The notes below the pieces were generated by a model, which was not told the DNA's origin, searched no databases, and saw only the letters and a list, made by a program, of their open reading frames with translations. A program made the translations under genes and the position numbers. A stretch of 64,000 bases of DNA, taken from NCBI GenBank assembly GCA_903832005.1, contig CAIKZO010000161.1, positions 1 to 64,000 of the forward strand, written 5' to 3'. The stretch is from Enhydrobacter aerosaccus. Lineage in GTDB: Bacteria; Pseudomonadota; Alphaproteobacteria; Reyranellales; Reyranellaceae. Numbering within the stretch: the stretch's first letter is position 1; every line of letters starts with the position of its first letter. Positions 1 through 64,000 of this stretch are shown here, in pieces.

Positions 1-50
1 CCCGCTCATGATTCATGAAGCGGGCCTGGAGGCCCGCGGTCCCGGAAGAC

Positions 51-980
51 TCAGATGAACTTCATTCCGACCGCGAGGCCGGCGGCGGTCGCCCATTCGC
101 CGGCGCCGACCTTCGGGCCGTCGGCGGGCTGGACGCGCGTGACCTTGATGCGGCCGTCGGGGCAGACGACGGTGAATCCGTCGGCTTCCACCGCGACCAC
201 TTCGCCGTACTTGCCGCCGATGCCCTTCGGGTCCTTGGCCGGGATCGCCTTGACGTCAAAGACCTTCACGGTCTTGCCGTCGAGCGTCGTCCAGGCGCCG
301 GGCGCGGGATTGCAGCCGCGCACCAGCGGATCGATCTGGCGCCACGACTTGCCCCAGTCGATGCGGGCGATGTCGGCGGTGGCGCGGCCTTCGTAGGTCG
401 CCTTCGACTCGTCCTGCTTGATGCGCGGCGCCTTGCCCGCCTTCACCAGGTCGACCGACTCGAGCATCGCATCGACGCCCATCGGGAACAGGCGCTTGAA
501 GTAGAGGTCGCCCATCGTGTCGGTGGCGCTGAGCGGCGTGGTCTTCGTGAGCAGCACGTCGCCGGTGTCGAGACCGTTGTCCGGCCAGAAGATCGACAGG
601 CCGGTCTCCTTCTCGCCGAGGATGATCGGCCAGTTGATGGCGCTGGCACCGCGATAGGCCGGCAACAGCGACGGATGATACTGGATCGAGCCGTGTGTCG
701 GCGCGTTCAGGAACTCCTCGGGCACGAACAGGGTGACGAAGGCCATGACCTGGAGGTCGGGCTTCAGCGCCTTGAACTCTTCGAGGACCTCGGGCTTGCG
801 ATAGGACGCCGGCTGATAGACCGGCAGTCCCGCCGCGACGGCCGCTTCCTTCAGCGGATCGGCTTTCGCGCCGGGCTTCTCCGGGGCGACATAGACGGCG
901 ACGACTTCGTCACCGCGCTTGAGCAGGGCCTCGAGCACGGCCTTGCCGAAGGCCTGCTGGCCATGAACGACGATGCGCAT
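51..980 (-). CDS. Stand-alone 10-formyl-THF hydrolase/formyltransferase-like protein
   Basis: This 309-residue protein has the formyltransferase fold shared by methionyl-tRNA formyltransferase and the N-terminal hydrolase domain of 10-formyltetrahydrofolate dehydrogenase (ALDH1L1). The motifs YHPSLLPAYRGASAINWP, SIFWPDNGLDTGD and ATYEG, and the C-terminal PGAWT segment, follow the ALDH1L1 hydrolase domain more closely than housekeeping Fmt. The catalytic His of YHPSLLP and Asp of LDTGD are present. There is no aldehyde dehydrogenase or carrier domain. It is the last gene of an operon with oxalyl-CoA decarboxylase and formyl-CoA transferase, 6 bases after the latter. A role in moving one-carbon formyl units between folate, CoA and formate is therefore likely, but the exact reaction is inference. 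Confidence 0.85.
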   Translation of the reverse strand: MRIVVHGQQAFGKAVLEALLKRGDEVVAVYVAPEKPGAKADPLKEAAVAAGLPVYQPASYRKPEVLEEFKALKPDLQVMAFVTLFVPEEFLNAPTHGSIQYHPSLLPAYRGASAINWPIILGEKETGLSIFWPDNGLDTGDVLLTKTTPLSATDTMGDLYFKRLFPMGVDAMLESVDLVKAGKAPRIKQDESKATYEGRATADIARIDWGKSWRQIDPLVRGCNPAPGAWTTLDGKTVKVFDVKAIPAKDPKGIGGKYGEVVAVEADGFTVVCPDGRIKVTRVQPADGPKVGAGEWATAAGLAVGMKFI

Positions 981-986
981 GTGTCT

Positions 987-2432
987 TTACTCCGCGGCCA
1001 CTGCTTTGGGTTGTTCGCCTGTGGCGCCCGAGCCCTTGATCTCGGCGATCTCGCGCGCCGAGAACTTCAGCACCTTCGAAAGGATCTCGTCGGTGTGCTC
1101 GCCCAGCAGGGGAGAGCGCTCGACCTCGGTGATCGAGTCGGAGAGCTTGATCGGGTTGCCGACCGACAGGTACTTGCCTCGCTTGGGATGATCGACCTCG
1201 ACGACGGTGCCGGTGGCACGCAGCGCCGGGTCTTCCGCGATTTCCTTCATCGACAGGATCGGGCCGACCGGGATGTCGAGCGCGTTGCAGGCGTTCATGA
1301 CGTCGAACTTGGTCAAGGTCATGGTCCACTGCTCGATCGCGCCGAATATCTCGGTGAGACGCGGCAGGCGGGCCGGCGGCTTGGCGTAGTCGGGGTGGGT
1401 CTTCCACTCCGGCTTGCCGATCAGGTCGCAGATCTTCTCCCACACCGGCGCCTGGGTGATGAAGTAGATGTAGGCATTGGGATCGGTCTCCCAGCCCTTG
1501 CACTTCAGGATGACGCCCGGCTGGCCGCCGCCCGAATCGTTGCCGGCGCGCGGCGTGGCTTCGCCGAACGGGATGTTCTGCCCGAACTGCGTGTATTCCT
1601 TCAGCGGGCCGGCCTTGAGCCGCTGCTGGTCGCGCAGCTTCACGCGGCAGAGGTTGAGCACGCCGTCCTGCATGGCGCACAGCACCTTCTGGCCGCGGCC
1701 CGTGCGGTTGCGCTGGTAGAGCGCCGAGACGATGCCGAGGGCGAGATGAAGACCCGTGCCCGAGTCGCCGATCTGCGCGCCGGTGACCAGCGGCGGTCCG
1801 TCGAGGAAGCCGGTCGTCGAAGCCGAGCCGCCGGCGCACTGCGCCACGTTCTCGTAGACCTTGCAGTCTTCATAGGCGCCCGGGCCGAAGCCCTTCACCG
1901 AAGCGGCGATCATGCGCGGGTTCCAGGAGTGGATGCGCTCCCAGGTCAGGCCCATGCGATCGAGCGCGCCGGGCGCGAAGTTCTCGACCAGCACGTCGCA
2001 GGTCTTCACCAGACGCTCGAGCACGGCCATGCCCTGCTTGCTCTTGGAGTCGAGCGTGATCGAACGCTTGTTGTGGTTCAGCATCGTGAAATAGAGGCTG
2101 TCCGCGCCGGGCACATCGACGAGCTGGCCGCGGGTGATGTCGCCCTGGCCGGGACGCTCGACCTTGATCACGTCGGCGCCGAACCAGGCCAGCAGCTGCG
2201 TGCAGGTCGGGCCCGACTGGACGTGCGTGAAGTCGAGGATCTTGACGCCCTGCAGCGCCTTGCCGTCCTGGCCCCACGGCTTCTTCGACATCTTCGGCGC
2301 GGCGGCTTTTTTCGCGTCGGCCTTCTTGGCGACGATCTTCTTCACCGCCTTGACCTTGGCTTTCGCCTTCTTGGCCTTCTTGTCGTCCTTCTTGGCCTTT
2401 GCCTTCAGTTCCTTCTTGGATTTCTTCGCCAT
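987..2432 (-). CDS. frc: Formyl-CoA:oxalate CoA-transferase with lysine-rich N-terminal tail
   Basis: This is a class III CoA-transferase of 481 residues. It moves CoA from formyl-CoA to oxalate, giving oxalyl-CoA for the decarboxylase encoded just upstream. The family start is seen in [20 protein letters not shown] and in [14 protein letters not shown], and the GDSGTG motif carries the expected catalytic Asp. Usual family length is about 430 residues. The extra length is a tail of about 47 residues made almost only of Lys, Ala and Asp, before an internal Met (MSKKPWGQ). The long start at 2432 is preferred because GGGGAC lies just before it, 10 bases after the oxc stop. The internal Met at about residue 48 is the alternative. 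Confidence 0.92.
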
Positions 2433-2442
2433 GGTCGTCCCC

Positions 2443-4173
2443 TTACTTCTTCTTCAGCTGGCTTTGCGGATTGAGATTGCCGATGCGGCCCGACTCGCTG
2501 CCGGCGGCCGGATCGATTGCGGCGTTGATCAGAGTGGGCTTGCCGGAATCCATCGCCGCGTTGACGGCGCGCTTCAGCTCGTCCGGCGTCGTTGCATGCA
2601 CGCCTGCGCCGCCGAAGGCCTCCATCATCTTGTCGTAGCGCGCGCCCTTCACGAACACGGTCGTCGCGGGATCGCTGCCGGCCTTGTTCTGGTCGGTGCC
2701 GCGATAGATGCCGTCATTGTTGAAGATGACGATGCAGACCGGCAGGTTGTAGCGGCAGATCGTCTCGACCTCCATGCCGGAGAAGCCGAACGCGCTGTCG
2801 CCTTCGATGCAGAGCACGGGCTTGCCGGTCTCGACCGCCGCGGCGATCGCCTGGCCCATGCCGATGCCCATCACGCCCCAGGTGCCGACGTCGAGCCGCT
2901 TGCGCGGCTGGTACATGTCGATCACGCCGCGCGTCAGGTCGAGCGTGTTGGCGCCCTCGTTGACCAGGATCGCGTCGGGACGCTCCTTGATGATGGTGCG
3001 CAGCACGCCAAGGGCGCCGTGATAGTCCATCGGGTTGTTGTTGTTCATGAGGCGCGGCGCCATCTTGGCGACGTTCTCGTCACGCTTGGCCGTGACCGCG
3101 CCCATCCAGTCGGACGGCGCTTTTGTCCAGCTCGAGCCCATCGCTTCCACAAACGCCGCAACACACGAGCCGATGTCGCCCACGACAGGCGCCACGATCT
3201 CGACGTTGGAGTCCATCTCCTTGGGCTCGATGTCGATCTGGATGAACTTCTTCGGAGCATCGCCCCACGACTTGCCCTTGCCGTGGCTGAGCAGCCAGTT
3301 CAGGCGGGCGCCGATCATCAGCACGACGTCGGAGTCCTTCAGCACCGTCGAGCGCGCAGCACCCGCGCACTGCGGATGCGTGTCGGGCAGCAGGCCCTTG
3401 GCCATGCTCATCGGCAGGAACGGCACGCCGCTCTTCTCGACGAAGGTCTTGATCGCCTCGTCGGCCTGCGCGTAGGCGGCGCCCTTGCCGAGGATGATCA
3501 GCGGCTTCTTGGCGCCCTTCAGCACGTCGAGCGCACGCTTGATCGACGCCGGGGCGGGGATCTGCGCCGGGGCGGCGTCGATCACCTTGACCAGCGACTT
3601 CTTGCCCTTCTCGGCGTTCATCACCTGGCCGAACAGCTTGGCCGGCAGGTCGAGATAGACGCCGCCCGGACGGCCCGAGACCGCCGCGCGAATGGCGCGC
3701 GCGAGGCCGATGCCGATGTCGGCGGCGTGCAGCACGCGATAGGCCGCCTTGCACATGGTCTTGGCGATGGCGAGCTGGTCCATCTCCTCGTAGTCGCCCT
3801 GCTGCAGGTCGACGATCTCGCGCTCGGACGAGCCCGAGATCAGGATCATCGGGAAGCAGTTGGTCGTGGCATGCGCCAGCGCCGTCAGGCCGTTCAGGAA
3901 GCCCGGCGCGGAAACCGTGAGGCAGATGCCCGGCTTCTTGGTGAGGAAGCCCGCGATCGCCGCGGCATAGCCTGCGTTCTGCTCGTGGCGGAACGACAGC
4001 ACGCGGATGCCCGAGGCCTGCGCCATGCGGCCGAAGTCGGTGATTGGAATGCCCGGGACGCCGTAGATCGTCTCGATGCCGTTCAACTTCATCGCGTCGA
4101 TGATGAGGTTGAAGCCGTCGGTCAGCTCCTCGCCTTCGGTTTCGGGCTTCTTGACTGCCGCTGCTTCGGCCAT
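2443..4173 (-). CDS. oxc: Oxalyl-CoA decarboxylase
   Basis: This 576-residue thiamine-diphosphate enzyme converts oxalyl-CoA to formyl-CoA and CO2. The N-terminal pyrimidine-binding domain has the catalytic Glu in [12 protein letters not shown]. The C-terminal domain has the ThDP/Mg motif GDSAFGFSG followed by FNNDGIYRG. Length and order match the family (about 565-580). The gene lies between the GntR regulator (32 bases upstream) and frc (10 bases downstream), all on the same strand, so oxalate activation and decarboxylation are co-expressed. The C-terminus ends in a short Lys-rich stretch (SQLKKK). Confidence 0.95.
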
Positions 4174-4205
4174 GGTTTTCCTCCCTCTAGATCAATCGAG
4201 AAAAT

Positions 4206-4895
4206 TTAGTCCAGATAGTCGACGTGCTTGGCGACGTGCTCGGCAAGACCGAGCGCGTGTTGGCGGACCAGCTCCTCGGCGCGCGCGGTATCGCGCGCCT
4301 CGAGGGCCTGGATGATGTTCATGTGATCGTGGATCGAGCGCTCGACCCGGTCATCCTCGCCGATCGTCTCGCGGCGGATCATGCGCATGTGGGTGAACAG
4401 GTTCTCCGCCAGCTGGATCAGCACGCCGTTGCCGCTCAGCTCGATGATCGACTGGTGGAAGGCGATGTTCACTTCCGAATATTCGTCGAGCTTGGCGTGC
4501 AGCTTGTCGTCCTCGAAGGTGGCGAACATGCGCCTGAGGCCGGCGATATCGGCGTCGGTCGCGGTCTGGGTGATCAACCGCGCCGCCATGCTTTCGAGCG
4601 CTGCCCAGGCGGTGATCATCTCGATCACCTGGTGCTTGGTCTTGCGCACCACATAGATGCCGCGCCGCGGGACGGAGCGCACGAAGCCCTCGCGCTCCAA
4701 CTGGGCCATGGCCTCGCGCACCGGGGTGCGGGAAATGCCGAAATCCTGTGCCAGCTGGCGCTCGTCGAGGCGGATGTCGGAGCGGGAGCGGTAGATGTCG
4801 GAGGAGACGATGACGCTGCGCAACGCCGCGTAGGCCTTGTCCTTGAAGGTCTCACGGCTGTCGATCGGGCTGACGACAAGGCGCGCGTCGCTCAT
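4206..4895 (-). CDS. GntR-family (FCD subfamily) regulator of oxalate genes
   Basis: This is a 229-residue transcription factor. Its N-terminal winged helix is recognisable from RLDERQLAQDFGISRTPVRE and the following EREGFVRSVPRRGIYV wing. The C-terminal all-helical FCD ligand domain carries the typical NIAFHQSIIELSGN and later His positions that bind a metal or acid ligand. It is the first gene of the operon with oxc and frc and is divergent from the oxalate transporter gene. A dyad in the shared intergenic region is a candidate operator. Autoregulation with oxalate or an oxalyl metabolite as effector is inferred from position only. Confidence 0.9.
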   Translation of the reverse strand: MSDARLVVSPIDSRETFKDKAYAALRSVIVSSDIYRSRSDIRLDERQLAQDFGISRTPVREAMAQLEREGFVRSVPRRGIYVVRKTKHQVIEMITAWAALESMAARLITQTATDADIAGLRRMFATFEDDKLHAKLDEYSEVNIAFHQSIIELSGNGVLIQLAENLFTHMRMIRRETIGEDDRVERSIHDHMNIIQALEARDTARAEELVRQHALGLAEHVAKHVDYLD

Positions 4896-4971
4896 GGATA
4901 TAAAGACCTTCCCCCCAAAATCGGTGCGGCGCTTCTGCGGAGAACCCCCTCTCCGGTCGCCTTGTTGGATA

Positions 4972-4985
4972 TATTATTCATAATA
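4972..4985. promoter_or_regulatory. Candidate GntR operator dyad
   Basis: TATTAT and ATAATA form a perfect inverted repeat around a TC centre in the 223-base region between the divergent GntR gene and the oxalate transporter gene. The stretch is strikingly AT-rich for this genome. Position and size suit an FCD-type GntR operator, but binding is inferred. Confidence 0.45.
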
Positions 4986-5118
4986 CCAGCGGCTGGGCAA
5001 TGCGTCCAAAAGGCGATTGCGTGTGGACTGCATTGCGGACAACATTCTGACCGTGTGTGCCGTACCGACCGTCCAGCTCAAGGATGGCGGCAAAGAATTC
5101 TAGGGTGGGGACCGAACC

Positions 5119-6372
5119 ATGACTGTCGCTGCATCGACGCCCGTCGCCCGGGCGAACCGCTGGTGGCAACTGTGGCTGGGCGTCCTCGCCATGGTCCTGA
5201 TCGCCAACCTGCAATACGGCTGGACGCTGTTCGTCGACCCGATCCACGCCGCGCGCGGCTGGAGCCTGACGGAAATCCAGTTCGCCTTCTCGATCTTCAT
5301 CGCCACCGAGACCTGGTTGACGCCGATCGAAGGCTGGATCGTCGACCGCCTAGGCGCGCGCAAGGGCGCCCCGATCATGATCGGTGTCGGCGGCGCGCTG
5401 GTGGCGATCTCCTGGATCATCAACGCCTACGCCACGTCGCTCACCGGTCTTTATATTGGCGCCGCGGTCTCCGGCACCGGCGCCGGCGCGATCTACGCGA
5501 CCTGCGTCGGCAATGCCGTGAAGTGGTTTCCGGACCGGCGCGGCCTCGCGGTCGGCCTGACCGCGGCGGGCTTCGGCGGGGGCGCCGCGCTCACCGTCGT
5601 GCCGATCGGCATGATGATCGCCAGCCTGGGCTATTCCCAGACCTTCCTGTGGTTCGGCATCGGCCAGGGCGCCGTGTTGCTCGCGATCGCTCCGCTGATG
5701 CGCGCGCCGTTCGAAGGCGAGCTACCGAAGATGGCGGCGCCCAAGGTGCCGCAGACCTCGAAGAGTTCGACGCCCGGCGAGGTGCTGCGCAGCCCGATCT
5801 TCTGGCTGCTCTATGTAATGCTGGTGCTGATCTCGGCGAGCGGCCTCGTCGTCACCGCGCAGATCGCCCCGATCGCCAAGGATCTCGGCCTGTCGAAGGT
5901 GACGCTGGTCCTGGGCGCCTCGGTGCTCTCTGTCGCCCTCGTCGTCGACAGCGTCATGAACGGCATGGCGCGGCCCTTCTTCGGCTGGGTGTCCGACAAT
6001 ATCGGTCGCGAGAACACGATGATGATCGCCTTCACCCTGGGCGGTCTCAGCTACCTCTCGCTCGGCTACTTCGGCACCAGCCCGTGGATGTTCGTGATCT
6101 GCGCGGCGCTGATCTTCTTCACCTGGGGCGAGATCTTCAGCCTGTTCCCGTCGACCTGCACCGACCTGTTCGGCAACAAGTACGCCACCACCAACGCCAT
6201 GATGCTCTACACTGCCAAGGGCACCTCGGCGTGGTTGGTGCCGCTCGCCAACATGTCGAAGGACTCGAGCGGCAGCTGGAACACCGTCTTTCTTATGGCA
6301 GCGGGCGTGAACTTCGCCGTGGTGCTGGCCGCCTGGCTGATCCTGAAGCCTGCCCGCAAGCGGCTTGCGTAA
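5119..6372 (+). CDS. MFS transporter, oxalate/formate antiporter (OxlT) type
   Basis: This is a 417-residue major facilitator protein with about 12 membrane segments. It resembles the OxlT oxalate:formate antiporter family: the N-terminal NLQYGWTLFVDPI, the loop motif DRLGARKGAP and a late charged residue in TAKGTSAW, where OxlT has its essential Lys. It is transcribed away from the GntR-oxc-frc operon with one shared regulatory region. The likely role is uptake of oxalate, or exchange for formate, to feed Frc and Oxc. Substrate is inferred from family and context. Confidence 0.88.
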   Translation: MTVAASTPVARANRWWQLWLGVLAMVLIANLQYGWTLFVDPIHAARGWSLTEIQFAFSIFIATETWLTPIEGWIVDRLGARKGAPIMIGVGGALVAISWIINAYATSLTGLYIGAAVSGTGAGAIYATCVGNAVKWFPDRRGLAVGLTAAGFGGGAALTVVPIGMMIASLGYSQTFLWFGIGQGAVLLAIAPLMRAPFEGELPKMAAPKVPQTSKSSTPGEVLRSPIFWLLYVMLVLISASGLVVTAQIAPIAKDLGLSKVTLVLGASVLSVALVVDSVMNGMARPFFGWVSDNIGRENTMMIAFTLGGLSYLSLGYFGTSPWMFVICAALIFFTWGEIFSLFPSTCTDLFGNKYATTNAMMLYTAKGTSAWLVPLANMSKDSSGSWNTVFLMAAGVNFAVVLAAWLILKPARKRLA

Positions 6373-6400
6373 GGACGGTGCGGCCGCGACAATCGCGGCC

Positions 6401-6820
6401 ATGCTTACGGCCAAGATAAAGTTCGAGCCGCACAACAGCGCTGCGGCCGACTATGTGCGCGACCGGCTGTCGATGTTCAATTCGGCAGCGACCGGCCGCT
6501 CCGACTATTACCCGCTGAACATCTTCCTGCGCGGCGAGCAGGACGAAATCCTGGGCGGCCTGCTGGGCTATGTCTGGGCCGACTGGCTGTTCGTGTCGAT
6601 CCTGTGGGTCGACGAGCAGCTGCGCGGGCAGGGACATGCCACGCAGATGATGGACGCCGCCGAGAAATACGCCCGCGAGCGCGGCTGCCACTCGGCCCAC
6701 CTCGACACGCTGTCCTGGCAGGCCCGGCCCTTCTACGAGCGCCGCGGCTACGAACTCTACTCGACGCTCGACGACTACCCGGCGCCGCATAAGCGCTTCT
6801 TCCTGAAGAAGAAGCTCTGA
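6401..6820 (+). CDS. GNAT-family N-acetyltransferase
   Basis: This is a 139-residue single-domain acetyltransferase. The acetyl-CoA pyrophosphate loop is visible as LRGQGHATQMM, followed by the core strand and helix ending in ARPFYERRGYELY, typical of small GNAT enzymes. The ATG at 6401 is preferred over an in-frame TTG at 6365 that would overlap the transporter stop. The acceptor substrate is unknown. The gene is followed within a few bases by a dispersed inverted repeat. Confidence 0.85.
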   Translation: MLTAKIKFEPHNSAAADYVRDRLSMFNSAATGRSDYYPLNIFLRGEQDEILGGLLGYVWADWLFVSILWVDEQLRGQGHATQMMDAAEKYARERGCHSAHLDTLSWQARPFYERRGYELYSTLDDYPAPHKRFFLKKKL

Positions 6821-6826
6821 CCTTTC

Positions 6827-6914
6827 TGTCGTCTTGAGCGCAGCGAAAGACCTAGCGTCTCAACGAGAGCACTCTGAAACTGGCATTAGGTCCTTCGCTG
6901 CGCTCAGGACGACA
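6827..6914. repeat. Dispersed inverted repeat, copy 1
   Basis: Two 27-base arms (6827-6853 and 6888-6914) form an imperfect inverted repeat around a 34-base centre. The arms contain the core GAGCGCAGCGAA and its complement. The right arm is identical over all 27 bases to the right arm of a second copy at 63196-63286. The element lies between convergent genes and supplies the stop codon of the uracil-DNA glycosylase gene. It may act as a bidirectional terminator or be a REP-type non-autonomous element. Confidence 0.8.
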
Positions 6915-7761
6915 GGCTTAGTTCCTTCAACTTCTTGTCGACGGCCAGCATGTCCTGCCAGCTCTGACGCTTGCTGGCGGGGGTGCGCAGCAGATAGGCC
7001 GGGTGGAAGGTCGGCATGGTGGGGATTTCCGTGCCGTCGTCGAGGCGCACGCTGGTCCACTTGCCACGCAGCCGCATGATGCCTTCGGCGGTGTCGAGCA
7101 CGGCCTTGGCCGAGGTGCCGCCGGCGAGGATCAGGAGCTTGGGCCGCACCAGTTCGATGTGGCGGCGCGTGAAAGCGAGGCACATCGCCTGCTCGGCGAG
7201 CGTCGGCGTGCGGTTGCCGGGCGGCCGCCAGAAGAGAATGTTGGTGATGTAGAAGCCGTCGCCGCGCTTGAGGCCGATCGCCTCCATCATGCGGTCCATC
7301 AGCTGGCCGCTCACGCCGACGAACGGCTTGCCGAGCCGATCCTCATCGGCGCCGGGCGCCTCGCCCACGATCATCACCGGCGCGGTGGGCAGGCCGTCGG
7401 CGAAGACGGTGTTCTTGGCGGTGCGCTTCAGCGCACAGCTCTCGAAACCGCGGACCGCGGCTTCCAGTTCGTCGATCGTATTGCACGCGGCGGCCAGGGT
7501 GCGGGCATCCTCGACCAGCTGCGGCGATTCGAGCGGCACTGGGGCGCGGGGTGCGGCGGCCGGCGAGGGCGCGGGCGGTCGGAACGGCGTCGGGGCTGTC
7601 GGCGTCGCGGCGGCAGCGACGGCCGGTTCCGGCGCTACCTGTTGCGCCACGGGAGCAAGGCGGTCGATCGCTTCCTCGCCGATGGTCTCGTCGAGCCCCT
7701 GGTCGACATACCATTTCAGCAGCGCGGCGAGGTTCTCGCCCGAGGAAAGCATTTCCTCCAT
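6904..7761 (-). CDS. Uracil-DNA glycosylase, family 4-like
   Basis: This 285-residue protein removes uracil from DNA in base excision repair. It shows motif GEAPGADEDRLGKPFVG, the segment NILFWRPPGNRTP and the second active-site motif HPAYLL. The N-terminal about 100 residues include a Pro/Ala-rich linker. Two of the four usual Fe-S cluster Cys positions are not Cys: the first of the N-terminal pair is Phe (FESC) and the one before RPPGNR is Trp. The start at 7761 overlaps the upstream metX-like stop as TGATG; an in-frame start at 7800 would overlap further. The last codons come from the repeat arm. Confidence 0.88.
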   Translation of the reverse strand: MEEMLSSGENLAALLKWYVDQGLDETIGEEAIDRLAPVAQQVAPEPAVAAAATPTAPTPFRPPAPSPAAAPRAPVPLESPQLVEDARTLAAACNTIDELEAAVRGFESCALKRTAKNTVFADGLPTAPVMIVGEAPGADEDRLGKPFVGVSGQLMDRMMEAIGLKRGDGFYITNILFWRPPGNRTPTLAEQAMCLAFTRRHIELVRPKLLILAGGTSAKAVLDTAEGIMRLRGKWTSVRLDDGTEIPTMPTFHPAYLLRTPASKRQSWQDMLAVDKKLKELSLSS

Positions 7762-8786
7762 CAGAGGCTTTTCACGAAGGCGCTCAGCATCGGCGCCCAC
7801 ATCGCGGCATCGGCGTGGCTCGCCATATGGCCCTTGTCCGACGGCATCTCGACGTAGGTGAGGTCGACGCCGGCCTTGCGCATGTCGAGCGCGTGCTGGG
7901 CGCAGTCGGTGAGGTCGAACAATTTGTCGGTCTTCGAGATCACGTACAGCACCTTGGTCTTCTTCAACGCATCGTACTGTTTGGTGATGTCGAACCCGTC
8001 GATCGCGCGGCGCAGGGTGACGAGCGAGTGGCCGTCGTAGATCTTGGCCCAGCTCTTGGCGGCGACCTTGGCGTCGGCTTCGGTCGCGCCATAGTTCAAC
8101 AGCGTCTCGTAGCGGATCTGCTCGAGGACGCCCGGGATGCCGCCGTTCTCATAATACCAGCCGCCGTTCCAGTTCGGATCGCCGGCGAGGCGCTTCTGCA
8201 AGCCTTCGAGGCCGCCGAGACGCCCTGGTGCCTTCGGCGCGGTGACGGAAGCCGCGATCCCCTTCATGAATCCCGGAAAGGAGGCTGCCCACTGGAAGGA
8301 CTGGAAGCCACCCATCGACGGGCCGATCACGGCGACCAGGCTCTTGAGGCTGAGCGAATCGACCAGCAGCTTCTGGCTGGCCACCATGTCGCGCAGGCTG
8401 ATCTCGGGGAAGGTCGGGCCGTAGGGCTTCTTGGTCTTCGGATCGATCGTGTTGGGGCCGCTGCTGCCGTGCGCCGAGCCCAGCGCATTGACCGAGACGA
8501 CAAAGAACTTGGTCGTATCGACCGCTTTGCCCGGTCCGATCAGCCCGTCGAACCAGCCGGCGGAGCCTTCCGGGACGCCGCGGCCCTGCTTGCCCGCGGC
8601 ATTCTTGCCGGCCGCATGGTGGCTCGACGTGTAGCCGTGCACGACCAGGATGCCGTTGTCCTTGGCCGCATTCGGTGTGCCATAGGTTTCGTAGGCAAGC
8701 TCGAGGACGGGCAGGGTTTGCCCATTTTCCAGCCGGAAATCGTGGGCTGTGAAGAGTTTGCTTTCAATTTCAGTCAGTTCGGCCAC
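7761..8786 (-). CDS. MetX-like alpha/beta hydrolase (homoserine O-acetyltransferase family)
   Basis: This 341-residue alpha/beta hydrolase resembles homoserine acyltransferase. The nucleophile elbow is GPSMGG, the acid is in KTDKLFDLTD, and the His in DKGHMASH. The N-terminus NGQTLPVLELAYETYG and VNALGSAHGSSGP also match the MetX superfamily. Authentic MetX enzymes are usually longer and keep the GGSMGGMQ form, so this may be a paralogue acting on another acyl substrate. It overlaps the uracil-DNA glycosylase start by one base and is divergent from the ETF-QO gene. Confidence 0.82.
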   Translation of the reverse strand: MAELTEIESKLFTAHDFRLENGQTLPVLELAYETYGTPNAAKDNGILVVHGYTSSHHAAGKNAAGKQGRGVPEGSAGWFDGLIGPGKAVDTTKFFVVSVNALGSAHGSSGPNTIDPKTKKPYGPTFPEISLRDMVASQKLLVDSLSLKSLVAVIGPSMGGFQSFQWAASFPGFMKGIAASVTAPKAPGRLGGLEGLQKRLAGDPNWNGGWYYENGGIPGVLEQIRYETLLNYGATEADAKVAAKSWAKIYDGHSLVTLRRAIDGFDITKQYDALKKTKVLYVISKTDKLFDLTDCAQHALDMRKAGVDLTYVEMPSDKGHMASHADAAMWAPMLSAFVKSL

Positions 8787-8906
8787 GGGATTGCCCCTTT
8801 CGGCATGTAGCGATTAAGCGCCCGACAGGCTATTTACCATCGTCAAAGGATCGTCGCCTGCCAGCGGCGCGTCCATCTGGAAAAGGCACTGCAGAGCGAG
8901 ACGGGA

Positions 8907-10562
8907 ATGACGCGCGAGGCGATGGAATACGACGTGGTGATCGTAGGTGGCGGCCCGGCTGGGCTGTCGGCGGCGATCCGTTTGAAGCAGCTTGCGGCCG
9001 AGCGCAATCACGAGGTCTCGGTCTGCGTACTCGAGAAGGGCTCCGAGATCGGCGCCCATATCCTCTCCGGCGCCGTGATCGATCCGATCGGCATCAACGA
9101 ACTCATTCCCGACTGGAAGGAGAAGGGCGCGCCGATCGAGACGCACGTCACCGACGACCAGTTCCTGTGGCTCACCAAGTCGGGCTCGTTCCGCTTCCCC
9201 AACTTCAGCCTGCCGCGGCTGATGAACAACCACGGCAACTACATCGTGAGCTTGGGCGAGGTCTGCCGCTGGCTGGCGACGCAGGCCGAGGCGCTGGGCG
9301 TCGAGATCTATCCGGGCTTTGCCGCCGCCGAAGTCCTCTACAACGAGGACGGTTCGGTGAAGGGTGTCGCCACCGGCGACATGGGCATCGCCAAGGATGG
9401 CACGCACAAGGACAGCTACACGCCCGGCATGGAGCTGCATGCCAAGTACACGCTGATCGCCGAAGGCGCGCGCGGCTCGCTGTCGAAGATGCTGTTCGCC
9501 AAGTTCGATCTGCGCGCCGGCGTCGATCCGCAGAAATTCGGCATCGGCATCAAGGAGCTGTGGCAGGTCGATCCCGCCACGTTCAAGAAGGGCCTGGTCG
9601 TGCATTCGCAAGGCTGGCCGCTGTCGGAGACGAACAGCTCGGGCGGCTCGTTCATGTACCACTTCGGCGACAATCTGGTCGCCATCGGCCTGGTCGTGCA
9701 TCTCTCCTACGAGAATCCGTACCTCTCGCCGTTCGACGAGTTCCAGCGCTTCAAGACCCATCCCGCGGTCGCCAAGTACCTGAAGGGCGGCAAGCGCCTG
9801 GTCTACGGCTCGCGCGCCATCAACGAAGGCGGCGTGCAGTCGGTGCCGAAGCTCACCTTCCCGGGCGGCGCGCTGATCGGCTGCTCGGCCGGCTTCGTGA
9901 ACGTGCCGCGCATCAAGGGCAGCCACAACGCGATCAAGAGCGGCATGCTGGCCGCGGACGCCGCGTTCGACGCGCTGGTCGCCGGCAAGACCGGTGGCGA
10001 CGAACTCACCGCCTATCCGACGGCGCTGAAGGCGTCGTGGATCTGGAAGGACCTCGACAAGGTGCGCAACGTGAAGCCCGCGCTGAAGTGGGGCACGGTG
10101 CTGGGCACGCTCTACGGCGGCTTCGACATGTGGTGCCACGATCTCGGCATCCGCCTGCCCTGGACCTTCCATCACACCAAGGCCGACCACGAGACCCTGC
10201 GGCCGGCGGCGGAGTTCCAGCCGATCACCTATCCAAGGCCGGACGGCGTGCTGTCGTTCGACAAACCGTCGTCGGTGTTCCTGTCGAGCACCAACCATGA
10301 GGAAGACCAGCCGGTCCATCTCAAGCTGCGCGATCCGTCGATCCCGATCGCGGTCAACCTGCCGACCTATGCAGAGCCGGCGCAGCGTTACTGTCCGGCG
10401 GGCGTTTATGAAGTCGTGACGGCCGACAACGGCCAGCCGCGCTTCCAGATCAACGCGCAGAACTGCGTGCACTGCAAGACGTGCGACATCAAGGATCCGG
10501 CACAAAACATCGATTGGTCCGTGCCTGAAGGTGGCGGCGGACCCAATTACCCCAACATGTGA
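8907..10562 (+). CDS. Electron transfer flavoprotein-ubiquinone oxidoreductase
   Basis: This 551-residue membrane-associated flavo-iron-sulfur enzyme passes electrons from reduced ETF to ubiquinone during fatty-acid and amino-acid oxidation. The FAD Rossmann motif [15 protein letters not shown] is at the N-terminus. The C-terminal ferredoxin-like domain has CPAGVYE and [12 protein letters not shown] for one 4Fe-4S cluster. Length matches bacterial and mitochondrial ETF-QO (about 550). The stop lies 5 bases before the next gene's ATG, so the TPR protein is probably co-transcribed. Confidence 0.96.
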
Positions 10563-10567
10563 GTGGT

Positions 10568-12313
10568 ATGAGATTGAAACGCCTTACGCTGCTGTCCGCA
10601 GCGACTCTCCTCGCTCTTCCCCTCGCAGCCACCGCGCAGACGGGTCGTTCGCCCAGCCCGCCGCCGGGCGCTTCGATCACCTTGAGCGGCCGCTATCTCG
10701 CCGCGCGCGTCGCCGAGCAGGATCACGACTACGACAACGGCGCCACCCAGCTCGATCTCGCGCTGGCGCAGTATCCCAACGACCCGGACCTGAACTACGC
10801 CGCCTTCCGGTTGCGGCTCTACGCCGGCCGTTTCGACTCCGCGGTGGTGCTCGCTCCCAGCGTGCTGATGGCCAAGCCGGGTGACGGCTTCGCCAACCTC
10901 GTGATGGCGGTCCAGCAGATCAAGAAGGGCGACTATCGCCTGGCCGAAGCGCAGCTCGGCCACATCGGCTCCGAGAACCAGCTCGGACCGCTCAAGGATT
11001 ACGTGCTGGCCTGGCTGAAGGCCGGCGAGAAGGATTACGCAGGCGCACGCCAGCTGCTGTCGAAGCTCAAGCCCGCCTCGGGCGAGCGCGCCGAGGCGCC
11101 GGCGTTGGTGATCGACGCGCAGATGGACGAGATGGCGGGCGACAAGGCCGCCGCCGAAGCCAAGTATCGCAAGGCCGCCGAACTCGATCCCAGCGGACTT
11201 CGTATCGTCGTCTCGGTCGCCGACGCGCTACGCCGTCTCGGCAAGGGCAACGATGCCCAGGCCATGCTGAAGGCCTATGCCGAGAAGTACGGCGACACCG
11301 TTGTGATGGACGGCCTGCTCGCGGCCAATGCGCCGATGCCCAAGCCGCCCGGCCCCGCCTCGGGCATCGCCGACATCATGTTCGACATCGCGGGCATCCT
11401 GAGCGCCGACCCGCGCAACCAGCGCACGGACCTGGCACTGATCTTCGGCCAGCTCGCCGTCGAGCTGAAGCCCGATCACGATTTCGGCTGGCTGATGATC
11501 TCGGGCATCTACGAGCAGTTCCAGATGCTGCCCAAGTCGATCGCAGCACTTGGAAAGATCGGCCCGACCTCGCCACTCTACTGGCAGGCCCGCCTGCGCA
11601 TCGCCACGCTCGATGCCCAGGACGAGCATTTCGACAAGGCGGTGGCGGAGCTGAAGACGCTGGTCGCCGAGAAGACCGACCGCATCGATGCGGCTCTCAC
11701 CCTGGCCGACCTGATGCGTACCAAGGAGCAGTTCGCCGACGCTGTCAGCGCCTACGACACCGCCGTGTCGCGCCTCAAGGCTCCCGACGAGCGCTACTGG
11801 CCAATTTACTTTGGCCGCGGCATCTCGCTGGAGCGGGTCAAGCAGTGGCCCAAGGCCGAGGCCGACATGAAGAAGGCGCTCGAGCTCTCGCCGGACCAGC
11901 CCTACGTGCTGAACTACCTGGGCTACAGCTGGGTCGACCAGGGGGTGAACCTGGACGAAGGCATGAAGATGCTGAAGCGCGCGACCGAGCTTCGGCCGGA
12001 CGACGGCGCCGTCACCGATTCGGTGGGCTGGGCCTTCTATCGCATCGGCCAGTTCGACCAGGCGGTCGAGTGGCTGGAGCGGGCCAGCGAGCAGAAGGGC
12101 GACGACGCCACCGTGGTCGAGCATCTGGGCGACGCCTACTGGCATGTCGGCCGCAAGCGCGAGGCACGCTTCGAGTGGGAGCGCGCGCTCAATCAGAAGC
12201 CGGAGAAGGATCGCATCCCGGTCCTTCAGGACAAGCTGGCCAATGGCCTGAGCGCCACCAACGACAAGCCGACCGTGTACGAGAAGGCAGCCGACAAGAA
12301 GCAGGGCGGCTGA
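10568..12313 (+). CDS. Exported tetratricopeptide-repeat protein
   Basis: This 581-residue protein has a clear signal peptide (MRLKRLTLLSAATLLALP, then AATAQ). The rest is a long array of TPR-type helical pairs, the best near the C-terminus (NYLGYSWVDQGVNLDEGMKM and TDSVGWAFYRIGQFDQAVEW). Alphaproteobacterial proteins of this kind are common and usually act in the periplasm as binding scaffolds; the partner is unknown. The ATG at 10568 is chosen over a GTG at 10559 because it leaves a normal signal peptide. It lies 7 bases before ispE. Confidence 0.9.
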   Translation: MRLKRLTLLSAATLLALPLAATAQTGRSPSPPPGASITLSGRYLAARVAEQDHDYDNGATQLDLALAQYPNDPDLNYAAFRLRLYAGRFDSAVVLAPSVLMAKPGDGFANLVMAVQQIKKGDYRLAEAQLGHIGSENQLGPLKDYVLAWLKAGEKDYAGARQLLSKLKPASGERAEAPALVIDAQMDEMAGDKAAAEAKYRKAAELDPSGLRIVVSVADALRRLGKGNDAQAMLKAYAEKYGDTVVMDGLLAANAPMPKPPGPASGIADIMFDIAGILSADPRNQRTDLALIFGQLAVELKPDHDFGWLMISGIYEQFQMLPKSIAALGKIGPTSPLYWQARLRIATLDAQDEHFDKAVAELKTLVAEKTDRIDAALTLADLMRTKEQFADAVSAYDTAVSRLKAPDERYWPIYFGRGISLERVKQWPKAEADMKKALELSPDQPYVLNYLGYSWVDQGVNLDEGMKMLKRATELRPDDGAVTDSVGWAFYRIGQFDQAVEWLERASEQKGDDATVVEHLGDAYWHVGRKREARFEWERALNQKPEKDRIPVLQDKLANGLSATNDKPTVYEKAADKKQGG

Positions 12314-12320
12314 TCTGGCG

Positions 12321-13157
12321 GTGCAGCGTGCACGCGCCAAGGTCAATCTCTGGCTGAACGTCGTCGGCCGCCGCGCCGACGGCTATCACCTGCTCGACTC
12401 GCTGGTGGGCTTCGCCGATCTCGCCGACACAGTCGAAGCGACGGAAGCCGACGGCCTCTCGCTTTCGATCGAGGGGCCGCTTGCCGGCACCCTGGCGTCG
12501 GAACCCGACAATCTCGTGCTCAAGGCCGCGCGGCGGCTTGCCGAACAGGCCGGCATGGCACCGCGCGCCGCACTGCGCCTGACCAAGACCATTCCCGTTG
12601 CTGCCGGTCTGGGCGGCGGTTCGGCCGATGCCGCCGCGACCTTGCGGGCACTGGTCGAGCTATGGGGCCTCGCGCTGCCGCTCCACGACCTGTTCGATCT
12701 CGCGGCATCGCTCGGCGCCGACGTGCCGATGTGCCTTGCCGGCCGGCCGTCGTTCGCCTCGGGCGTGGGCGAGCGACTCAAGGCAGCGCCGTCGTTACCG
12801 CCGTGCGCGATCCTGCTGGTCAATCCGGGCGTTGCCCTGCCGACGGCCGCGGTCTTCGCCGCGCGACGGGGGGATTTCTCGAATGTTCCCGATGTAGTGC
12901 CCGCATGGTCCGATCTCGCGAGTTTTGCCCAGGTGCTTGCGCAGCGCGGCAACGATCTCACCGCGGCCGCGGTGTCGCTGCGGCCGGTTGTCGGCGAAGT
13001 GATCGACACGCTCCGTCGCAGTGAAGGTACGCACTACGCCGCCATGAGCGGCAGCGGCGCCACCTGCTTTGCGCTCTATGCCACGCTGGGCGAAGCGCAA
13101 CAGGCCGCCGCGCGCCTGCCGGCGGCGTGGTGGCATCACGCGGGGCTGCTCGGCTAG
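12321..13157 (+). CDS. ispE: 4-diphosphocytidyl-2-C-methyl-D-erythritol kinase
   Basis: This GHMP kinase (278 residues) carries out the ATP-dependent step of the MEP pathway that makes isoprenoid precursors. The N-terminal AKVNLWLNVVGRRADGYH, the ATP loop PVAAGLGGGSADAAAT and the C-terminal SGSGATCFALY are diagnostic. Start is GTG at 12321, which places the conserved AKVNL at the usual distance from the N-terminus. It follows the TPR gene in the same direction and converges on the Sel1 gene, sharing a CTAG at their ends. Confidence 0.95.
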   Translation: MQRARAKVNLWLNVVGRRADGYHLLDSLVGFADLADTVEATEADGLSLSIEGPLAGTLASEPDNLVLKAARRLAEQAGMAPRAALRLTKTIPVAAGLGGGSADAAATLRALVELWGLALPLHDLFDLAASLGADVPMCLAGRPSFASGVGERLKAAPSLPPCAILLVNPGVALPTAAVFAARRGDFSNVPDVVPAWSDLASFAQVLAQRGNDLTAAAVSLRPVVGEVIDTLRRSEGTHYAAMSGSGATCFALYATLGEAQQAAARLPAAWWHHAGLLG

Positions 13158-15226
13158 TTCGACGCGGGCGTTGGTGCCGGCGCGGGCGCCATCAGCTTGC
13201 GCATTTCCTTCAGCGACTCGAACACCGCCTTGTTGGGCTCGCCGGTCTCCTTGAGGCCGGTCATGCGCTCATATTCGCGAATGGCGCGCTGCGTTCCGCC
13301 GCTCGCCTGGCCGTCGACCTTCTTGGAATAGAAGCGCATGTCGAGCAGCAGCTGCTGGATCGCCTTCACCTGATCGGCGTGGCTCGCGGGCCACGCATCC
13401 GGATCTGGCTTGGGCTTCGGCGTCGAGCGCGCGATCTCGGCCGACGTCGGTGGCGGGGGCGGCGCAGGCACCTGCGGCAGCACGACCGGCTTTGCCGCTT
13501 CGACGGGCTTTGCGGTCTCGAACTTCGGCTTCGGTGGTGTCGAGCGCGCGATTTCGGCCGACGTGGGCGGCGGCGGTGGCGCGGGCACCGGCGGCAGCAC
13601 GACGGGCTTCGGCGCAGGTGGTGCAGGCGGCGGTGCGGGCTTTGCCACTTCGACGGGCTTTGCGGCTTCGACCTTCGGCTTGGGCGGCGGCGGCGTGTCG
13701 ACCACGACCGGCGGCGCAGGCGGCAACGGATCGATCCTCTTCGGCGGCGGCAGCGGCGCGAGCGGCGGTGGCGGCGTGGCCGCAGCGATTTCGGCCGATG
13801 TCGGCGGCGAGGGTGGCGGCTCGGTCTTGCCGAGATCGATCTTCGTTTCAGCCGGAGGCGGCGGTGGAGCGGGCGGCGGCGGCGCGGGTTTGGGCTCGAC
13901 CTTGGGAGTTTCGGCGACGGCTGGTGTCTCGCTCTTTGGCGCTTCGACCTTCGGCGCTTCGACCTTCGGTGCCTCGACCTTCGGCGTTTCACTGACTGGC
14001 GGAGGGACCGGCAGCGGCGAGTCGCGCACGAGGTCATGGCGCGCCGAGACCAGCGCGACATAGAGGTCGCGCGACGGATCGCCGGTCTGCTTCATGCCGA
14101 CGCTCTTCTGGAAATCTCGGATCGCCGCGCGCGTCAGCGGTCCGAGATTGCCGTCGGGCTTGGCGCGCAGGCGATTGAGGTCGACCAGCGCCGCCTGGAT
14201 GGCGCGGATTTGGTCGACGCTGCCTTTGGGCCAGTCGAGCAGCGCGTCGCTGGGCGGCGGGGGTGCAGGCGGCGGCGGCACTTTCAAGGTCGGCGCAGCA
14301 GCGCTGTCGGTCCCGGACGGCGAGGACGGCGGTGTCAGGGCAGACACGATCTGCTTGAACTCGCCCTGGGCGATGTCCTGCGCGCGTTCGAGTTCGGCAG
14401 CGGTCAGGGTGCGCCGCAGGGCCTGGGCGCGCTGGCCGGCGGTGCGGGCCAGGGTCGACTCACCCTCGCGGGTGGTCTGGCGCTCGAACTCGCCGGTGAT
14501 CGCGAACCAGGCCAGCGCCGCCGCCGGATCCTTGGTGCCGCCGTCGCCCTGTTCGTAGATGTCGCCCAGGGTGAACATCGAGGCGGCCATTCCCTGCCGC
14601 GCCGCCGACAGCAGCAGGCGCGACGCCGCCTTCACGTCGCGCGGCGTGCCCTTGCCGTCGCGCAGCAGCAGGGCGAGATTGTGCTTGGCCACCGGCAGGC
14701 CTTCGTCGGCGGCCTTGCGATACCAGACGGCGGCCTTCGAGGAGTCGCGCTCGACCACGAAGCCGCGCTCGTACATCACGCCGATGTTGAAGGCCGACGA
14801 GGCCGAGCCCAGTTCGGCGGCGCGCAGCAGCCAGCCCGTGCCGGCTTGCGGGTCCTTGGCGATGTCGACGCCCTGCAGCAGGCGCCGCGCGAGTTCTTCC
14901 ATCGCCGGGATGTCGCTCTTGGCGGCGCGGCTGCGCAGATCCTCGAGGGAGACCGCCGACAATTCGGCCGGCTGACTGGCGGGCTGACCAGCGGCGGGGG
15001 GCGTGGAGGATGCGGGCTTGGCCGCGGGCGGGTCGGCGATGACGGGCGTGACGGCGGCCGGCTTCAGGGGGGCAGCGGGAAGGGCGGGTGCCGCGGCAAG
15101 CTCGGTCTTCGTCTCCTTCGCCGACTTCAGCGGTGAATCGATGGTAACGAAGGCCAACAGTGCGGACGCCGCCATCGCGACGGCCGTCACACCTGCAATG
15201 GCCCCGACACTCTTGCTGCCGCTCAT
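13154..15226 (-). CDS. Sel1-repeat protein with two peptidoglycan-binding domains and Pro-rich repeats
   Basis: This 690-residue protein begins with one membrane segment (about residues 8-27), so the rest is probably periplasmic. Sel1 repeats follow at about 90-240 (FNIGVMYERGF, KHNLALLLRDGKGTPRD, FTLGDIYEQGD). A PG_binding_1 domain lies at about 335-395 and another at the C-terminus (KAIQQLLLDMRFY to GLKETGEPN). Between them is a low-complexity linker with repeated KVEAP units and two copies of PPPPTSAEIARSTP. It starts within the ctaA stop (ATGA, with GGAGG upstream). A cell-wall scaffold role is likely. Confidence 0.85.
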   Translation of the reverse strand: MSGSKSVGAIAGVTAVAMAASALLAFVTIDSPLKSAKETKTELAAAPALPAAPLKPAAVTPVIADPPAAKPASSTPPAAGQPASQPAELSAVSLEDLRSRAAKSDIPAMEELARRLLQGVDIAKDPQAGTGWLLRAAELGSASSAFNIGVMYERGFVVERDSSKAAVWYRKAADEGLPVAKHNLALLLRDGKGTPRDVKAASRLLLSAARQGMAASMFTLGDIYEQGDGGTKDPAAALAWFAITGEFERQTTREGESTLARTAGQRAQALRRTLTAAELERAQDIAQGEFKQIVSALTPPSSPSGTDSAAAPTLKVPPPPAPPPPSDALLDWPKGSVDQIRAIQAALVDLNRLRAKPDGNLGPLTRAAIRDFQKSVGMKQTGDPSRDLYVALVSARHDLVRDSPLPVPPPVSETPKVEAPKVEAPKVEAPKSETPAVAETPKVEPKPAPPPPAPPPPPAETKIDLGKTEPPPSPPTSAEIAAATPPPPLAPLPPPKRIDPLPPAPPVVVDTPPPPKPKVEAAKPVEVAKPAPPPAPPAPKPVVLPPVPAPPPPPTSAEIARSTPPKPKFETAKPVEAAKPVVLPQVPAPPPPPTSAEIARSTPKPKPDPDAWPASHADQVKAIQQLLLDMRFYSKKVDGQASGGTQRAIREYERMTGLKETGEPNKAVFESLKEMRKLMAPAPAPTPASN
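13420..13830. repeat. Proline-rich coding repeats inside the Sel1/PG-binding gene
   Basis: The DNA encoding the Pro-rich linker contains near-identical blocks of over 40 bases. Two encode VLPxVPAPPPPPTSAEIARSTP and a shorter relative encodes PPTSAEIAAATPPPP. The adjacent KVEAP units (about 13930-13990) are a short tandem repeat. Such blocks expand and contract easily, so linker length may vary among relatives. Confidence 0.7.
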
Positions 15227-16257
15227 CCTCCAACCATAGCCGATAGCGGGCGGCTACGAGAAGGAAGTGCGCGGTGGCGCACGACGATCAAGGTTGTGAG
15301 CAGAAGGACGGCGCCTGCCTGGTGCATGGAGGCGAGGATAATATCGACACCGGTCAAAATCGTGGCGATTCCGAGGCTCATCTGCACCAGCGCCATCGCA
15401 GCCGCGATGTAAGTCTCGGTCCGGCGCGCACGGATCAGCAGCGCCAGCACGCCCAGCACCAGGAGCTTGGCCAGCCAGCGGTGGATGAACTGGATGGTCG
15501 TGCCGTTCTCGAAGAAATTGATCCACCACGGCTGCAGGTCGAACATGCCGGGCGGGATCCAGTAGCCCGACATGGTCGGGAAGGTGTTGTGCGCGGAGCC
15601 GGCACGCAGCCCGGCCATGAAGGCGCCGAAGGTCATCACCACCAGCACGAAGCCGATCAGGGCGCCCGCCTTGCGCGCGGTCTTGGGATCGTCGCGCCGC
15701 CGGCCAGGATCGCCAAGCTCCAGGATCAGCCACACGGTGTAGGCATAGAGCGCGACGGCCAGGATCAGGTGCGCCGCCAGCCGGTAATGACTGACCGACG
15801 GCCGGTCGACGAGGCCCGAGGCCACCATCGCCCAGCCCAGCACGCCCTGCAGGCCGCCCAACACGAGCAGGGCCAAAAGTCGCGGCTTCAGCGCCGACGG
15901 AATCTGTCCGCGCAGCCAGAACCAGGCGAGCGGCAGGGCGAACACCAGGCCGATCAGACGGCCCCACAGGCGGTGGGTGAATTCGAGCCAAAAGATTTGC
16001 TGGAATTGAGCGACCGTGAAATCACGATTGACCAATCTTCCCTGCGGCGAGGAAAGATACTTCTGCAGTTCGGCCTGCCAGGCTGCATCCGACATCGGCG
16101 GCAACACGCCGGTCACGGGCTTCCACTCGACCATCGACAGGCCGGATTCGGTGAGCCGCGTCAGCGCGCCGAGCACGATCATGAAAAAAATCATGCCGGC
16201 CACGACAATCAGCCAGTTGCGCAGCGAGGGGGAGGCGGTATGGATTGGCTGGAACAT
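15223..16257 (-). CDS. ctaA: Heme A synthase (COX15/CtaA)
   Basis: This 344-residue integral membrane monooxygenase converts heme O to heme A for aa3-type cytochrome oxidase. It has about eight membrane segments, with conserved His residues in LEFTHRLWGRLIG, SHYRLAAHL, IQFIHRWLAK and ASMHQAGAV that bind heme. GALTRLTESGLSMVEWKPVTG is a family signature. The start MFQPIHT at 16257 is chosen; a Met 10 codons upstream is possible. The stop overlaps the start of the Sel1/PG-binding gene. Confidence 0.95.
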   Translation of the reverse strand: MFQPIHTASPSLRNWLIVVAGMIFFMIVLGALTRLTESGLSMVEWKPVTGVLPPMSDAAWQAELQKYLSSPQGRLVNRDFTVAQFQQIFWLEFTHRLWGRLIGLVFALPLAWFWLRGQIPSALKPRLLALLVLGGLQGVLGWAMVASGLVDRPSVSHYRLAAHLILAVALYAYTVWLILELGDPGRRRDDPKTARKAGALIGFVLVVMTFGAFMAGLRAGSAHNTFPTMSGYWIPPGMFDLQPWWINFFENGTTIQFIHRWLAKLLVLGVLALLIRARRTETYIAAAMALVQMSLGIATILTGVDIILASMHQAGAVLLLTTLIVVRHRALPSRSRPLSAMVGG

Positions 16258-16397
16258 GGGCGGGCCGGAACATGCGTGAAGCCACAATCCCCGTCATTAG
16301 GCATTTATGTCGCGAATCTGTTGCGCCTACCGTGCGGGTTGGCTAATCGGTTCGTGTACGAACAATAGATCTCCAAGCCCTTCTGGATATAAGTGAA

Positions 16398-19300
16398 ATG
16401 ACCGCCCCCACGCTCGCCCACGGGCTGAGCTTCGACGATCTCTACGACCGCGACGGCCTCTCGAAGCTCGATGCGGCCTTCGTGGCCTGGCTGCAGGCCG
16501 CCAATGTCGATGCCCATGCGCGCCTGATGGCCGCGCGCGTCGCCCCCGGCAGTCTCGCGGCCAAGGACGAGTCCAACCTGCTGATCGAGCTGGCTCGTCC
16601 GCTCGAGGATTTCGTTGGCGCGCTGTTCGGCATCGCGGCCGAGACAGCGGCGCTGCGCCAGCGCGATGCGCGGTTCGCTCCCCTCTATGACTGCAAGCGG
16701 CTGTTCGTGCAGCGCTATGCCACGCGCGCCATCAAGCCCGACGTCGCGGCGGCGCTCGACGGTGCGGCGGTGACGGACGCGGTCGCGTTGCCGGTCGCGC
16801 TGGACGATCTCGAAGCGTGGGAGCTGGCCTTCGCCTTGGCCGTGCGCGAGGCGATTGGCGCGGAGTTCAAGGTCGACAAGCCCACGCTGCGCGTCGAGGC
16901 GCTGACCAACTATGCCGCCTGGGCGCTGCATGCGCCGGCGGGCAAGGCGCGCCACCGCGAGGGGCCGCTGTTCAAGGTGCCGCACAAGCTCGACTTCGAG
17001 CATTTGGTGCCGATCGAGACCGAGGTCGTCGACGGCGTCACCAAGCTCAAGCTGCCGCGTGCGCTGCTGCGTCATCGCGAGGGCTTTGCGCTGACCGATG
17101 CCGGCTTCGATCCGGTGCGCGCGCTCGATCACGCCAACTACTGCATCTGGTGCCACAACCAGGGCAAGGACAGCTGCTCCAAGGGGCTGAAGGACCGCAA
17201 GACCGGCCTGTTCCAGAAGTCGCCGTTCGGAGTCACGCTGGCGGGCTGCCCACTCGAGGAAAAGATCTCGGAGATGAATCTCCTCAAGAGCGAGGGCTTC
17301 TCCATCGGCGCCGTGGCGATGGCGGCGGTCGACAATCCGCTGATGGCCGCCACCGGCCACCGTATCTGCAACGACTGCATGAAGGCCTGCGTCTTTCAGA
17401 AGCAGGAACCGGTCGACATCCCCCAGATCGAGACGCGCTCGCTGAAGGACGTGCTGTCGCTGCCGTGGGGCTTCGAGATCTACTCGCTGCTGACGCGTTG
17501 GAACCCGCTCAACCTGCACCGTCCGATCCCGCGTGCTGCCACCGGCCGCAGCGTGCTGGTGGTCGGCCTCGGCCCGGCTGGCTTCAATCTCGCGCATCAC
17601 CTGATGAACGACGGCCACACGGTGGTCGGCATCGACGGGCTCAAGATCGAGCCGCTACCGGTCGCGCAGTCGGGCGTCGAGGCAAGCGGCGCGCGCCAGG
17701 CGTTCGACGCGGTGAAGGACATCGATGTCCTGCGCGAGGACCTCGGCGATCGCGCGATGGCGGGCTTCGGCGGCGTGGCCGAGTACGGCATCACCGTGCG
17801 CTGGGACAAGAATTACCTGAAGCTGGTGCGCCTGCTGCTCGAGCGCCGCCAGCAGTTCTCGATGTTCGGCGGCGTGCGCTTCGGCGGCACGGTCACGGTC
17901 GAGGGCGCCTTCGGCATGGGCTTCGACCACATCGCGCTTTGCGCCGGCGCGGGCAAGCCCACGGTGCTCGACATGCCCAACGGACTTGCCCGAGGGGTTC
18001 GCGCGGCGTCGGACTTCCTGATGGCGCTGCAGCTCACGGGCGCGGCCAAGAAGGACTCGATCGCCAACCTGCAGATCCGTCTGCCGGTCGTCGTGATCGG
18101 TGGCGGCCTGACCGCGGTCGATACCGCCACCGAGTCGCTCGCCTACTATCCGCTGCAGGTCGAGAAGTTCTTGTCGCGCCATGAGACGCTGGTCGCCGAG
18201 CGCGGTGAAACGGCGGTGATGGCGGCCATGAACGAGGAGGAGCGCGAGGTCGCGGCCGAGTTCATCGCGCACGCAAAAGCGATCCGCGCCGAACGCGCGA
18301 AGGCCGCAGGCGAGAAGCGCACGCCCGACATCGCGGGACTCGTGAACGGCTGGGGCGGCGTCACCATCGCCTATCGCCGCCGCCTGATCGATTCGCCGTC
18401 CTACACTTTGAACCACGAGGAAGTGTTCAAGGCGCTGGAAGAGGACATCCGCTTTGCCGAGGGCCTGTCACCGGTCGCGGTCGAGATCGATGCCAATGGT
18501 GCGGCCAAGGCGCTGAAGGTCGAAGGCGAGCAGAACGGCGAGAAGATCACGGCCACCCTGCCGGCGCGCACCATCCTGGTCGCCGCCGGCACCCAGCCCA
18601 ACACCGTCCTGGCGCGCGAGGATGCGACGCACGCCTTCATCGACGGCAAGTATTTCCGCGCGCTGGACGAGGCGGGCGAGCCCGCGACGCCCGAGCGCGT
18701 GTGCAAGCCGGATGACGTGCGCGTGCTGATGTACAAGCACACCGACGGCCGCTTCATGTCGTTCTTTGGCGATCTCCATCCGTCCTTCGCCGGCAACGTG
18801 GTGAAGGCCATGGGCGGGGCCAAGCAGGGCTATCCCGTGCTGACGCGCACGATGGAGACGCTCGCGCCCGCACAGAAGAAGCCCGCCGAGATCCTGGCCG
18901 AAGCCAACGGCAACTGGCGCGCGACTGTCGTGCGTGTCGATCGACTGACGCCTACCATCGTCGAGGTCGTGGTCGAGGCGCCGGCCGCCGCGCGCAATTT
19001 CGAGCCCGGCCAGTTCTATCGCCTGCAGAACTACGAGGCGCGCTCGAAGAAGGTCGACGGCACCTTGCTGACCATGGAAGGCTTGGCGCTGACCGGTGCC
19101 TGGGTCGACAAGGACAAGGGCCTGCTGTCGCTGATCACGCTGGAGATGGGCGGCTCGTCCGATCTCTGCGCCATGCTCGAACCGGGCGAGCCGGTGATCG
19201 TCATGGGCCCGACCGGCACGCCGACCGAGATCGAGCCCGGCGAGACGGTCGTGCTCGCGGGCGGCGGCCTCGGCAACGCCGTGCTGTTCTCGATCGGCCA

Positions 19301-19886
19301 GGCCTTCCGCAAGGCCGGGAGCAAAGTGCTCTACTTCGCCGGCTACAAGAAGGTGATCGACCGCTACAAGGTCGAGGAGATCGAAGCCGCGGCCGACGTG
19401 GTCGTGTGGTGCTGCGACGAGGCGCCGGGCTTTGCGCCCAGCCGCCCGCAGGACAAGTCGACGGTCGACAATATCGTCGAGACGATGCGCAAGTACGCGT
19501 CAGGCGAACTGGGCGACCAGCCGATCCCGTTCAACGCAGCCGACCGCATCGTCGCCATCGGCTCCGACGGTATGATGAACGCCGTGCGCTTGGCGCGTCA
19601 TGGTGTGCTGAAGCCGCACATGAAGGCCGGCCATCGTGCGCTGGGATCGATCAACTCCCCCATGCAATGCATGATGAAGGAGATCTGCGCCCAGTGCCTG
19701 CAGCTCCACAAGGACCCGGTGACCGGCAAGGAGACGGTGGTCTTCTCCTGCTTCAACCAGGACCAGGAACTGGACCGCGTCGACTTCGGCAACCTGCGCC
19801 AGCGGCTCCGCCAAAACGGCACGCAGGAAAAGATCGGCGCGCAGTGGATCGACCGGTCGCTCAGGAAGCTTGGCGCACGAACCTGA
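16398..19886 (+). CDS. Large fused iron-sulfur flavoprotein (GltD-like plus PyrK/FNR-like)
   Basis: This 1162-residue protein joins several redox modules. An N-terminal region of about 240 residues is unrecognised. Cys clusters at about 245-335 (CIWCHNQGKDSC, GCPLEEK, CNDCMKAC) suggest two 4Fe-4S clusters as in GltD. A FAD domain begins at VLVVGLGPAGFNLAHHL and a NAD(P) site at VVVIGGGLTAVDTATES. The C-terminal 270 residues look like a ferredoxin reductase or PyrK subunit, with a final Cys motif MKEICAQC. The likely role is NAD(P)H-linked electron transfer or bifurcation. The partner is unknown. Confidence 0.82.
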   Translation: MTAPTLAHGLSFDDLYDRDGLSKLDAAFVAWLQAANVDAHARLMAARVAPGSLAAKDESNLLIELARPLEDFVGALFGIAAETAALRQRDARFAPLYDCKRLFVQRYATRAIKPDVAAALDGAAVTDAVALPVALDDLEAWELAFALAVREAIGAEFKVDKPTLRVEALTNYAAWALHAPAGKARHREGPLFKVPHKLDFEHLVPIETEVVDGVTKLKLPRALLRHREGFALTDAGFDPVRALDHANYCIWCHNQGKDSCSKGLKDRKTGLFQKSPFGVTLAGCPLEEKISEMNLLKSEGFSIGAVAMAAVDNPLMAATGHRICNDCMKACVFQKQEPVDIPQIETRSLKDVLSLPWGFEIYSLLTRWNPLNLHRPIPRAATGRSVLVVGLGPAGFNLAHHLMNDGHTVVGIDGLKIEPLPVAQSGVEASGARQAFDAVKDIDVLREDLGDRAMAGFGGVAEYGITVRWDKNYLKLVRLLLERRQQFSMFGGVRFGGTVTVEGAFGMGFDHIALCAGAGKPTVLDMPNGLARGVRAASDFLMALQLTGAAKKDSIANLQIRLPVVVIGGGLTAVDTATESLAYYPLQVEKFLSRHETLVAERGETAVMAAMNEEEREVAAEFIAHAKAIRAERAKAAGEKRTPDIAGLVNGWGGVTIAYRRRLIDSPSYTLNHEEVFKALEEDIRFAEGLSPVAVEIDANGAAKALKVEGEQNGEKITATLPARTILVAAGTQPNTVLAREDATHAFIDGKYFRALDEAGEPATPERVCKPDDVRVLMYKHTDGRFMSFFGDLHPSFAGNVVKAMGGAKQGYPVLTRTMETLAPAQKKPAEILAEANGNWRATVVRVDRLTPTIVEVVVEAPAAARNFEPGQFYRLQNYEARSKKVDGTLLTMEGLALTGAWVDKDKGLLSLITLEMGGSSDLCAMLEPGEPVIVMGPTGTPTEIEPGETVVLAGGGLGNAVLFSIGQAFRKAGSKVLYFAGYKKVIDRYKVEEIEAAADVVVWCCDEAPGFAPSRPQDKSTVDNIVETMRKYASGELGDQPIPFNAADRIVAIGSDGMMNAVRLARHGVLKPHMKAGHRALGSINSPMQCMMKEICAQCLQLHKDPVTGKETVVFSCFNQDQELDRVDFGNLRQRLRQNGTQEKIGAQWIDRSLRKLGART

Positions 19887-20547
19887 ACAGCACCTTGTCG
19901 ACGTTGTAGTAGCGCAACTGGTCGGTGATTTTGGGGAAGTACTGGCTGCCCACGGTCACCGGCATGAAGGCATCGAGTGCCAGCGGACGGACGCCGACGG
20001 TGAAGCCAGCGTCCGAGAACGCCTTCGCGATCTGCTCCAGGGAATGATCGTAGAGAGGGATCGACGAGGTCTCCAGGATCAGCTTGCGCCAGTGCGGCCA
20101 CACGGCCGAATCGGTGTGGCACCCGACCGCCGCCACATAGGCGCCGCCGGGGCGCAGCGCCGCCTTCATGTCCTTGGCGTGGGCGGCGAGGTCGGGCAGC
20201 AGGTAGAGCACCTCGTGGCTGAAGGCGAAGTCGAAGGTGCGGCCGAGCGCGGCGGCGGCGCCCGCGACCTTGTAGTCGATCGGGCGGTGGCCCTTCAGCA
20301 TCTCGGCACGGCCGACAGATTCGCGGGCGATGTCGATGCCGACCGCCGATTTGAACGGATGCGTATCGTACAATAGGCGCAGGAAGCCGCCCTGGTTGCA
20401 GCCATAGTCCAGCACCGTCGAGGCGCTGAGATCGTGCGGCACCGAGACATCGACCATGCGTCGCCAGATCGGCGCGTGGGCCTGGCCCATGACTTCTTCG
20501 TCGGCGGGATTGCGGTTCCAGGTGGCGATCGTCGAGGGATGCAGCAT
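19861..20547 (-). CDS. SAM-dependent class I methyltransferase
   Basis: This 228-residue Rossmann-fold methyltransferase shows motif I VLDYGCNQGGFLRLL, the acidic strand-2 end VGIDIARES, and FDFAFSHEVLYLLPD with LRPGGAYVAAVG at motif IV/post-motif positions. The start at 20547 is supported by an ideal AAGGAGG a few bases upstream; longer in-frame extensions lack this. The 3' end overlaps the end of the large flavoprotein gene by 26 bases (convergent). The substrate cannot be told from sequence. Confidence 0.87.
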   Translation of the reverse strand: MLHPSTIATWNRNPADEEVMGQAHAPIWRRMVDVSVPHDLSASTVLDYGCNQGGFLRLLYDTHPFKSAVGIDIARESVGRAEMLKGHRPIDYKVAGAAAALGRTFDFAFSHEVLYLLPDLAAHAKDMKAALRPGGAYVAAVGCHTDSAVWPHWRKLILETSSIPLYDHSLEQIAKAFSDAGFTVGVRPLALDAFMPVTVGSQYFPKITDQLRYYNVDKVLFRFVRQAS

Positions 20548-20612
20548 CGCTTCCTCCTTCTGCGACGGAAAGCTTACCTGACAAATGTGGTGGGCAGCAT
20601 TACGCTGCAAGG

Positions 20613-20915
20613 ATGAACGACAAAGATCGCCCCCTGGCAAAGCCCACCGTCCAGATCGACAACGACACCGTCCTGGTGACGGAGTGGAAGTTCCCGCCGG
20701 GCGGCCACACCGGCTGGCACAAGCACATGCACGACTACGTGGTCGTGCCGGTGACGACCGGCGAATTGCACATCTTCGACGGCAAGCAGACGGTGCCGGC
20801 GCCGCTGCGCGCGGGCGTCTCCTATGCCCGCCAGATCGGGGTCGAGCACGACGTCATCAACCCGAACGACTTCGAATTCGTGTTCGTCGAGGTCGAGATC
20901 AAAGCCCAGAAATAG
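20613..20915 (+). CDS. Small cupin-domain protein
   Basis: This 100-residue protein is a single cupin barrel. The metal-binding first motif is GGHTGWHKHMHDYVVVP and the second is near YARQIGVEHDVIN. It is divergent from the methyltransferase gene. Proteins of this size are often metal-dependent dioxygenase-like or sugar-binding; no specific function can be assigned. Confidence 0.8.
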   Translation: MNDKDRPLAKPTVQIDNDTVLVTEWKFPPGGHTGWHKHMHDYVVVPVTTGELHIFDGKQTVPAPLRAGVSYARQIGVEHDVINPNDFEFVFVEVEIKAQK

Positions 20916-21078
20916 GCCCTGTTTAGTCCCCCGGCCGCGACCCCGCCGCGCAGGCGGCCTGCATTGACTTGGGCACCCCCAAGCCTCATATGAAGCCTCG
21001 CCAGCGGTCGGCCCAACCTGGGCCTCTAGTGACCGCCCCCGGAAGCCCATCGGCTGTGGGCTAAGTAACGGAAATTAA

Positions 21079-22647
<1,569 letters not shown>

Positions 22648-22652
22648 GCTCC

Positions 22653-22892
22653 ATGCAGACGATCTTCGTCATGGTGAAGTGCGACCTCGGCAAGGCCTAC
22701 GAGGTTGCCGATGAAGCAGTCGCGGTCGAGCACGTGTCGGAAGTCTATTCGACTTCCGGCCAGTACGACCTTCTGATGAAGTGCTACCTCGACGACAAGA
22801 CCGACATCGGTCATTTCGTCACCAGCCAGATCCAGACGCTGGCCGGGGTGAAGGACACCTTTACCCTCATCACCTTCAAGGCGTTCGCCTGA
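22653..22892 (+). CDS. Stand-alone Lrp/AsnC ligand-binding (RAM) domain protein
   Basis: This 79-residue protein is just the alpha/beta sandwich ligand-binding domain of Lrp/AsnC regulators, without a DNA-binding helix-turn-helix. The pattern FVMVKCDLGKAYEVADE, VSEVYSTSGQYDLLMKCYLD and VKDTFTLITFKAF fits the family. Such small RAM proteins bind amino acids or modulate full-length Lrp proteins. It begins 5 bases after the helicase stop, so the two are co-transcribed. Confidence 0.88.
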   Translation: MQTIFVMVKCDLGKAYEVADEAVAVEHVSEVYSTSGQYDLLMKCYLDDKTDIGHFVTSQIQTLAGVKDTFTLITFKAFA

Positions 22893-24037
22893 GCCTCTCG
22901 GAGCCTCGTCAGCATCTGCCGCGCGGCGAGGACTTCCTGCTCCTGCCGCCTGCGCTCCAGCCTTACGCCTATCGCATCGTCGACAAACTCTTCGCCCATC
23001 GCGTGGTGAAGGCGGGCCCGTCGCCGCGTATGTTGCCGCGTGGCGAGGAGATCGCGCCGCGTTACGTGGCCGGTGGACAGGAGCACGACGTCGGCTCCTT
23101 CATGGATCGCAACACCATCGTCGGACTGCTGGTGATCCGCCATGGCAAGATCGTGCTGGAGCGATATGGGCTGGGCCTCCAGGAACACGACCGCTGGTCG
23201 ACCATGTCGACCGTGAAGTCGATGACGGCGATGCTGGTTGGTGCCGCGGTGCGTGACGGCGCGCTCAAGTCGATCGACGAGCCGCTCACGCAGTACCTGC
23301 CGAAGCTGCGCAACTCGGCCTACGAGGGCGTGACCTTGCGGCACGTGCTCACCATGTCGTCGGGCACGCGTTGGACCGAGGACTACACCGACCGCAATTC
23401 GGACGTGAACCGCTACTCGAAGTCGCTGGCCGACAAGGTGCCGGGCGGCGTGCTCGCGCTGATGGCGTCGCTCCCGCGCGATCACGCGCCGGGCGGCACC
23501 TTTCTCTACAATTCGGGCGACACCTATCTGCTGGGTGCGGCGCTGACCGCGGCGGTCGGCAAGCCGCTGGCCGACTACATGTCGGAGACGATCTGGCAGC
23601 CGATGGGCATGGAGTGCGACGCCTTCTACACGCTGGAAAGCGACGGCGGCCAGGAGATCGGCGGCAGCCGCGCCGGCATCGTGCTGCGCGACTTCGGCCG
23701 CTTCGGCCAGTTCGTGTTGAACGACGGCGTGATCGACGGCCCAGATGGGGGCAAGCGCGTGTTGCCCGAGGGCTGGGTGACCGCCGCCGCAACGCCGGCC
23801 TTCACGCTTGTCACGCAACCGGTCAGCGACATCACCCATTACGGCTTCAGCTGGTGGCTGGGCGACGGCGTCATGTCGGCACTGGGTCATGCCGGCCAGC
23901 GCATCGATGTCTTCCGAGACGAAGGCCTGGTGGTCGTGACTCTGGGCGCCTTTCCCGAGCCGATGTACGTGTGGCCGGGCGATCATCATCGCCGCAACGA
24001 GGTCGTCGAATTCACCAAAGCCGTGCGCGCGACATGA
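22889..24037 (+). CDS. Beta-lactamase-family serine hydrolase
   Basis: This is a penicillin-binding-protein-fold hydrolase of about 382 residues. The SxxK nucleophile is STVK, followed by the YNSGDTYLL element and a C-terminal SALGHAGQ in place of KTG. Similar enzymes include 6-aminohexanoate-dimer hydrolases and esterases. The start is uncertain: coding character extends to the end of the upstream gene, where only a CTG at 22889 (CTGA overlap) is available; the first in-frame ATG is near 23030. The stop overlaps the next gene as ATGA. Confidence 0.82.
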   Translation: MSLSEPRQHLPRGEDFLLLPPALQPYAYRIVDKLFAHRVVKAGPSPRMLPRGEEIAPRYVAGGQEHDVGSFMDRNTIVGLLVIRHGKIVLERYGLGLQEHDRWSTMSTVKSMTAMLVGAAVRDGALKSIDEPLTQYLPKLRNSAYEGVTLRHVLTMSSGTRWTEDYTDRNSDVNRYSKSLADKVPGGVLALMASLPRDHAPGGTFLYNSGDTYLLGAALTAAVGKPLADYMSETIWQPMGMECDAFYTLESDGGQEIGGSRAGIVLRDFGRFGQFVLNDGVIDGPDGGKRVLPEGWVTAAATPAFTLVTQPVSDITHYGFSWWLGDGVMSALGHAGQRIDVFRDEGLVVVTLGAFPEPMYVWPGDHHRRNEVVEFTKAVRAT

Positions 24038-24642
24038 CCGGCGGGCAGGCGGCGCTGGCTCTTTGGGTCGACATCGATGCGGCCGACGATGCCCAGTTCG
24101 AGCATTGGCATAGCCGCGAGCATGTGCAGGAGCGGGTCGGTTGTCCCGGCTGGCTGCGCGGCAGCCGCTTCAAGGGCGTCGACAGGCCCGGCCGCTATCT
24201 CCTGTTCTATGACGCCGAGACGACGGCCGCCTTCGAGAGCGAGGAATACTACGCGCGCCTGCGCAATCCATCGGAGATGAGCCGCGCGATCTTCCCGAAA
24301 TTCCGCGAGACCTGGCGCACGGCCTGCAAGGTCGAGCAGCGCTGGGGCGAGGGTATTGGCGCTGCCGTCCTGACGGTGCGCATGAAGGCCGCCAACACTG
24401 CGCCCTTCGAGAAGCTTGCGGGGCTCGAGACGGCCCGTGTCGACCTGCTGATCGGCCAGCAGAATGTCGGGCAGGCCCACACGACGGAGAAGGATTTGCG
24501 CGCCGCGCCCGATCGCCAGATCGAATGCGCGCTGGTCGCGTTCTTCTGGTCGGTCGAGGCCGCGCGCGCGGCGCGTGCCCGTCACGCGCCGGAGGGCGAG
24601 ATCTTTGCGCTTCGGCATACCGTGTCGAAGGGCGACCTGTAG
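24034..24642 (+). CDS. Conserved hypothetical protein, EthD-like ferredoxin fold
   Basis: This 202-residue protein has two halves that each resemble a dimeric alpha-beta barrel of the EthD type. The first is clearest (LWVDIDAADDAQFEHWHSRE, then GRYLLFYDAE). No catalytic motif was recognised. It overlaps the serine hydrolase stop (ATGA), so the two are translationally coupled and may act on the same compound. Confidence 0.75.
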   Translation: MTGGQAALALWVDIDAADDAQFEHWHSREHVQERVGCPGWLRGSRFKGVDRPGRYLLFYDAETTAAFESEEYYARLRNPSEMSRAIFPKFRETWRTACKVEQRWGEGIGAAVLTVRMKAANTAPFEKLAGLETARVDLLIGQQNVGQAHTTEKDLRAAPDRQIECALVAFFWSVEAARAARARHAPEGEIFALRHTVSKGDL

Positions 24643-24667
24643 TCGACGTCACGTGAAACGTCTTTCG

Positions 24668-25201
24668 ATGCTCTTCGCGCGCTACGTGGCGCACCCCGAT
24701 CCGTTGGCCGCCGCCGGCAATCTCGTGGCGCTGCTGGTCGGCTCCAACCAGCCGCTCTATCCCTTGGCGCTCCATTGGGCGACGGGTGCGGACGTGACCG
24801 GGCTCTTCATCTGCTTCCTGTCGGCGCCGTGTTTCCTCGCGGTGCCGTTCGTCGCGCGCCGCAGTTCGTTGGCGGGGCGCGTGATGCTGGTCCTGGTCGG
24901 CTCCGTCGACACCTTCGTCAGCGTCAAGGTGTACGGCCAGGCGGGCGGCAGCGAACTCTACCTGGGGCCTTGCCTGATGCTGGCCGCGATGTTGTTCCGC
25001 AAGAGCGAGCGGTGGCTGTCATATGGGCTGATAGGCCTGATCGTCGTCGGACTTGTCGGCCTGCACGACCACTATGGCGTATCGTTTCTCGCGTGGTCCG
25101 CCCCGGACTACGCGACGATGATGAACTTCAACATCTTCTCCGTCGCCATGCTGACGGCGTTGATCGGCCTCAGCGTCGGACGCGCCCGCGGTAACGGCTA
25201 G
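24668..25201 (+). CDS. Integral membrane protein of unknown function
   Basis: This 177-residue protein has about five hydrophobic segments (for example LFICFLSAPCFLAVPFV, VMLVLVGSVDTFVSV, LIGLIVVGLVGL). It resembles membrane-sensor halves found without output domains, but no family is certain. The ATG at 24668 is used; a GTG at 24653 is in frame. It follows the EthD-like gene by 25 bases on the same strand. Confidence 0.7.
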   Translation: MLFARYVAHPDPLAAAGNLVALLVGSNQPLYPLALHWATGADVTGLFICFLSAPCFLAVPFVARRSSLAGRVMLVLVGSVDTFVSVKVYGQAGGSELYLGPCLMLAAMLFRKSERWLSYGLIGLIVVGLVGLHDHYGVSFLAWSAPDYATMMNFNIFSVAMLTALIGLSVGRARGNG

Positions 25202-25212
25202 AGCAGCACCAC

Positions 25213-25818
25213 CTAAGTGAGGCGCAGTAGCCCTCCGAGCAAAGTCGCCACCATCAGGAACGCGGATGTACCCGCGAGACCGGCCGCGGCGCCATATACG
25301 ATAGGCCCTGACATACCGGGATTGTTGCGAGAGAGAGTGGAGATCGGCTGGCCGGTTCGGCGATCGATCCAGCGCAATGGGACGATAAAGGTTCCTCCGA
25401 TCAGATAGGCGGGAGGTCCCCATGCAGACGCTCCAAACGCCCATGCTCCGACTGGTCCTACCAGGAGGAAGGAAATGCCGTTGCTCCCTATTCCGTGAAG
25501 CAGCGCGGATACTCCAGCAACGAGGCCAATCATCCAGAATGACAGGCCGATCGTCATGAAGATCACCCAAATAGTATCGACTACTGGACGGTGGGTCTGA
25601 GCCGGCCTCCAGGCGAGAACGCCCGTGAGAAAGCTGCCGAGCAAAGCATACGGCATGGCAGAATTCGCCATGCCATAGGTAGCCAATTTTTCAGGATCTG
25701 TGGTCGGGAATGAAATTCCCTGCGGCGCTATGGTGAGAGTAAGGAAAGCTGTTGCCGCCAGCACTAATCCATAAGCAAGGCGCTTGAGATGTTGGTTGCG
25801 CCTTGCCGCATCGATCAT
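25213..25818 (-). CDS. Hypothetical membrane protein
   Basis: This 201-residue protein has about five membrane segments (YGLVLAATAFLTLTIAP, FMTIGLSFWMIGLVAGVSAL and a C-terminal GPIVYGAAAGLAGTSAFL). No family was recognised. The DNA is visibly less GC-rich than its neighbours, with many A/T third positions, which may mark recent acquisition. An open frame continues upstream through the amidohydrolase gene, but the ATG at 25818 is the sensible start. Confidence 0.7.
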   Translation of the reverse strand: MIDAARRNQHLKRLAYGLVLAATAFLTLTIAPQGISFPTTDPEKLATYGMANSAMPYALLGSFLTGVLAWRPAQTHRPVVDTIWVIFMTIGLSFWMIGLVAGVSALLHGIGSNGISFLLVGPVGAWAFGASAWGPPAYLIGGTFIVPLRWIDRRTGQPISTLSRNNPGMSGPIVYGAAAGLAGTSAFLMVATLLGGLLRLT

Positions 25819-25835
25819 CGACACGGGTTGGTGTC

Positions 25836-26978
25836 TCAGTTCGTCAGCCCGTAGAACTTGCCGGCGTTGGTGCAGGTGATCATCTTCACCTGCTCGGCCG
25901 GCACGTCGGCGAACTGCTCGCGGATGTACTTGTCGGAGTGCGGCCAGACGCCGTCGCCGTGCGGATAGTCGGAGCCCCACATCAGGCTCTCCGCGCCCAT
26001 GTCGTCGATCAGCTTGGCGCCGATGCGGTCGAACTGGAACGTGGCCTTGCACTGGCGGCGCCAATAGTCCGACGGCTTCATCTTGAGGCCGAGATCGAAG
26101 AAGCGGTCCTCCCACTCGAAGTCCATGCGGTCGAGCGCATAGGGGATCCAGCCGCAGCCCGATTCGCCGAAGGCGATGCGGACGTTGGGGTAACGCTCCA
26201 GCACGTTGGCGCCCATGATCGCGGCCAGGATGTTCACCAGGTTCATCTGGAAGCCCGAGACCACGGTGAAGAACACCGAGCGGCCCACCCGGCCAGGATG
26301 CTTGCTGATCGTGTCCGGCGGCACGTTCGGGAAAGTGTGGAAGTGCAAGGGCAGCTGCACCTCGTTCACCGCCTTCCACAGCGGCTCCCACATCGGATGC
26401 CACATCGGCTCCATGTCCCACGAGCAGGAAAGCTCGAGGCCGCGGATGCCCATCTTGGCGACGCGATGGATTTCCTTCACCGCGGCGTCGATGTCGCCGT
26501 AGGGCAGGCAGGCGAGGCCGATGTGCCGGTCGGGATAGTGGCTGCAAAACTCCTTCAGCCAGTCGTTGTAGATGCGCAGCATCTCGTTGCCGGCCTCGCG
26601 GTCGTTGAGGCGGCTGGCGGCGCCCAGGATGCCGTAGATCACCTCGGCATCGACGCCGTCGCGGTCGAGATCCTTGATGCGCAGATGCGGATCGGAGATG
26701 CGGCGAATGTCCTTGGCGCCGTCGTCGTAGAGGCCGGTCTCGGCCATGATGTCGACCCTGCCATGCTTGCCGGGCACGAACTTGGAGCCGGCCGGGCCGA
26801 CGCCGTTCTTGAAGCCGAAGGTGGCGCCGTTCCTGGCCATCCATTTCGGGCCTTCGTCGGTGTCGGCGACGTAGGGCATGCGGTCCTTGAGCTCGCGCGG
26901 CGCCATCGAGGTGAACAGCTCGGGCGGCATCCAGGGAAGGTCGAGATGGCTATCGGCCGAAATGCGTTTGTATTGCAT
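25836..26978 (-). CDS. Amidohydrolase (amidohydrolase-2/ACMSD-like)
   Basis: This 380-residue metal-dependent hydrolase or decarboxylase has a TIM-barrel pattern. The N-terminal metal motif appears as SADSHLDLPW, with His in LPLHFHTFPN and the late Asp in GSDYPHGDG. It resembles the 4-oxalomesaconate hydratase/ACMSD superfamily enzymes used in aromatic breakdown. Substrate unknown. It is divergent from the Gfa and GMC genes. Confidence 0.85.
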   Translation of the reverse strand: MQYKRISADSHLDLPWMPPELFTSMAPRELKDRMPYVADTDEGPKWMARNGATFGFKNGVGPAGSKFVPGKHGRVDIMAETGLYDDGAKDIRRISDPHLRIKDLDRDGVDAEVIYGILGAASRLNDREAGNEMLRIYNDWLKEFCSHYPDRHIGLACLPYGDIDAAVKEIHRVAKMGIRGLELSCSWDMEPMWHPMWEPLWKAVNEVQLPLHFHTFPNVPPDTISKHPGRVGRSVFFTVVSGFQMNLVNILAAIMGANVLERYPNVRIAFGESGCGWIPYALDRMDFEWEDRFFDLGLKMKPSDYWRRQCKATFQFDRIGAKLIDDMGAESLMWGSDYPHGDGVWPHSDKYIREQFADVPAEQVKMITCTNAGKFYGLTN

Positions 26979-27067
26979 GGCATTTTCTCCCGGTTTCCCG
27001 AATTATGCGCCGTCCGGCGGACCGGGCAATGGCGGGATTTCGCCAAAGGATCAGGACAGGAGGCGAC

Positions 27068-27466
27068 ATGAAGGGCAGCTGTTTGTGCGGTGCGGTGACG
27101 TACGAGGCCGATGTGTCCAGCATCGCCATGGGCCATTGCTCCTGCCACACCTGCCGCAAGGCGCACGCGGCGGCGTTCACCACCACCGGCCGGGTGCCGC
27201 GCGAAAAATTCAAATGGCTGAGCGGCGCCGACAAGCTCACCGTCTTCGAATCCTCGCCCGGCAAGAACCGGCACTTCTGCTCGGTGTGCGGCAGCCACCT
27301 GATCGCCGAGCGCCCGGCCGAGCCGCAGGTGATCCTGCGCACCGCCACGCTCGACGACGATCCCGGCAGCAAGCCTGTGGTCCATATCTGGCAGAGCCAC
27401 GAGGTGCCGTGGCTCGACTATACGGGCGAGATGAAACGCTTCCCTGAATGGCCGCCCGGACGATGA
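27068..27466 (+). CDS. GFA-family zinc-binding protein
   Basis: This 132-residue protein belongs to the glutathione-dependent formaldehyde-activating enzyme (Gfa/CENP-V) fold. The two zinc sites are formed by CLCGAV, CSCHTCRK and FCSVCGSH. The start at 27068 has AGGAGG upstream. True Gfa is about 190 residues, so this shorter member may bind another thiol adduct. It overlaps the next gene as ATGA. Confidence 0.9.
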   Translation: MKGSCLCGAVTYEADVSSIAMGHCSCHTCRKAHAAAFTTTGRVPREKFKWLSGADKLTVFESSPGKNRHFCSVCGSHLIAERPAEPQVILRTATLDDDPGSKPVVHIWQSHEVPWLDYTGEMKRFPEWPPGR

Positions 27467-29100
27467 CCACCGACGTTGCCCGTCTCGATGGAGACTTCGA
27501 CTACATCGTCGTCGGCGCAGGCTCGGCGGGCTGCGTGCTGGCCAACCGGCTGTCGGCCGATCCGAAGAACCGCGTGCTGGTGCTCGAGGCCGGCGGCAAG
27601 GACAACTGGATCTGGTTCCACATCCCGGTGGGCTATCTGTTCGCTATGGGCAATCCGCGCGCGGACTGGATGTTCCAGACCGAGAAGGAGGCGGGGCTGA
27701 ACGGCCGCGCGCTCAACTATCCGCGCGGCAAAGTGGTGGGCGGCTGCTCGGCGATCAACGGCATGATCTCGATGCGCGGCCAGGCGGCCGACTACGATCA
27801 CTGGCGCCAGCTCGGCCTGTCGGGCTGGGGCTGGGACGACGTGTTGCCGGTGTTCAAGAAGCTCGACAATCATTTCCTGGGCGAGACCGAGCATCACGGC
27901 GCCGGGGGCGAGTGGCGGGTGGAGCAGCCGCGCGTGAAATGGGACGTGCTCGAGGCCGTCATCGCGGCGGCGGGCGAGATGGGGATTCCCAAGACGTCGA
28001 ACTTCAATACCGGCGACAACACGGGCGTGGGCGCCTTCCACGTGAACCAGAAGCGGGGCGTGCGGCTCTCGGCGGCCAGCGCCTTCCTGAAGCCGGTGCT
28101 GTCGCGGCCGAACCTGCGGCTCGAGACCGGCGTGCTGGTCGAGAAGATCGTGTTCGAGGGCACGCGCGCCGTGGGCGTGCGCTTCCGGCAGAACGGGCGG
28201 CTGGTCGAGGCGCGCGCCAGGGGCGAGGTCGTGCTGGCGGCGGGCGCGGTGGGCTCGCCGCAGATCCTGCAGCTCTCGGGCGTCGGACCGGCCGAGTGGC
28301 TGGCCGATCAGGGCATCTCATCCGTGATCGATCGTCCCGGCGTGGGCCGCAATCTACAGGATCACCTGCAGCAGCGTGCGATCTTCAAGGTGAGCGGCGT
28401 CAAGACGCTGAACGAGACCTATCACTCGCTGGTCAAGCGCGCGCTGATGGGCATGGAATATGCACTGTTCCAGACGGGGCCGCTCACCATGGCGCCCTCG
28501 CAGCTCGGCATCTTCACCGTTTCCTCGCCGGATCATGAACGCACCAACATCGAATTCCACGTCCAGCCGCTCTCGCTCGACAAGTTCGGCGAGCCGCTGC
28601 ATCGCTTTCCGGCCATCACCGTCAGCGCCTGCAATCTGCGTCCGACGTCGCGCGGCACGATCCGGCTGCGCTCCGCCGATCCCGCGGCCAAGCCGATGAT
28701 CGCGCCCAATTACCTGTCGACGCCGGAGGACCGAAGGGTGGCCGCCGACGCGATCCGGGTCACGCGCCGCCTGATGCAGCAGCCCGCGCTGCAGCCCTAT
28801 CATCCCGAGGAGTATCTGCCGGGTCCGAGCGTGGGCAACGACGAGGCCTCGCTGGCCAAGGCGGCCGGCGACATCGGCACGACGATCTTCCATCCCGTCG
28901 GCACGGCCAAGATGGGCCTGCCGTCCGATCCCATGGCGGTGGTCGACGAGCGGCTCCGCGTCTTCGGCCTCGACGGCCTGCGCGTCATCGACGCCTCGGT
29001 GATGCCCACGATCACCTCGGGCAACACCAACACGCCCACCATCATGATCGCCGACAAGGGTGCGCGCATGATGATGGAAGACGCGCGGAGACCGGCATGA
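27463..29100 (+). CDS. GMC-family FAD oxidoreductase (choline dehydrogenase-like)
   Basis: This 545-residue flavoprotein oxidises an alcohol, passing electrons to a quinone or dye-type acceptor. The FAD motif is YIVVGAGSAGCVLANRLS, with the second GMC signature near LAAGAVGSPQILQLSGVGP. The C-terminal active site is HPVGTAKMG and NTNTPTIMIADKGARMM. An ATGA overlap with the Gfa gene supports the start at 27463. It overlaps the following binding-protein gene, so uptake and oxidation of one compound may be linked. Confidence 0.93.
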   Translation: MTTDVARLDGDFDYIVVGAGSAGCVLANRLSADPKNRVLVLEAGGKDNWIWFHIPVGYLFAMGNPRADWMFQTEKEAGLNGRALNYPRGKVVGGCSAINGMISMRGQAADYDHWRQLGLSGWGWDDVLPVFKKLDNHFLGETEHHGAGGEWRVEQPRVKWDVLEAVIAAAGEMGIPKTSNFNTGDNTGVGAFHVNQKRGVRLSAASAFLKPVLSRPNLRLETGVLVEKIVFEGTRAVGVRFRQNGRLVEARARGEVVLAAGAVGSPQILQLSGVGPAEWLADQGISSVIDRPGVGRNLQDHLQQRAIFKVSGVKTLNETYHSLVKRALMGMEYALFQTGPLTMAPSQLGIFTVSSPDHERTNIEFHVQPLSLDKFGEPLHRFPAITVSACNLRPTSRGTIRLRSADPAAKPMIAPNYLSTPEDRRVAADAIRVTRRLMQQPALQPYHPEEYLPGPSVGNDEASLAKAAGDIGTTIFHPVGTAKMGLPSDPMAVVDERLRVFGLDGLRVIDASVMPTITSGNTNTPTIMIADKGARMMMEDARRPA

Positions 29101-30662
29101 CGATGAAGACGCGATGGCTGGCCGTTCTTGCCGCTGCGGCTCTGGCGTTCCCAGGCGCGGCTTCTGCGCAGACCCTGCGCGTGGTGATGAACTCGGACCT
29201 CAAGATCTACGATCCGATCTGGACCACCGCCTTCGTCGTGCGCAACCACGCCTACATGATCTACGACACGCTGTTCTCGCTGGACGGCGATCTCAAGATC
29301 AAGCCGCAGATGGTCGACACATGGACCGTGTCGGACGACAAGCTCGTCTGGACCTTCACCCTGCGCGACGGGCTCACCTTCTCCGACGGCGCGCCGGTGA
29401 CGTCCGAGGATGTGCTGGCCTCGCTCAAGCGCTGGTCGGCGCGCGATACACTGGGTCAGATCCTCTACACCAAGATGGACAAGGCCGAGGCAATCGACGC
29501 CAGGACCTTCCGCTTCACCTTGAAGGAGAAGACCGGCGTGGTGCTGCAGGCGCTCGCCAAGCCGTCCGGCGGCACCTACATCATGCCCAAGCGGGTGGCC
29601 GAGACCGATCCGTTCAAGCAGATCAGCGACTATACCGGCTCGGGTCCCTTCATCCTGAAGGTCGACGAGACCCGGGCCGGCTCCAAGACCGTCTACGTCA
29701 AGAACCCGAACTACAAGCCGCGCGCCGAGCCGCCCTCGGGACTGGCCGGCGGCAAGGTGGTGAAGGTCGACCGGGTCGAGTGGGTGGTGATTCCCGACCA
29801 GCAGACCGCGGTCAACGCGCTGCTGGCCGGCGAGGTCGACATGATGGAGCAGCCGTCCCACGATCTCTACAGCCTGCTGAAGGCCGACAAGAACATCCGG
29901 CTCGTGACGCTGATCAAGTGGGGCGGCCAGTACATCTTCCGCTTCAACCAGCTGTTCAAGCCGTTCGACAATGCCAAGATCCGACAGGCCGTGCTCTATG
30001 CCTTGGTTCAGAAGGATGTGCTCGACGCCACGATCGGCGATCCCGCGTATTACAAGGTCTGCAAGGCGATGTTCATCTGCGACACGCCCTATGCCACGAC
30101 CGCGGGCTTCGAAGACAAGTACGACGGCAACATCGCCAAGGCGAAGGAGCTGCTGAAGGAAGGCGGCTACGACGGCACGCCCGTCGTGCTGCTGCAGTCG
30201 ACCGATCTCGACGTGCTGACCAACGTCGCCCCCGTCGCCAAGGCCGCGATGGAGAAGATCGGCATGAAGGTCGACATGCAGTCGTCGGACTGGCAGACGG
30301 TCGTGAGCCGCCGCGCGCGCAAGGAGACGCCGGACAAGGGTGGCTGGAACGCGATGATCACCTCGACCGGCGGCGTCGATTCGCTCGATCCGCTGACCTA
30401 CAATTTCATCAGCGCCAACTGCGAGAAGGCCTGGTTCGGCTGGCCCTGCGACGACGAGATCACGAAGCTGCGGCAGGCCTTCGCCGACGAGCCGGACGAG
30501 GCCAAACGCAAGGAGATCGTCGAGAAGATCCAGCTGCGCGCCTCGGTGAACCCGACCCACGCCTTCCTCGGCCAGTACACCGACGCGTCGGCGTTCCGAC
30601 CGAACATCACCGGCGCGGTGCCGTCGCCGGTGCCGGTGTTCTGGAACGTCGAGAAGAAGTAG
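29097..30662 (+). CDS. ABC transporter substrate-binding protein, family 5 (peptide/opine type)
   Basis: This 521-residue periplasmic binding protein has a signal peptide (KTRWLAVLAAAALAFPGAAS, cleavage after ASA). Family-5 signatures include WTFTLRDGLTFSDGAPVTSEDV, and the hinge and lobe pattern of DppA/OppA. No permease or ATPase genes follow. It overlaps the GMC gene by ATGA. The ligand is unknown; an alcohol-bearing metabolite oxidised by the GMC enzyme is a guess. Confidence 0.92.
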   Translation: MTMKTRWLAVLAAAALAFPGAASAQTLRVVMNSDLKIYDPIWTTAFVVRNHAYMIYDTLFSLDGDLKIKPQMVDTWTVSDDKLVWTFTLRDGLTFSDGAPVTSEDVLASLKRWSARDTLGQILYTKMDKAEAIDARTFRFTLKEKTGVVLQALAKPSGGTYIMPKRVAETDPFKQISDYTGSGPFILKVDETRAGSKTVYVKNPNYKPRAEPPSGLAGGKVVKVDRVEWVVIPDQQTAVNALLAGEVDMMEQPSHDLYSLLKADKNIRLVTLIKWGGQYIFRFNQLFKPFDNAKIRQAVLYALVQKDVLDATIGDPAYYKVCKAMFICDTPYATTAGFEDKYDGNIAKAKELLKEGGYDGTPVVLLQSTDLDVLTNVAPVAKAAMEKIGMKVDMQSSDWQTVVSRRARKETPDKGGWNAMITSTGGVDSLDPLTYNFISANCEKAWFGWPCDDEITKLRQAFADEPDEAKRKEIVEKIQLRASVNPTHAFLGQYTDASAFRPNITGAVPSPVPVFWNVEKK

Positions 30663-30682
30663 GCCGCGCGCTCAGCACTGAA

Positions 30683-31042
30683 CTAGTGCGGCTTCGTTTC
30701 AGCAATTAGCGCGACGATTTCCTTCTCAGCGAGAGCCCGTAAGTCCTGATAGGCCGCGTCTGTGGCTTTCTGGTTGCCGGTTCCCTCACCGGTAAGCTGG
30801 TAGTGCCCCTGCTGGAGCGAGAACATGAAATAGAAGGGGGCCGCGGGGGTGTTGGGAGCCGCCATGATGACGACCGTGCGATTGTCATCGCAGCTATAAG
30901 CGAGCCATTTTGCACCACCGTAGCTCTTTTTCACGGGGCCTGTTTGGCAATTCAACTTTGCCGAAGGCTGCGACGTCTGACTGTTTGATTGGACTGGCAT
31001 CCATACAGCAAGCAGCGCCGCCACGCGTAGGTATTGCCGCAT
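30683..31042 (-). CDS. Small exported hypothetical protein
   Basis: This 119-residue protein starts with a weak signal peptide (MRQYLRVAALLAVWMPVQS). The mature part has two Cys (LNCQTG and AYSCDD) that may form a disulfide. No family was recognised. It lies tail-to-tail with the binding-protein gene, and its DNA is less GC-rich than the surroundings. Confidence 0.6.
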   Translation of the reverse strand: MRQYLRVAALLAVWMPVQSNSQTSQPSAKLNCQTGPVKKSYGGAKWLAYSCDDNRTVVIMAAPNTPAAPFYFMFSLQQGHYQLTGEGTGNQKATDAAYQDLRALAEKEIVALIAETKPH

Positions 31043-31422
31043 GGCTAGCTCTTCTTCACGGGCTTCGCTGGCGGAGGAGAGTCTTCATGCAAAGCAGCAA
31101 CTGCGGTCTCGTCTAGAAAATCGACCATGGTATCCTCCCCCCATGACACCGAAGCAGCCTGAGCGACAGTACACCGGACGCGAGGCTCAGGAGCGCCGCG
31201 ATAAGGCGCTGTCTGCTGTGTGGAGTATGGGGCCGATTCAGCACCAAGAGTCGAGTGGTACCTCTCCCTGCGGTCTGTTCTGTAAAGTATGTAGTTGCTA
31301 ATTTTGTTGCGCGGAGGGTGTCACAGAATCCGGTACAAAATGGCCTAAAAGCCCATGCCATCGGCATCGGAGGTGTCCCGGGATTTCGGTGCACGCCGCG
31401 TCATTTTTCCGGGTCCGCTGCT
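31043..31422. other. Low-GC intergenic stretch of 380 bases
   Basis: Between the small exported protein and hutF there is no long gene. One short plus-strand reading frame (31143-31301) is listed separately. The rest is AT-richer than the window average and shows no tRNA cloverleaf, IS end or clear terminator. Confidence 0.5.
31143..31301 (+). CDS. Possible small hydrophilic protein
   Basis: A 52-residue frame begins at ATG 31143 with a charged stretch (TPKQPERQYTGREAQERRDKAL) shortened here as PERQYTGREAQERRDKAL. This resembles small conserved rhizobial proteins with an ERAxxAL motif by eye. Its C-terminus ends Cys-rich (CGLFCKVCSC). There is no strong ribosome-binding site. It may be real or a chance frame. 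Confidence 0.3.
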   Translation: MTPKQPERQYTGREAQERRDKALSAVWSMGPIQHQESSGTSPCGLFCKVCSC

Positions 31423-32718
31423 CTAGGCGAGAAGTTTCCGCAGCACGGCGTCGTAGCGCGCGGTGATCCGTTCGCGGTCCTTATGGCGGCCCTGCTGCAC
31501 AATCGGCACGCCGCTGCGGTAGACCGAGTGGATGGCGTTGTTGTCGGCGGCGAAGATCCAGGAATCGAGGACGGCGTCGTCGCGGTGATGGCTGGCGTCG
31601 AGCACGACGAAGTCGGCGGGTTGTCCGACCGCGAGCGCGTTGCCCAGGAGCGCGCCCTCGAACAGGAGGCGACCGGTCGATAGCGAAGAGTCTCCGAGCA
31701 CGTTGCGCTGTCGGTGGAACAGGCGCTGGCCGTATTCGAGCGTGCGCAGTTCGTCGGCGACGGAGATGCGGACCAGAGAGTCGGAGCCCACGCCGAAGCG
31801 GCCGCTCTGCTTGAGGAAGGCCGGCATGTCGAACAGCCCGTCGCCGAGATTGGCCTCGGTGATGGGGCAGAGGCCGGCCACGACCTGCGCGCGGGCCATG
31901 CGCGCGATCTCGCCGGCGTCGGCGTGGGTGGCGTGGATCAGATACCAGTTGCGGCCGGCGTCGATCGTGTCGAGGAAGAGGTCGATCGGGCGCTTGTTGT
32001 GCGCGGCCACGCACTCGTCGACCTCGCGTCTCTGCTCGGAGATGTGGATGTGCGCGGGCTTGCCGGCGAACGTCGTCGCGGCCCATGTGAGGTCGTCGAG
32101 GGTGACGGCGCGCAGCGAATGGGGCGCGATGCCGATCTCGCCGCCGGGCACTTTTGTTTCCATCAGTCGCGCGTAGCTGTCGCGCGTGTTGAGGAAGCGG
32201 CGCTGGCCCTCACTCGGCGCTTTGCCGAGGAAGCCGCCCTGGCGATAGAAGACCGGCAGCAGGCAGAGGCCGATGCCGACGGTATCCGCGGCGGCCACGA
32301 GGCGCTCCGACATCTCGGCGATGTTGTCGTACGGTCGGCCGTCGGGCTGGTGGTGCAGGTAGTGGAACTCGGCCACCGAGGTGAAGCCCGCCTCGAGCAT
32401 TTCCATGTAGGCGAGGCCCGCGATCGCTTCGAGATCGTCCGGCGTCAGGCGCTCGACGAAGCGGTACATCTGCGTGCGCCAGGTCCAGAAGGAGTCGGCC
32501 TCGGTGCCGCGCTTCTCGGTGAGGCCGGCCATGGCGCGCTGGAAGGCGTGGCTGTGGATGTTCGGCAGGCCGGGCACGGTGACGCCAGAAACGCGCTCTG
32601 CGGGGCCCGTGCTTCCCACGTCGATCGCGGTGATCAGGCCGTGCTCGACGGTGACCACGACATTGTGCCGCCAACCGTCGGGAAGAAGCGCCGTTTCGAG
32701 GTGCAATTTACTCGCCAT
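31423..32718 (-). CDS. hutF: Formimidoylglutamate deiminase
   Basis: This 431-residue amidohydrolase removes ammonia from N-formimino-L-glutamate to give N-formyl-L-glutamate in histidine breakdown. The metal motif is PNIHSHAFQRAMAG. Further ligands are in AHIHISEQ, LIHATHAD and GVGSDSLVRIS. Substrate-contact segments such as HSLRAV and CPITEANLGDG match HutF. No other hut genes are near. It is divergent from the aapJ-type gene with only 50 bases between them, so both may share regulation. Confidence 0.93.
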   Translation of the reverse strand: MASKLHLETALLPDGWRHNVVVTVEHGLITAIDVGSTGPAERVSGVTVPGLPNIHSHAFQRAMAGLTEKRGTEADSFWTWRTQMYRFVERLTPDDLEAIAGLAYMEMLEAGFTSVAEFHYLHHQPDGRPYDNIAEMSERLVAAADTVGIGLCLLPVFYRQGGFLGKAPSEGQRRFLNTRDSYARLMETKVPGGEIGIAPHSLRAVTLDDLTWAATTFAGKPAHIHISEQRREVDECVAAHNKRPIDLFLDTIDAGRNWYLIHATHADAGEIARMARAQVVAGLCPITEANLGDGLFDMPAFLKQSGRFGVGSDSLVRISVADELRTLEYGQRLFHRQRNVLGDSSLSTGRLLFEGALLGNALAVGQPADFVVLDASHHRDDAVLDSWIFAADNNAIHSVYRSGVPIVQQGRHKDRERITARYDAVLRKLLA

Positions 32719-32768
32719 GCGATGGCTTGTACGGTATCCCGCAGCACCTGTTGAGGGGAGTTTTGGGG

Positions 32769-33809
32769 ATGAAGTTCTTTGGTTTTGCCGCCGCGGCGGC
32801 CTGCCTGCTGGCGCCTCTGATTTCTGGGCCAGCGATGGCCCAGACGCTGGCGCCCAGCGAGACGCTCGACGCCGTGAAGGCGCGCGGCAATCTCGAGTGC
32901 GGCGTGCATCTCGGCCTGCCGGGCTTTTCCTATGCCAACGACAAGGGCGAGTGGTCGGGCCTCGACGTCGACTATTGCAAGTCGCTGGCGGCCGCGGTGC
33001 TGGGCGATGCCACCAAGGTGAAGTACACGCCGACCTCGGTGCAGCAGCGCTGGCCGATGCTGCAGGGCAAGCAGGTCGACCTGCTCGCGCGCAACACCAC
33101 CATCACCTTCTCGCGCAACGCCACGCTCGGCGTGAACTTCCAGGGCATCAACTTCTACGAGGGCCAGACCTTCGTGGTGCACACCAGCGCCAAGGTGAGC
33201 AAGGTCGCCGACCTCGCCGACGGCACGGTCTGCGTCGCCGCCGGCTCGACCGAGGAGAAGAACGCGGCCGACTGGTTCAAGGAGCGCAACCTCAAGGTCC
33301 AGATCATCAACTTCCAGAAGAACGACGATGCGATCTCGGCCTACGACCAGGGCCGCTGCGACTCCTACACGGCCGGCATCGGCGCGCTCGCCGGCCAGCG
33401 CATCAAGTTCAAGAAACCCGAGGAGCACCAGATCCTCACCGAGGTGATCTCGAACGACCCGCAGGGGCCGACCACCCGCTGGGGCGACGAGCGCTGGCAG
33501 CTGATCGTGCGCTGGGTCCTGAACGCACAGATCGCGGCGGAAGCTTACGGTGTGACGTCAAAGAACGTCGACGAGATGAAGGCCAAGTCGCAGAACGGCG
33601 ATGTCCGGCGCCTGCTCGGCGTCGAAGGCAAGTTCGGGGAGATGATGGGCATTTCCAACGACTGGGCCTACAACATCATCAAGCAGGTCGGGAACTACGG
33701 CGAGAGCTACGAGCGCACCGTCGGCATGGGCTCGCCGCTCAAGCTGAAGCGCGGCAGCAACGAGCTCTGGACCAAGGGCGGTCTGCTCTTCTCGCCGCCG
33801 TTTCAGTGA
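32769..33809 (+). CDS. aapJ: General L-amino-acid ABC transporter binding protein (AapJ/BztA type)
   Basis: This 346-residue periplasmic protein has a signal peptide (MKFFGFAAAAACLLAP, AMAQ). The segment LDAVKARGNLECGVHLGLPGF and the length match the AapJ/BztA group. It binds polar L-amino acids for the following permeases. The start at 32769 has GGGG close upstream. A 14-base tandem repeat lies just after its stop. Confidence 0.93.
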   Translation: MKFFGFAAAAACLLAPLISGPAMAQTLAPSETLDAVKARGNLECGVHLGLPGFSYANDKGEWSGLDVDYCKSLAAAVLGDATKVKYTPTSVQQRWPMLQGKQVDLLARNTTITFSRNATLGVNFQGINFYEGQTFVVHTSAKVSKVADLADGTVCVAAGSTEEKNAADWFKERNLKVQIINFQKNDDAISAYDQGRCDSYTAGIGALAGQRIKFKKPEEHQILTEVISNDPQGPTTRWGDERWQLIVRWVLNAQIAAEAYGVTSKNVDEMKAKSQNGDVRRLLGVEGKFGEMMGISNDWAYNIIKQVGNYGESYERTVGMGSPLKLKRGSNELWTKGGLLFSPPFQ

Positions 33810-33840
33810 GCTCGGGCCAGTGATCTCGGGCCAGTGAGAC
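33806..33840. repeat. 14-base tandem duplication between aapJ and aapQ
   Basis: The unit CTCGGGCCAGTGA occurs at 33811-33823 and again at 33825-33837, a period of 14 bases, partly overlapping the end of aapJ (CAGTGA). It lies where the ribosome-binding site or normal start of aapQ would be expected. Confidence 0.75.
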
Positions 33841-33845
33841 GTTAG

Positions 33846-35000
33846 CTGCTGACGTTCCTCCGCGACCGCAAGGTTCGCGACATCCTCTGGCAGGTGGCGG
33901 CGACCGCAGCGATGGTCGCCGTCATCTGGTTCTTCGTGCAGAACGCGTCGCAGAACATGATGAAGGCCGGCATCGCATCCGGCTTCAAGTTCCTGTGGCG
34001 CGATAGCGGCATCGAGGTGCCGTTCAACCTCACCGGCTACAAGCCGTCGGACAATATCCTGTTCCTGCTGTGGACCGGCGTCGTGAACACGCTGCTGGTC
34101 TCGATCGTGTCGATCGCGGTCGCCACGATCGTCGGCTTCTCGGTTGGCCTGCTGCGGCTGTCGCGCAACTGGCTGCTCTCGACGCTGGCCGGCTTCTACA
34201 TCGAGTTCGTGCGCAACATCCCGTTGCTGTTCTTCGTGCTGTTCTGGTACTTCGGCGTGCTCGCGGCACTCCCGCTGCCGCGCGAGAGCTACGACGTGCT
34301 GGGCGTGGTCTTTCTCAATCGCCGCGGCCTCTCGATCCCGACGCCCAATGACCTTCACGGACTCAAGATCGCGTGTCTCGCGATCGTCGTGCTGATCGCC
34401 GCGCAAGTCGGCGTCGCGCGCTGGGCGGCGGCCCGGCAGGCGCGCACCGGCCGCGACTTTCCGGTCTGGCCGGTCGGCTTCGTGCTGTGCGGCGTGCTGC
34501 CGGTCGCGGCGCTGGTCGCGGGCGGCCTGACCACGGCGTGGGACGTGCCGACCTTGCGCGGCTTCAACTATCGCGGCGGCTTCGTGATGGTGCCCGAGTT
34601 CGTGGCGCTGTTCGCGGCACTCTCGACCTACACGGCGGGCTTCATCGCCGAAGTCGTGCGCGGCGGCATTCAGTCGGTGCGCCAGGGCCAGATCGACGCC
34701 GCGCGGGCGCTTGGCCTGACGCAGGGCCGCATCGTGCGGCTGGTCGTGATCCCGCAGGCCATGCCGGTGATCATCCCGCCGATCACCAGCCAGTATCTCA
34801 ACCTGATCAAGAACTCCTCCTTTGGTGCGGCCATCGCGTATCCCGAGATCGTGGCGGTGTTCATGGGCTCGGCGCTGGTCTCGACCGGCCAGTCGATCGA
34901 GATCATCGCCATTACGCTCGCGATCTACCTGGTGCTCAGCCTCGCGGTCTCGCTGTTCATGAACTGGTACAATGCGCGCCACCGGCTGGTGGTGCGATGA
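33846..35000 (+). CDS. aapQ: Amino-acid ABC transporter permease (AapQ/BztB type), start unresolved
   Basis: This permease of about 384 residues has the extra long N-terminal region and multiple membrane segments of AapQ/BztB, plus the EAA-type loop near VRGGIQSVRQGQIDAARALG. The usual start is not visible. The frame is open from CTG at 33846, just after an in-frame TAG, and the translated LTFLRDRKVRDILWQ matches the family's pre-membrane segment. The first GTG (33894) would delete it. The upstream 14-base tandem duplication may have altered the start. The stop overlaps aapM by ATGA. Confidence 0.85.
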   Translation: MLTFLRDRKVRDILWQVAATAAMVAVIWFFVQNASQNMMKAGIASGFKFLWRDSGIEVPFNLTGYKPSDNILFLLWTGVVNTLLVSIVSIAVATIVGFSVGLLRLSRNWLLSTLAGFYIEFVRNIPLLFFVLFWYFGVLAALPLPRESYDVLGVVFLNRRGLSIPTPNDLHGLKIACLAIVVLIAAQVGVARWAAARQARTGRDFPVWPVGFVLCGVLPVAALVAGGLTTAWDVPTLRGFNYRGGFVMVPEFVALFAALSTYTAGFIAEVVRGGIQSVRQGQIDAARALGLTQGRIVRLVVIPQAMPVIIPPITSQYLNLIKNSSFGAAIAYPEIVAVFMGSALVSTGQSIEIIAITLAIYLVLSLAVSLFMNWYNARHRLVVR

Positions 35001-36034
35001 GCCGGCTGCGGGAACGGCTGTTCGCCACGCCGCTCGATGCGGTGATCACGCTCGTCTGCCTCTACATCGTATGGCGCATCTCCGTGCCGCTGGTCGAATG
35101 GGCGGTGTATGACGCGACCTGGAACGGCACCAGCCGCGAGGCCTGCACGGGCCAGGGCGCGTGCTGGGTCTTCATCCGCGCCCGCTTCGGCCAGTTCATG
35201 TACGGCCAGTATCCCGTGCCGCTGCGCTGGCGGGTCGATGTCGCCGGTGCGCTGATGGTGCTGACCGCGGGGCTGCTGTCGTGGCGCGGCCTGCCGCAGC
35301 GCCGCTGGTTTGCGCTGGCCAGCGTGACCGTGCTGCCGCTGGTCGGGCTGTGGCTGCTGTACGGCGGCTTTGGCCTCGCGATCGTGCAGACGCGGGAGTG
35401 GGGCGGGCTGATGCTCACCCTCGTGCTCACGATCTACGCCGGCCTGATCGCCGTGCCGCTCGGCATCCTGCTCGCCCTGGGAAGACGCTCGCGCCTGCCG
35501 CTGATCCGCTTCGCCTCCGTCGTCTTCATCGAGTTCTGGCGCGGCGTGCCGATCATCACCGTGATCTTCCTGGCGTCGCTGCTGCTGCCGCTGATCATGC
35601 CGGCAGGCTTCGACGTCGATCGCCTGGCGCGCGCCATCCTGGGCCTGGCCTTCGTGGTCGCGGCCTACATGGCCGAAGCCGTGCGCGGCGGCCTGCAGGC
35701 GCTGCCCGAGGGGCAGGCGGAGGCGGCCCAAGCGCTCGGCCTCGGCTACTGGCGCATCCAGCGCATGATCGTGCTGCCGCAGGCGCTGCGCATCGCGCTG
35801 CCGGCCATGACCAACGAGTTCATCTCGCTATTCAAGAGCACGACCCTCGTCCTGATCGTCTCGCTGTTCGACCTTCTCGGGATTGCGCAGGCAGCGCTGG
35901 CCGATCCCAACTGGGTCGGCATGAACATGGAAGCCTACGTCTTCGCCGGCGCGATCTACTGGTTCGCCTGCTTCGGCATGTCACAATGGAGCCGCCTGCG
36001 CGAGAAGAGGTTGCAGACCGCGCACGGGCGATAG
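34997..36034 (+). CDS. aapM: Amino-acid ABC transporter permease (AapM/BztC type)
   Basis: This is a 345-residue integral membrane permease partner of the preceding gene. The binding-protein-dependent transport motif is EAVRGGLQALPEGQAEAAQA, followed by LPQALRIALPAMTNEFI. The start at 34997 is fixed by an ATGA overlap with aapQ. In other alphaproteobacteria an aapP ATPase gene follows; here an amidohydrolase gene follows instead, so the ATPase must come from elsewhere. Confidence 0.93.
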   Translation: MSRLRERLFATPLDAVITLVCLYIVWRISVPLVEWAVYDATWNGTSREACTGQGACWVFIRARFGQFMYGQYPVPLRWRVDVAGALMVLTAGLLSWRGLPQRRWFALASVTVLPLVGLWLLYGGFGLAIVQTREWGGLMLTLVLTIYAGLIAVPLGILLALGRRSRLPLIRFASVVFIEFWRGVPIITVIFLASLLLPLIMPAGFDVDRLARAILGLAFVVAAYMAEAVRGGLQALPEGQAEAAQALGLGYWRIQRMIVLPQALRIALPAMTNEFISLFKSTTLVLIVSLFDLLGIAQAALADPNWVGMNMEAYVFAGAIYWFACFGMSQWSRLREKRLQTAHGR

Positions 36035-36051
36035 GACGGGGAGTAGCGACG

Positions 36052-37365
36052 ATGGCCAAGCGTACGCTGATCAAGGGTGCCCAGATCGTCACCATGGACG
36101 AGAAGCTGGGCGACTTCGCCTCGGCCGACATTCTGGTCGAGGACGGCGCGATCGTGGCCGTCGGCCCGTCGCTGGCGGCACCCGATGCCGAGACGATCGA
36201 CGCGGCCAACATGATCGCGCTGCCCGGCATCGTCGATGCCCATACTTGCCTGTGGCAGACGGTGCTGCGCGGCTCGGTGCCCGACCTGTGGGCCGGCACG
36301 TATGGCAGCAAACTTCTGCCGTGGCGGCGCGGGTACACGGCCGAGGACAACTATAATTCGGCTTACGTCGGCGCCTACGAGGCGCTGTCCTACGGCACCA
36401 CGACCATCGTCGACTATTGCCACAACATCCACGGGCCGGGCTATGCCGACGCCTCGATCAAGGCGCTGAAGGAGAGCGGCATCCGCCATCTCTTCGAGCA
36501 TTCCTTCATGACCCCGCCGGGCGACACGTTCAAAACGCTCGACGAGCGCCTGGCCGAAGGCAAGCGTGTCTACGAGACCTTCCACGATCCGAAGAACCTG
36601 ACGAGCATCGGCTTCGGCGTGGACTCGATCGGCTCGCCCGACATCCCGCGCCAGCTCGCCTTTGCACGCAGCTACAAGGCACCGAGCTGCATCCACGTGA
36701 ACGAGCCCGGCACCGTCGACAAGCTCAATGCCGAGGGCCTGCTGGGACCGGACTTCACCGTCGTGCACGGCAATCTCCTGAGCAATGTCGAACTCGAGAT
36801 GATGGCCAAGGCGCACATGCCGATCTGCTTCACGCCGACCGCCGACGTGAACGGCACCCCGGCCGACGTCGTGCGCCGCGCCATGGATCGCGGCATCGAC
36901 GTGGTGTTCGGCTGCGATATTCCCTGCAGCATCGCCACCGACACGCTGGGCCAGCTGCGCATCATGTTCAACCTGCAGGGCTTCCTCGACGGCGCGATCG
37001 AACGCAGCTTCTCGACCGTGCTGGGACGGCGCCCGCCGCTGCGGCCCGGCATGCCGCTCTTGAAGCCGCGCAAGCTGATCGAGATCGCGACCATCATTGC
37101 CGCGCGCGTGCTCGGCTTGGACGACAAGATCGGCTCACTGACGCCCGGCAAGCGCGCCGACATCGTGCTGATCGACAAGGGCCCGTTCGGCTCCTCGATC
37201 GAGCCCGATGCCTGCGCGCACGTCCTCCTGCAGACCAGCCCGCGCGACATCGACACCGTCATGGTCGACGGCAAGATTCGCATGAAGGGCGGCGCCCTGC
37301 AGGACTTCGATCCGGCGCGCGCTGCATCGATGGTGAGGGAGTCTCGCCAGCGCATCGTCGGCTGA
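36052..37365 (+). CDS. Amidohydrolase/deaminase of the TrzN-cytosine deaminase group with altered metal motif
   Basis: This 437-residue enzyme looks like the 5-methylthioadenosine/chlorohydrolase deaminase group. Later metal residues are present: His in CIHVNEPG, His in VVHGNLLSN and Asp in FGCDIPCS. The usual HxH near the N-terminus reads DAHTCLWQ, so His64 is followed by Cys66 in place of the second His. It sits 17 bases after aapM in the same direction. The gene probably acts on an imported amino or heterocyclic compound. Confidence 0.85.
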   Translation: MAKRTLIKGAQIVTMDEKLGDFASADILVEDGAIVAVGPSLAAPDAETIDAANMIALPGIVDAHTCLWQTVLRGSVPDLWAGTYGSKLLPWRRGYTAEDNYNSAYVGAYEALSYGTTTIVDYCHNIHGPGYADASIKALKESGIRHLFEHSFMTPPGDTFKTLDERLAEGKRVYETFHDPKNLTSIGFGVDSIGSPDIPRQLAFARSYKAPSCIHVNEPGTVDKLNAEGLLGPDFTVVHGNLLSNVELEMMAKAHMPICFTPTADVNGTPADVVRRAMDRGIDVVFGCDIPCSIATDTLGQLRIMFNLQGFLDGAIERSFSTVLGRRPPLRPGMPLLKPRKLIEIATIIAARVLGLDDKIGSLTPGKRADIVLIDKGPFGSSIEPDACAHVLLQTSPRDIDTVMVDGKIRMKGGALQDFDPARAASMVRESRQRIVG

Positions 37366-37371
37366 CGGAGA

Positions 37372-37788
37372 TTAGTGCTTCTCGTCGAGCATCTCGATCA
37401 GGGGCCGGCTGTCGCTGTCGGTGAGGTAGAAGCCCACGATCTCGGCCGGCTCCGTTTTAGACGCATTGTCGAACTTGATCGTCGGCACGTTGGCTGCCTC
37501 GAAGAACGGCTCGCCAGCCTTCACGATGTGCTCGGCGCCGCCTTCGACCTGGATGACGAAGCTTCCCTTGGTGACGACGCCGACCACTGACACCGGATGG
37601 AGATGACGCCCGGTGGGTTGGCCGGGCGCGAAGACGATGCGCGCGCCTTTCAGCACGCTGGGCACGGGCGCGCCGGGCGGCAGCTTTTCGGTCAGCACGG
37701 GCGTGCGCACGAGAGGCGGAAAGGTCTGGGCCGCGACGGGCACGGCAACGACCACGGCAAGCAAAGCGATCAGGGACAGGCGGTTCAT
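37372..37788 (-). CDS. Exported cupin-domain protein
   Basis: This 138-residue protein has a signal peptide (NRLSLIALLAVVVAVPVAAQ) and a single cupin domain with the first motif PGQPTGRHLHPVSVVGVV. The second motif is weaker (EPFFEAANVPTIKFDN). The start at 37788 has GAGGAG at good spacing; an ATG two codons earlier overlaps that site. It lies 10 bases after the tautomerase gene on the same strand. Confidence 0.82.
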   Translation of the reverse strand: MNRLSLIALLAVVVAVPVAAQTFPPLVRTPVLTEKLPPGAPVPSVLKGARIVFAPGQPTGRHLHPVSVVGVVTKGSFVIQVEGGAEHIVKAGEPFFEAANVPTIKFDNASKTEPAEIVGFYLTDSDSRPLIEMLDEKH

Positions 37789-37798
37789 TGTCATCTCC

Positions 37799-38197
37799 TC
37801 AGGCGGCCACGGGTTCCTTGACGTAGGTCGCGAGACCTTTGCCGAACGACCACTCGTCGCGCTCGTTGGGCGAGATCACGATCAGCACGTCCTCGGGGCG
37901 CAGGCCGGGATTGTCCGCGAGTTTACGCGCGATCGCCCGGTAGAGCGCCTGCTTCTGCGGGATGGTGCGGCCGTGGCTGGCGACGATGTTGACGAAAACC
38001 AGATCGTCGGTGCGATGGATGCCGACATAGTCGGGATCGTAGAAGAACTCGCCGCGCTCGTGCTGCTGCACCAGCTGGAAACGGTCGTCGAGCGGCACGT
38101 TGTAGGTCTCGACCAGGGCGGCGTGGACGCCGTCGGCGATGGCCTTGATATGGGCGGGCGACTTGCCCTTGAGCAGGGAGATGCGAACCAGCGGCAT
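37799..38197 (-). CDS. Tautomerase-superfamily protein
   Basis: This 132-residue protein starts MPLVRISLLKGKSP, so Pro1, the catalytic base of the 4-oxalocrotonate tautomerase superfamily, is exposed after Met removal. The length fits the longer group with two beta-alpha-beta units (second near FVNIVASHGRTIPQKQALYR). It is divergent from the LysR gene, which probably controls it together with the cupin gene. Confidence 0.88.
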   Translation of the reverse strand: MPLVRISLLKGKSPAHIKAIADGVHAALVETYNVPLDDRFQLVQQHERGEFFYDPDYVGIHRTDDLVFVNIVASHGRTIPQKQALYRAIARKLADNPGLRPEDVLIVISPNERDEWSFGKGLATYVKEPVAA

Positions 38198-38256
38198 GAG
38201 ATCCTCCGTTTGTGTTGACCGAGAGATAGGTCCGGCCGATCATTCGGATAAGTCGA

Positions 38257-38269
38257 TTGTTTCGAACAA
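38257..38269. promoter_or_regulatory. Candidate LysR-type operator dyad
   Basis: TTGTT and AACAA form an inverted repeat around TCG in the 93 bases between the divergent tautomerase and LysR genes. Size and place fit a LysR recognition site; binding is inferred. Confidence 0.45.
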
Positions 38270-38290
38270 ATACTTCCAGGAAATTGAACG

Positions 38291-39190
38291 ATGGCGAAGC
38301 GCCCCAACCTCGACATGGACGTGCTGCGGACCTTCGTGACCGGCTTCGAGCTGGGCAGCTTCGCGCGTGCCGCCGGCCGGCTCGGCCGCTCGCAGTCGGC
38401 GATCAGCACGCAGTTGCGCCGCCTCGAAGAACAGATGGGCCAGCCGCTGGTGCGCAAGGCGGGCCGCGGGCTGGTGCCCACTCCAGCTGGCGAGCGGCTG
38501 CTGGCCTATGCGCGCCGCATCCTCGATCTCAACGACGAGGCGGTGGGCGCGGTGCGCGACATGGAGTTCGAGGGCCGGGTGCGTCTCGGCCTGCCGCAGG
38601 ACTTTGCCGAGAGCTGGCTACCGGGAGCGCTCGGGCGCTTCGGCAAGGCCCACCCGAAGGTGCGGGTCGACGTGCGCACGGAGCACAACGCCACCCTGAT
38701 CGAGCGCACGATCAAGGGCGAACTCGACCTGTCGCTGGCCTGGGGTGACGGCAGCGAGGCGCCGCACGCCGAGCGGCTGGCCGAGTTGGCGATCGTCTGG
38801 ATCGGGCGGCCGGGTTGGGCCGGCGTGAAGAGCCTCGGCACCGCGCCACTGCCGCTGATCGCCTTCGATCCGCCGTGCGTGTTTCGCTCTGCTGGAATCG
38901 CGGCCCTCGACGCGGCGAGCATCGGCTGGCGGGTGAGTTTCTCCAGTCCCAGTCTCGCGGGATCATGGGCGGCAGTGGAAGCGGGCCTCGGCGTCGCCTT
39001 GAGGACGCGCATCGGACTGCCGAAAAAGCTTGTGGCGCTCGGCGCCAGGTCGGGCCTGCCGCGTCTACCCGCGATCGCGCTCTCGCTGCACCGCGCCGAG
39101 CGCGAGCCGAACACGGCGACGGGCCAATTGGCCGAGATCGTGCGCCAGTCGATCCGCGAAGAGGTGAAGCGGCTGGGGCGTCGGCCCTAG
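38291..39190 (+). CDS. LysR-family transcriptional regulator
   Basis: This 299-residue regulator has an N-terminal helix-turn-helix (FVTGFELGSFARAAGRLGRS, then QSAISTQLRRLEEQMGQPL) and a C-terminal periplasmic-binding-like effector domain. It is divergent from the tautomerase-cupin pair, which is the typical target arrangement. Its end meets the minus-strand STAS-like remnant at a shared CTAG. Confidence 0.93.
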   Translation: MAKRPNLDMDVLRTFVTGFELGSFARAAGRLGRSQSAISTQLRRLEEQMGQPLVRKAGRGLVPTPAGERLLAYARRILDLNDEAVGAVRDMEFEGRVRLGLPQDFAESWLPGALGRFGKAHPKVRVDVRTEHNATLIERTIKGELDLSLAWGDGSEAPHAERLAELAIVWIGRPGWAGVKSLGTAPLPLIAFDPPCVFRSAGIAALDAASIGWRVSFSSPSLAGSWAAVEAGLGVALRTRIGLPKKLVALGARSGLPRLPAIALSLHRAEREPNTATGQLAEIVRQSIREEVKRLGRRP

Positions 39191-39404
39191 CGGGCTACTT
39201 CCGCTGCGGGCTCTGCATGTCGAGCCAGCGCCTTTTCGTCGAGGCTGGTCAGGCCGTGTTGATCTCGACGATCTTGCGATAGGACAGCCGATCAGCCTTC
39301 AACAGTTCCTGGCGCAGTTCGACCAGATCCTCGAGAGCGACCGTGCCGCTGGCGACGGCGACGGTCAGCCAGTCCATCGCGCTCGACGTCACTTGGATGG
39401 GCAT
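39187..39404 (-). pseudogene. Frameshifted SpoIIAA/STAS-like paralogue
   Basis: A frame from ATG 39404 encodes 51 residues (starting MPIQVTSSAMDWLTVAVASG, ending KIVEINTA) and stops at 39249. This matches the first half of the intact neighbour (MPVHWTISHPARLVVAVTKG ... AKIFEI). A +1 shift at the stop continues with LTSLDEKALARHA, which resembles the paralogue's next helix (DDNLKALGQR), then ends at 39187. It is probably a decayed copy. Its start directly follows the neighbour's stop. Confidence 0.6.
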
Positions 39405-39806
39405 CTATCCCGCGGCCGCCGGCTTGTTGCTGTCGAGCCCCGGCATGCTGTCGAGCCACTGACGCGCGGCGTGCAACTCGCGGAAGATCATGAGCGGGCG
39501 CTGGACGTTGGCGGCCGCGGCGAAGACGGCGGCATTCTCGTAGCTCTCGTCGGAGGCCGCCACGATCGCCACGGGGCCGATCTGGCCGTGCTGTGCATAA
39601 AAGACGACCCGCTGGCCCAGCGCCTTCAGATTGTCGTCGCTCAGCGCATCGGGCGTGTGGGTGATCTCGAAGATCTTGGCGTAGGCCATCGCGCCGTCGG
39701 CGGTGACACCGGCAAAATACTTCTCGATGTCGGGTACCGTCACCGGCCCCTTGGTCACCGCCACGACCAGGCGCGCGGGATGGGAGATCGTCCAATGCAC
39801 CGGCAT
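39405..39806 (-). CDS. SpoIIAA/STAS-like small protein, copy A
   Basis: This 133-residue protein shows an alternating strand-helix pattern like SpoIIAA/STAS domains (LVVAVTKGPVTVPDIEKY, then YAKIFEITHT, GPVAIVAAS and MIFRELHAARQWLD). Proteins at 44713-45096 and 46379-46807 share the layout. The start at 39806 begins MPVHWT; longer in-frame starts have no support. The function is unknown; STAS-type proteins often bind partner regulators or nucleotides. Confidence 0.75.
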   Translation of the reverse strand: MPVHWTISHPARLVVAVTKGPVTVPDIEKYFAGVTADGAMAYAKIFEITHTPDALSDDNLKALGQRVVFYAQHGQIGPVAIVAASDESYENAAVFAAAANVQRPLMIFRELHAARQWLDSMPGLDSNKPAAAG

Positions 39807-39813
39807 CGGTTGC

Positions 39814-40026
39814 TCAGGCGCTCGCCACCGTCTGGCCGCCGGCAAAGCGCTGCGCGCCCAGCGCGGTGAGGCGGATGCGGCCATCCTGCTCCTCGACCAG
39901 GGCGAGCTGCTTCAGGCGCTCGACCGATCCGTCGCGCAGATGCTTGGGCTTGGAGATGCCGTGCGCGACCCGGCGCAATGCTGTCTCTTCGTTCGGGCTG
40001 AGTGAGGCGAGCAAACCACGTTCCAT
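39814..40026 (-). CDS. Small winged-helix-like protein
   Basis: This 70-residue protein (LSPNEETALRRVAHGI, HLRDGSVERLKQLALVEE, IRLTALGAQRFA) has the helix-helix-strand-strand pattern of a winged helix. The start at 40026 follows a strong AGGAGG. It is 7 bases before STAS-like copy A and may control or partner it. No family is certain. Confidence 0.7.
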   Translation of the reverse strand: MERGLLASLSPNEETALRRVAHGISKPKHLRDGSVERLKQLALVEEQDGRIRLTALGAQRFAGGQTVASA

Positions 40027-40277
40027 GTCGTCCTCCTGCTCCGGTTTCGGCATGAGGCACGCTCCGCGCGATAGGAGCAAGGCAGCAATTGAGATGTTTG
40101 TGTGATCGTTCGTACGGTTTCAGACATATTCGAAGAGCCCGAATCTTTTCTCCACCAAAGTGCAATATTCTCCGAATTAGCAGCGTTTAGCAGCGCCCCA
40201 ACGGGATCGGTGCGATTATTGCGACCGCGAGAAACGGGATTTGGGGTCACGTTTTGCATCCAGTTGTGTTGGGGACA

Positions 40278-40508
40278 ATGGCGACGTTCGCGTTCGCGGC
40301 CGGCTATGTCGGCTGGCGGCGCTCGACCAAGCCGCTCTACCGTCGCCTCTACGTCGAGGTCGACCCGCCTGAAGGCATGACGCGCCGTCAGTACGAACGC
40401 CAGCTGAGGAAGCGCCTCAAGCGCTGGCGAATCGTGACGACGGTTTTCTACGCCCTCGCCGGGGCGGTCGGCGGCATCCTCTTTCTCATGGTGCTCGCCC
40501 GCCGTTGA
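40278..40508 (+). CDS. Small two-helix membrane protein
   Basis: This 76-residue protein has an N-terminal hydrophobic segment (TFAFAAGYVGW), a basic middle (RRQYERQLRKRLKRWR) and a C-terminal membrane segment (VFYALAGAVGGILFLMVLA). No family was recognised. It lies upstream of the receptor triplet on the same strand, 130 bases before it. A TTG start at 40254 is possible. Confidence 0.6.
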   Translation: MATFAFAAGYVGWRRSTKPLYRRLYVEVDPPEGMTRRQYERQLRKRLKRWRIVTTVFYALAGAVGGILFLMVLARR

Positions 40509-40638
40509 TGCATCTGGCGGGCCGCACACCGGCCACGGATGACCGGCCCGTCACGATTTGATGATCCCCGCGTCAAAATACGCTTCTAGTCGTTGCAGTG
40601 CCAATGTGCCAAGTTAAGCGCTGGGAAGTACGTAATTT

Positions 40639-41745
40639 ATGACTCCAGTCTTCTATCCCCCCTTGCAGCAGAACCGGTCCGTGGGGAGTGCGCTGTCGAT
40701 TCGCGGCTACATGATGCTGCTGATCGCCGCGATCATGCTGCCGATGCTGACCCTGGTGGCAATCATCGCGTGGGATTACGGCAAGGCCGCGCAGCGCACG
40801 ATCGAAGCACAGCGCCTGGACGTCGCCAACAACATCAAGATCCTGATCGACCGCGAGATCGACCAGACCATCGGCTTCCTCGACGGCCTGTCCAACGCGC
40901 CCGGCCTGCGCAACAACCGCTCGGAAGTGATCGACCGCGTCACCCACATGGCGCGCGACCGCGGCTACCAGTCGCTCAACGTCTACGACATGAACGGCCA
41001 GGCGCTGCTCGTCTCCCCCGCGACGCCCGAGCCGGTACCGGCCGAGAGCGTCGGCCTGAACGAGATCCGCGCCGGCAAGAAGTCCTTCGTCTCCAACCTC
41101 GTCGCCACCGCCGGCGAAAAGCCCGGCCTCTATTTCGTGTCGGTGCCGATGTATGCCGACGGCAAGGTCGTGGCGATCCTGAGCGGCGGTCTTCCGGCCG
41201 GCCGCCTGCAGCGGCTGTTCACCGAGAGCGGCATGCGGCAGGGCTGGTCGGCGGGCATCGTCGACCGCAACGGCATCCTGCTCGCGCGCACCAAGAACCC
41301 CGAGAAATTCGTCGGCATGCCGGCACAGCGGCCGATGTACGACTATGCGCGCAGCGCCAGCAACGCCGGCCTCTACCAGGTGATCGACCGCGACGGCATC
41401 AGCGTGAAGAACGCCTACGAGCGCTCGGTGACCTCGGGCTGGTCGACGTCGGTCGCCGTGCCGACCGTGATCGTCGACGCGCCGCTCTGGCACACCGCGC
41501 TCACCATGACGGTGATCGGCGCCGTGCTGACGCTGGTCAGCCTGCTGCTGGCCTTCCTCGTGGCGAGCCACCTGTCGCGGGCCATCCAGCGACTGGGCAT
41601 CGCCGCGGTCGCAATCGCCAGCGGCGACGTGGTGCGCATGCCCTCGAGCAACATCACCGAGCTGCGCGACGTCTCGCGCTCGATCGAGGTTACCGGCGCC
41701 GTCGCGCGCCGCAACCGGCGGGCGAACAAGACCTCGGCGTCCTGA
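40639..41745 (+). CDS. Receptor-like membrane protein without output domain, copy 1
   Basis: This 368-residue protein has a membrane segment at about 24-46, an extracytoplasmic Cache-like sensor region at about 50-285, a second membrane segment at about 290-312 and a HAMP-like helix pair (IAAVAIASGDVVRMPSSNI, ELRDVSRSIE). It ends about ten residues after the HAMP region. No kinase, GGDEF/EAL, cyclase or chemotaxis domain follows. The sensor region holds FLDGLSNAPGLRNNRSEV and WSAGIVDRNGILLARTKNP, typical of dCache ligand folds. The next gene starts 1 base after its stop and is a close paralogue. Confidence 0.85.
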   Translation: MTPVFYPPLQQNRSVGSALSIRGYMMLLIAAIMLPMLTLVAIIAWDYGKAAQRTIEAQRLDVANNIKILIDREIDQTIGFLDGLSNAPGLRNNRSEVIDRVTHMARDRGYQSLNVYDMNGQALLVSPATPEPVPAESVGLNEIRAGKKSFVSNLVATAGEKPGLYFVSVPMYADGKVVAILSGGLPAGRLQRLFTESGMRQGWSAGIVDRNGILLARTKNPEKFVGMPAQRPMYDYARSASNAGLYQVIDRDGISVKNAYERSVTSGWSTSVAVPTVIVDAPLWHTALTMTVIGAVLTLVSLLLAFLVASHLSRAIQRLGIAAVAIASGDVVRMPSSNITELRDVSRSIEVTGAVARRNRRANKTSAS

Positions 41746-41746
41746 G

Positions 41747-42856
41747 ATGGCGCCCATCCTCTACCCGTCGTCGCTCGACCGGTCGGAGAAGGGCGGGCTG
41801 CCGCTCAGCGGTTATATGCTGCTGCTGATCGCGGCGATGCTGCTGCCGATGCTGGCCCTCGTGGCAATCGTCGCCCGCGACTACGGCCTGGCCGCGCGCC
41901 GCACCATCGAGGCCCAGCGCCTCGACGTCGCCAACAACATCAAGATCCTGATCGACCGTGAGATCGACCAGACCGCGGGCTTCCTCGACGGTATCTCCAA
42001 TGCCCCCGGCCTGCGCAACAACCGCGCCGAGGTGATCGAGCGCGTGGCCGATATGGCGCGTGAGCGCGGCTACCGCTCGCTCGCCGTCTATGATCTGTCG
42101 GGACAGCCCACGCTCGCCTCGGTCAACGTGGCCCAGCCGCCGCCCGCCGCAAGCGTCGGCCTCGCCGAGATTGCGGCCGGTGCCCGGGTCTTCGTCTCCA
42201 ACCTCATCCCGCGCGATGGCACCGACAAACCCGGCCTCTACTACGTCTCCGTGCCGATGGTCGAGGACGGCAAACCGGTGGCCATCCTGTCGGCCGGACT
42301 GCCGCCGCAGCGCCTGCAGCGGCTGCTGTTCGAGGCCGGCCTGCGCGAACACTGGTCGGCGGGCATCGTCGACCGCAACGGCATCCTGCTGGCGCGCAGC
42401 CGTCTGCCCGAGCGCTATGTCGGCATGCCGTCGCAGGAACAGATGGTCCAGGCGGTGCACGGTACGGCAAGCGCCGGCCTGTTCGACGTGGTCGACCGCG
42501 ACGGCATCCAGGTCAAGAACGCCTTCGAACGCTCATCGACGTCCGGTTGGATGACGGGCGTCGCGGTGCCGGCGGTAATCGTCGATGCGCCGCTGTGGCA
42601 CACCGCGATCATCATGACGGTGATCGGCGGCGTACTCACCCTGGTCAGCCTGGCGCTGGCCCTGCTGGTGGCCAGTCATCTGTCGCGCGCCATCCGCCGC
42701 CTCGGCATCGCCGCGGTCGCGATCGCCAGCGGTGACATGGTGCGCATGCCGGACAGCAACATCGCCGAGCTTCGCGACGTTTCGCGCTCGATCGAGGTCA
42801 CCGGCGAGGTGGCCCGCTTCCATCGGCGCACTACCCAGGTCTCGCCGCGACAATGA
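41747..42856 (+). CDS. Receptor-like membrane protein without output domain, copy 2
   Basis: This 369-residue protein repeats the whole layout of the preceding gene: first membrane segment, Cache-like sensor (FLDGISNAPGLRNNRAEV; WSAGIVDRNGILLARSRLP), second membrane segment and terminal HAMP-like region (IAAVAIASGDMVRMPDSNI). Copies 1 and 2 are closer to each other than to copy 3 in the sensor's first half. It ends just past HAMP. The stop overlaps copy 3 by ATGA. Confidence 0.85.
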   Translation: MAPILYPSSLDRSEKGGLPLSGYMLLLIAAMLLPMLALVAIVARDYGLAARRTIEAQRLDVANNIKILIDREIDQTAGFLDGISNAPGLRNNRAEVIERVADMARERGYRSLAVYDLSGQPTLASVNVAQPPPAASVGLAEIAAGARVFVSNLIPRDGTDKPGLYYVSVPMVEDGKPVAILSAGLPPQRLQRLLFEAGLREHWSAGIVDRNGILLARSRLPERYVGMPSQEQMVQAVHGTASAGLFDVVDRDGIQVKNAFERSSTSGWMTGVAVPAVIVDAPLWHTAIIMTVIGGVLTLVSLALALLVASHLSRAIRRLGIAAVAIASGDMVRMPDSNIAELRDVSRSIEVTGEVARFHRRTTQVSPRQ

Positions 42857-43941
42857 CAACGTTCTATCCGTCGCTGCAGGACCGGCCGTCCTCGGGCGGC
42901 CTGTCGCTCGGCGGCCACATGATGGTGCTGATTGGCGCGATCCTGCTGCCGATACTGTGCCTGGTCGCGATCATCGCCTGGGACTACGGCCATGCAGTGC
43001 GGCGGACGATCGAGGCCGAGCGGCTCGATGTCGCCAACAATATCAGGATGATGATCGATCGAGAGATTGACCGCACCGTGGGCTTCCTCGACGGCATTTC
43101 GGAAAGTCCGGGCCTGCGTGGCAACAACCCCGAGATCGTGAACCGCGTCATGGGTATGGCGCGCGGGCGGGGTTTCGCGGCGATCACGCTCTACGGCCTC
43201 GACGGCCGCCCGATGATGGCGACCACCGAGCTGTCGCCGGCGGTGATGCCGCAGGCCGTCGGCCTGGCCGAGATCAAGGCCGGCCGCCCGTATTTCGTCT
43301 CGAGCCTGATCCCGACCGGCGAGAAGCCCGGCCTGTACTTTGTCTCGGTGCCGATCCGCGACAGAGGCGAAATGATCGGAATGCTCACCGGCGGCCTGTC
43401 GACAGCCCGCCTGCAGGGCGTGCTGGCGGAATCGGGGCTGCGCAAGGGTTGGACCTCGAGCATCGTCGATCGCAACGGCATCCTGCTGGCGCGCGGCACT
43501 GACGCCCAAATCTATGTCGGTCTCGAGGCGCAGCAGCCGATGGCCGATGCGGCGCGCGGCAAGGAGATGAGCGGGCTGTTCGACGAACTCAATCGCGGCG
43601 GCATGCAGATCAAGAATTCCTTCGAGCGGTCGGCGACCAGCGGTTGGGTGGCCGGCGTCGGCGTGCCGACGGAGATCGTCGAGGCGCCGCTGCGCCGCAC
43701 CGCCCTGTTCATGACGGCGATCGGCGGAATCCTCACGGTGGCGAGCCTCCTGTTCGGCTTCCTCGTGGCCAGCCACCTGTCGCGCGCCATCCGCCGCATG
43801 GGCCTCGCCGCAGCCGCGATCGCCAGCGGCGACATGGTGCGCATGCCCGAGAGCAACATCACCGAGCTGCGCGACGTCTCGCATTCGATCGAGGTCACCG
43901 GCGAGGTCGCCCGTCGCGACCGCCGCGCCAAGAAGCCGTAA
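42853..43941 (+). CDS. Receptor-like membrane protein without output domain, copy 3
   Basis: This 362-residue protein is the third tandem paralogue. The sensor differs most (FLDGISESPGLRGNNPEI; WTSSIVDRNGILLARGTDA) while the membrane and HAMP-like parts stay close (LAAAAIASGDMVRMPESNI, ELRDVSHSIEV). It too has no output domain. It starts by ATGA overlap with copy 2. A class II aldolase-like gene begins 26 bases after its stop, on the same strand. Confidence 0.85.
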   Translation: MTTFYPSLQDRPSSGGLSLGGHMMVLIGAILLPILCLVAIIAWDYGHAVRRTIEAERLDVANNIRMMIDREIDRTVGFLDGISESPGLRGNNPEIVNRVMGMARGRGFAAITLYGLDGRPMMATTELSPAVMPQAVGLAEIKAGRPYFVSSLIPTGEKPGLYFVSVPIRDRGEMIGMLTGGLSTARLQGVLAESGLRKGWTSSIVDRNGILLARGTDAQIYVGLEAQQPMADAARGKEMSGLFDELNRGGMQIKNSFERSATSGWVAGVGVPTEIVEAPLRRTALFMTAIGGILTVASLLFGFLVASHLSRAIRRMGLAAAAIASGDMVRMPESNITELRDVSHSIEVTGEVARRDRRAKKP

Positions 43942-43967
43942 CGACTTTTCACGAGAGGAGATCTGCG

Positions 43968-44708
43968 ATGCGTAACGTCGATCCGCAGGAATGGGAGGTC
44001 CGCTGCGATCTCGCCGCCGCCTACCGCCTGATCGCCAATTACGGCATGGATGACCTGATCTACACCCACCTGTCGGCGCGCTTGCCCGGCCGGGATCATC
44101 GCTTCCTGCTCAATCCCTACGGCCTGATGTTCGACGAGATCACGGCCTCGAGCCTGATCGCCGTCGACCCCGAGGGTCATGCGGTCGAGAAGGAGGACGA
44201 GTCCAAGATCAACAACGCGGGCTTCACTATCCACTCCGCCGTGCACATGAGCCGCGACGACGCGCACTGCGTGATGCACACGCACACGACGGCGGGCATG
44301 GCGGTCGCGGCGCAGGAGCAGGGGCTGCTGCCGCTCAACCAGATGTCGATGGAGTTCTTCGGCCGCGTTGCCTATCACGACTACGAGGGCATCGCCCTCG
44401 ACCTCGACGAGCGCGAGCGGCTGGTCCGCGATCTCGGCCCGCACGATGCGATGATCCTGAAGAACCACGGCCTGCTCACCGCCGGTCGCACCGTCGCCGA
44501 AGCCTTCTACAACATGTACTACATGGAACAGGCGTGCCGGATCCAGCTGACGGCCACGCAAGGCGGCCAGAAGGTCACGATCCCGCCCGACACGGTTGCC
44601 GCCCATACCGCCGAACAGTTCGGCCAACACCCCGAGACCAAAGGCCAGCGCCCCTGGAAGGCGCTCCGCCGCAAACTCGACCGCATCAGCCCCGATTACG
44701 CGACCTGA
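43968..44708 (+). CDS. Class II aldolase/adducin-family protein
   Basis: This 246-residue protein is a zinc aldolase fold. The metal motif is HCVMHTHTTAGMAVA and a third His is in ILKNHGLLTAG; the N-terminal part has LIYTHLSARLPG. Such proteins act as aldolases or decarboxylases on sugar or acid substrates. The start at 43968 has GAGGAG upstream. It probably shares a transcript with the receptor triplet. Confidence 0.9.
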   Translation: MRNVDPQEWEVRCDLAAAYRLIANYGMDDLIYTHLSARLPGRDHRFLLNPYGLMFDEITASSLIAVDPEGHAVEKEDESKINNAGFTIHSAVHMSRDDAHCVMHTHTTAGMAVAAQEQGLLPLNQMSMEFFGRVAYHDYEGIALDLDERERLVRDLGPHDAMILKNHGLLTAGRTVAEAFYNMYYMEQACRIQLTATQGGQKVTIPPDTVAAHTAEQFGQHPETKGQRPWKALRRKLDRISPDYAT

Positions 44709-44712
44709 GAAG

Positions 44713-45096
44713 CTAGGAGCCCGACTGCTCGGCGAGCCATCGCCGGGCAGAGTAGATGTCGCCGAAGATCTGCACCGGACGGGTGTCCGCCGGCGGCACC
44801 AGCGCATTGAGATCGGCCAGGCGGCTGATCACGTCCGGGCCCGCGACCACCGCAAAGGCACCGGCCTGCTTGCCATACTTGGCGTGATAGGCCGCGAGTC
44901 GGCCGGCGAACACAGCGCGCTCGTCCGGCAACAGGCTCGACTGGCCGACACTGCAGTCGAAGATCTTGGCGTAGCCCACTGCCTTGGCCTTCTCGACGTC
45001 ATCGAGATAGCCCATCAGGTCCGCCAGGGTGATGTCACCTTCGGTCCTGCCGACCATCGTGCGGTCGAGATGATAGAACGTCACATAAATCGGCAC
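44713..45096 (-). CDS. SpoIIAA/STAS-like small protein, copy B
   Basis: This 127-residue protein shares the layout of copy A: MPIYVTFYHLDRTMVGRTEG, then LADLMGYLDDVEKAKAVGYAK, IFDCSVGQSS, AFAVVAGPD and a terminal YSARRWLAE. It is convergent with the aldolase gene, 4 bases apart. Function unknown. Confidence 0.75.
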   Translation of the reverse strand: MPIYVTFYHLDRTMVGRTEGDITLADLMGYLDDVEKAKAVGYAKIFDCSVGQSSLLPDERAVFAGRLAAYHAKYGKQAGAFAVVAGPDVISRLADLNALVPPADTRPVQIFGDIYSARRWLAEQSGS

Positions 45097-45202
45097 TGCC
45101 GCCCCCAGACACAGGTTGAGTGTGGATCACTGCTTCGCAACCCACAATCGCGGCATTGTTTTAATCGTCAGCGCACGCGGATTAAATTGATACGGTGCGA
45201 CA

Positions 45203-46303
45203 TCACGTCCGTATGTTGAGCAGCTTCGCAGCCGTCGTGCCGAGGATCGCGAGCTTGTCGGCGTCGCTCAGCTGCTCGCACGAGAAGACGTGGTCGACCG
45301 GGTGAAGTTCCCAGATGTAGGGATAGTCGCTGCCCAGCACGACCTGGCTGGCGCCGACCTGGGCCACGAGATGACGCAGCGCCTCGGGCGTGAAGATCAG
45401 CGAATCGAAGTAGATCTGCTTCAGATACTCGGTCGGCTTCTTCTTGAGGGTAATGTTCGGATTGCAGCCGGCCGGTCCCACCAGGCAGGCGTGATCGGAC
45501 CGGTCGGCATAGGAGCCGAGATAGCCGCCGCCGTGCGCGGCAATCACCTTCAGACCAGGATGGCGATCGAAGGTGCCCTCGAAGATCATGTGCGAGAGCG
45601 CGATCGTGGTCTCGAGCGGATTGCCGATCGTGTTGCCGAGCCAGCCGTTGCCGGACAAGCGTTTGTCGATTTCGGGCACGCCCTGCGGATGGATGAACAG
45701 CACCGCTCCCAGTTCCTCGGCCTTGGCCCAGACCGGACTGAAGCGCGGATCGGAGAACTCGACGCCGGCCACCATGCCGCCGATCGCGGCGCCCTTCAGA
45801 CCCTGCTTCTTCACCGCGGTCTCGAGCTCCTGCACGGCGAGCTCCGGCGCCTGGAGCGTGAGCGAGGCGAAGCCCGTGAAGCGGTCGGGGTGGGCCGCGC
45901 AAAGTTCGGCCATCTTCTCGTTCTGCAGCTTCACGGCCTTGCCGGCGATCTCGCGGTCGAGCCCGTACCAGTACGGATTGACCGACAGCACCTCCATGTC
46001 GACGGCCTGCGCGTCCATCGCGGCGAAGCGCTTGTCGACTTCGATGAAGGCGTTGGCGGCGTCGCGCACCGGCGGCAGGAAGCGCTTGGCGATCTCGGGC
46101 CCCACGATCGGCTCGACGTCGTGGAAGTAGCAATGCGCGTGCACGTCGATGGTGCGCACCTTGGTGCCGTTCACGGCCACTGGCAGCGTGCGGCCGCCGG
46201 GGCTTTGAGCATGGGCGCGGTCGAGCATTCCGCAACTGCAGAACACAACACCGGTCGCGGCGGTGGCGGCGCCACCTTTCAGGAAATTTCGGCGCGTCGT
46301 CAT
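45203..46303 (-). CDS. Tat-exported amidohydrolase (ACMSD-like)
   Basis: This 366-residue amidohydrolase-2 protein starts with a twin-arginine signal (TTRRNFLKGGAATAATGVV) and then a Cys-containing CSCGM, so it may be exported folded. Metal residues are DVHAHCYF, LFIHPQG, AAHGGGY and GSDYPYIW. It resembles decarboxylases and hydrolases of aromatic acids. It lies between STAS-like copies B and C on the same strand. Confidence 0.86.
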   Translation of the reverse strand: MTTRRNFLKGGAATAATGVVFCSCGMLDRAHAQSPGGRTLPVAVNGTKVRTIDVHAHCYFHDVEPIVGPEIAKRFLPPVRDAANAFIEVDKRFAAMDAQAVDMEVLSVNPYWYGLDREIAGKAVKLQNEKMAELCAAHPDRFTGFASLTLQAPELAVQELETAVKKQGLKGAAIGGMVAGVEFSDPRFSPVWAKAEELGAVLFIHPQGVPEIDKRLSGNGWLGNTIGNPLETTIALSHMIFEGTFDRHPGLKVIAAHGGGYLGSYADRSDHACLVGPAGCNPNITLKKKPTEYLKQIYFDSLIFTPEALRHLVAQVGASQVVLGSDYPYIWELHPVDHVFSCEQLSDADKLAILGTTAAKLLNIRT

Positions 46304-46378
46304 CGGTTGTCCCTCCCAGGACTCTTTGTCGTTGGGAGAAGTCTAGGCCGATGCCGGCTTAAGGCAAATGATTGGGGA

Positions 46379-46807
46379 CTACTCGATCCGCTCGAACTGG
46401 GGATCGTCCATGTCGAGCAGCCGGTAGGCTTCTTCCATCGTGTCGACGATCAGGGGCTCGCGGTGGCCGGCCATGCGTTGCTGGCCGGACAGGCGCGTGG
46501 CGAAATCCGCGCCGGCAGCAGCCGATGGAGCCACGACGACCCGCATGCCTTCGATGATCGCGGGCCGTTGGCCGCGCTGGTCGATCTTGCTGATCGGCAC
46601 GGCAAGCGCTTCGACCGCGCTGAAATCGTAAAGGCCGCGCACCTGTCGTTCGGAAGCGAAGATGCCGGCCAGGAAGTTGAGCACGCTGCGATCGTGCGCC
46701 TCGATGTCCTCGGAACTCAGCACGCCAGTGATGCGCGTCATGACGACGTTGTGGCGGCGCTCATAGAAGAGGGAGAACACGTCGGATCGGCGCCTGTCAT
46801 CAGTCAC
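46379..46807 (-). CDS. SpoIIAA/STAS-like small protein, copy C
   Basis: This 142-residue protein has the same strand-helix order as copies A and B (MTRITGVLSSEDIEAHDRSV, RGLYDFSAVEAL, MRVVVAPSAAAG, IVDTMEEAYRLLD). Similarity to the other copies is lower, so shared family membership is likely but not certain. Confidence 0.7.
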   Translation of the reverse strand: MTDDRRRSDVFSLFYERRHNVVMTRITGVLSSEDIEAHDRSVLNFLAGIFASERQVRGLYDFSAVEALAVPISKIDQRGQRPAIIEGMRVVVAPSAAAGADFATRLSGQQRMAGHREPLIVDTMEEAYRLLDMDDPQFERIE

Positions 46808-46893
46808 ACCCTCCGAAGCGAAAGGCGCGCGATCCTAGATCACGTTCGCGCGAGCGGTAAAGGAAAGTTGCGTTCAGGGGTTCTGCTTGTACT

Positions 46894-47130
46894 TTAACGT
46901 ACGAATCGATCGCTGGTCATCGCTAAGCCGGAGAACAGGATCACGGTTCCGCCCAGCCAGAGGAGAAGGGCGAGGACATGTATGTGGCCAATGAAGACCA
47001 GCGCCGCGCAGGACAGGGTGAGCACAACATGCATTACCGCGACCAGCACCAGCCTCTCGAAGGTAAACAACGAGTGCTGATGTTCAGCTAGTTCGAGGGC
47101 GGTCGGGGCGCGGGGAATGTCCGACATCAT
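46894..47130 (-). CDS. Small membrane protein, aa3 oxidase subunit IV-like
   Basis: This 78-residue protein has an EHQHSLFTFERLVLVAVMHV segment followed by two membrane helices. The AEHQ-type pre-membrane motif recalls the small bacterial aa3-type cytochrome c oxidase subunit IV, but the protein is longer and the match is weak. AGGAG precedes the paired ATGATG start. Confidence 0.6.
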   Translation of the reverse strand: MMSDIPRAPTALELAEHQHSLFTFERLVLVAVMHVVLTLSCAALVFIGHIHVLALLLWLGGTVILFSGLAMTSDRFVR

Positions 47131-47142
47131 GGGCTCCTTGAG

Positions 47143-47280
47143 CTAAAGGACGCCGGCCAGCATCAGCACGGCCGCGGCGAAGATCAGCACGGAAATGAAG
47201 CGGAAGGAGCCGAGCGAGAGATCATGGATCTCGCCGCTCTTCGCACGCATCAGGTCGAGTTCGGCGTTTTCGCTGGGCAT
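47143..47280 (-). CDS. 45-residue single-pass membrane protein
   Basis: A short frame starts MPSENAELDLMRAKSGEIHD and ends with a membrane helix FISVLIFAAAVLMLAGVL. AGGAG lies just before the ATG. It stops 12 bases before the next small membrane protein gene, so both are likely co-transcribed. No family was recognised. Confidence 0.6.
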   Translation of the reverse strand: MPSENAELDLMRAKSGEIHDLSLGSFRFISVLIFAAAVLMLAGVL

Positions 47281-47333
47281 GGTCACTCTCCTGAACTGCA
47301 ACTTGCAGCGACGAAGAAGTTTGCAGTGACGAA

Positions 47334-47371
47334 ACCCCCGCGGTCCAAACGAGGGTAAGGACCGCGGGGGT
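47334..47371 (-). terminator. Strong hairpin, probable terminator
   Basis: Two 13-base arms (47334-47346 and 47359-47371; CCCCCGCGGTCC type) pair perfectly around a 12-base loop. The hairpin lies 53 bases after the stop of the Gly-rich secreted protein on the minus strand, so it likely ends that transcript. The run of U is poor. Confidence 0.6.
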
Positions 47372-47423
47372 GAAGGTGACGTCGCGTTGCCGCGTCCATC
47401 TCCTTCCGCTCGTCAGATGAGGC

Positions 47424-47756
47424 CTACTTGATCGGAGCGGCGCCGACGTTCGTGCCGGTCGAGGCGCCGACGCCGGTGTTCGTGCCATTCGTGCTGACAC
47501 CGCCGCTCGTGCCCGAGGTCACGCCCGCGCCGACACCGGTACCGCCGACATTGGCGCCCGCGCCGACACCGGCATTGGTGCCCACGCCGGCCGAAGACGG
47601 AGAGTTCGTCGTGCCGGCACTGCCCGTGCCGATGCCGGTGCTACCACCGACACTGCCGCCCGCGCCAACGCCGGTCGACTGTGCGAACGCCGCGGTGCCC
47701 GCAAGCGAAAGGCCGATGGCCGCGATCGGGGCGATGATGAGGGAGAGCTTGTTCAT
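47424..47756 (-). CDS. Exported Gly/Thr/Ser-rich low-complexity protein
   Basis: This 110-residue protein has a signal peptide (MNKLSLIIAPIAAIGLSLAG, AFAQ) and a mature part made of GVGAG, GTGVG and similar short units. Such proteins are common in soil alphaproteobacteria and have no known fold. The start at 47756 has AGGAGG upstream. The strong upstream site suggests high expression. Confidence 0.75.
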   Translation of the reverse strand: MNKLSLIIAPIAAIGLSLAGTAAFAQSTGVGAGGSVGGSTGIGTGSAGTTNSPSSAGVGTNAGVGAGANVGGTGVGAGVTSGTSGGVSTNGTNTGVGASTGTNVGAAPIK

Positions 47757-47814
47757 GAAATCCTCCTGTTGGTTGTTGTCGGGAAACAACACTCCGGAGG
47801 AGGTCGAGGTTGCT

Positions 47815-48336
47815 TCATGCGGCGCTGCGGAAATTCTCGCGCTCCAGCAAGGCTTTGAGACGATCGTAGTCGGCCGCGGCAACGAGGAAGCAGTGCCAGG
47901 CCAGCCGCCGGCGCGCGAGATAGCCGCGAATATCGCAGGCCGTCTCGCGGGAGGCATTTGCCCAATAGAGACGATTCCTGGTCGGCAGGCGGTCGTCGAG
48001 GGCCGCGGCGCGCTGACGGCGAAGCCTCGGCACCAGCTCGCGCCAGCGCCACAGCGCCACGTCGAGATGGAGGTGGCAGTTCACCACGCGCGCTGCGGCC
48101 CTCTCGTGGGGCAGGCGCCAGTCTTCCGACGGATGCGGTCCCGGACCTGCAGGATCGGGATCGCCCGAGAGACAGCGCCACTCCGCCACGGCCCATTCCA
48201 ACTCCGCGCGACAGGTCTCGACCAGCCATGTCCTCGATGAGGGGGCACCGTGCCGGGCAAGGCCGGCCAGACGGCGTCCGAGGTAGGCGGAAGAGGCAGC
48301 CTGACGCTGCGCGAGATGGGGAAGGAGCGACGACAC
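47815..48336 (-). CDS. Hypothetical Arg/Trp-rich protein
   Basis: This frame of about 173 residues is rich in Arg, Leu, Trp and Ala (LEWAVAEWRCLSGDP, DVALWRWRELVPRLRRQR). The start is uncertain; a GTG at 48336 gives a reasonable length. It is divergent from the membrane protein at 48440, with AT-rich dyad-like DNA between them. No family was recognised. Confidence 0.5.
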   Translation of the reverse strand: MSSLLPHLAQRQAASSAYLGRRLAGLARHGAPSSRTWLVETCRAELEWAVAEWRCLSGDPDPAGPGPHPSEDWRLPHERAAARVVNCHLHLDVALWRWRELVPRLRRQRAAALDDRLPTRNRLYWANASRETACDIRGYLARRRLAWHCFLVAAADYDRLKALLERENFRSAA

Positions 48337-48348
48337 GGATCTATAATG

Positions 48349-48397
48349 GCGATTATCGCAACAAGTGTCAATGCGAAAAAGGCAATTATAGCAATTA
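48349..48397. promoter_or_regulatory. AT-rich dyads in divergent intergenic region
   Basis: GCGAT-T-ATCGC (48349-48359) is a perfect dyad, and GCAATTATAGCAATTA (48382-48397) carries a similar half-site. The half-site resembles TATCGCAA near the S24 repressor gene at 51.4 kb, so the same repressor might bind here. This is inference. Confidence 0.35.
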
Positions 48398-48439
48398 CCC
48401 GGGATGGACGTTTGAGCTCGATCGCAGGAAACTCGCCCG

Positions 48440-48916
48440 ATGAAAGAAGTTGCACTCTGGACGGCCCTGTCGGCGGCCCTCGCTGTCGGCGCCGCGGCCT
48501 TCGAGATGCGGCGCGAGATCGTGCCGCTATGGCGGCTGTCGATCGCGCCGCTGGCGGCGTTGGCCTGCGCGCTGTCGCTGCCGCCGGAGCCGCGCTGGCT
48601 GGGCGCGGCGCTGGGGGCGATCGTGGTCGGCCTCGTGGCCGGCAGCGTGCGCGGCCTGTCGGCGGCCTTGCGGGTCAAGCAGGTCTGGAAGTCCGTGGCG
48701 CTCCGGCACGCGACCTACGACGGTATCGCGGTCGCCCTGCTGATCTGCGTGATGGCGGGGGCCGACATCAAGCCGGTGGTGGCCTATGTCGCGCGCGAAC
48801 TGACACCGCCGCCTTTCGCTGCGATCGCCTTGTTGTGCGCGGGGTATCTACTGGGACGCGCCGCGTCGATCGGCGTCCGCTCAGGCACGCCGGACGATGA
48901 CCCTGTCGCCCAATGA
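48440..48916 (+). CDS. Hypothetical integral membrane protein
   Basis: This 158-residue protein has about four membrane segments (WTALSAALAVGAAAF, LSIAPLAALACALSL, GAALGAIVVGLVAGSV, ALLICVMAGADI and FAAIALLCAGYLLG). No family was recognised. It is convergent with the next membrane protein gene, separated by 4 bases. Confidence 0.7.
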   Translation: MKEVALWTALSAALAVGAAAFEMRREIVPLWRLSIAPLAALACALSLPPEPRWLGAALGAIVVGLVAGSVRGLSAALRVKQVWKSVALRHATYDGIAVALLICVMAGADIKPVVAYVARELTPPPFAAIALLCAGYLLGRAASIGVRSGTPDDDPVAQ

Positions 48917-48920
48917 TCTC

Positions 48921-49361
48921 TTAGTCGTCGCGGCCGGCGAGCCAGGCCTGGGAATCGCTCGCCATCAGCAGCGCGCACGAGCCGAACTGCAGCGCGCCCT
49001 GGGCGAGCAGGAGCAGGCCCGGCAGGTTCACCGTCCCGATATGCTGCAGCAGCAGGAACCACGGGCCGATGCCGACTGCGGACAACACGATCAGGATCCA
49101 CTTGCCGGAGACGCTGTGGCGGCGGCTGATCAGGGCAACCAGCACGAACACCACGGCCGAGAGAGCGCACAGCGCCGTGGCGAACAGCAGCGGATGCACG
49201 CGGTCGCGCAGAAGGTCGTGATAGGCCAGCGTCGCATTGGCCCAGCCGACCACCAGCGCGCTGCCCTGCAGCCGCTCGAACAGGCGGATCGAGTCGGGCA
49301 ATCCAGAGGCCGGAACAGACGGGGCCGGAACGGAAGAGTCGCGCGCGATATTATCGGTCAT
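48921..49361 (-). CDS. Hypothetical membrane protein
   Basis: This 146-residue protein has three to four membrane segments (LLFATALCALSAVVFVLVAL, WILIVLSAVGIGPWFLLL, LLLLAQGALQFGSCALL). No family was recognised. It is divergent from the MORN-repeat gene by 63 bases. Confidence 0.7.
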   Translation of the reverse strand: MTDNIARDSSVPAPSVPASGLPDSIRLFERLQGSALVVGWANATLAYHDLLRDRVHPLLFATALCALSAVVFVLVALISRRHSVSGKWILIVLSAVGIGPWFLLLQHIGTVNLPGLLLLAQGALQFGSCALLMASDSQAWLAGRDD

Positions 49362-49424
49362 GCAGAGCCCGCCCGTGGTGGAACAACGGCTGTCTGCAGT
49401 TTCCTTGGCCGGGAGGGGTCTGTA

Positions 49425-49904
49425 ATGCGATTTGTTGTACCGTTTGTCGCAGTCGTGATGATCACCACTGTCGCGGCCACCCAGACCCCACCGCCGGCTG
49501 GTGGCCTGCACGGCGATGTGCCGACCGGCTGGGTCGTCGACACCAAGAGCGGCTGCAAGGTCTGGGACGCCGTGCCCGAAGCCGACGAGACGATCAGCTG
49601 GTCGGGCAGTTGCGTCGATGGCATGGCCGACGGGTCGGGCACCTTGCAGTACTTCGTGGGCGGCACACCCGGCACGCGCTACGAGGGTGAGATGCGCGGC
49701 GGCCGCGCCGATGGCCATGGCGTCGACGTCTCGCCCGACGGGACGCGCTACGAGGGCGAGTGGCGCAACAACGCCGCGCACGGCCACGGCATCTACACCA
49801 AGGACGGCAATCGCTACGAGGGCGACTGGGTCAACGGCTGCCTGAAGCAGGGCGCGGTCGAGCTGGCGGTCGGCGTCTCTCGAGACGCCTGCGGCTTCAA
49901 GTAA
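49425..49904 (+). CDS. Exported MORN-repeat protein
   Basis: This 159-residue protein has a signal peptide (MRFVVPFVAVVMITTVAA). Three to four MORN units follow (TRYEGEMRGGRADGHGV, TRYEGEWRNNAAHGHGI, NRYEGDWVNG). Two Cys (SGCKVW, GSCVDG) and a late pair may form disulfides. MORN proteins bind lipids or partner proteins at membranes; this one's role is unknown. Confidence 0.85.
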   Translation: MRFVVPFVAVVMITTVAATQTPPPAGGLHGDVPTGWVVDTKSGCKVWDAVPEADETISWSGSCVDGMADGSGTLQYFVGGTPGTRYEGEMRGGRADGHGVDVSPDGTRYEGEWRNNAAHGHGIYTKDGNRYEGDWVNGCLKQGAVELAVGVSRDACGFK

Positions 49905-49910
49905 GCCTGG

Positions 49911-50732
49911 CTAGTAGCAGATCGCGGAGCCTGCCCGGTAAAGCATGTTGTTCTCGGGGTTCTTGGAATCGTAGATCGCGACCGGCACTTTCATCGCGGC
50001 GTCCCTGGCCTTTCGAACGCCCGGCCAACCGAGCCTCTTCGCCGATGGGAAATTCTGGACGCCGCCGACAAACGATCGGCCTTTTTCATCCGTGAATTGA
50101 TAGGTGACCGTCGTCGTCGGCCTTCTCCCGTTCTCCTTTTCGCTGAGGATGGTTGCAAACGCCACGTCGCCCCACTGCAGCAGCTTCTTTTGCTTGAGGT
50201 ACGGAACGATCAAGATCGCGGCGAACAGAACGGAGAGTCCGCCAAACAAGCCAACGATGAACAGCGCCATAAGCAGCATAGGCGTGGAGTCGTCGGATGT
50301 GTTCCCACTGTCATCGAACTTGAGGCCCGAATTTCCCGGGCGGTTGCGCTCGTAAAGGATCGGAACGATTTCGTCGACGTGCAAAGACCGGTAGCGGGCT
50401 TCGCTCACGACATCGACGCCGGTTTGAACGCGTTGGTCGGCGCCCCCGGAGGGAGGCTGGAATCGATAGCTGACGCGGTAGGAGTCGGAGTTCTTGCCGC
50501 GCTCGATTTCCAGCGCGGTAATCTGACCCTCGATCGGAGCGCCGCTGGTGCGGAGAATGCTCCGGTTGTGGTGAAAGCTATATATTGTGCCCAGTAAAAA
50601 AAGGCACGTGCCTAGCAAGAGCACCGTGAACAGCGCGATGAAGCCCTTGAGCGCCCCGGTCGCTCTCACACGGCGCGGCAAAGGCTGAGCGAGTTCGGGC
50701 GGGAGAGACGCGGTCTCTGCGCCGCTCGTCAT
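49911..50732 (-). CDS. DUF3592-like membrane protein
   Basis: This 273-residue protein has two membrane segments (FIALFTVLLLGTCLFLLGTI and LLMALFIVGLFGGLSVLFAA). Two soluble beta-rich segments follow the DUF3592 pattern (GQITALEIER ... YRVSYRF; ATILSEKEN ... TVTYQF, each before a YDSKNPENN or YERNRPGN-type end). It begins 1 base after the S24 repressor stop and could be expressed with it. Confidence 0.75.
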   Translation of the reverse strand: MTSGAETASLPPELAQPLPRRVRATGALKGFIALFTVLLLGTCLFLLGTIYSFHHNRSILRTSGAPIEGQITALEIERGKNSDSYRVSYRFQPPSGGADQRVQTGVDVVSEARYRSLHVDEIVPILYERNRPGNSGLKFDDSGNTSDDSTPMLLMALFIVGLFGGLSVLFAAILIVPYLKQKKLLQWGDVAFATILSEKENGRRPTTTVTYQFTDEKGRSFVGGVQNFPSAKRLGWPGVRKARDAAMKVPVAIYDSKNPENNMLYRAGSAICY

Positions 50733-50733
50733 C

Positions 50734-51357
50734 TCAGCCGTAGCGCTTCTCGGTGATGCACAGCGCCTTCGCCCATTTCTTCTTCGGCAGATTGAAGTCC
50801 TTGGGCGGATTGAACTGGCGTACGTGCCAGTGGTCGTTGGTGCTCTTCAGCAGCCGCTTGACCAGCGCCAGCATCGTGCCGTTGCCGTCTTCCTGGATGA
50901 AGACGCAGTCGGTGCCGGGCCGCACCGGGATCGTCGGGTTCACCACGACCTGGTCGCCGTGCTCGATCGCCGGGCTCATGCTGGTGCCGATCACGTAGAA
51001 GGCGAAGGGCGCCTTCACGCCCTGCATGCGTTCGCTGCGGCGGATGTAGTCGATCGGCTCGGTGGTCAGGATGATCGAGCCGTCGCTGCCGGCCTCGGCC
51101 GAGGCCCACACCGGCACGTCCGGCCGCTCACCGCTCGGCACGATCGGCTGGATGATCTGGCTGTAGAGGCCGGTGCCGTCGTCGGGCGGCACGGCTTTCA
51201 GGTAGCCCAGGATCGTCGGCAGTTCGTTTGCCTTGATCAAGCGCTCGCCCTTCAACATGCGGTTGACGGCGGCGGCGTCCTTGCCGAGGGCACGTGCAAG
51301 ACCGGCCTGGCTGAAGCCAGGGCGGTCGAGCTGCTCGGCGATCCATTTGATATCCAT
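50734..51357 (-). CDS. LexA/CI-type S24 repressor
   Basis: This 207-residue protein has an N-terminal helix-turn-helix (SQAGLARALGKDAAAVNRML, about 16-36). The C-terminal S24 domain has Ser126 in GTSMSPAIEHGD and Lys167 in ALVKRLL, with an Ala-Gly self-cleavage site (SAEAGSDG). It is therefore likely to be inactivated by RecA-stimulated self-cleavage in DNA damage. It is divergent from the early phage-type genes, with two operator-like dyads between. Confidence 0.9.
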   Translation of the reverse strand: MDIKWIAEQLDRPGFSQAGLARALGKDAAAVNRMLKGERLIKANELPTILGYLKAVPPDDGTGLYSQIIQPIVPSGERPDVPVWASAEAGSDGSIILTTEPIDYIRRSERMQGVKAPFAFYVIGTSMSPAIEHGDQVVVNPTIPVRPGTDCVFIQEDGNGTMLALVKRLLKSTNDHWHVRQFNPPKDFNLPKKKWAKALCITEKRYG

Positions 51358-51391
51358 GTCTGAAGCATAGCAGCCTTGCGCGTTTCGCACA

Positions 51392-51441
51392 GTGCGTATA
51401 TCGCAATAAAAATCTTGACATGAAATTGCGGATATCACAAT
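51392..51441. promoter_or_regulatory. Early promoter with two repressor-operator dyads
   Basis: GTGCGTATATCGCAATA (51392-51408) and ATTGCGGATATCACAAT (51425-51441) share a TTGCG-ATATC core and are imperfect palindromes. A consensus TTGACA lies at 51415-51420 between them, pointing toward the early genes. A bound repressor would cover this promoter. The layout is typical of a phage switch. Confidence 0.6.
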
Positions 51442-51450
51442 TTCAATCGC

Positions 51451-51702
51451 ATGACCGACTATGCCCTGCCACGCAACCACAGCAAGACCCTGCAGGAGGC
51501 CGCCGAGCGCGAAGCGAAGCTCTACGGCAGCCGGCACAAGGACATGATTCTCCTGCGCCAGCGCGGCTACGGCGTTCATGTCGAGCCGGCGGAGCGCGGC
51601 CGGCGCTTCCGCGTCGGCAATCGACTGATCAGCGGCGAGGAACTCAGCCTCATCGCCGCGCGCGAGCGGCGTCTCCTGAAACATGCCCGGAAAGGAAACT
51701 GA
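51451..51702 (+). CDS. Small early phage-type hypothetical protein
   Basis: This 83-residue basic protein (HSKTLQEAAEREAKLYGSRH, RFRVGNRLISGEELSLIAAR) is the first gene after the operator region. The second half looks like a short DNA- or RNA-binding helix. No family was recognised. It abuts the next gene with no gap. Confidence 0.7.
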   Translation: MTDYALPRNHSKTLQEAAEREAKLYGSRHKDMILLRQRGYGVHVEPAERGRRFRVGNRLISGEELSLIAARERRLLKHARKGN

Positions 51703-52518
51703 ATGGCCCGCATCCGAACCATCAAGCCGGAGTTCTTCACCTCCGACGACATCTGCGCTCTGTCGCCTCTCGCCCGGCTTCTGTATGTCGGCCTGTGGTG
51801 CGAGGCCGATCGCGAGGGCCGCCTGGTGTGGACGCCGGGCGTCCTCAAGCGGCGGTATTTACCCGATGATTCCTGCGATATCGAGGCCTTGTGCACGGAG
51901 CTGACGGCGCGTGGATTGATCCGCCTCTACGGCGACGGCCTTGCTTGCATCCCGAGCTTTGCCCGGCATCAGCAGGTGAACATAAGGGAAGCGCAGTCGA
52001 AGTTGCCGGCACCTTCCGGTGAACCTCAGTGCAGTTCCCCTCTCGGAAGGGAAGAGGGAAAGGAAAGGGAAGGAGAGGGAACGGACGGCACGCGCGCCCA
52101 TCCGCTGCCGCCGGACTGGAAGCCGGATGAGGAAGATCTCGCCTGGGCGGCGTCGGCCCGTCCCGATCTCGATAGGGCCTTCCTCGACGGCGAAAGCGAG
52201 CGTTTCCGCAACCATGCGCTGGCCAACCGGCGCACTGCGCATCGCTGGGGACCGGCGTGGCGGATCTGGATCAGCAAGGCTCACGGGGCCACGGAACGGC
52301 CCGGCGAGAACCGCAAGGGGGTGCTTGCGGGCCGTTCCGCGGCTGGGGAAAACTTGGTCGATCGCGAAAGCGACGCGCAATGGAATGCCCGCCTGGCCCG
52401 CTACAGACCGGGCAAATTCTGGCTCGAGGGCGACTGGGGACCGCGTCCGGAATCGGGCCGGTCGCGGGTGCCGGCCCAGTTGCTGGCAGCCTGGCGGCAA
52501 CGCCAGGAGGCGGCGTGA
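51703..52518 (+). CDS. Phage replication-type protein
   Basis: This 271-residue protein begins MARIRTIKPEFFTSDDICAL, a hallmark of phage early proteins annotated as replication or helix-turn-helix proteins in many prophages. The N-terminal part (to about 100) has a winged-helix pattern, followed by a charged linker and a C-terminal segment similar to DnaT-like proteins. The role in replication initiation is inferred. It overlaps the next gene by GTGA. Confidence 0.75.
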   Translation: MARIRTIKPEFFTSDDICALSPLARLLYVGLWCEADREGRLVWTPGVLKRRYLPDDSCDIEALCTELTARGLIRLYGDGLACIPSFARHQQVNIREAQSKLPAPSGEPQCSSPLGREEGKEREGEGTDGTRAHPLPPDWKPDEEDLAWAASARPDLDRAFLDGESERFRNHALANRRTAHRWGPAWRIWISKAHGATERPGENRKGVLAGRSAAGENLVDRESDAQWNARLARYRPGKFWLEGDWGPRPESGRSRVPAQLLAAWRQRQEAA

Positions 52519-52793
52519 GTGCGGGACGGCCGGCACGACCGATCCTCGACGCGGCGGCGGGCAACATGCTGCTGATGATCGCCCTTCACCAGGACAAGCC
52601 CTGTCCGACCAATGCGGAGATCATGGAATGGACCGGCGTATCGCGGCGGCGGCTGAGGTCGTGGCTGGGGGAACTGGTGGAGCGCGGCATCGTCGAGATC
52701 CAGCACTGCGGCAAGCCGCCGCCGCGCCGGCGCCGGCTGCGCGCCGTGGGCGGGTGCTGGACCGACTGGACCGCGCGGAGGCCGATTCAATGA
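52515..52793 (+). CDS. Small helix-turn-helix protein of phage type
   Basis: This 92-residue protein has a winged helix (MLLMIALHQDKPCPTNAEIM, RRRLRSWLGELVERGIVEI). It starts at a GTG overlapping the previous stop and overlaps the next gene by ATGA, so three genes are translationally coupled. It may be an early regulator. Confidence 0.7.
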   Translation: MSAGRPARPILDAAAGNMLLMIALHQDKPCPTNAEIMEWTGVSRRRLRSWLGELVERGIVEIQHCGKPPPRRRRLRAVGGCWTDWTARRPIQ

Positions 52794-53035
52794 GCAGACG
52801 GCCAATGAGGAAGCGTCATGCGCCTGAGATCGACGAAGTGCTCATCCTGTGCAGTCTCGAGACGATCCTGAACGGTGCGATCGAGGGCTCGGCCTGGGCG
52901 CCGGCGATCCGCGCCGCCGAACTGTTGGGACGTCACATCGGCATGTGGCGCGGGGAGGGCAAACCGCAGACCTCGCTCGCCGACATGATCCGTGCGGCCG
53001 CGGCGCGGTCTGCAGACGAAGAAGAGCGCGATTGA
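52790..53035 (+). CDS. Possible terminase small subunit (short)
   Basis: This 81-residue protein has a helical stretch and AAELLGRHIGMWRGEGKPQ, which resembles the C-terminal end of phage small terminase subunits (KLGRHLGM-type). It is shorter than most and lacks a clear DNA-binding part, so the call is tentative. The large subunit gene is 4.7 kb downstream, an unusual separation. Confidence 0.5.
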   Translation: MSRRPMRKRHAPEIDEVLILCSLETILNGAIEGSAWAPAIRAAELLGRHIGMWRGEGKPQTSLADMIRAAAARSADEEERD

Positions 53036-53059
53036 CGCACTTTGACGCTTCTTTGACGC
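53032..53059. repeat. Three helically phased TTGACGC repeats
   Basis: TTGACGC occurs at 53032, 53042 and 53053, spaced 10 and 11 bases, about one DNA turn. The first overlaps the end of the small terminase-like gene. It may be a protein-binding site (for example a packaging or regulator site). Confidence 0.5.
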
Positions 53060-53137
53060 TGTAGACGGCCGCGCTGCGACGCTTGATCCCGGCGACGCAC
53101 GCGGCCGTTGTGGTAACTTCGGGCCCGGGAGAATGGT

Positions 53138-53329
53138 GTGCCGAAAGATCCGAATCGCTTCTGGTGGATATCGTTGGTGCTGGTCTTCGTGACCGCGCTC
53201 GGCTTCTGGTATTTCGAGCAAAGGACGTTTCCGCAAAGCCACGGCACGTTGGGTGTGATCGTCGGCTTCCTGCTCGGCGCCTTCCTCGCGGCGTTGTTCG
53301 AAGACTACCTGGATCAAAACGCAAAATAG
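53138..53329 (+). CDS. Small two-helix membrane protein
   Basis: This 63-residue protein has two membrane helices (WWISLVLVFVTALGFWYF and LGVIVGFLLGAFLAALF). The GTG start at 53138 has GGGAG nearby. It lies at the start of the cargo block between the terminase-like genes. A holin-like role is possible but unsupported. Confidence 0.55.
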   Translation: MPKDPNRFWWISLVLVFVTALGFWYFEQRTFPQSHGTLGVIVGFLLGAFLAALFEDYLDQNAK

Positions 53330-53416
53330 AGTGATCGCGAACCGTTGAGGTCGTGGCAACATTCCCCACATCGCGCGAACGGGTTATGATACGCGCGGTG
53401 ATGTGGGGACTGATCC

Positions 53417-55600
53417 TTGGTTGAAGCATCGACAAACTCCACGACGAATTCCACGACAGGCGGGACGCCTTCCGTTGGCGAAGAGGACTTCGTCGCGCTC
53501 GCTCCCGGCAAGACCATCGGCCGCTACGAGATCGTCTCTGTCCTCGGACAGGGCGGCTTCGGCATCACCTATCGCGCGCGCGACGAGCAGTTGCATCGCG
53601 AGGTCGCGATCAAGGAATATCTTCCGTCGGCGCTGGCGATCCGCCAGGACGGCGTCACCGTGATGCCGCGTTCGACCAAGGTGGCGGAAGATTTCAGCTG
53701 GGGCCGCCAGCGCTTCGTCGACGAGGGCCGCACCCTGGCCACGCTGCAGCGCGCGCCCGCGATCGTGCGCGTGTTCGACTTCCTCGAGGCCAACGGCACC
53801 GCCTACATCGTCATGGAGCTGGTGCCGGGCCACACGCTCGAGGACCGGCTGAAGAACGGTCCGATCACGCCGGCCGAGCTCGACAGGATCCTGTGGCCGC
53901 TGCTCGACGGTCTGGAGCAGGTGCACGCGACCGGCTTCCTCCATCGCGACATCAAGCCAGCCAACATCCTGCTCGACGACAGCGGCAATCCGACCCTGAT
54001 CGACTTCGGCGCTTCGCGTGCGGCGATGATGGGCAAAGACGGGGCCGGACGCTCGCAGGCGATGACGGCGATCTTCACGCCGGGCTATGCCGCGGCCGAG
54101 CAGATGACCTCGGCCAAGCAGGGACCGTGGACCGACATCTACGGCCTCTCAGCCACCTTCTATCACGCGATCACCGGCGCTACGCCGCCCAGCGCCTTCG
54201 ACCGCATGCTCGACGACGAGTATCTGCCACTGGGCCAGCTGCAGCCCGCCGGATTCCTGCCGGGCTTGCTGGTCGGACTCGATGCCGGCCTCGCGGTGCG
54301 CGCGACCGACCGGCCGCAGTCGATCGCGGGCTGGCGGCCCATTCTCGGACAAGCCTCGATGGCCGACGCGCACGCCACCGTGGCGATGACGCGCGCCGAC
54401 ACCAAGGCCACGATCGTGGTGCGCCAACCGACAATTTCTCCGACGATCACGCCCGCCACAGCGCCGGAGGCTGTGCCCGCGCCGCCGCCCGCGAAGAGCG
54501 GCAAGGGCATGATGATGGGCATCGGCGCGCTCGTGTTGCTCGCTTTGGCCGGCGGTGGTTATTGGTTTGCCACGCGCCCGCCCGCGGTCGATGTCGCAGC
54601 CCAGCTCAAGGCGCAGGAAGACGCCAAGGCCCAAGCGGCGGCTCAAGCCGCCGAAGCGGGCAAGGCCAAGCAGCAACAGGAAGAGCTAGAGCGGCTGCGC
54701 GCCGACAAGGCCAAGCGCGACCAGGACGCGCACGACGCCGAGGTGAAGCGCCTGGCGGCGGAAGAAGAGCGCCGGAAGCTGCTGGCCGAGGAGGCCGCGA
54801 GGAAGAAAGCCGACGACGAGGCGAGGGCAGCGGCCGCCGCGCAGGAAGCCGCGCGCCAGAAGGCACTCGAATCCGACAAGGCGCATGCCGCCGAAATCGA
54901 GGCCGGCTTGCGTCTCACCTTGCCCGATCGCCAGCATGTGCAGGTGGCGCTGACGGCGCTGGGCTACAACACCAACGGCACCGACGGCGTGTTCGGCCAG
55001 CACACGCACGACATGGTCGCGGCCTGGCAGAAGAGCCGCGCCTATCCTGACACCGGCTATCTGACCGGCGCGCAGAGCCAGGAACTGCTGCGCACGGCGT
55101 CGGCGGCCGTTTCCAAATTCGACGACGACCAGAAGAAGGCCGACGAAGAGAAGAGGAAGGCCGACGAGGCGAAGGCCAAGGCTGCTGCCGCACCGCCGCC
55201 CGTGGCCGCGCTGCCCGCCGCTGCGCCTCAAGTCGCGGCCGCCGCCCCGCCTGTCGCCAGCGGATCGTCTGACGGCCGGTGGAGCGGCACCTATCATTGC
55301 GCGGCGAACAATATCGCTGGCCCCTTCACCATGCCGATAAATTTGTTGGTGCAAGCCGGCCACGGCGCTTACACGGTGCCCAACTCGACGGGCACGTCGC
55401 CCGGCAATCATTCGCTCGCCGTGACGATCAACGGCAAGAACGTCTTCGTGCAGCGCACCTTCGTCTCCACCGGCGGGAAGAACGCCGGCAACTTGGTTGT
55501 CGCCACCATGAACGGCGCACGCTTCGACGGCAGCACGATCCTGGGCGCCGGTCTCGAATCGTCGGGCGGTCGCACCTGTACCCTAACCCTGTCGCGTTGA
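53417..55600 (+). CDS. Transmembrane Ser/Thr kinase with periplasmic coiled coil and peptidoglycan-binding domain
   Basis: This 727-residue protein has a full Hanks-type kinase domain (about 36-310): glycine loop GQGGFG (44-49), Lys66 in AIKEYLP, catalytic HRDIKPAN (176-183) and DFG (196-198). A membrane segment lies at about 365-386. The outside part has a TolA-like Ala/Lys/Glu coiled coil (395-495), a PG_binding_1-like domain (500-560), a linker and a C-terminal beta-rich domain (about 605-727) with two Cys. The start is TTG at 53417. It probably senses the cell wall and phosphorylates cytoplasmic targets; partners are unknown. Confidence 0.88.
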   Translation: MVEASTNSTTNSTTGGTPSVGEEDFVALAPGKTIGRYEIVSVLGQGGFGITYRARDEQLHREVAIKEYLPSALAIRQDGVTVMPRSTKVAEDFSWGRQRFVDEGRTLATLQRAPAIVRVFDFLEANGTAYIVMELVPGHTLEDRLKNGPITPAELDRILWPLLDGLEQVHATGFLHRDIKPANILLDDSGNPTLIDFGASRAAMMGKDGAGRSQAMTAIFTPGYAAAEQMTSAKQGPWTDIYGLSATFYHAITGATPPSAFDRMLDDEYLPLGQLQPAGFLPGLLVGLDAGLAVRATDRPQSIAGWRPILGQASMADAHATVAMTRADTKATIVVRQPTISPTITPATAPEAVPAPPPAKSGKGMMMGIGALVLLALAGGGYWFATRPPAVDVAAQLKAQEDAKAQAAAQAAEAGKAKQQQEELERLRADKAKRDQDAHDAEVKRLAAEEERRKLLAEEAARKKADDEARAAAAAQEAARQKALESDKAHAAEIEAGLRLTLPDRQHVQVALTALGYNTNGTDGVFGQHTHDMVAAWQKSRAYPDTGYLTGAQSQELLRTASAAVSKFDDDQKKADEEKRKADEAKAKAAAAPPPVAALPAAAPQVAAAAPPVASGSSDGRWSGTYHCAANNIAGPFTMPINLLVQAGHGAYTVPNSTGTSPGNHSLAVTINGKNVFVQRTFVSTGGKNAGNLVVATMNGARFDGSTILGAGLESSGGRTCTLTLSR

Positions 55601-55657
55601 GAGAATTCCACCGACGGTTGCTATTGAGACGAAGCAGATCGTGTTAGTAAGCCCGAC

Positions 55658-56263
55658 ATGAACCTCGTCGCACGTCTCGCTACCGTCATGCTGCTATCCT
55701 CTGCGCTGACGATCGATACGAGCGCGAAAAGCCCCGACCCGGGTCTCGGTGGAGACGACGTCGGGCTAGCGACGGTGCTCGACGATGCCGCCGTCCGGCG
55801 ATTGATGCGCCAGCAGGCCGAGACCGGCGACACAAAGGCCATGGTCGACTATGCCGAATGGCTGCGGACCGCCTCTTCGACGGACTATCCAGAGGGCCTG
55901 CGCAATCAGGCCGAGGCCGAACGCTACGATCGGCTGGCGGCGGAGCGCGGCGATCCGCTGGGGCAGATCAACGCCGGCGTCTGGTGCATGATCAACCCGC
56001 TGCGCCAGACGCCTCCCGGCGCCTGCAAAAGCGACGTCGAGGCCGTGCGCTGGTTTCACCTTGCCATGGACCAGGGAAATGCCGACGGCATGGCCTTCTA
56101 CGGCTACATGGTCGAGTTCGGCCGCGGCGGTCTCGCGAAAGATCCGGCTTTGGCAGCCCGTTACTATACCGATGCCGGCAAGCGGGGGAGCGCCTCTGGC
56201 CGCGCATTCCTGAACGACATGGTGGAGTTTGCCGACCGCTCTCCGCGCGAGCCCAAACCATGA
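55658..56263 (+). CDS. Exported Sel1-repeat protein
   Basis: This 201-residue protein has a signal-peptide-like start (MNLVARLATVMLLSSALTI). Sel1 repeats follow (YDRLAAERGDPLGQINAGVW, VRWFHLAMDQGNADGMAFYG, AARYYTDAGKRGSASGRAFL). Sel1 proteins act as scaffolds in signalling. It follows the kinase by 57 bases and overlaps the next Sel1 gene by ATGA. Confidence 0.8.
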   Translation: MNLVARLATVMLLSSALTIDTSAKSPDPGLGGDDVGLATVLDDAAVRRLMRQQAETGDTKAMVDYAEWLRTASSTDYPEGLRNQAEAERYDRLAAERGDPLGQINAGVWCMINPLRQTPPGACKSDVEAVRWFHLAMDQGNADGMAFYGYMVEFGRGGLAKDPALAARYYTDAGKRGSASGRAFLNDMVEFADRSPREPKP

Positions 56264-56988
56264 CGCGCCCTGTGCTTGTTGCCGCTGTGATGGGCGCATT
56301 GGCGCTGGGGCTCACTGGCTGCATCATGCTGCCTTGGACAACCTCGCTGATCGGGGACAAGTCGAAAGGAATGGCGGATAGCCCCTATTTCGTCGCCTAC
56401 AAGAAGACGACCCCGGAAGTGATCCGCCGCGGCGTCGAGACAGGCGATGCCGGCGCGCAGGCGGCGGCGGGGTATTTCTTCGAAAAGGGCGAGCAAGGCT
56501 TTCCCAAGCGCGATGATGAGGCGCTGCGCCTCTATCGCCTCGCCGCAGCACAGGGAGACCGGGCCGGCCTCACTAATCTCGCTGTGTTTCTCGCCACGGG
56601 ACGCGGCGTGCCGCGCGACGACGCCGAGGCCGCGCGCCTCTTGTCGCTCGCGGCGCGGCAGGATTACGAACCGGCGCAGCGCTACCTCGCATCCTTCTAT
56701 CTCGCCCATCGTGGCAGCATCGTCGATGGCGATCCGGCCGCTCTTGCCGCCGTGAGAGCCGTCCTCGAACGCCTGATACATTCGAGGAACTGTGTGGGTT
56801 TCCCTCGCTTCGAGCGGAAGATCGCACGCCTCTATGAAGAGGGCGCTCCGGGTCTGCCACGCGATCTCGAGGAGGCGCGACGGTTCTACGAAAGGATGGC
56901 GGCGCCCTATCCCAGGGGCTGTGACGATGAAGAAGCGCGGGAACGACTGGCAAAAATCCCAGCAAATCCGCCATTAGATCGCCAGTAA
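56260..56988 (+). CDS. Sel1-repeat lipoprotein
   Basis: This 242-residue protein has a lipoprotein signal (LGLTGC lipobox after VMGALA). Four Sel1-type repeats follow (AQAAAGYFFEKGEQG, LRLYRLAAAQGDRAGLTNL, AARLLSLAARQDYEPAQRYL, RLYEEGAPGLPRDLEEARRF). It is coupled to the preceding Sel1 gene and may partner the kinase at the envelope. A membrane-anchored scaffold role is inferred. Confidence 0.85.
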   Translation: MTRPVLVAAVMGALALGLTGCIMLPWTTSLIGDKSKGMADSPYFVAYKKTTPEVIRRGVETGDAGAQAAAGYFFEKGEQGFPKRDDEALRLYRLAAAQGDRAGLTNLAVFLATGRGVPRDDAEAARLLSLAARQDYEPAQRYLASFYLAHRGSIVDGDPAALAAVRAVLERLIHSRNCVGFPRFERKIARLYEEGAPGLPRDLEEARRFYERMAAPYPRGCDDEEARERLAKIPANPPLDRQ

Positions 56989-57067
56989 CGACCATAAGTC
57001 GGGATTTCCGCGAGATGCTCTAAATAGAACGTCGATCCCCGCGAGGGGAGAACGACGGAGAGCATGC

Positions 57068-57721
57068 ATGGCAGAGCCGATAAGAGTAAATGCGCCGACC
57101 CTTCCGACTGATTGGGGTCGCGACGGCGAATGGCGTCTGGCGCGGCGGAGTTTTCCGGTCACACCCCTTCACGAACACAATTATCTCGAACTCACCTTCG
57201 TGCCTGCCAATGGTGGCACAGCTGAACTGGTCGGTGAAATTCACGGCGCGAACTTCGATCGTGAAAAAGGCACCTATGGCCACGTCACGGCAGGCACGGG
57301 CAGCGACCTTGTCGGCATTCGCACCGAGAATGGGCACTGGGGCAACAAGCCGACCGACAAGAACATCGAGTTGGCGAAAGGCAAGTTCGACGACGTCGTG
57401 GGCCGATACTGGAAAGATGCGCTGAACAATACGGACGCGTTCAATAAGCAGCCCGCGCGCGTCTACAAATACGATGAGCAGAACAGCAACAATTTCGCCC
57501 GCAGCCTGGTACGCGCCATTCATCTTGAGCCCCAGAGCGGAAGCTGGGACGGCAACGGCGCCGACTATGGCGCGAATGGATTCAACAACAATCCGAAACA
57601 ATGGAACGTGCGCGACGTTTTCGATCCGGTTGAAGCGGTCGTGCGTGAACCGGCCGAGGGCTATCGTGACCTCGACAGCGTGATCCGCGGTGGCCTCGAC
57701 GCCGAGCGGCCCACGCCATGA
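57068..57721 (+). CDS. Unknown protein translationally coupled to large terminase
   Basis: This 217-residue protein has no signal peptide. It holds a HEHNYLELTFVPANG segment, a GEIHGANFDR segment and a late NSNNFARSLVRAIHL. The last pattern, with an early His, resembles papain-like or amidase folds in toxin and cell-wall proteins, but the expected Cys is not seen. Its stop overlaps the terminase ATG (ATGA). Function unknown. Confidence 0.65.
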   Translation: MAEPIRVNAPTLPTDWGRDGEWRLARRSFPVTPLHEHNYLELTFVPANGGTAELVGEIHGANFDREKGTYGHVTAGTGSDLVGIRTENGHWGNKPTDKNIELAKGKFDDVVGRYWKDALNNTDAFNKQPARVYKYDEQNSNNFARSLVRAIHLEPQSGSWDGNGADYGANGFNNNPKQWNVRDVFDPVEAVVREPAEGYRDLDSVIRGGLDAERPTP

Positions 57722-59151
57722 CCAAAGCTTCTCGTTCCGACCCTCTCACCCTCTGGACGGACCATCCTGCGCAGTTCGTGCGCGACGTGTTCGGCGTCGT
57801 GCCCGACCCGTGGCAGGTCGAAGTGCTGGAAGCCTTCCCGCACAACCAACGGCTCGCCATGAAGGCCTGCAAGGGGCCGGGCAAGACGGCGGTGGAGGCC
57901 TGGCTTGCCTGGAACTTCCTGCTGACGCGCATCGAGCCCAAGATCGCGGCGGTCTCGATCACGGCCGAGAACCTCGCCGACAATCTCTGGTCGGAGATGG
58001 CCAAGTGGCGGGCGCGCGCGCCGATGCTCGAGGCGCAGTTCGAATGGACCAAGACGCGCATCTTCAATCGCGACAGTCCCGAGACCTGGTGGATGTCGGC
58101 GCGCTCGTGGTCGAAGACGGCCGATCGCGCGCAGCAGGGCAACACGCTGGCAGGCCTGCATGCCGATAATGTGCTGTTCATCCTCGATGAAGCGGGCGGC
58201 ATTCCCGACGCGGTGATGGCGTCCGCGGAGGCAGCACTCTCCTCGTGCAAGGAGGGCCACATCGTGCAGGCCGGCAATCCCACGCATCTCGACGGGCCGC
58301 TGTGGCGCGCCTGCACGACCGAGCGCAGCCTGTGGCACGTGACCGAGATCACCGCCGATCCCGACGATCCCAAACGCTCGACCCGCGTGAAGGCGGAGTG
58401 GGCGCGCGAGCAGATCCAGAAATACGGGCGCGACAATCCGTGGGTGCTGGTCAACGTGTTCGGCAAATTCCCGCCGGGCTCGCTCAACACCTTGATCGGT
58501 CCCGACGAGTGCCGCGCGGCCACGCAACGCGCCTATCGCGCCGAGGATGTCGCGGCGCATGCCCGCGTACTGGGCGTCGACGTGGCGCGCTTCGGCGACG
58601 ATGCCTCGGTGATCTTCCCGCGCCAGGGGCTGGTCGCCTATCCGCCGCTCAAGTACCGCAACCTCGACGGCACGCAGGGAGCCGGCGTCGTCGCGCGCAA
58701 GTGGCGGGAGTGGGGTGCCGACGCGGTGTTCATCGACGACACCGGCGGCTGGGGCGCCTCGTGGATCGACAATCTGCGCCGCATCGGCCACCAGCCGACC
58801 GGCATCGGCTTCGCCGCGCGGCCCAACGATCCGCGCTACGAGAACAAGCGCACCGAGATGTATTTCGAGGCGATCGAATGGATCAAGGCGGGCGGGGCGC
58901 TGCCGCCCATTCATACTCAAGGCGTATCCGAGCTGATCGCGGCCCTCAGCCAAACGACCTACAGCTTCCGTGGCGATCGTCTGCTGCTCGAGCCCAAGGA
59001 CCAGATCAAGGCGCGGCTGGGCTACTCCCCCGACGATGCCGACGCCTTCGCGCTCACTTTCGCCCAGCCGGCGGTACGGCGGGACACCTATGCGCACCGC
59101 ACGCCGGGCCGCGTGCTGGTCGATTACGATCCGCTGGTGGATGTAGCGTAG
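57718..59151 (+). CDS. Phage terminase large subunit
   Basis: This 477-residue protein has an ATPase with Walker A KGPGKTA (about 52-58) and Walker B LFILDEAGG, then a nuclease domain starting with VLGVDVARFGDDAS and including FIDDTGGWG and a late DADAF. Length and layout match a complete TerL that packages DNA. No portal or capsid gene follows. A strong terminator lies 18 bases after its stop. Confidence 0.92.
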   Translation: MTKASRSDPLTLWTDHPAQFVRDVFGVVPDPWQVEVLEAFPHNQRLAMKACKGPGKTAVEAWLAWNFLLTRIEPKIAAVSITAENLADNLWSEMAKWRARAPMLEAQFEWTKTRIFNRDSPETWWMSARSWSKTADRAQQGNTLAGLHADNVLFILDEAGGIPDAVMASAEAALSSCKEGHIVQAGNPTHLDGPLWRACTTERSLWHVTEITADPDDPKRSTRVKAEWAREQIQKYGRDNPWVLVNVFGKFPPGSLNTLIGPDECRAATQRAYRAEDVAAHARVLGVDVARFGDDASVIFPRQGLVAYPPLKYRNLDGTQGAGVVARKWREWGADAVFIDDTGGWGASWIDNLRRIGHQPTGIGFAARPNDPRYENKRTEMYFEAIEWIKAGGALPPIHTQGVSELIAALSQTTYSFRGDRLLLEPKDQIKARLGYSPDDADAFALTFAQPAVRRDTYAHRTPGRVLVDYDPLVDVA

Positions 59152-59168
59152 AAAGATGGGCGTAAGAA

Positions 59169-59200
59169 GAAAGCCGGGATTTTCATCCCGGCTTTCTTTT
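59169..59200 (+). terminator. Rho-independent terminator after the large terminase gene
   Basis: GAAAGCCGGGAT pairs perfectly with ATCCCGGCTTTC (12-base stem, 4-base loop) and is followed by TTTT. It lies between convergent genes and may serve both. Confidence 0.85.
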
Positions 59201-59206
59201 CAATTC

Positions 59207-59398
59207 CTACTTGGACTGGCTCTTCTTGTGAGCGTCATCCGACTGCGTGCGAGCGGACTTCGAATGCGTATCCGCTTGCGTGGCGTGTTCCTTGCCCTTG
59301 GCGTGATCGTTCTTGGAGTGCGCGTCGGCAGCGGAACGATGCGCCTTTGCCGCGTTTTCGTGATGCTCGGCGGCCTTGGTATGCGCTTCCTTGGGCAT
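59207..59398 (-). CDS. Small hydrophilic Ala/His/Lys-rich protein
   Basis: This 63-residue protein (KEAHTKAAEHHENAAKAHRS, DHAKGKEHATQADTHSK) is highly charged and helical with a HxxAA-type repeat. Similar small proteins are common in alphaproteobacteria and tend to be stress-linked and disordered. No fold is known. It ends beside the shared terminator. Confidence 0.75.
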   Translation of the reverse strand: MPKEAHTKAAEHHENAAKAHRSAADAHSKNDHAKGKEHATQADTHSKSARTQSDDAHKKSQSK

Positions 59399-59505
59399 GA
59401 TTCACCTTGTGTTGAGGCCGGTGGATACCGGCATGGTGGGAACGCTCCCCGGAGACGCGCAGTTGCCCGGCCGCACCCTGGGTCGCTCTTCTCCCACCGC
59501 GATCT

Positions 59506-59694
59506 TCATTCATCGTTTTGTCTTCTCGGCAGCCGGCGCTGCGGAGGCGCTTCGGCCAACTGCGGGATCGCCTTGAAGCGAAGGCCCACGCCGTGTTTGT
59601 GCGCGAGCCGCGTCAGGAGATAGGCGACGGCCAGACCGACGACGAACGTCAAAGGTCCCAGCGTGGTGTTCGTCAGATTACGTTTGCCCGTCAT
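59506..59694 (-). CDS. Small single-pass membrane protein
   Basis: This 62-residue protein has one membrane segment (LGPLTFVVGLAVAYLLT) and a basic C-terminus. The start at 59694 (MTGKRNL) is chosen; the frame is open further upstream without a good start. No family was recognised. Confidence 0.6.
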   Translation of the reverse strand: MTGKRNLTNTTLGPLTFVVGLAVAYLLTRLAHKHGVGLRFKAIPQLAEAPPQRRLPRRQNDE

Positions 59695-59816
59695 GTGCGA
59701 CCGCCTTGTGAAGGATGTGTCGGCTGCAAACGCGTGCCGATGCGACCCGTTGCCGGCGGTGCCGGAACACCGGCCCCTAAAAGACGTTGCCCTGCGTGTT
59801 TTGTGAAGGAGTGCCG

Positions 59817-61940
<2,124 letters not shown>

Positions 61941-61995
61941 AGGCAACCTCGGACGACGGCATCCGTTCACTTTCCGCCCTTAATGGAGGAAACAC

Positions 61996-62070
61996 ATGAA
62001 CGGTGTGATCTATCTCGTCGGACTGGTTGTCGTGGTGATGTTCGTCCTGTCCTTGCTCGGCCTGCGCTGA
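61996..62070 (+). CDS. 24-residue hydrophobic membrane peptide
   Basis: A short frame starts MNGVIYLVGLVVVVMF and ends LLGLR, one membrane helix with no soluble part. A perfect GGAGGA lies 5 bases before the ATG. It is 11 bases upstream of a larger membrane protein gene, so both are likely made together. The strong site and composition argue that it is real. Confidence 0.65.
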   Translation: MNGVIYLVGLVVVVMFVLSLLGLR

Positions 62071-62081
62071 GGAGAACGAAC

Positions 62082-63113
62082 ATGGCTCTCACCGATCCAA
62101 TCGTTGCGGCACCCTTGGTGTCGCCTGTGATGTCCACGGCGCCTGCGCGCTCCGTCCAGTGGGGCGCGGTCGTCCTCGGCACCCTCGGTGCCATGGCGAT
62201 CTCCGCCGTCCTGCTGACCTTCGGCGCCGGCATCGGCCTCTCCGCCGCCTCGGCCCAGCCTTATGCGGGCGCCTCGGCGAAGGCCCTGGCCGTCATCTCC
62301 GCGATCTATGTCGCGATCACCCTGGTCGCCGCCTTCGGGCTCGGCGGTTACATCACTGGTCGCATGCGCTCGCTCACCGATGCCGAGGACATCGCCGAAC
62401 TCGACTTCCGTGACGGTGCCCATGGCTTCGGCGTCTGGGCGCTCGCCATCGTCCTGGGCGGCGCGCTTGCCGCCTCGGGCATTGGCGGCGCGGTCAAGCT
62501 CGGCGTGCAGTCGTCGGCCGCAGTGGGCGGAGCGACGCTGGCAGGCGCTGCATCCAATCCCGAGGTCGCCAACCGCATCTCGATGACGCCGACCGACTAC
62601 GCGATCGATCGCTTGATGGCGCCGGCGGCGCCGGCTCCTGCTGCTGGTCCTGCTGCTGCCGGCGCGCCGCCAGCACCCGCAGGCGCTCCTGCATCGACGG
62701 ATACAGCGGCCGCTCCGCCGCCTCCGCCCCCGCCCGCAGCGTCATCCGCACCGCGTTCACGCATGGAGCTCTCCGCTCCGATGGCCCGCACCTTCGCGGC
62801 ATCATCGAAGTCGGGCCAGCTCGATCCGCGCGATCGTGCGACCCTGGTGTCGATGGTGATGCAGCAGACCGGCGTGCCGCAGGCCGAAGCCGAGAAGCGC
62901 GTCGATGACGCCTACGCCGATCTGAAGACGGCCGAAGCCAAGGCACGCGATGCCGCCGAAAAGGCGCGCAAGGCCGCCCTGATCACGGCCTTCGCCCTGG
63001 CCGCGACGCTCTTGCTGGGATGTGCGGCTGCCTGTGCAGGTGCGACGGCAGGTGCCCACCATCGCCGTGAGAACCTTCCCGTCGCGTTCTTCGGGTCACG
63101 TCGCTTCTGGTAG
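62082..63113 (+). CDS. Membrane protein with Pro/Ala-rich loop
   Basis: This 343-residue protein has three N-terminal membrane segments (GAVVLGTLGAMAISAVLLTF, LAVISAIYVAITLVAAFGLG, FGVWALAIVLGGALAASGIG), an Ala/Pro-rich loop (about 180-225), a charged region and a C-terminal membrane segment (ALITAFALAATLLLGCAAAC). The start at 62082 has GGAG upstream. Function unknown. Confidence 0.82.
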   Translation: MALTDPIVAAPLVSPVMSTAPARSVQWGAVVLGTLGAMAISAVLLTFGAGIGLSAASAQPYAGASAKALAVISAIYVAITLVAAFGLGGYITGRMRSLTDAEDIAELDFRDGAHGFGVWALAIVLGGALAASGIGGAVKLGVQSSAAVGGATLAGAASNPEVANRISMTPTDYAIDRLMAPAAPAPAAGPAAAGAPPAPAGAPASTDTAAAPPPPPPPAASSAPRSRMELSAPMARTFAASSKSGQLDPRDRATLVSMVMQQTGVPQAEAEKRVDDAYADLKTAEAKARDAAEKARKAALITAFALAATLLLGCAAACAGATAGAHHRRENLPVAFFGSRRFW

Positions 63114-63138
63114 AAGCGGAAAGCAAAGCATTACAAAG

Positions 63139-63166
63139 CAAGAGGCCCTTCGGGGCCTCTTGTTGT
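63139..63166 (+). terminator. Rho-independent-type terminator hairpin
   Basis: CAAGAGGCCC and GGGCCTCTTG form a 10-base stem with a stable TTCG loop, followed by TTGTT. It lies just after the membrane protein gene and probably ends its transcript. Confidence 0.75.
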
Positions 63167-63195
63167 TGGGGCCGGAAGCAGGCTTGGCTTTCTCT

Positions 63196-63286
63196 TGTCA
63201 TCCTGAGCGTAGCGAAGGATCTCGCGCTCGTTAAGCAGGTCTACGCTGTGGCTGGTGCAAGGTCCTTCGCTGCGCTCAGGACGACA
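63196..63286. repeat. Dispersed inverted repeat, copy 2
   Basis: Two 27-base arms (63196-63222 and 63260-63286) mirror copy 1 at 6827-6914. The right arms are identical and the left arms differ at four positions. As with copy 1, it lies between convergent genes. The centres differ in sequence, so only the arms are conserved. Confidence 0.8.
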
Positions 63287-63289
63287 GAG

Positions 63290-63550
63290 CTAGAAGGCTT
63301 TATCCGTAAGCGCCTTCAGGAAGGTCGTGAGGTCGGCAGGCTTGTTGTTCTTCTTGCAGTAGGCCTCGAACTCAGCGGGCGAGATGTCGACCATCTTGAT
63401 GGCGTGACGGCGGGCCTTCCAGTCGGCCATCTTCTTCTGCTCGCGGAACTTCCAGTCCTCGTACGAGCAGCTCGGGTAGTATTTCACGAGCTTCTGGAAA
63501 GCTTCGTGTTCTTCCGGCGACTTGACCTTGGCAAAGTACTGAACCGACAT
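63290..63550 (-). CDS. Hypothetical protein
   Basis: This 86-residue soluble protein is rich in Lys, Phe and Tyr (VQYFAKVKSPEEHEAFQKLV, YPSCSYEDWKFREQKKMADW). It may be helical. No family was recognised. It ends 3 bases after repeat copy 2. Confidence 0.65.
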   Translation of the reverse strand: MSVQYFAKVKSPEEHEAFQKLVKYYPSCSYEDWKFREQKKMADWKARRHAIKMVDISPAEFEAYCKKNNKPADLTTFLKALTDKAF

Positions 63551-63655
63551 CCTGATCGTCCCCGCTGTGCGTTCCGCGCGATCTTCTAGACCTCTGCGCG
63601 GCGATTCACCAGCCCATCACAAGGCCTTGATTTATCTGCCAAAATGCCGCCGGGG

Positions 63656-64000
63656 TCAGTGCGGCACGTCGCCCTGCAGCATGACGCGGTAGAGGTACCG
63701 CGTCTGGTCCATGTCGTAGTCGCCGTTGGCCTTGTGCAGCAGGCAGCGGTTATCCCACAGCACCAGGTCGCCTTCCTTCCAGGCGTGGCGATACTGGAAG
63801 CGTTCGTCGGTCGCGTGCTCGAGCAGCTCGTGCAGGAGCGGCAGCGCCTCCTTGTGGTCCATGCCGAGGATGCCCTCGATGCGGATCGGGTTGATGTAGA
63901 TCGACCTGGCGCCGCTGTCGGGATGGGTGCGCGCGAGCGGATGCAGCACCGCGTTGGGCACGCGTTCCTTGTTACCGTCGCTCAGGCTCATCAGCTTCCG
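63656..64000 (-). CDS. TauD/TfdA-family dioxygenase, C-terminal part
   Basis: The frame runs off the window edge, so only the last about 114 residues are seen. They show the family end: LVLWDNRCLLHKANGDYD, with the second metal His, and RYLYRVMLQGD, with the 2-oxoglutarate-binding Arg. These enzymes are Fe(II)/2-oxoglutarate oxygenases for taurine, phenoxyacids and similar substrates. The N-terminal half with the HxD motif is outside. Confidence 0.85.
   Translation of the reverse strand, partial: RKLMSLSDGNKERVPNAVLHPLARTHPDSGARSIYINPIRIEGILGMDHKEALPLLHELLEHATDERFQYRHAWKEGDLVLWDNRCLLHKANGDYDMDQTRYLYRVMLQGDVPH

Follow-up and report, generated by a model that had tools for sequence, protein, structure and literature searches.

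Why should a membrane receptor extend as far as its HAMP segment and stop there, and through what could such a protein act? The question is raised by three adjacent genes in the 64,000-nucleotide stretch of Enhydrobacter aerosaccus DNA analysed here (the window), which a preliminary description took for paralogous receptors of 368, 369 and 362 residues, separated by 1 base and by an ATGA overlap and perhaps signalling through nearby STAS-like proteins. The open reading frames were found exactly so:

40639..41745, + strand: receptor 1, 368 aa; first membrane segment (TM1), dCache_1 sensor, second membrane segment (TM2), HAMP-like region, short tail, stop; orthologues in genomes G027 and G036.
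41747..42856, + strand: receptor 2, 369 aa; architecture as receptor 1; orthologues in G027 and G036.
42853..43941, + strand: receptor 3, 362 aa; architecture as receptor 1; most diverged sensor of the three; no orthologue found in G027 or G036.

Each frame starts with ATG, codon statistics identify all three as coding, and the proteins are paralogues of one family (59-70% identity), with the single-base gap lying between receptors 1 and 2 and the overlap between receptors 2 and 3. A scan of the locus for promoters and terminators returned none above chance. The sensor assignment is secure, as all three proteins exceed the Pfam dCache_1 (PF02743) cut-off of 45 bits (53.7, 48.6 and 50.7 bits for receptors 1, 2 and 3, respectively). 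The same profile check was less kind to the HAMP segment, for which Pfam HAMP (PF00672; cut-off 25 bits) gave only 13.6 bits in receptor 2 and 15.9 bits in receptor 3, with no listed match in receptor 1. The region is nonetheless recognizable, since an NCBIfam model of CreC-type kinases aligns with the TM2-HAMP part of the receptors (E 2.8e-8 to 8.5e-5, far under the family cut-off and with no kinase), the alignment ending at residue 347-350, and their AS1/AS2 region is also alignable with the HAMP regions of full kinases. In the AlphaFold model of receptor 2, a TM1 helix (20-84) leads into a two-lobed dCache, followed by a predicted TM2/AS1 helix (276-328) and a predicted AS2 helix (336-365); in the vicinity of the HAMP connector the model has low confidence. 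A PDB sequence search gave no match. By fold, the closest solved structure among single extracellular domains is 3lif, the dCache of the histidine kinase rpHK1S-Z16. Pfam and NCBIfam profile scans of the three proteins found no output domain (HisKA/HWE, HATPase and MCPsignal are all absent), and the spacing leaves no space for an overlooked one, the following gene beginning at once or overlapping the stop. Receptors 1-3 are thus confirmed as dCache_1 membrane sensors with a HAMP-like region and without histidine kinase or chemoreceptor output.

An obvious suspicion is that such proteins are decaying remnants of kinase genes, kept by chance. The kinase part is indeed missing, copy number varies, and of the 65 genomes searched from the host's genus, Reyranella, 51 carry no receptor. 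In the remaining 14, however, there are 19 output-less proteins, all of them short, intact open frames, which also disposes of a frameshift peculiar to this strain. Their delimitation is sharp: in the genus search all members of the output-less clade have E below 1e-100, and full kinases appear only from about 2e-38. Three copies occur in 1 genome, pairs in 2 (G027 and G036) and singles in 11, among which is counted G073 with two single receptors at different loci; the conservation expected by the preliminary description therefore holds for output-less receptors as such but fails for the triplet. The host genome contains no further copy beyond the triplet and no close full-length homologue, and a match to the receptor is carried by NZ_BKAJ01000049.1 of Reyranella soli, a culturable relative with one copy. 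The genes occupy several sites. The window locus has the triplet in the host, two genes each in G027 and G036, and a single gene in G073 and in G088, in the last case within a partly rearranged neighbourhood; other receptors adjoin cysND (G011, G032, G013 and G076), lie near DUF1800/DUF1501-like genes (G023 and G004) or near a cytochrome oxidase (cyo) operon (G064 and G083), the neighbours in these last two settings having been named by eye, and one further single locus each is found in G073 and G062. The clade member in G062 (L172:3271-4527), of 418 aa, has an additional hydrophobic C-terminal segment resembling a third membrane helix. In G001 and G023 the flanks of the window locus are kept around a different gene where the receptors would be, which makes it an empty site.

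A tree of the sensor regions of the 19 output-less proteins and 25 kinases separated the two groups with 100/100 support, and the full-length relatives that were scanned carry HWE_HK or HisKA-HATPase outputs. The output-less form is therefore one clade and, recurring as it does in close relatives, a maintained protein family. Given that the tree was rooted at its midpoint, the direction from kinase to output-less protein depends on how rare the output-less form is, and that rarity extends beyond the genus: a search of 115 sampled alphaproteobacterial genomes to E 1e-12 yielded 85 dCache_1 matches, among which, besides receptors 1-3, only one open frame was under 490 aa, and that frame (G302, 442 aa) sits at the end of its 3,856-base contig. 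A 401-aa frame in G280 runs off its contig end and was likewise not accepted as stand-alone. As no other clear case was seen among the 85 matches, stand-alone dCache proteins are evidently rare in Alphaproteobacteria. Within the clade, receptor 3 groups with the receptor-2 branch (93/74), and was either lost from G027 and G036 or arose and diverged fast here.

Selection speaks most directly against decay. Orthologue pairs have dN/dS clearly below 1 (for example 0.179/0.394 and 0.200/0.653), and the HAMP part alone gives much lower values (0.046/0.544 and 0.138/0.746); the ratio of HAMP to sensor conservation is about that of full kinases, whereas the C-terminal tail is not conserved. Because purifying selection acts on the HAMP part with roughly the strength it has in full kinases, and because the intact frames have a single origin, these genes are not decaying remnants, a possibility that is largely refuted and now barely credible. 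Within the window-locus subclade the constraint is stronger still, with a median HAMP dN to sensor dN of 0.36 versus 0.94 for other pairs. That the sensors would diverge more than the membrane and HAMP parts had been anticipated, and for HAMP this is so (85-91% identity among the three receptors, against 52-70% for the sensor), but the membrane segments behave inconsistently (TM1 62-69%, TM2 48-78%). The disparity is greatest between receptors 1 and 3, whose HAMP parts are 85% identical at a sensor identity of 52%, while 63 other pairs of like sensor identity reach at most 67%. The HAMP part of receptor 3 also has a lower dS against receptors 1 and 2 (0.24-0.33 versus 0.65), and part of its similarity may be due to gene conversion. 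The HAMP constraint is still visible against the single-copy G073 gene.

If the receptors are maintained and their HAMP parts are constrained, the genes around them are the natural place to look for a partner:

39405..39806, - strand: SpoIIAA/STAS-like protein, neighbour; sub-cut-off match to PF11964.
40278..40508, + strand: small predicted membrane protein of 76 aa, upstream of the receptors; a neighbour, not established as part of the system.
43968..44708, + strand: class II aldolase/adducin-family gene, separated by 26 bases from the 3' end of receptor 3.
44713..45096, - strand: SpoIIAA/STAS-like protein, neighbour; sub-cut-off match to PF11964.

The preliminary description favoured the STAS-like proteins, and SpoIIAA-like genes do flank the receptor locus in G000, G027, G073 and G088. 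In G001 and G023, however, such genes lie just as well beside the empty site, and they are missing wherever the receptors neighbour cysND, cyo or DUF1800-like genes. The family is present in all 65 genomes of the genus (2-29 copies each), its copies do not track the receptors across them, and orthologues of the 39405 protein (at least 60% identity) occur in about 34 of the 51 receptor-negative genomes as well as in 11 of the 14 receptor-positive ones. Signalling through these neighbours is thus very unlikely, and the earlier interpretation is partly supported, in that the proteins are true output-less dCache-HAMP receptors, whereas a partnership with the STAS proteins finds no support. The SpoIIAA/STAS-like proteins are in themselves strongly expanded in Reyranella, the host genome alone having 20 matches, and their STAS-type structure model is of low confidence. 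A short conserved protein of 79 aa with no Pfam match (window 39814-40053, - strand) adjoins a SpoIIAA-like gene in several genomes. Further along the window, between 50734 and 59151, a phage repressor-like gene with a peptidase part (50734-51357) and a terminase-like gene (57778-59151), both recognized by eye, suggest a prophage remnant.

The 76-aa protein was also considered as a partner, as its orthologues were seen in six genomes, all of them receptor-carrying, but in G064 its orthologue lies near an aldolase gene with no receptor between and the receptor about 29 kb away, an arrangement implying that position explains much of the link. The class II aldolase gene lies directly 3' of the receptor pairs in G027 and G036 as well, and is probably co-transcribed with the receptors in these three genomes. 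It is this association that lends some substance to the first of the two main rival explanations, in which the receptors do not signal at all: at the membrane surface the dCache would bind a compound and capture or present it, for example for the aldolase pathway, with HAMP serving only as a dimer clamp. The lack of both an output domain and a conserved neighbouring partner, and likewise the unconserved C-terminal tail, would be expected of such a binder. Yet linkage to the aldolase is not seen where the receptors occupy other loci, in G001 and G023 the aldolase gene occurs with no receptor beside it, and a HAMP constraint comparable to that of full kinases is seemingly more than a clamp requires, so that this explanation is rather doubtful.

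Comparison of the different receptor loci leaves no gene family in common but the receptor itself, save generic ABC ATPases and the related neighbourhood of locus A and G088. Consequently the partner, if there is one, is probably encoded elsewhere. A search of the host proteins for a closely similar TM2-HAMP region found none (the best, an adenylate-cyclase-like protein, at E 0.04), in an assembly about 90% complete from which a partner gene could be missing. Two observations may be recorded here in their own right. One protein at a contig end of G000 (C172:29131-30663) has about six tandem HAMP matches and is possibly a poly-HAMP kinase and a candidate HAMP partner, and in G088 two small receiver-domain-like proteins (L097:15041-15799) lie near the output-less receptor, with none at the window locus.

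The second main rival supposes that the receptors are decoys or dampeners that use their Cache, membrane and HAMP parts to pair with full-length receptor kinases or cyclases and lower the activity of these, inactive mixed dimers being formed by way of the HAMP bundle. Their grouping with kinase receptors is in keeping with this, and there is precedent for interference between kinases in RetS-GacS, where it operates through DHp domains (PMC12148439). However, those domains are precisely what receptors 1-3 lack, and with no close full-length homologue in the host the obvious mixing partner is missing; a decoy role is accordingly judged fairly unlikely.

The explanation that best fits the evidence, held tentatively and with a chance a little short of even, is that these are stand-alone, kinase-derived dCache-HAMP receptors that signal in trans through the membrane and HAMP bundle. 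Most likely a dCache-HAMP histidine kinase within Reyranella lost its catalytic part once. Each receptor would be anchored by its two membrane helices, with the Cache stalk and the TM/HAMP bundle presumably mediating dimerization; the periplasmic dCache would bind a small molecule, and the HAMP bundle may contact, or co-assemble with, a separate and unlinked signalling protein whose activity it alters. Signalling in trans is the likeliest mechanism given that HAMP is under selection without any domain behind it, although dimerization alone could account for that conservation, which, like the fruitless search for a partner, counts against the trans reading. Tandem duplication would then have provided three sensors whose dCache parts have diverged while their HAMP parts are nearly identical, and because the latter are so alike the receptors may have a partner in common or form mixed assemblies. 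In its fullest form, which is quite unlikely, the trans mechanism would amount to a combinatorial receptor, three co-expressed output-less sensors, with different ligand domains but a common HAMP, whose mixed dimers or arrays would all signal through HAMP-HAMP contact to a single unlinked kinase or cyclase.

Known systems place these proteins without quite accommodating them. Their nearest homologues are the dCache-HAMP-HWE/HisKA kinases of Alphaproteobacteria with sensors of the rpHK1S-Z16 type, which share with them the sensor fold, the membrane layout and the position of HAMP, but from which the receptors differ in having no kinase part at all and in an identity of only about 25-30%. A Cache-containing membrane protein that works by ligand-enhanced contact with a second membrane protein has precedent in LapD-GcbC (PMC6050961), although GcbC is a diguanylate cyclase with an output domain of its own. 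The closest parallel is SMP_2, a Cache superfamily module related to DUF2222, the sensor of BarA/GacS kinases, and likewise apparently severed from a histidine kinase and retained as an output-less protein in its own right; in the 2016 survey of the superfamily it was the only exception among families with known output domains, the survey models having been built from output-domain proteins, so that stand-alone members were possibly under-counted (PMC4822843). SMP_2 is also the sole case of a stand-alone Cache protein of this kind found in the literature covered, which lies largely outside subscription journals. Receptors 1-3 differ from it in being dCache_1 proteins, in retaining a HAMP-like region, in being alphaproteobacterial and in their tandem amplification, and a Pfam scan of them extended to E 1 gave no SMP_2 match. 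A maintained output-less dCache-HAMP clade would therefore be a second, independent case after SMP_2, and one in which the relay segment is also kept. If the combinatorial reading were true, sensing would be separated from output in a bacterial receptor. More broadly, these proteins offer a natural system for asking whether HAMP bundles pass signals between separate proteins.
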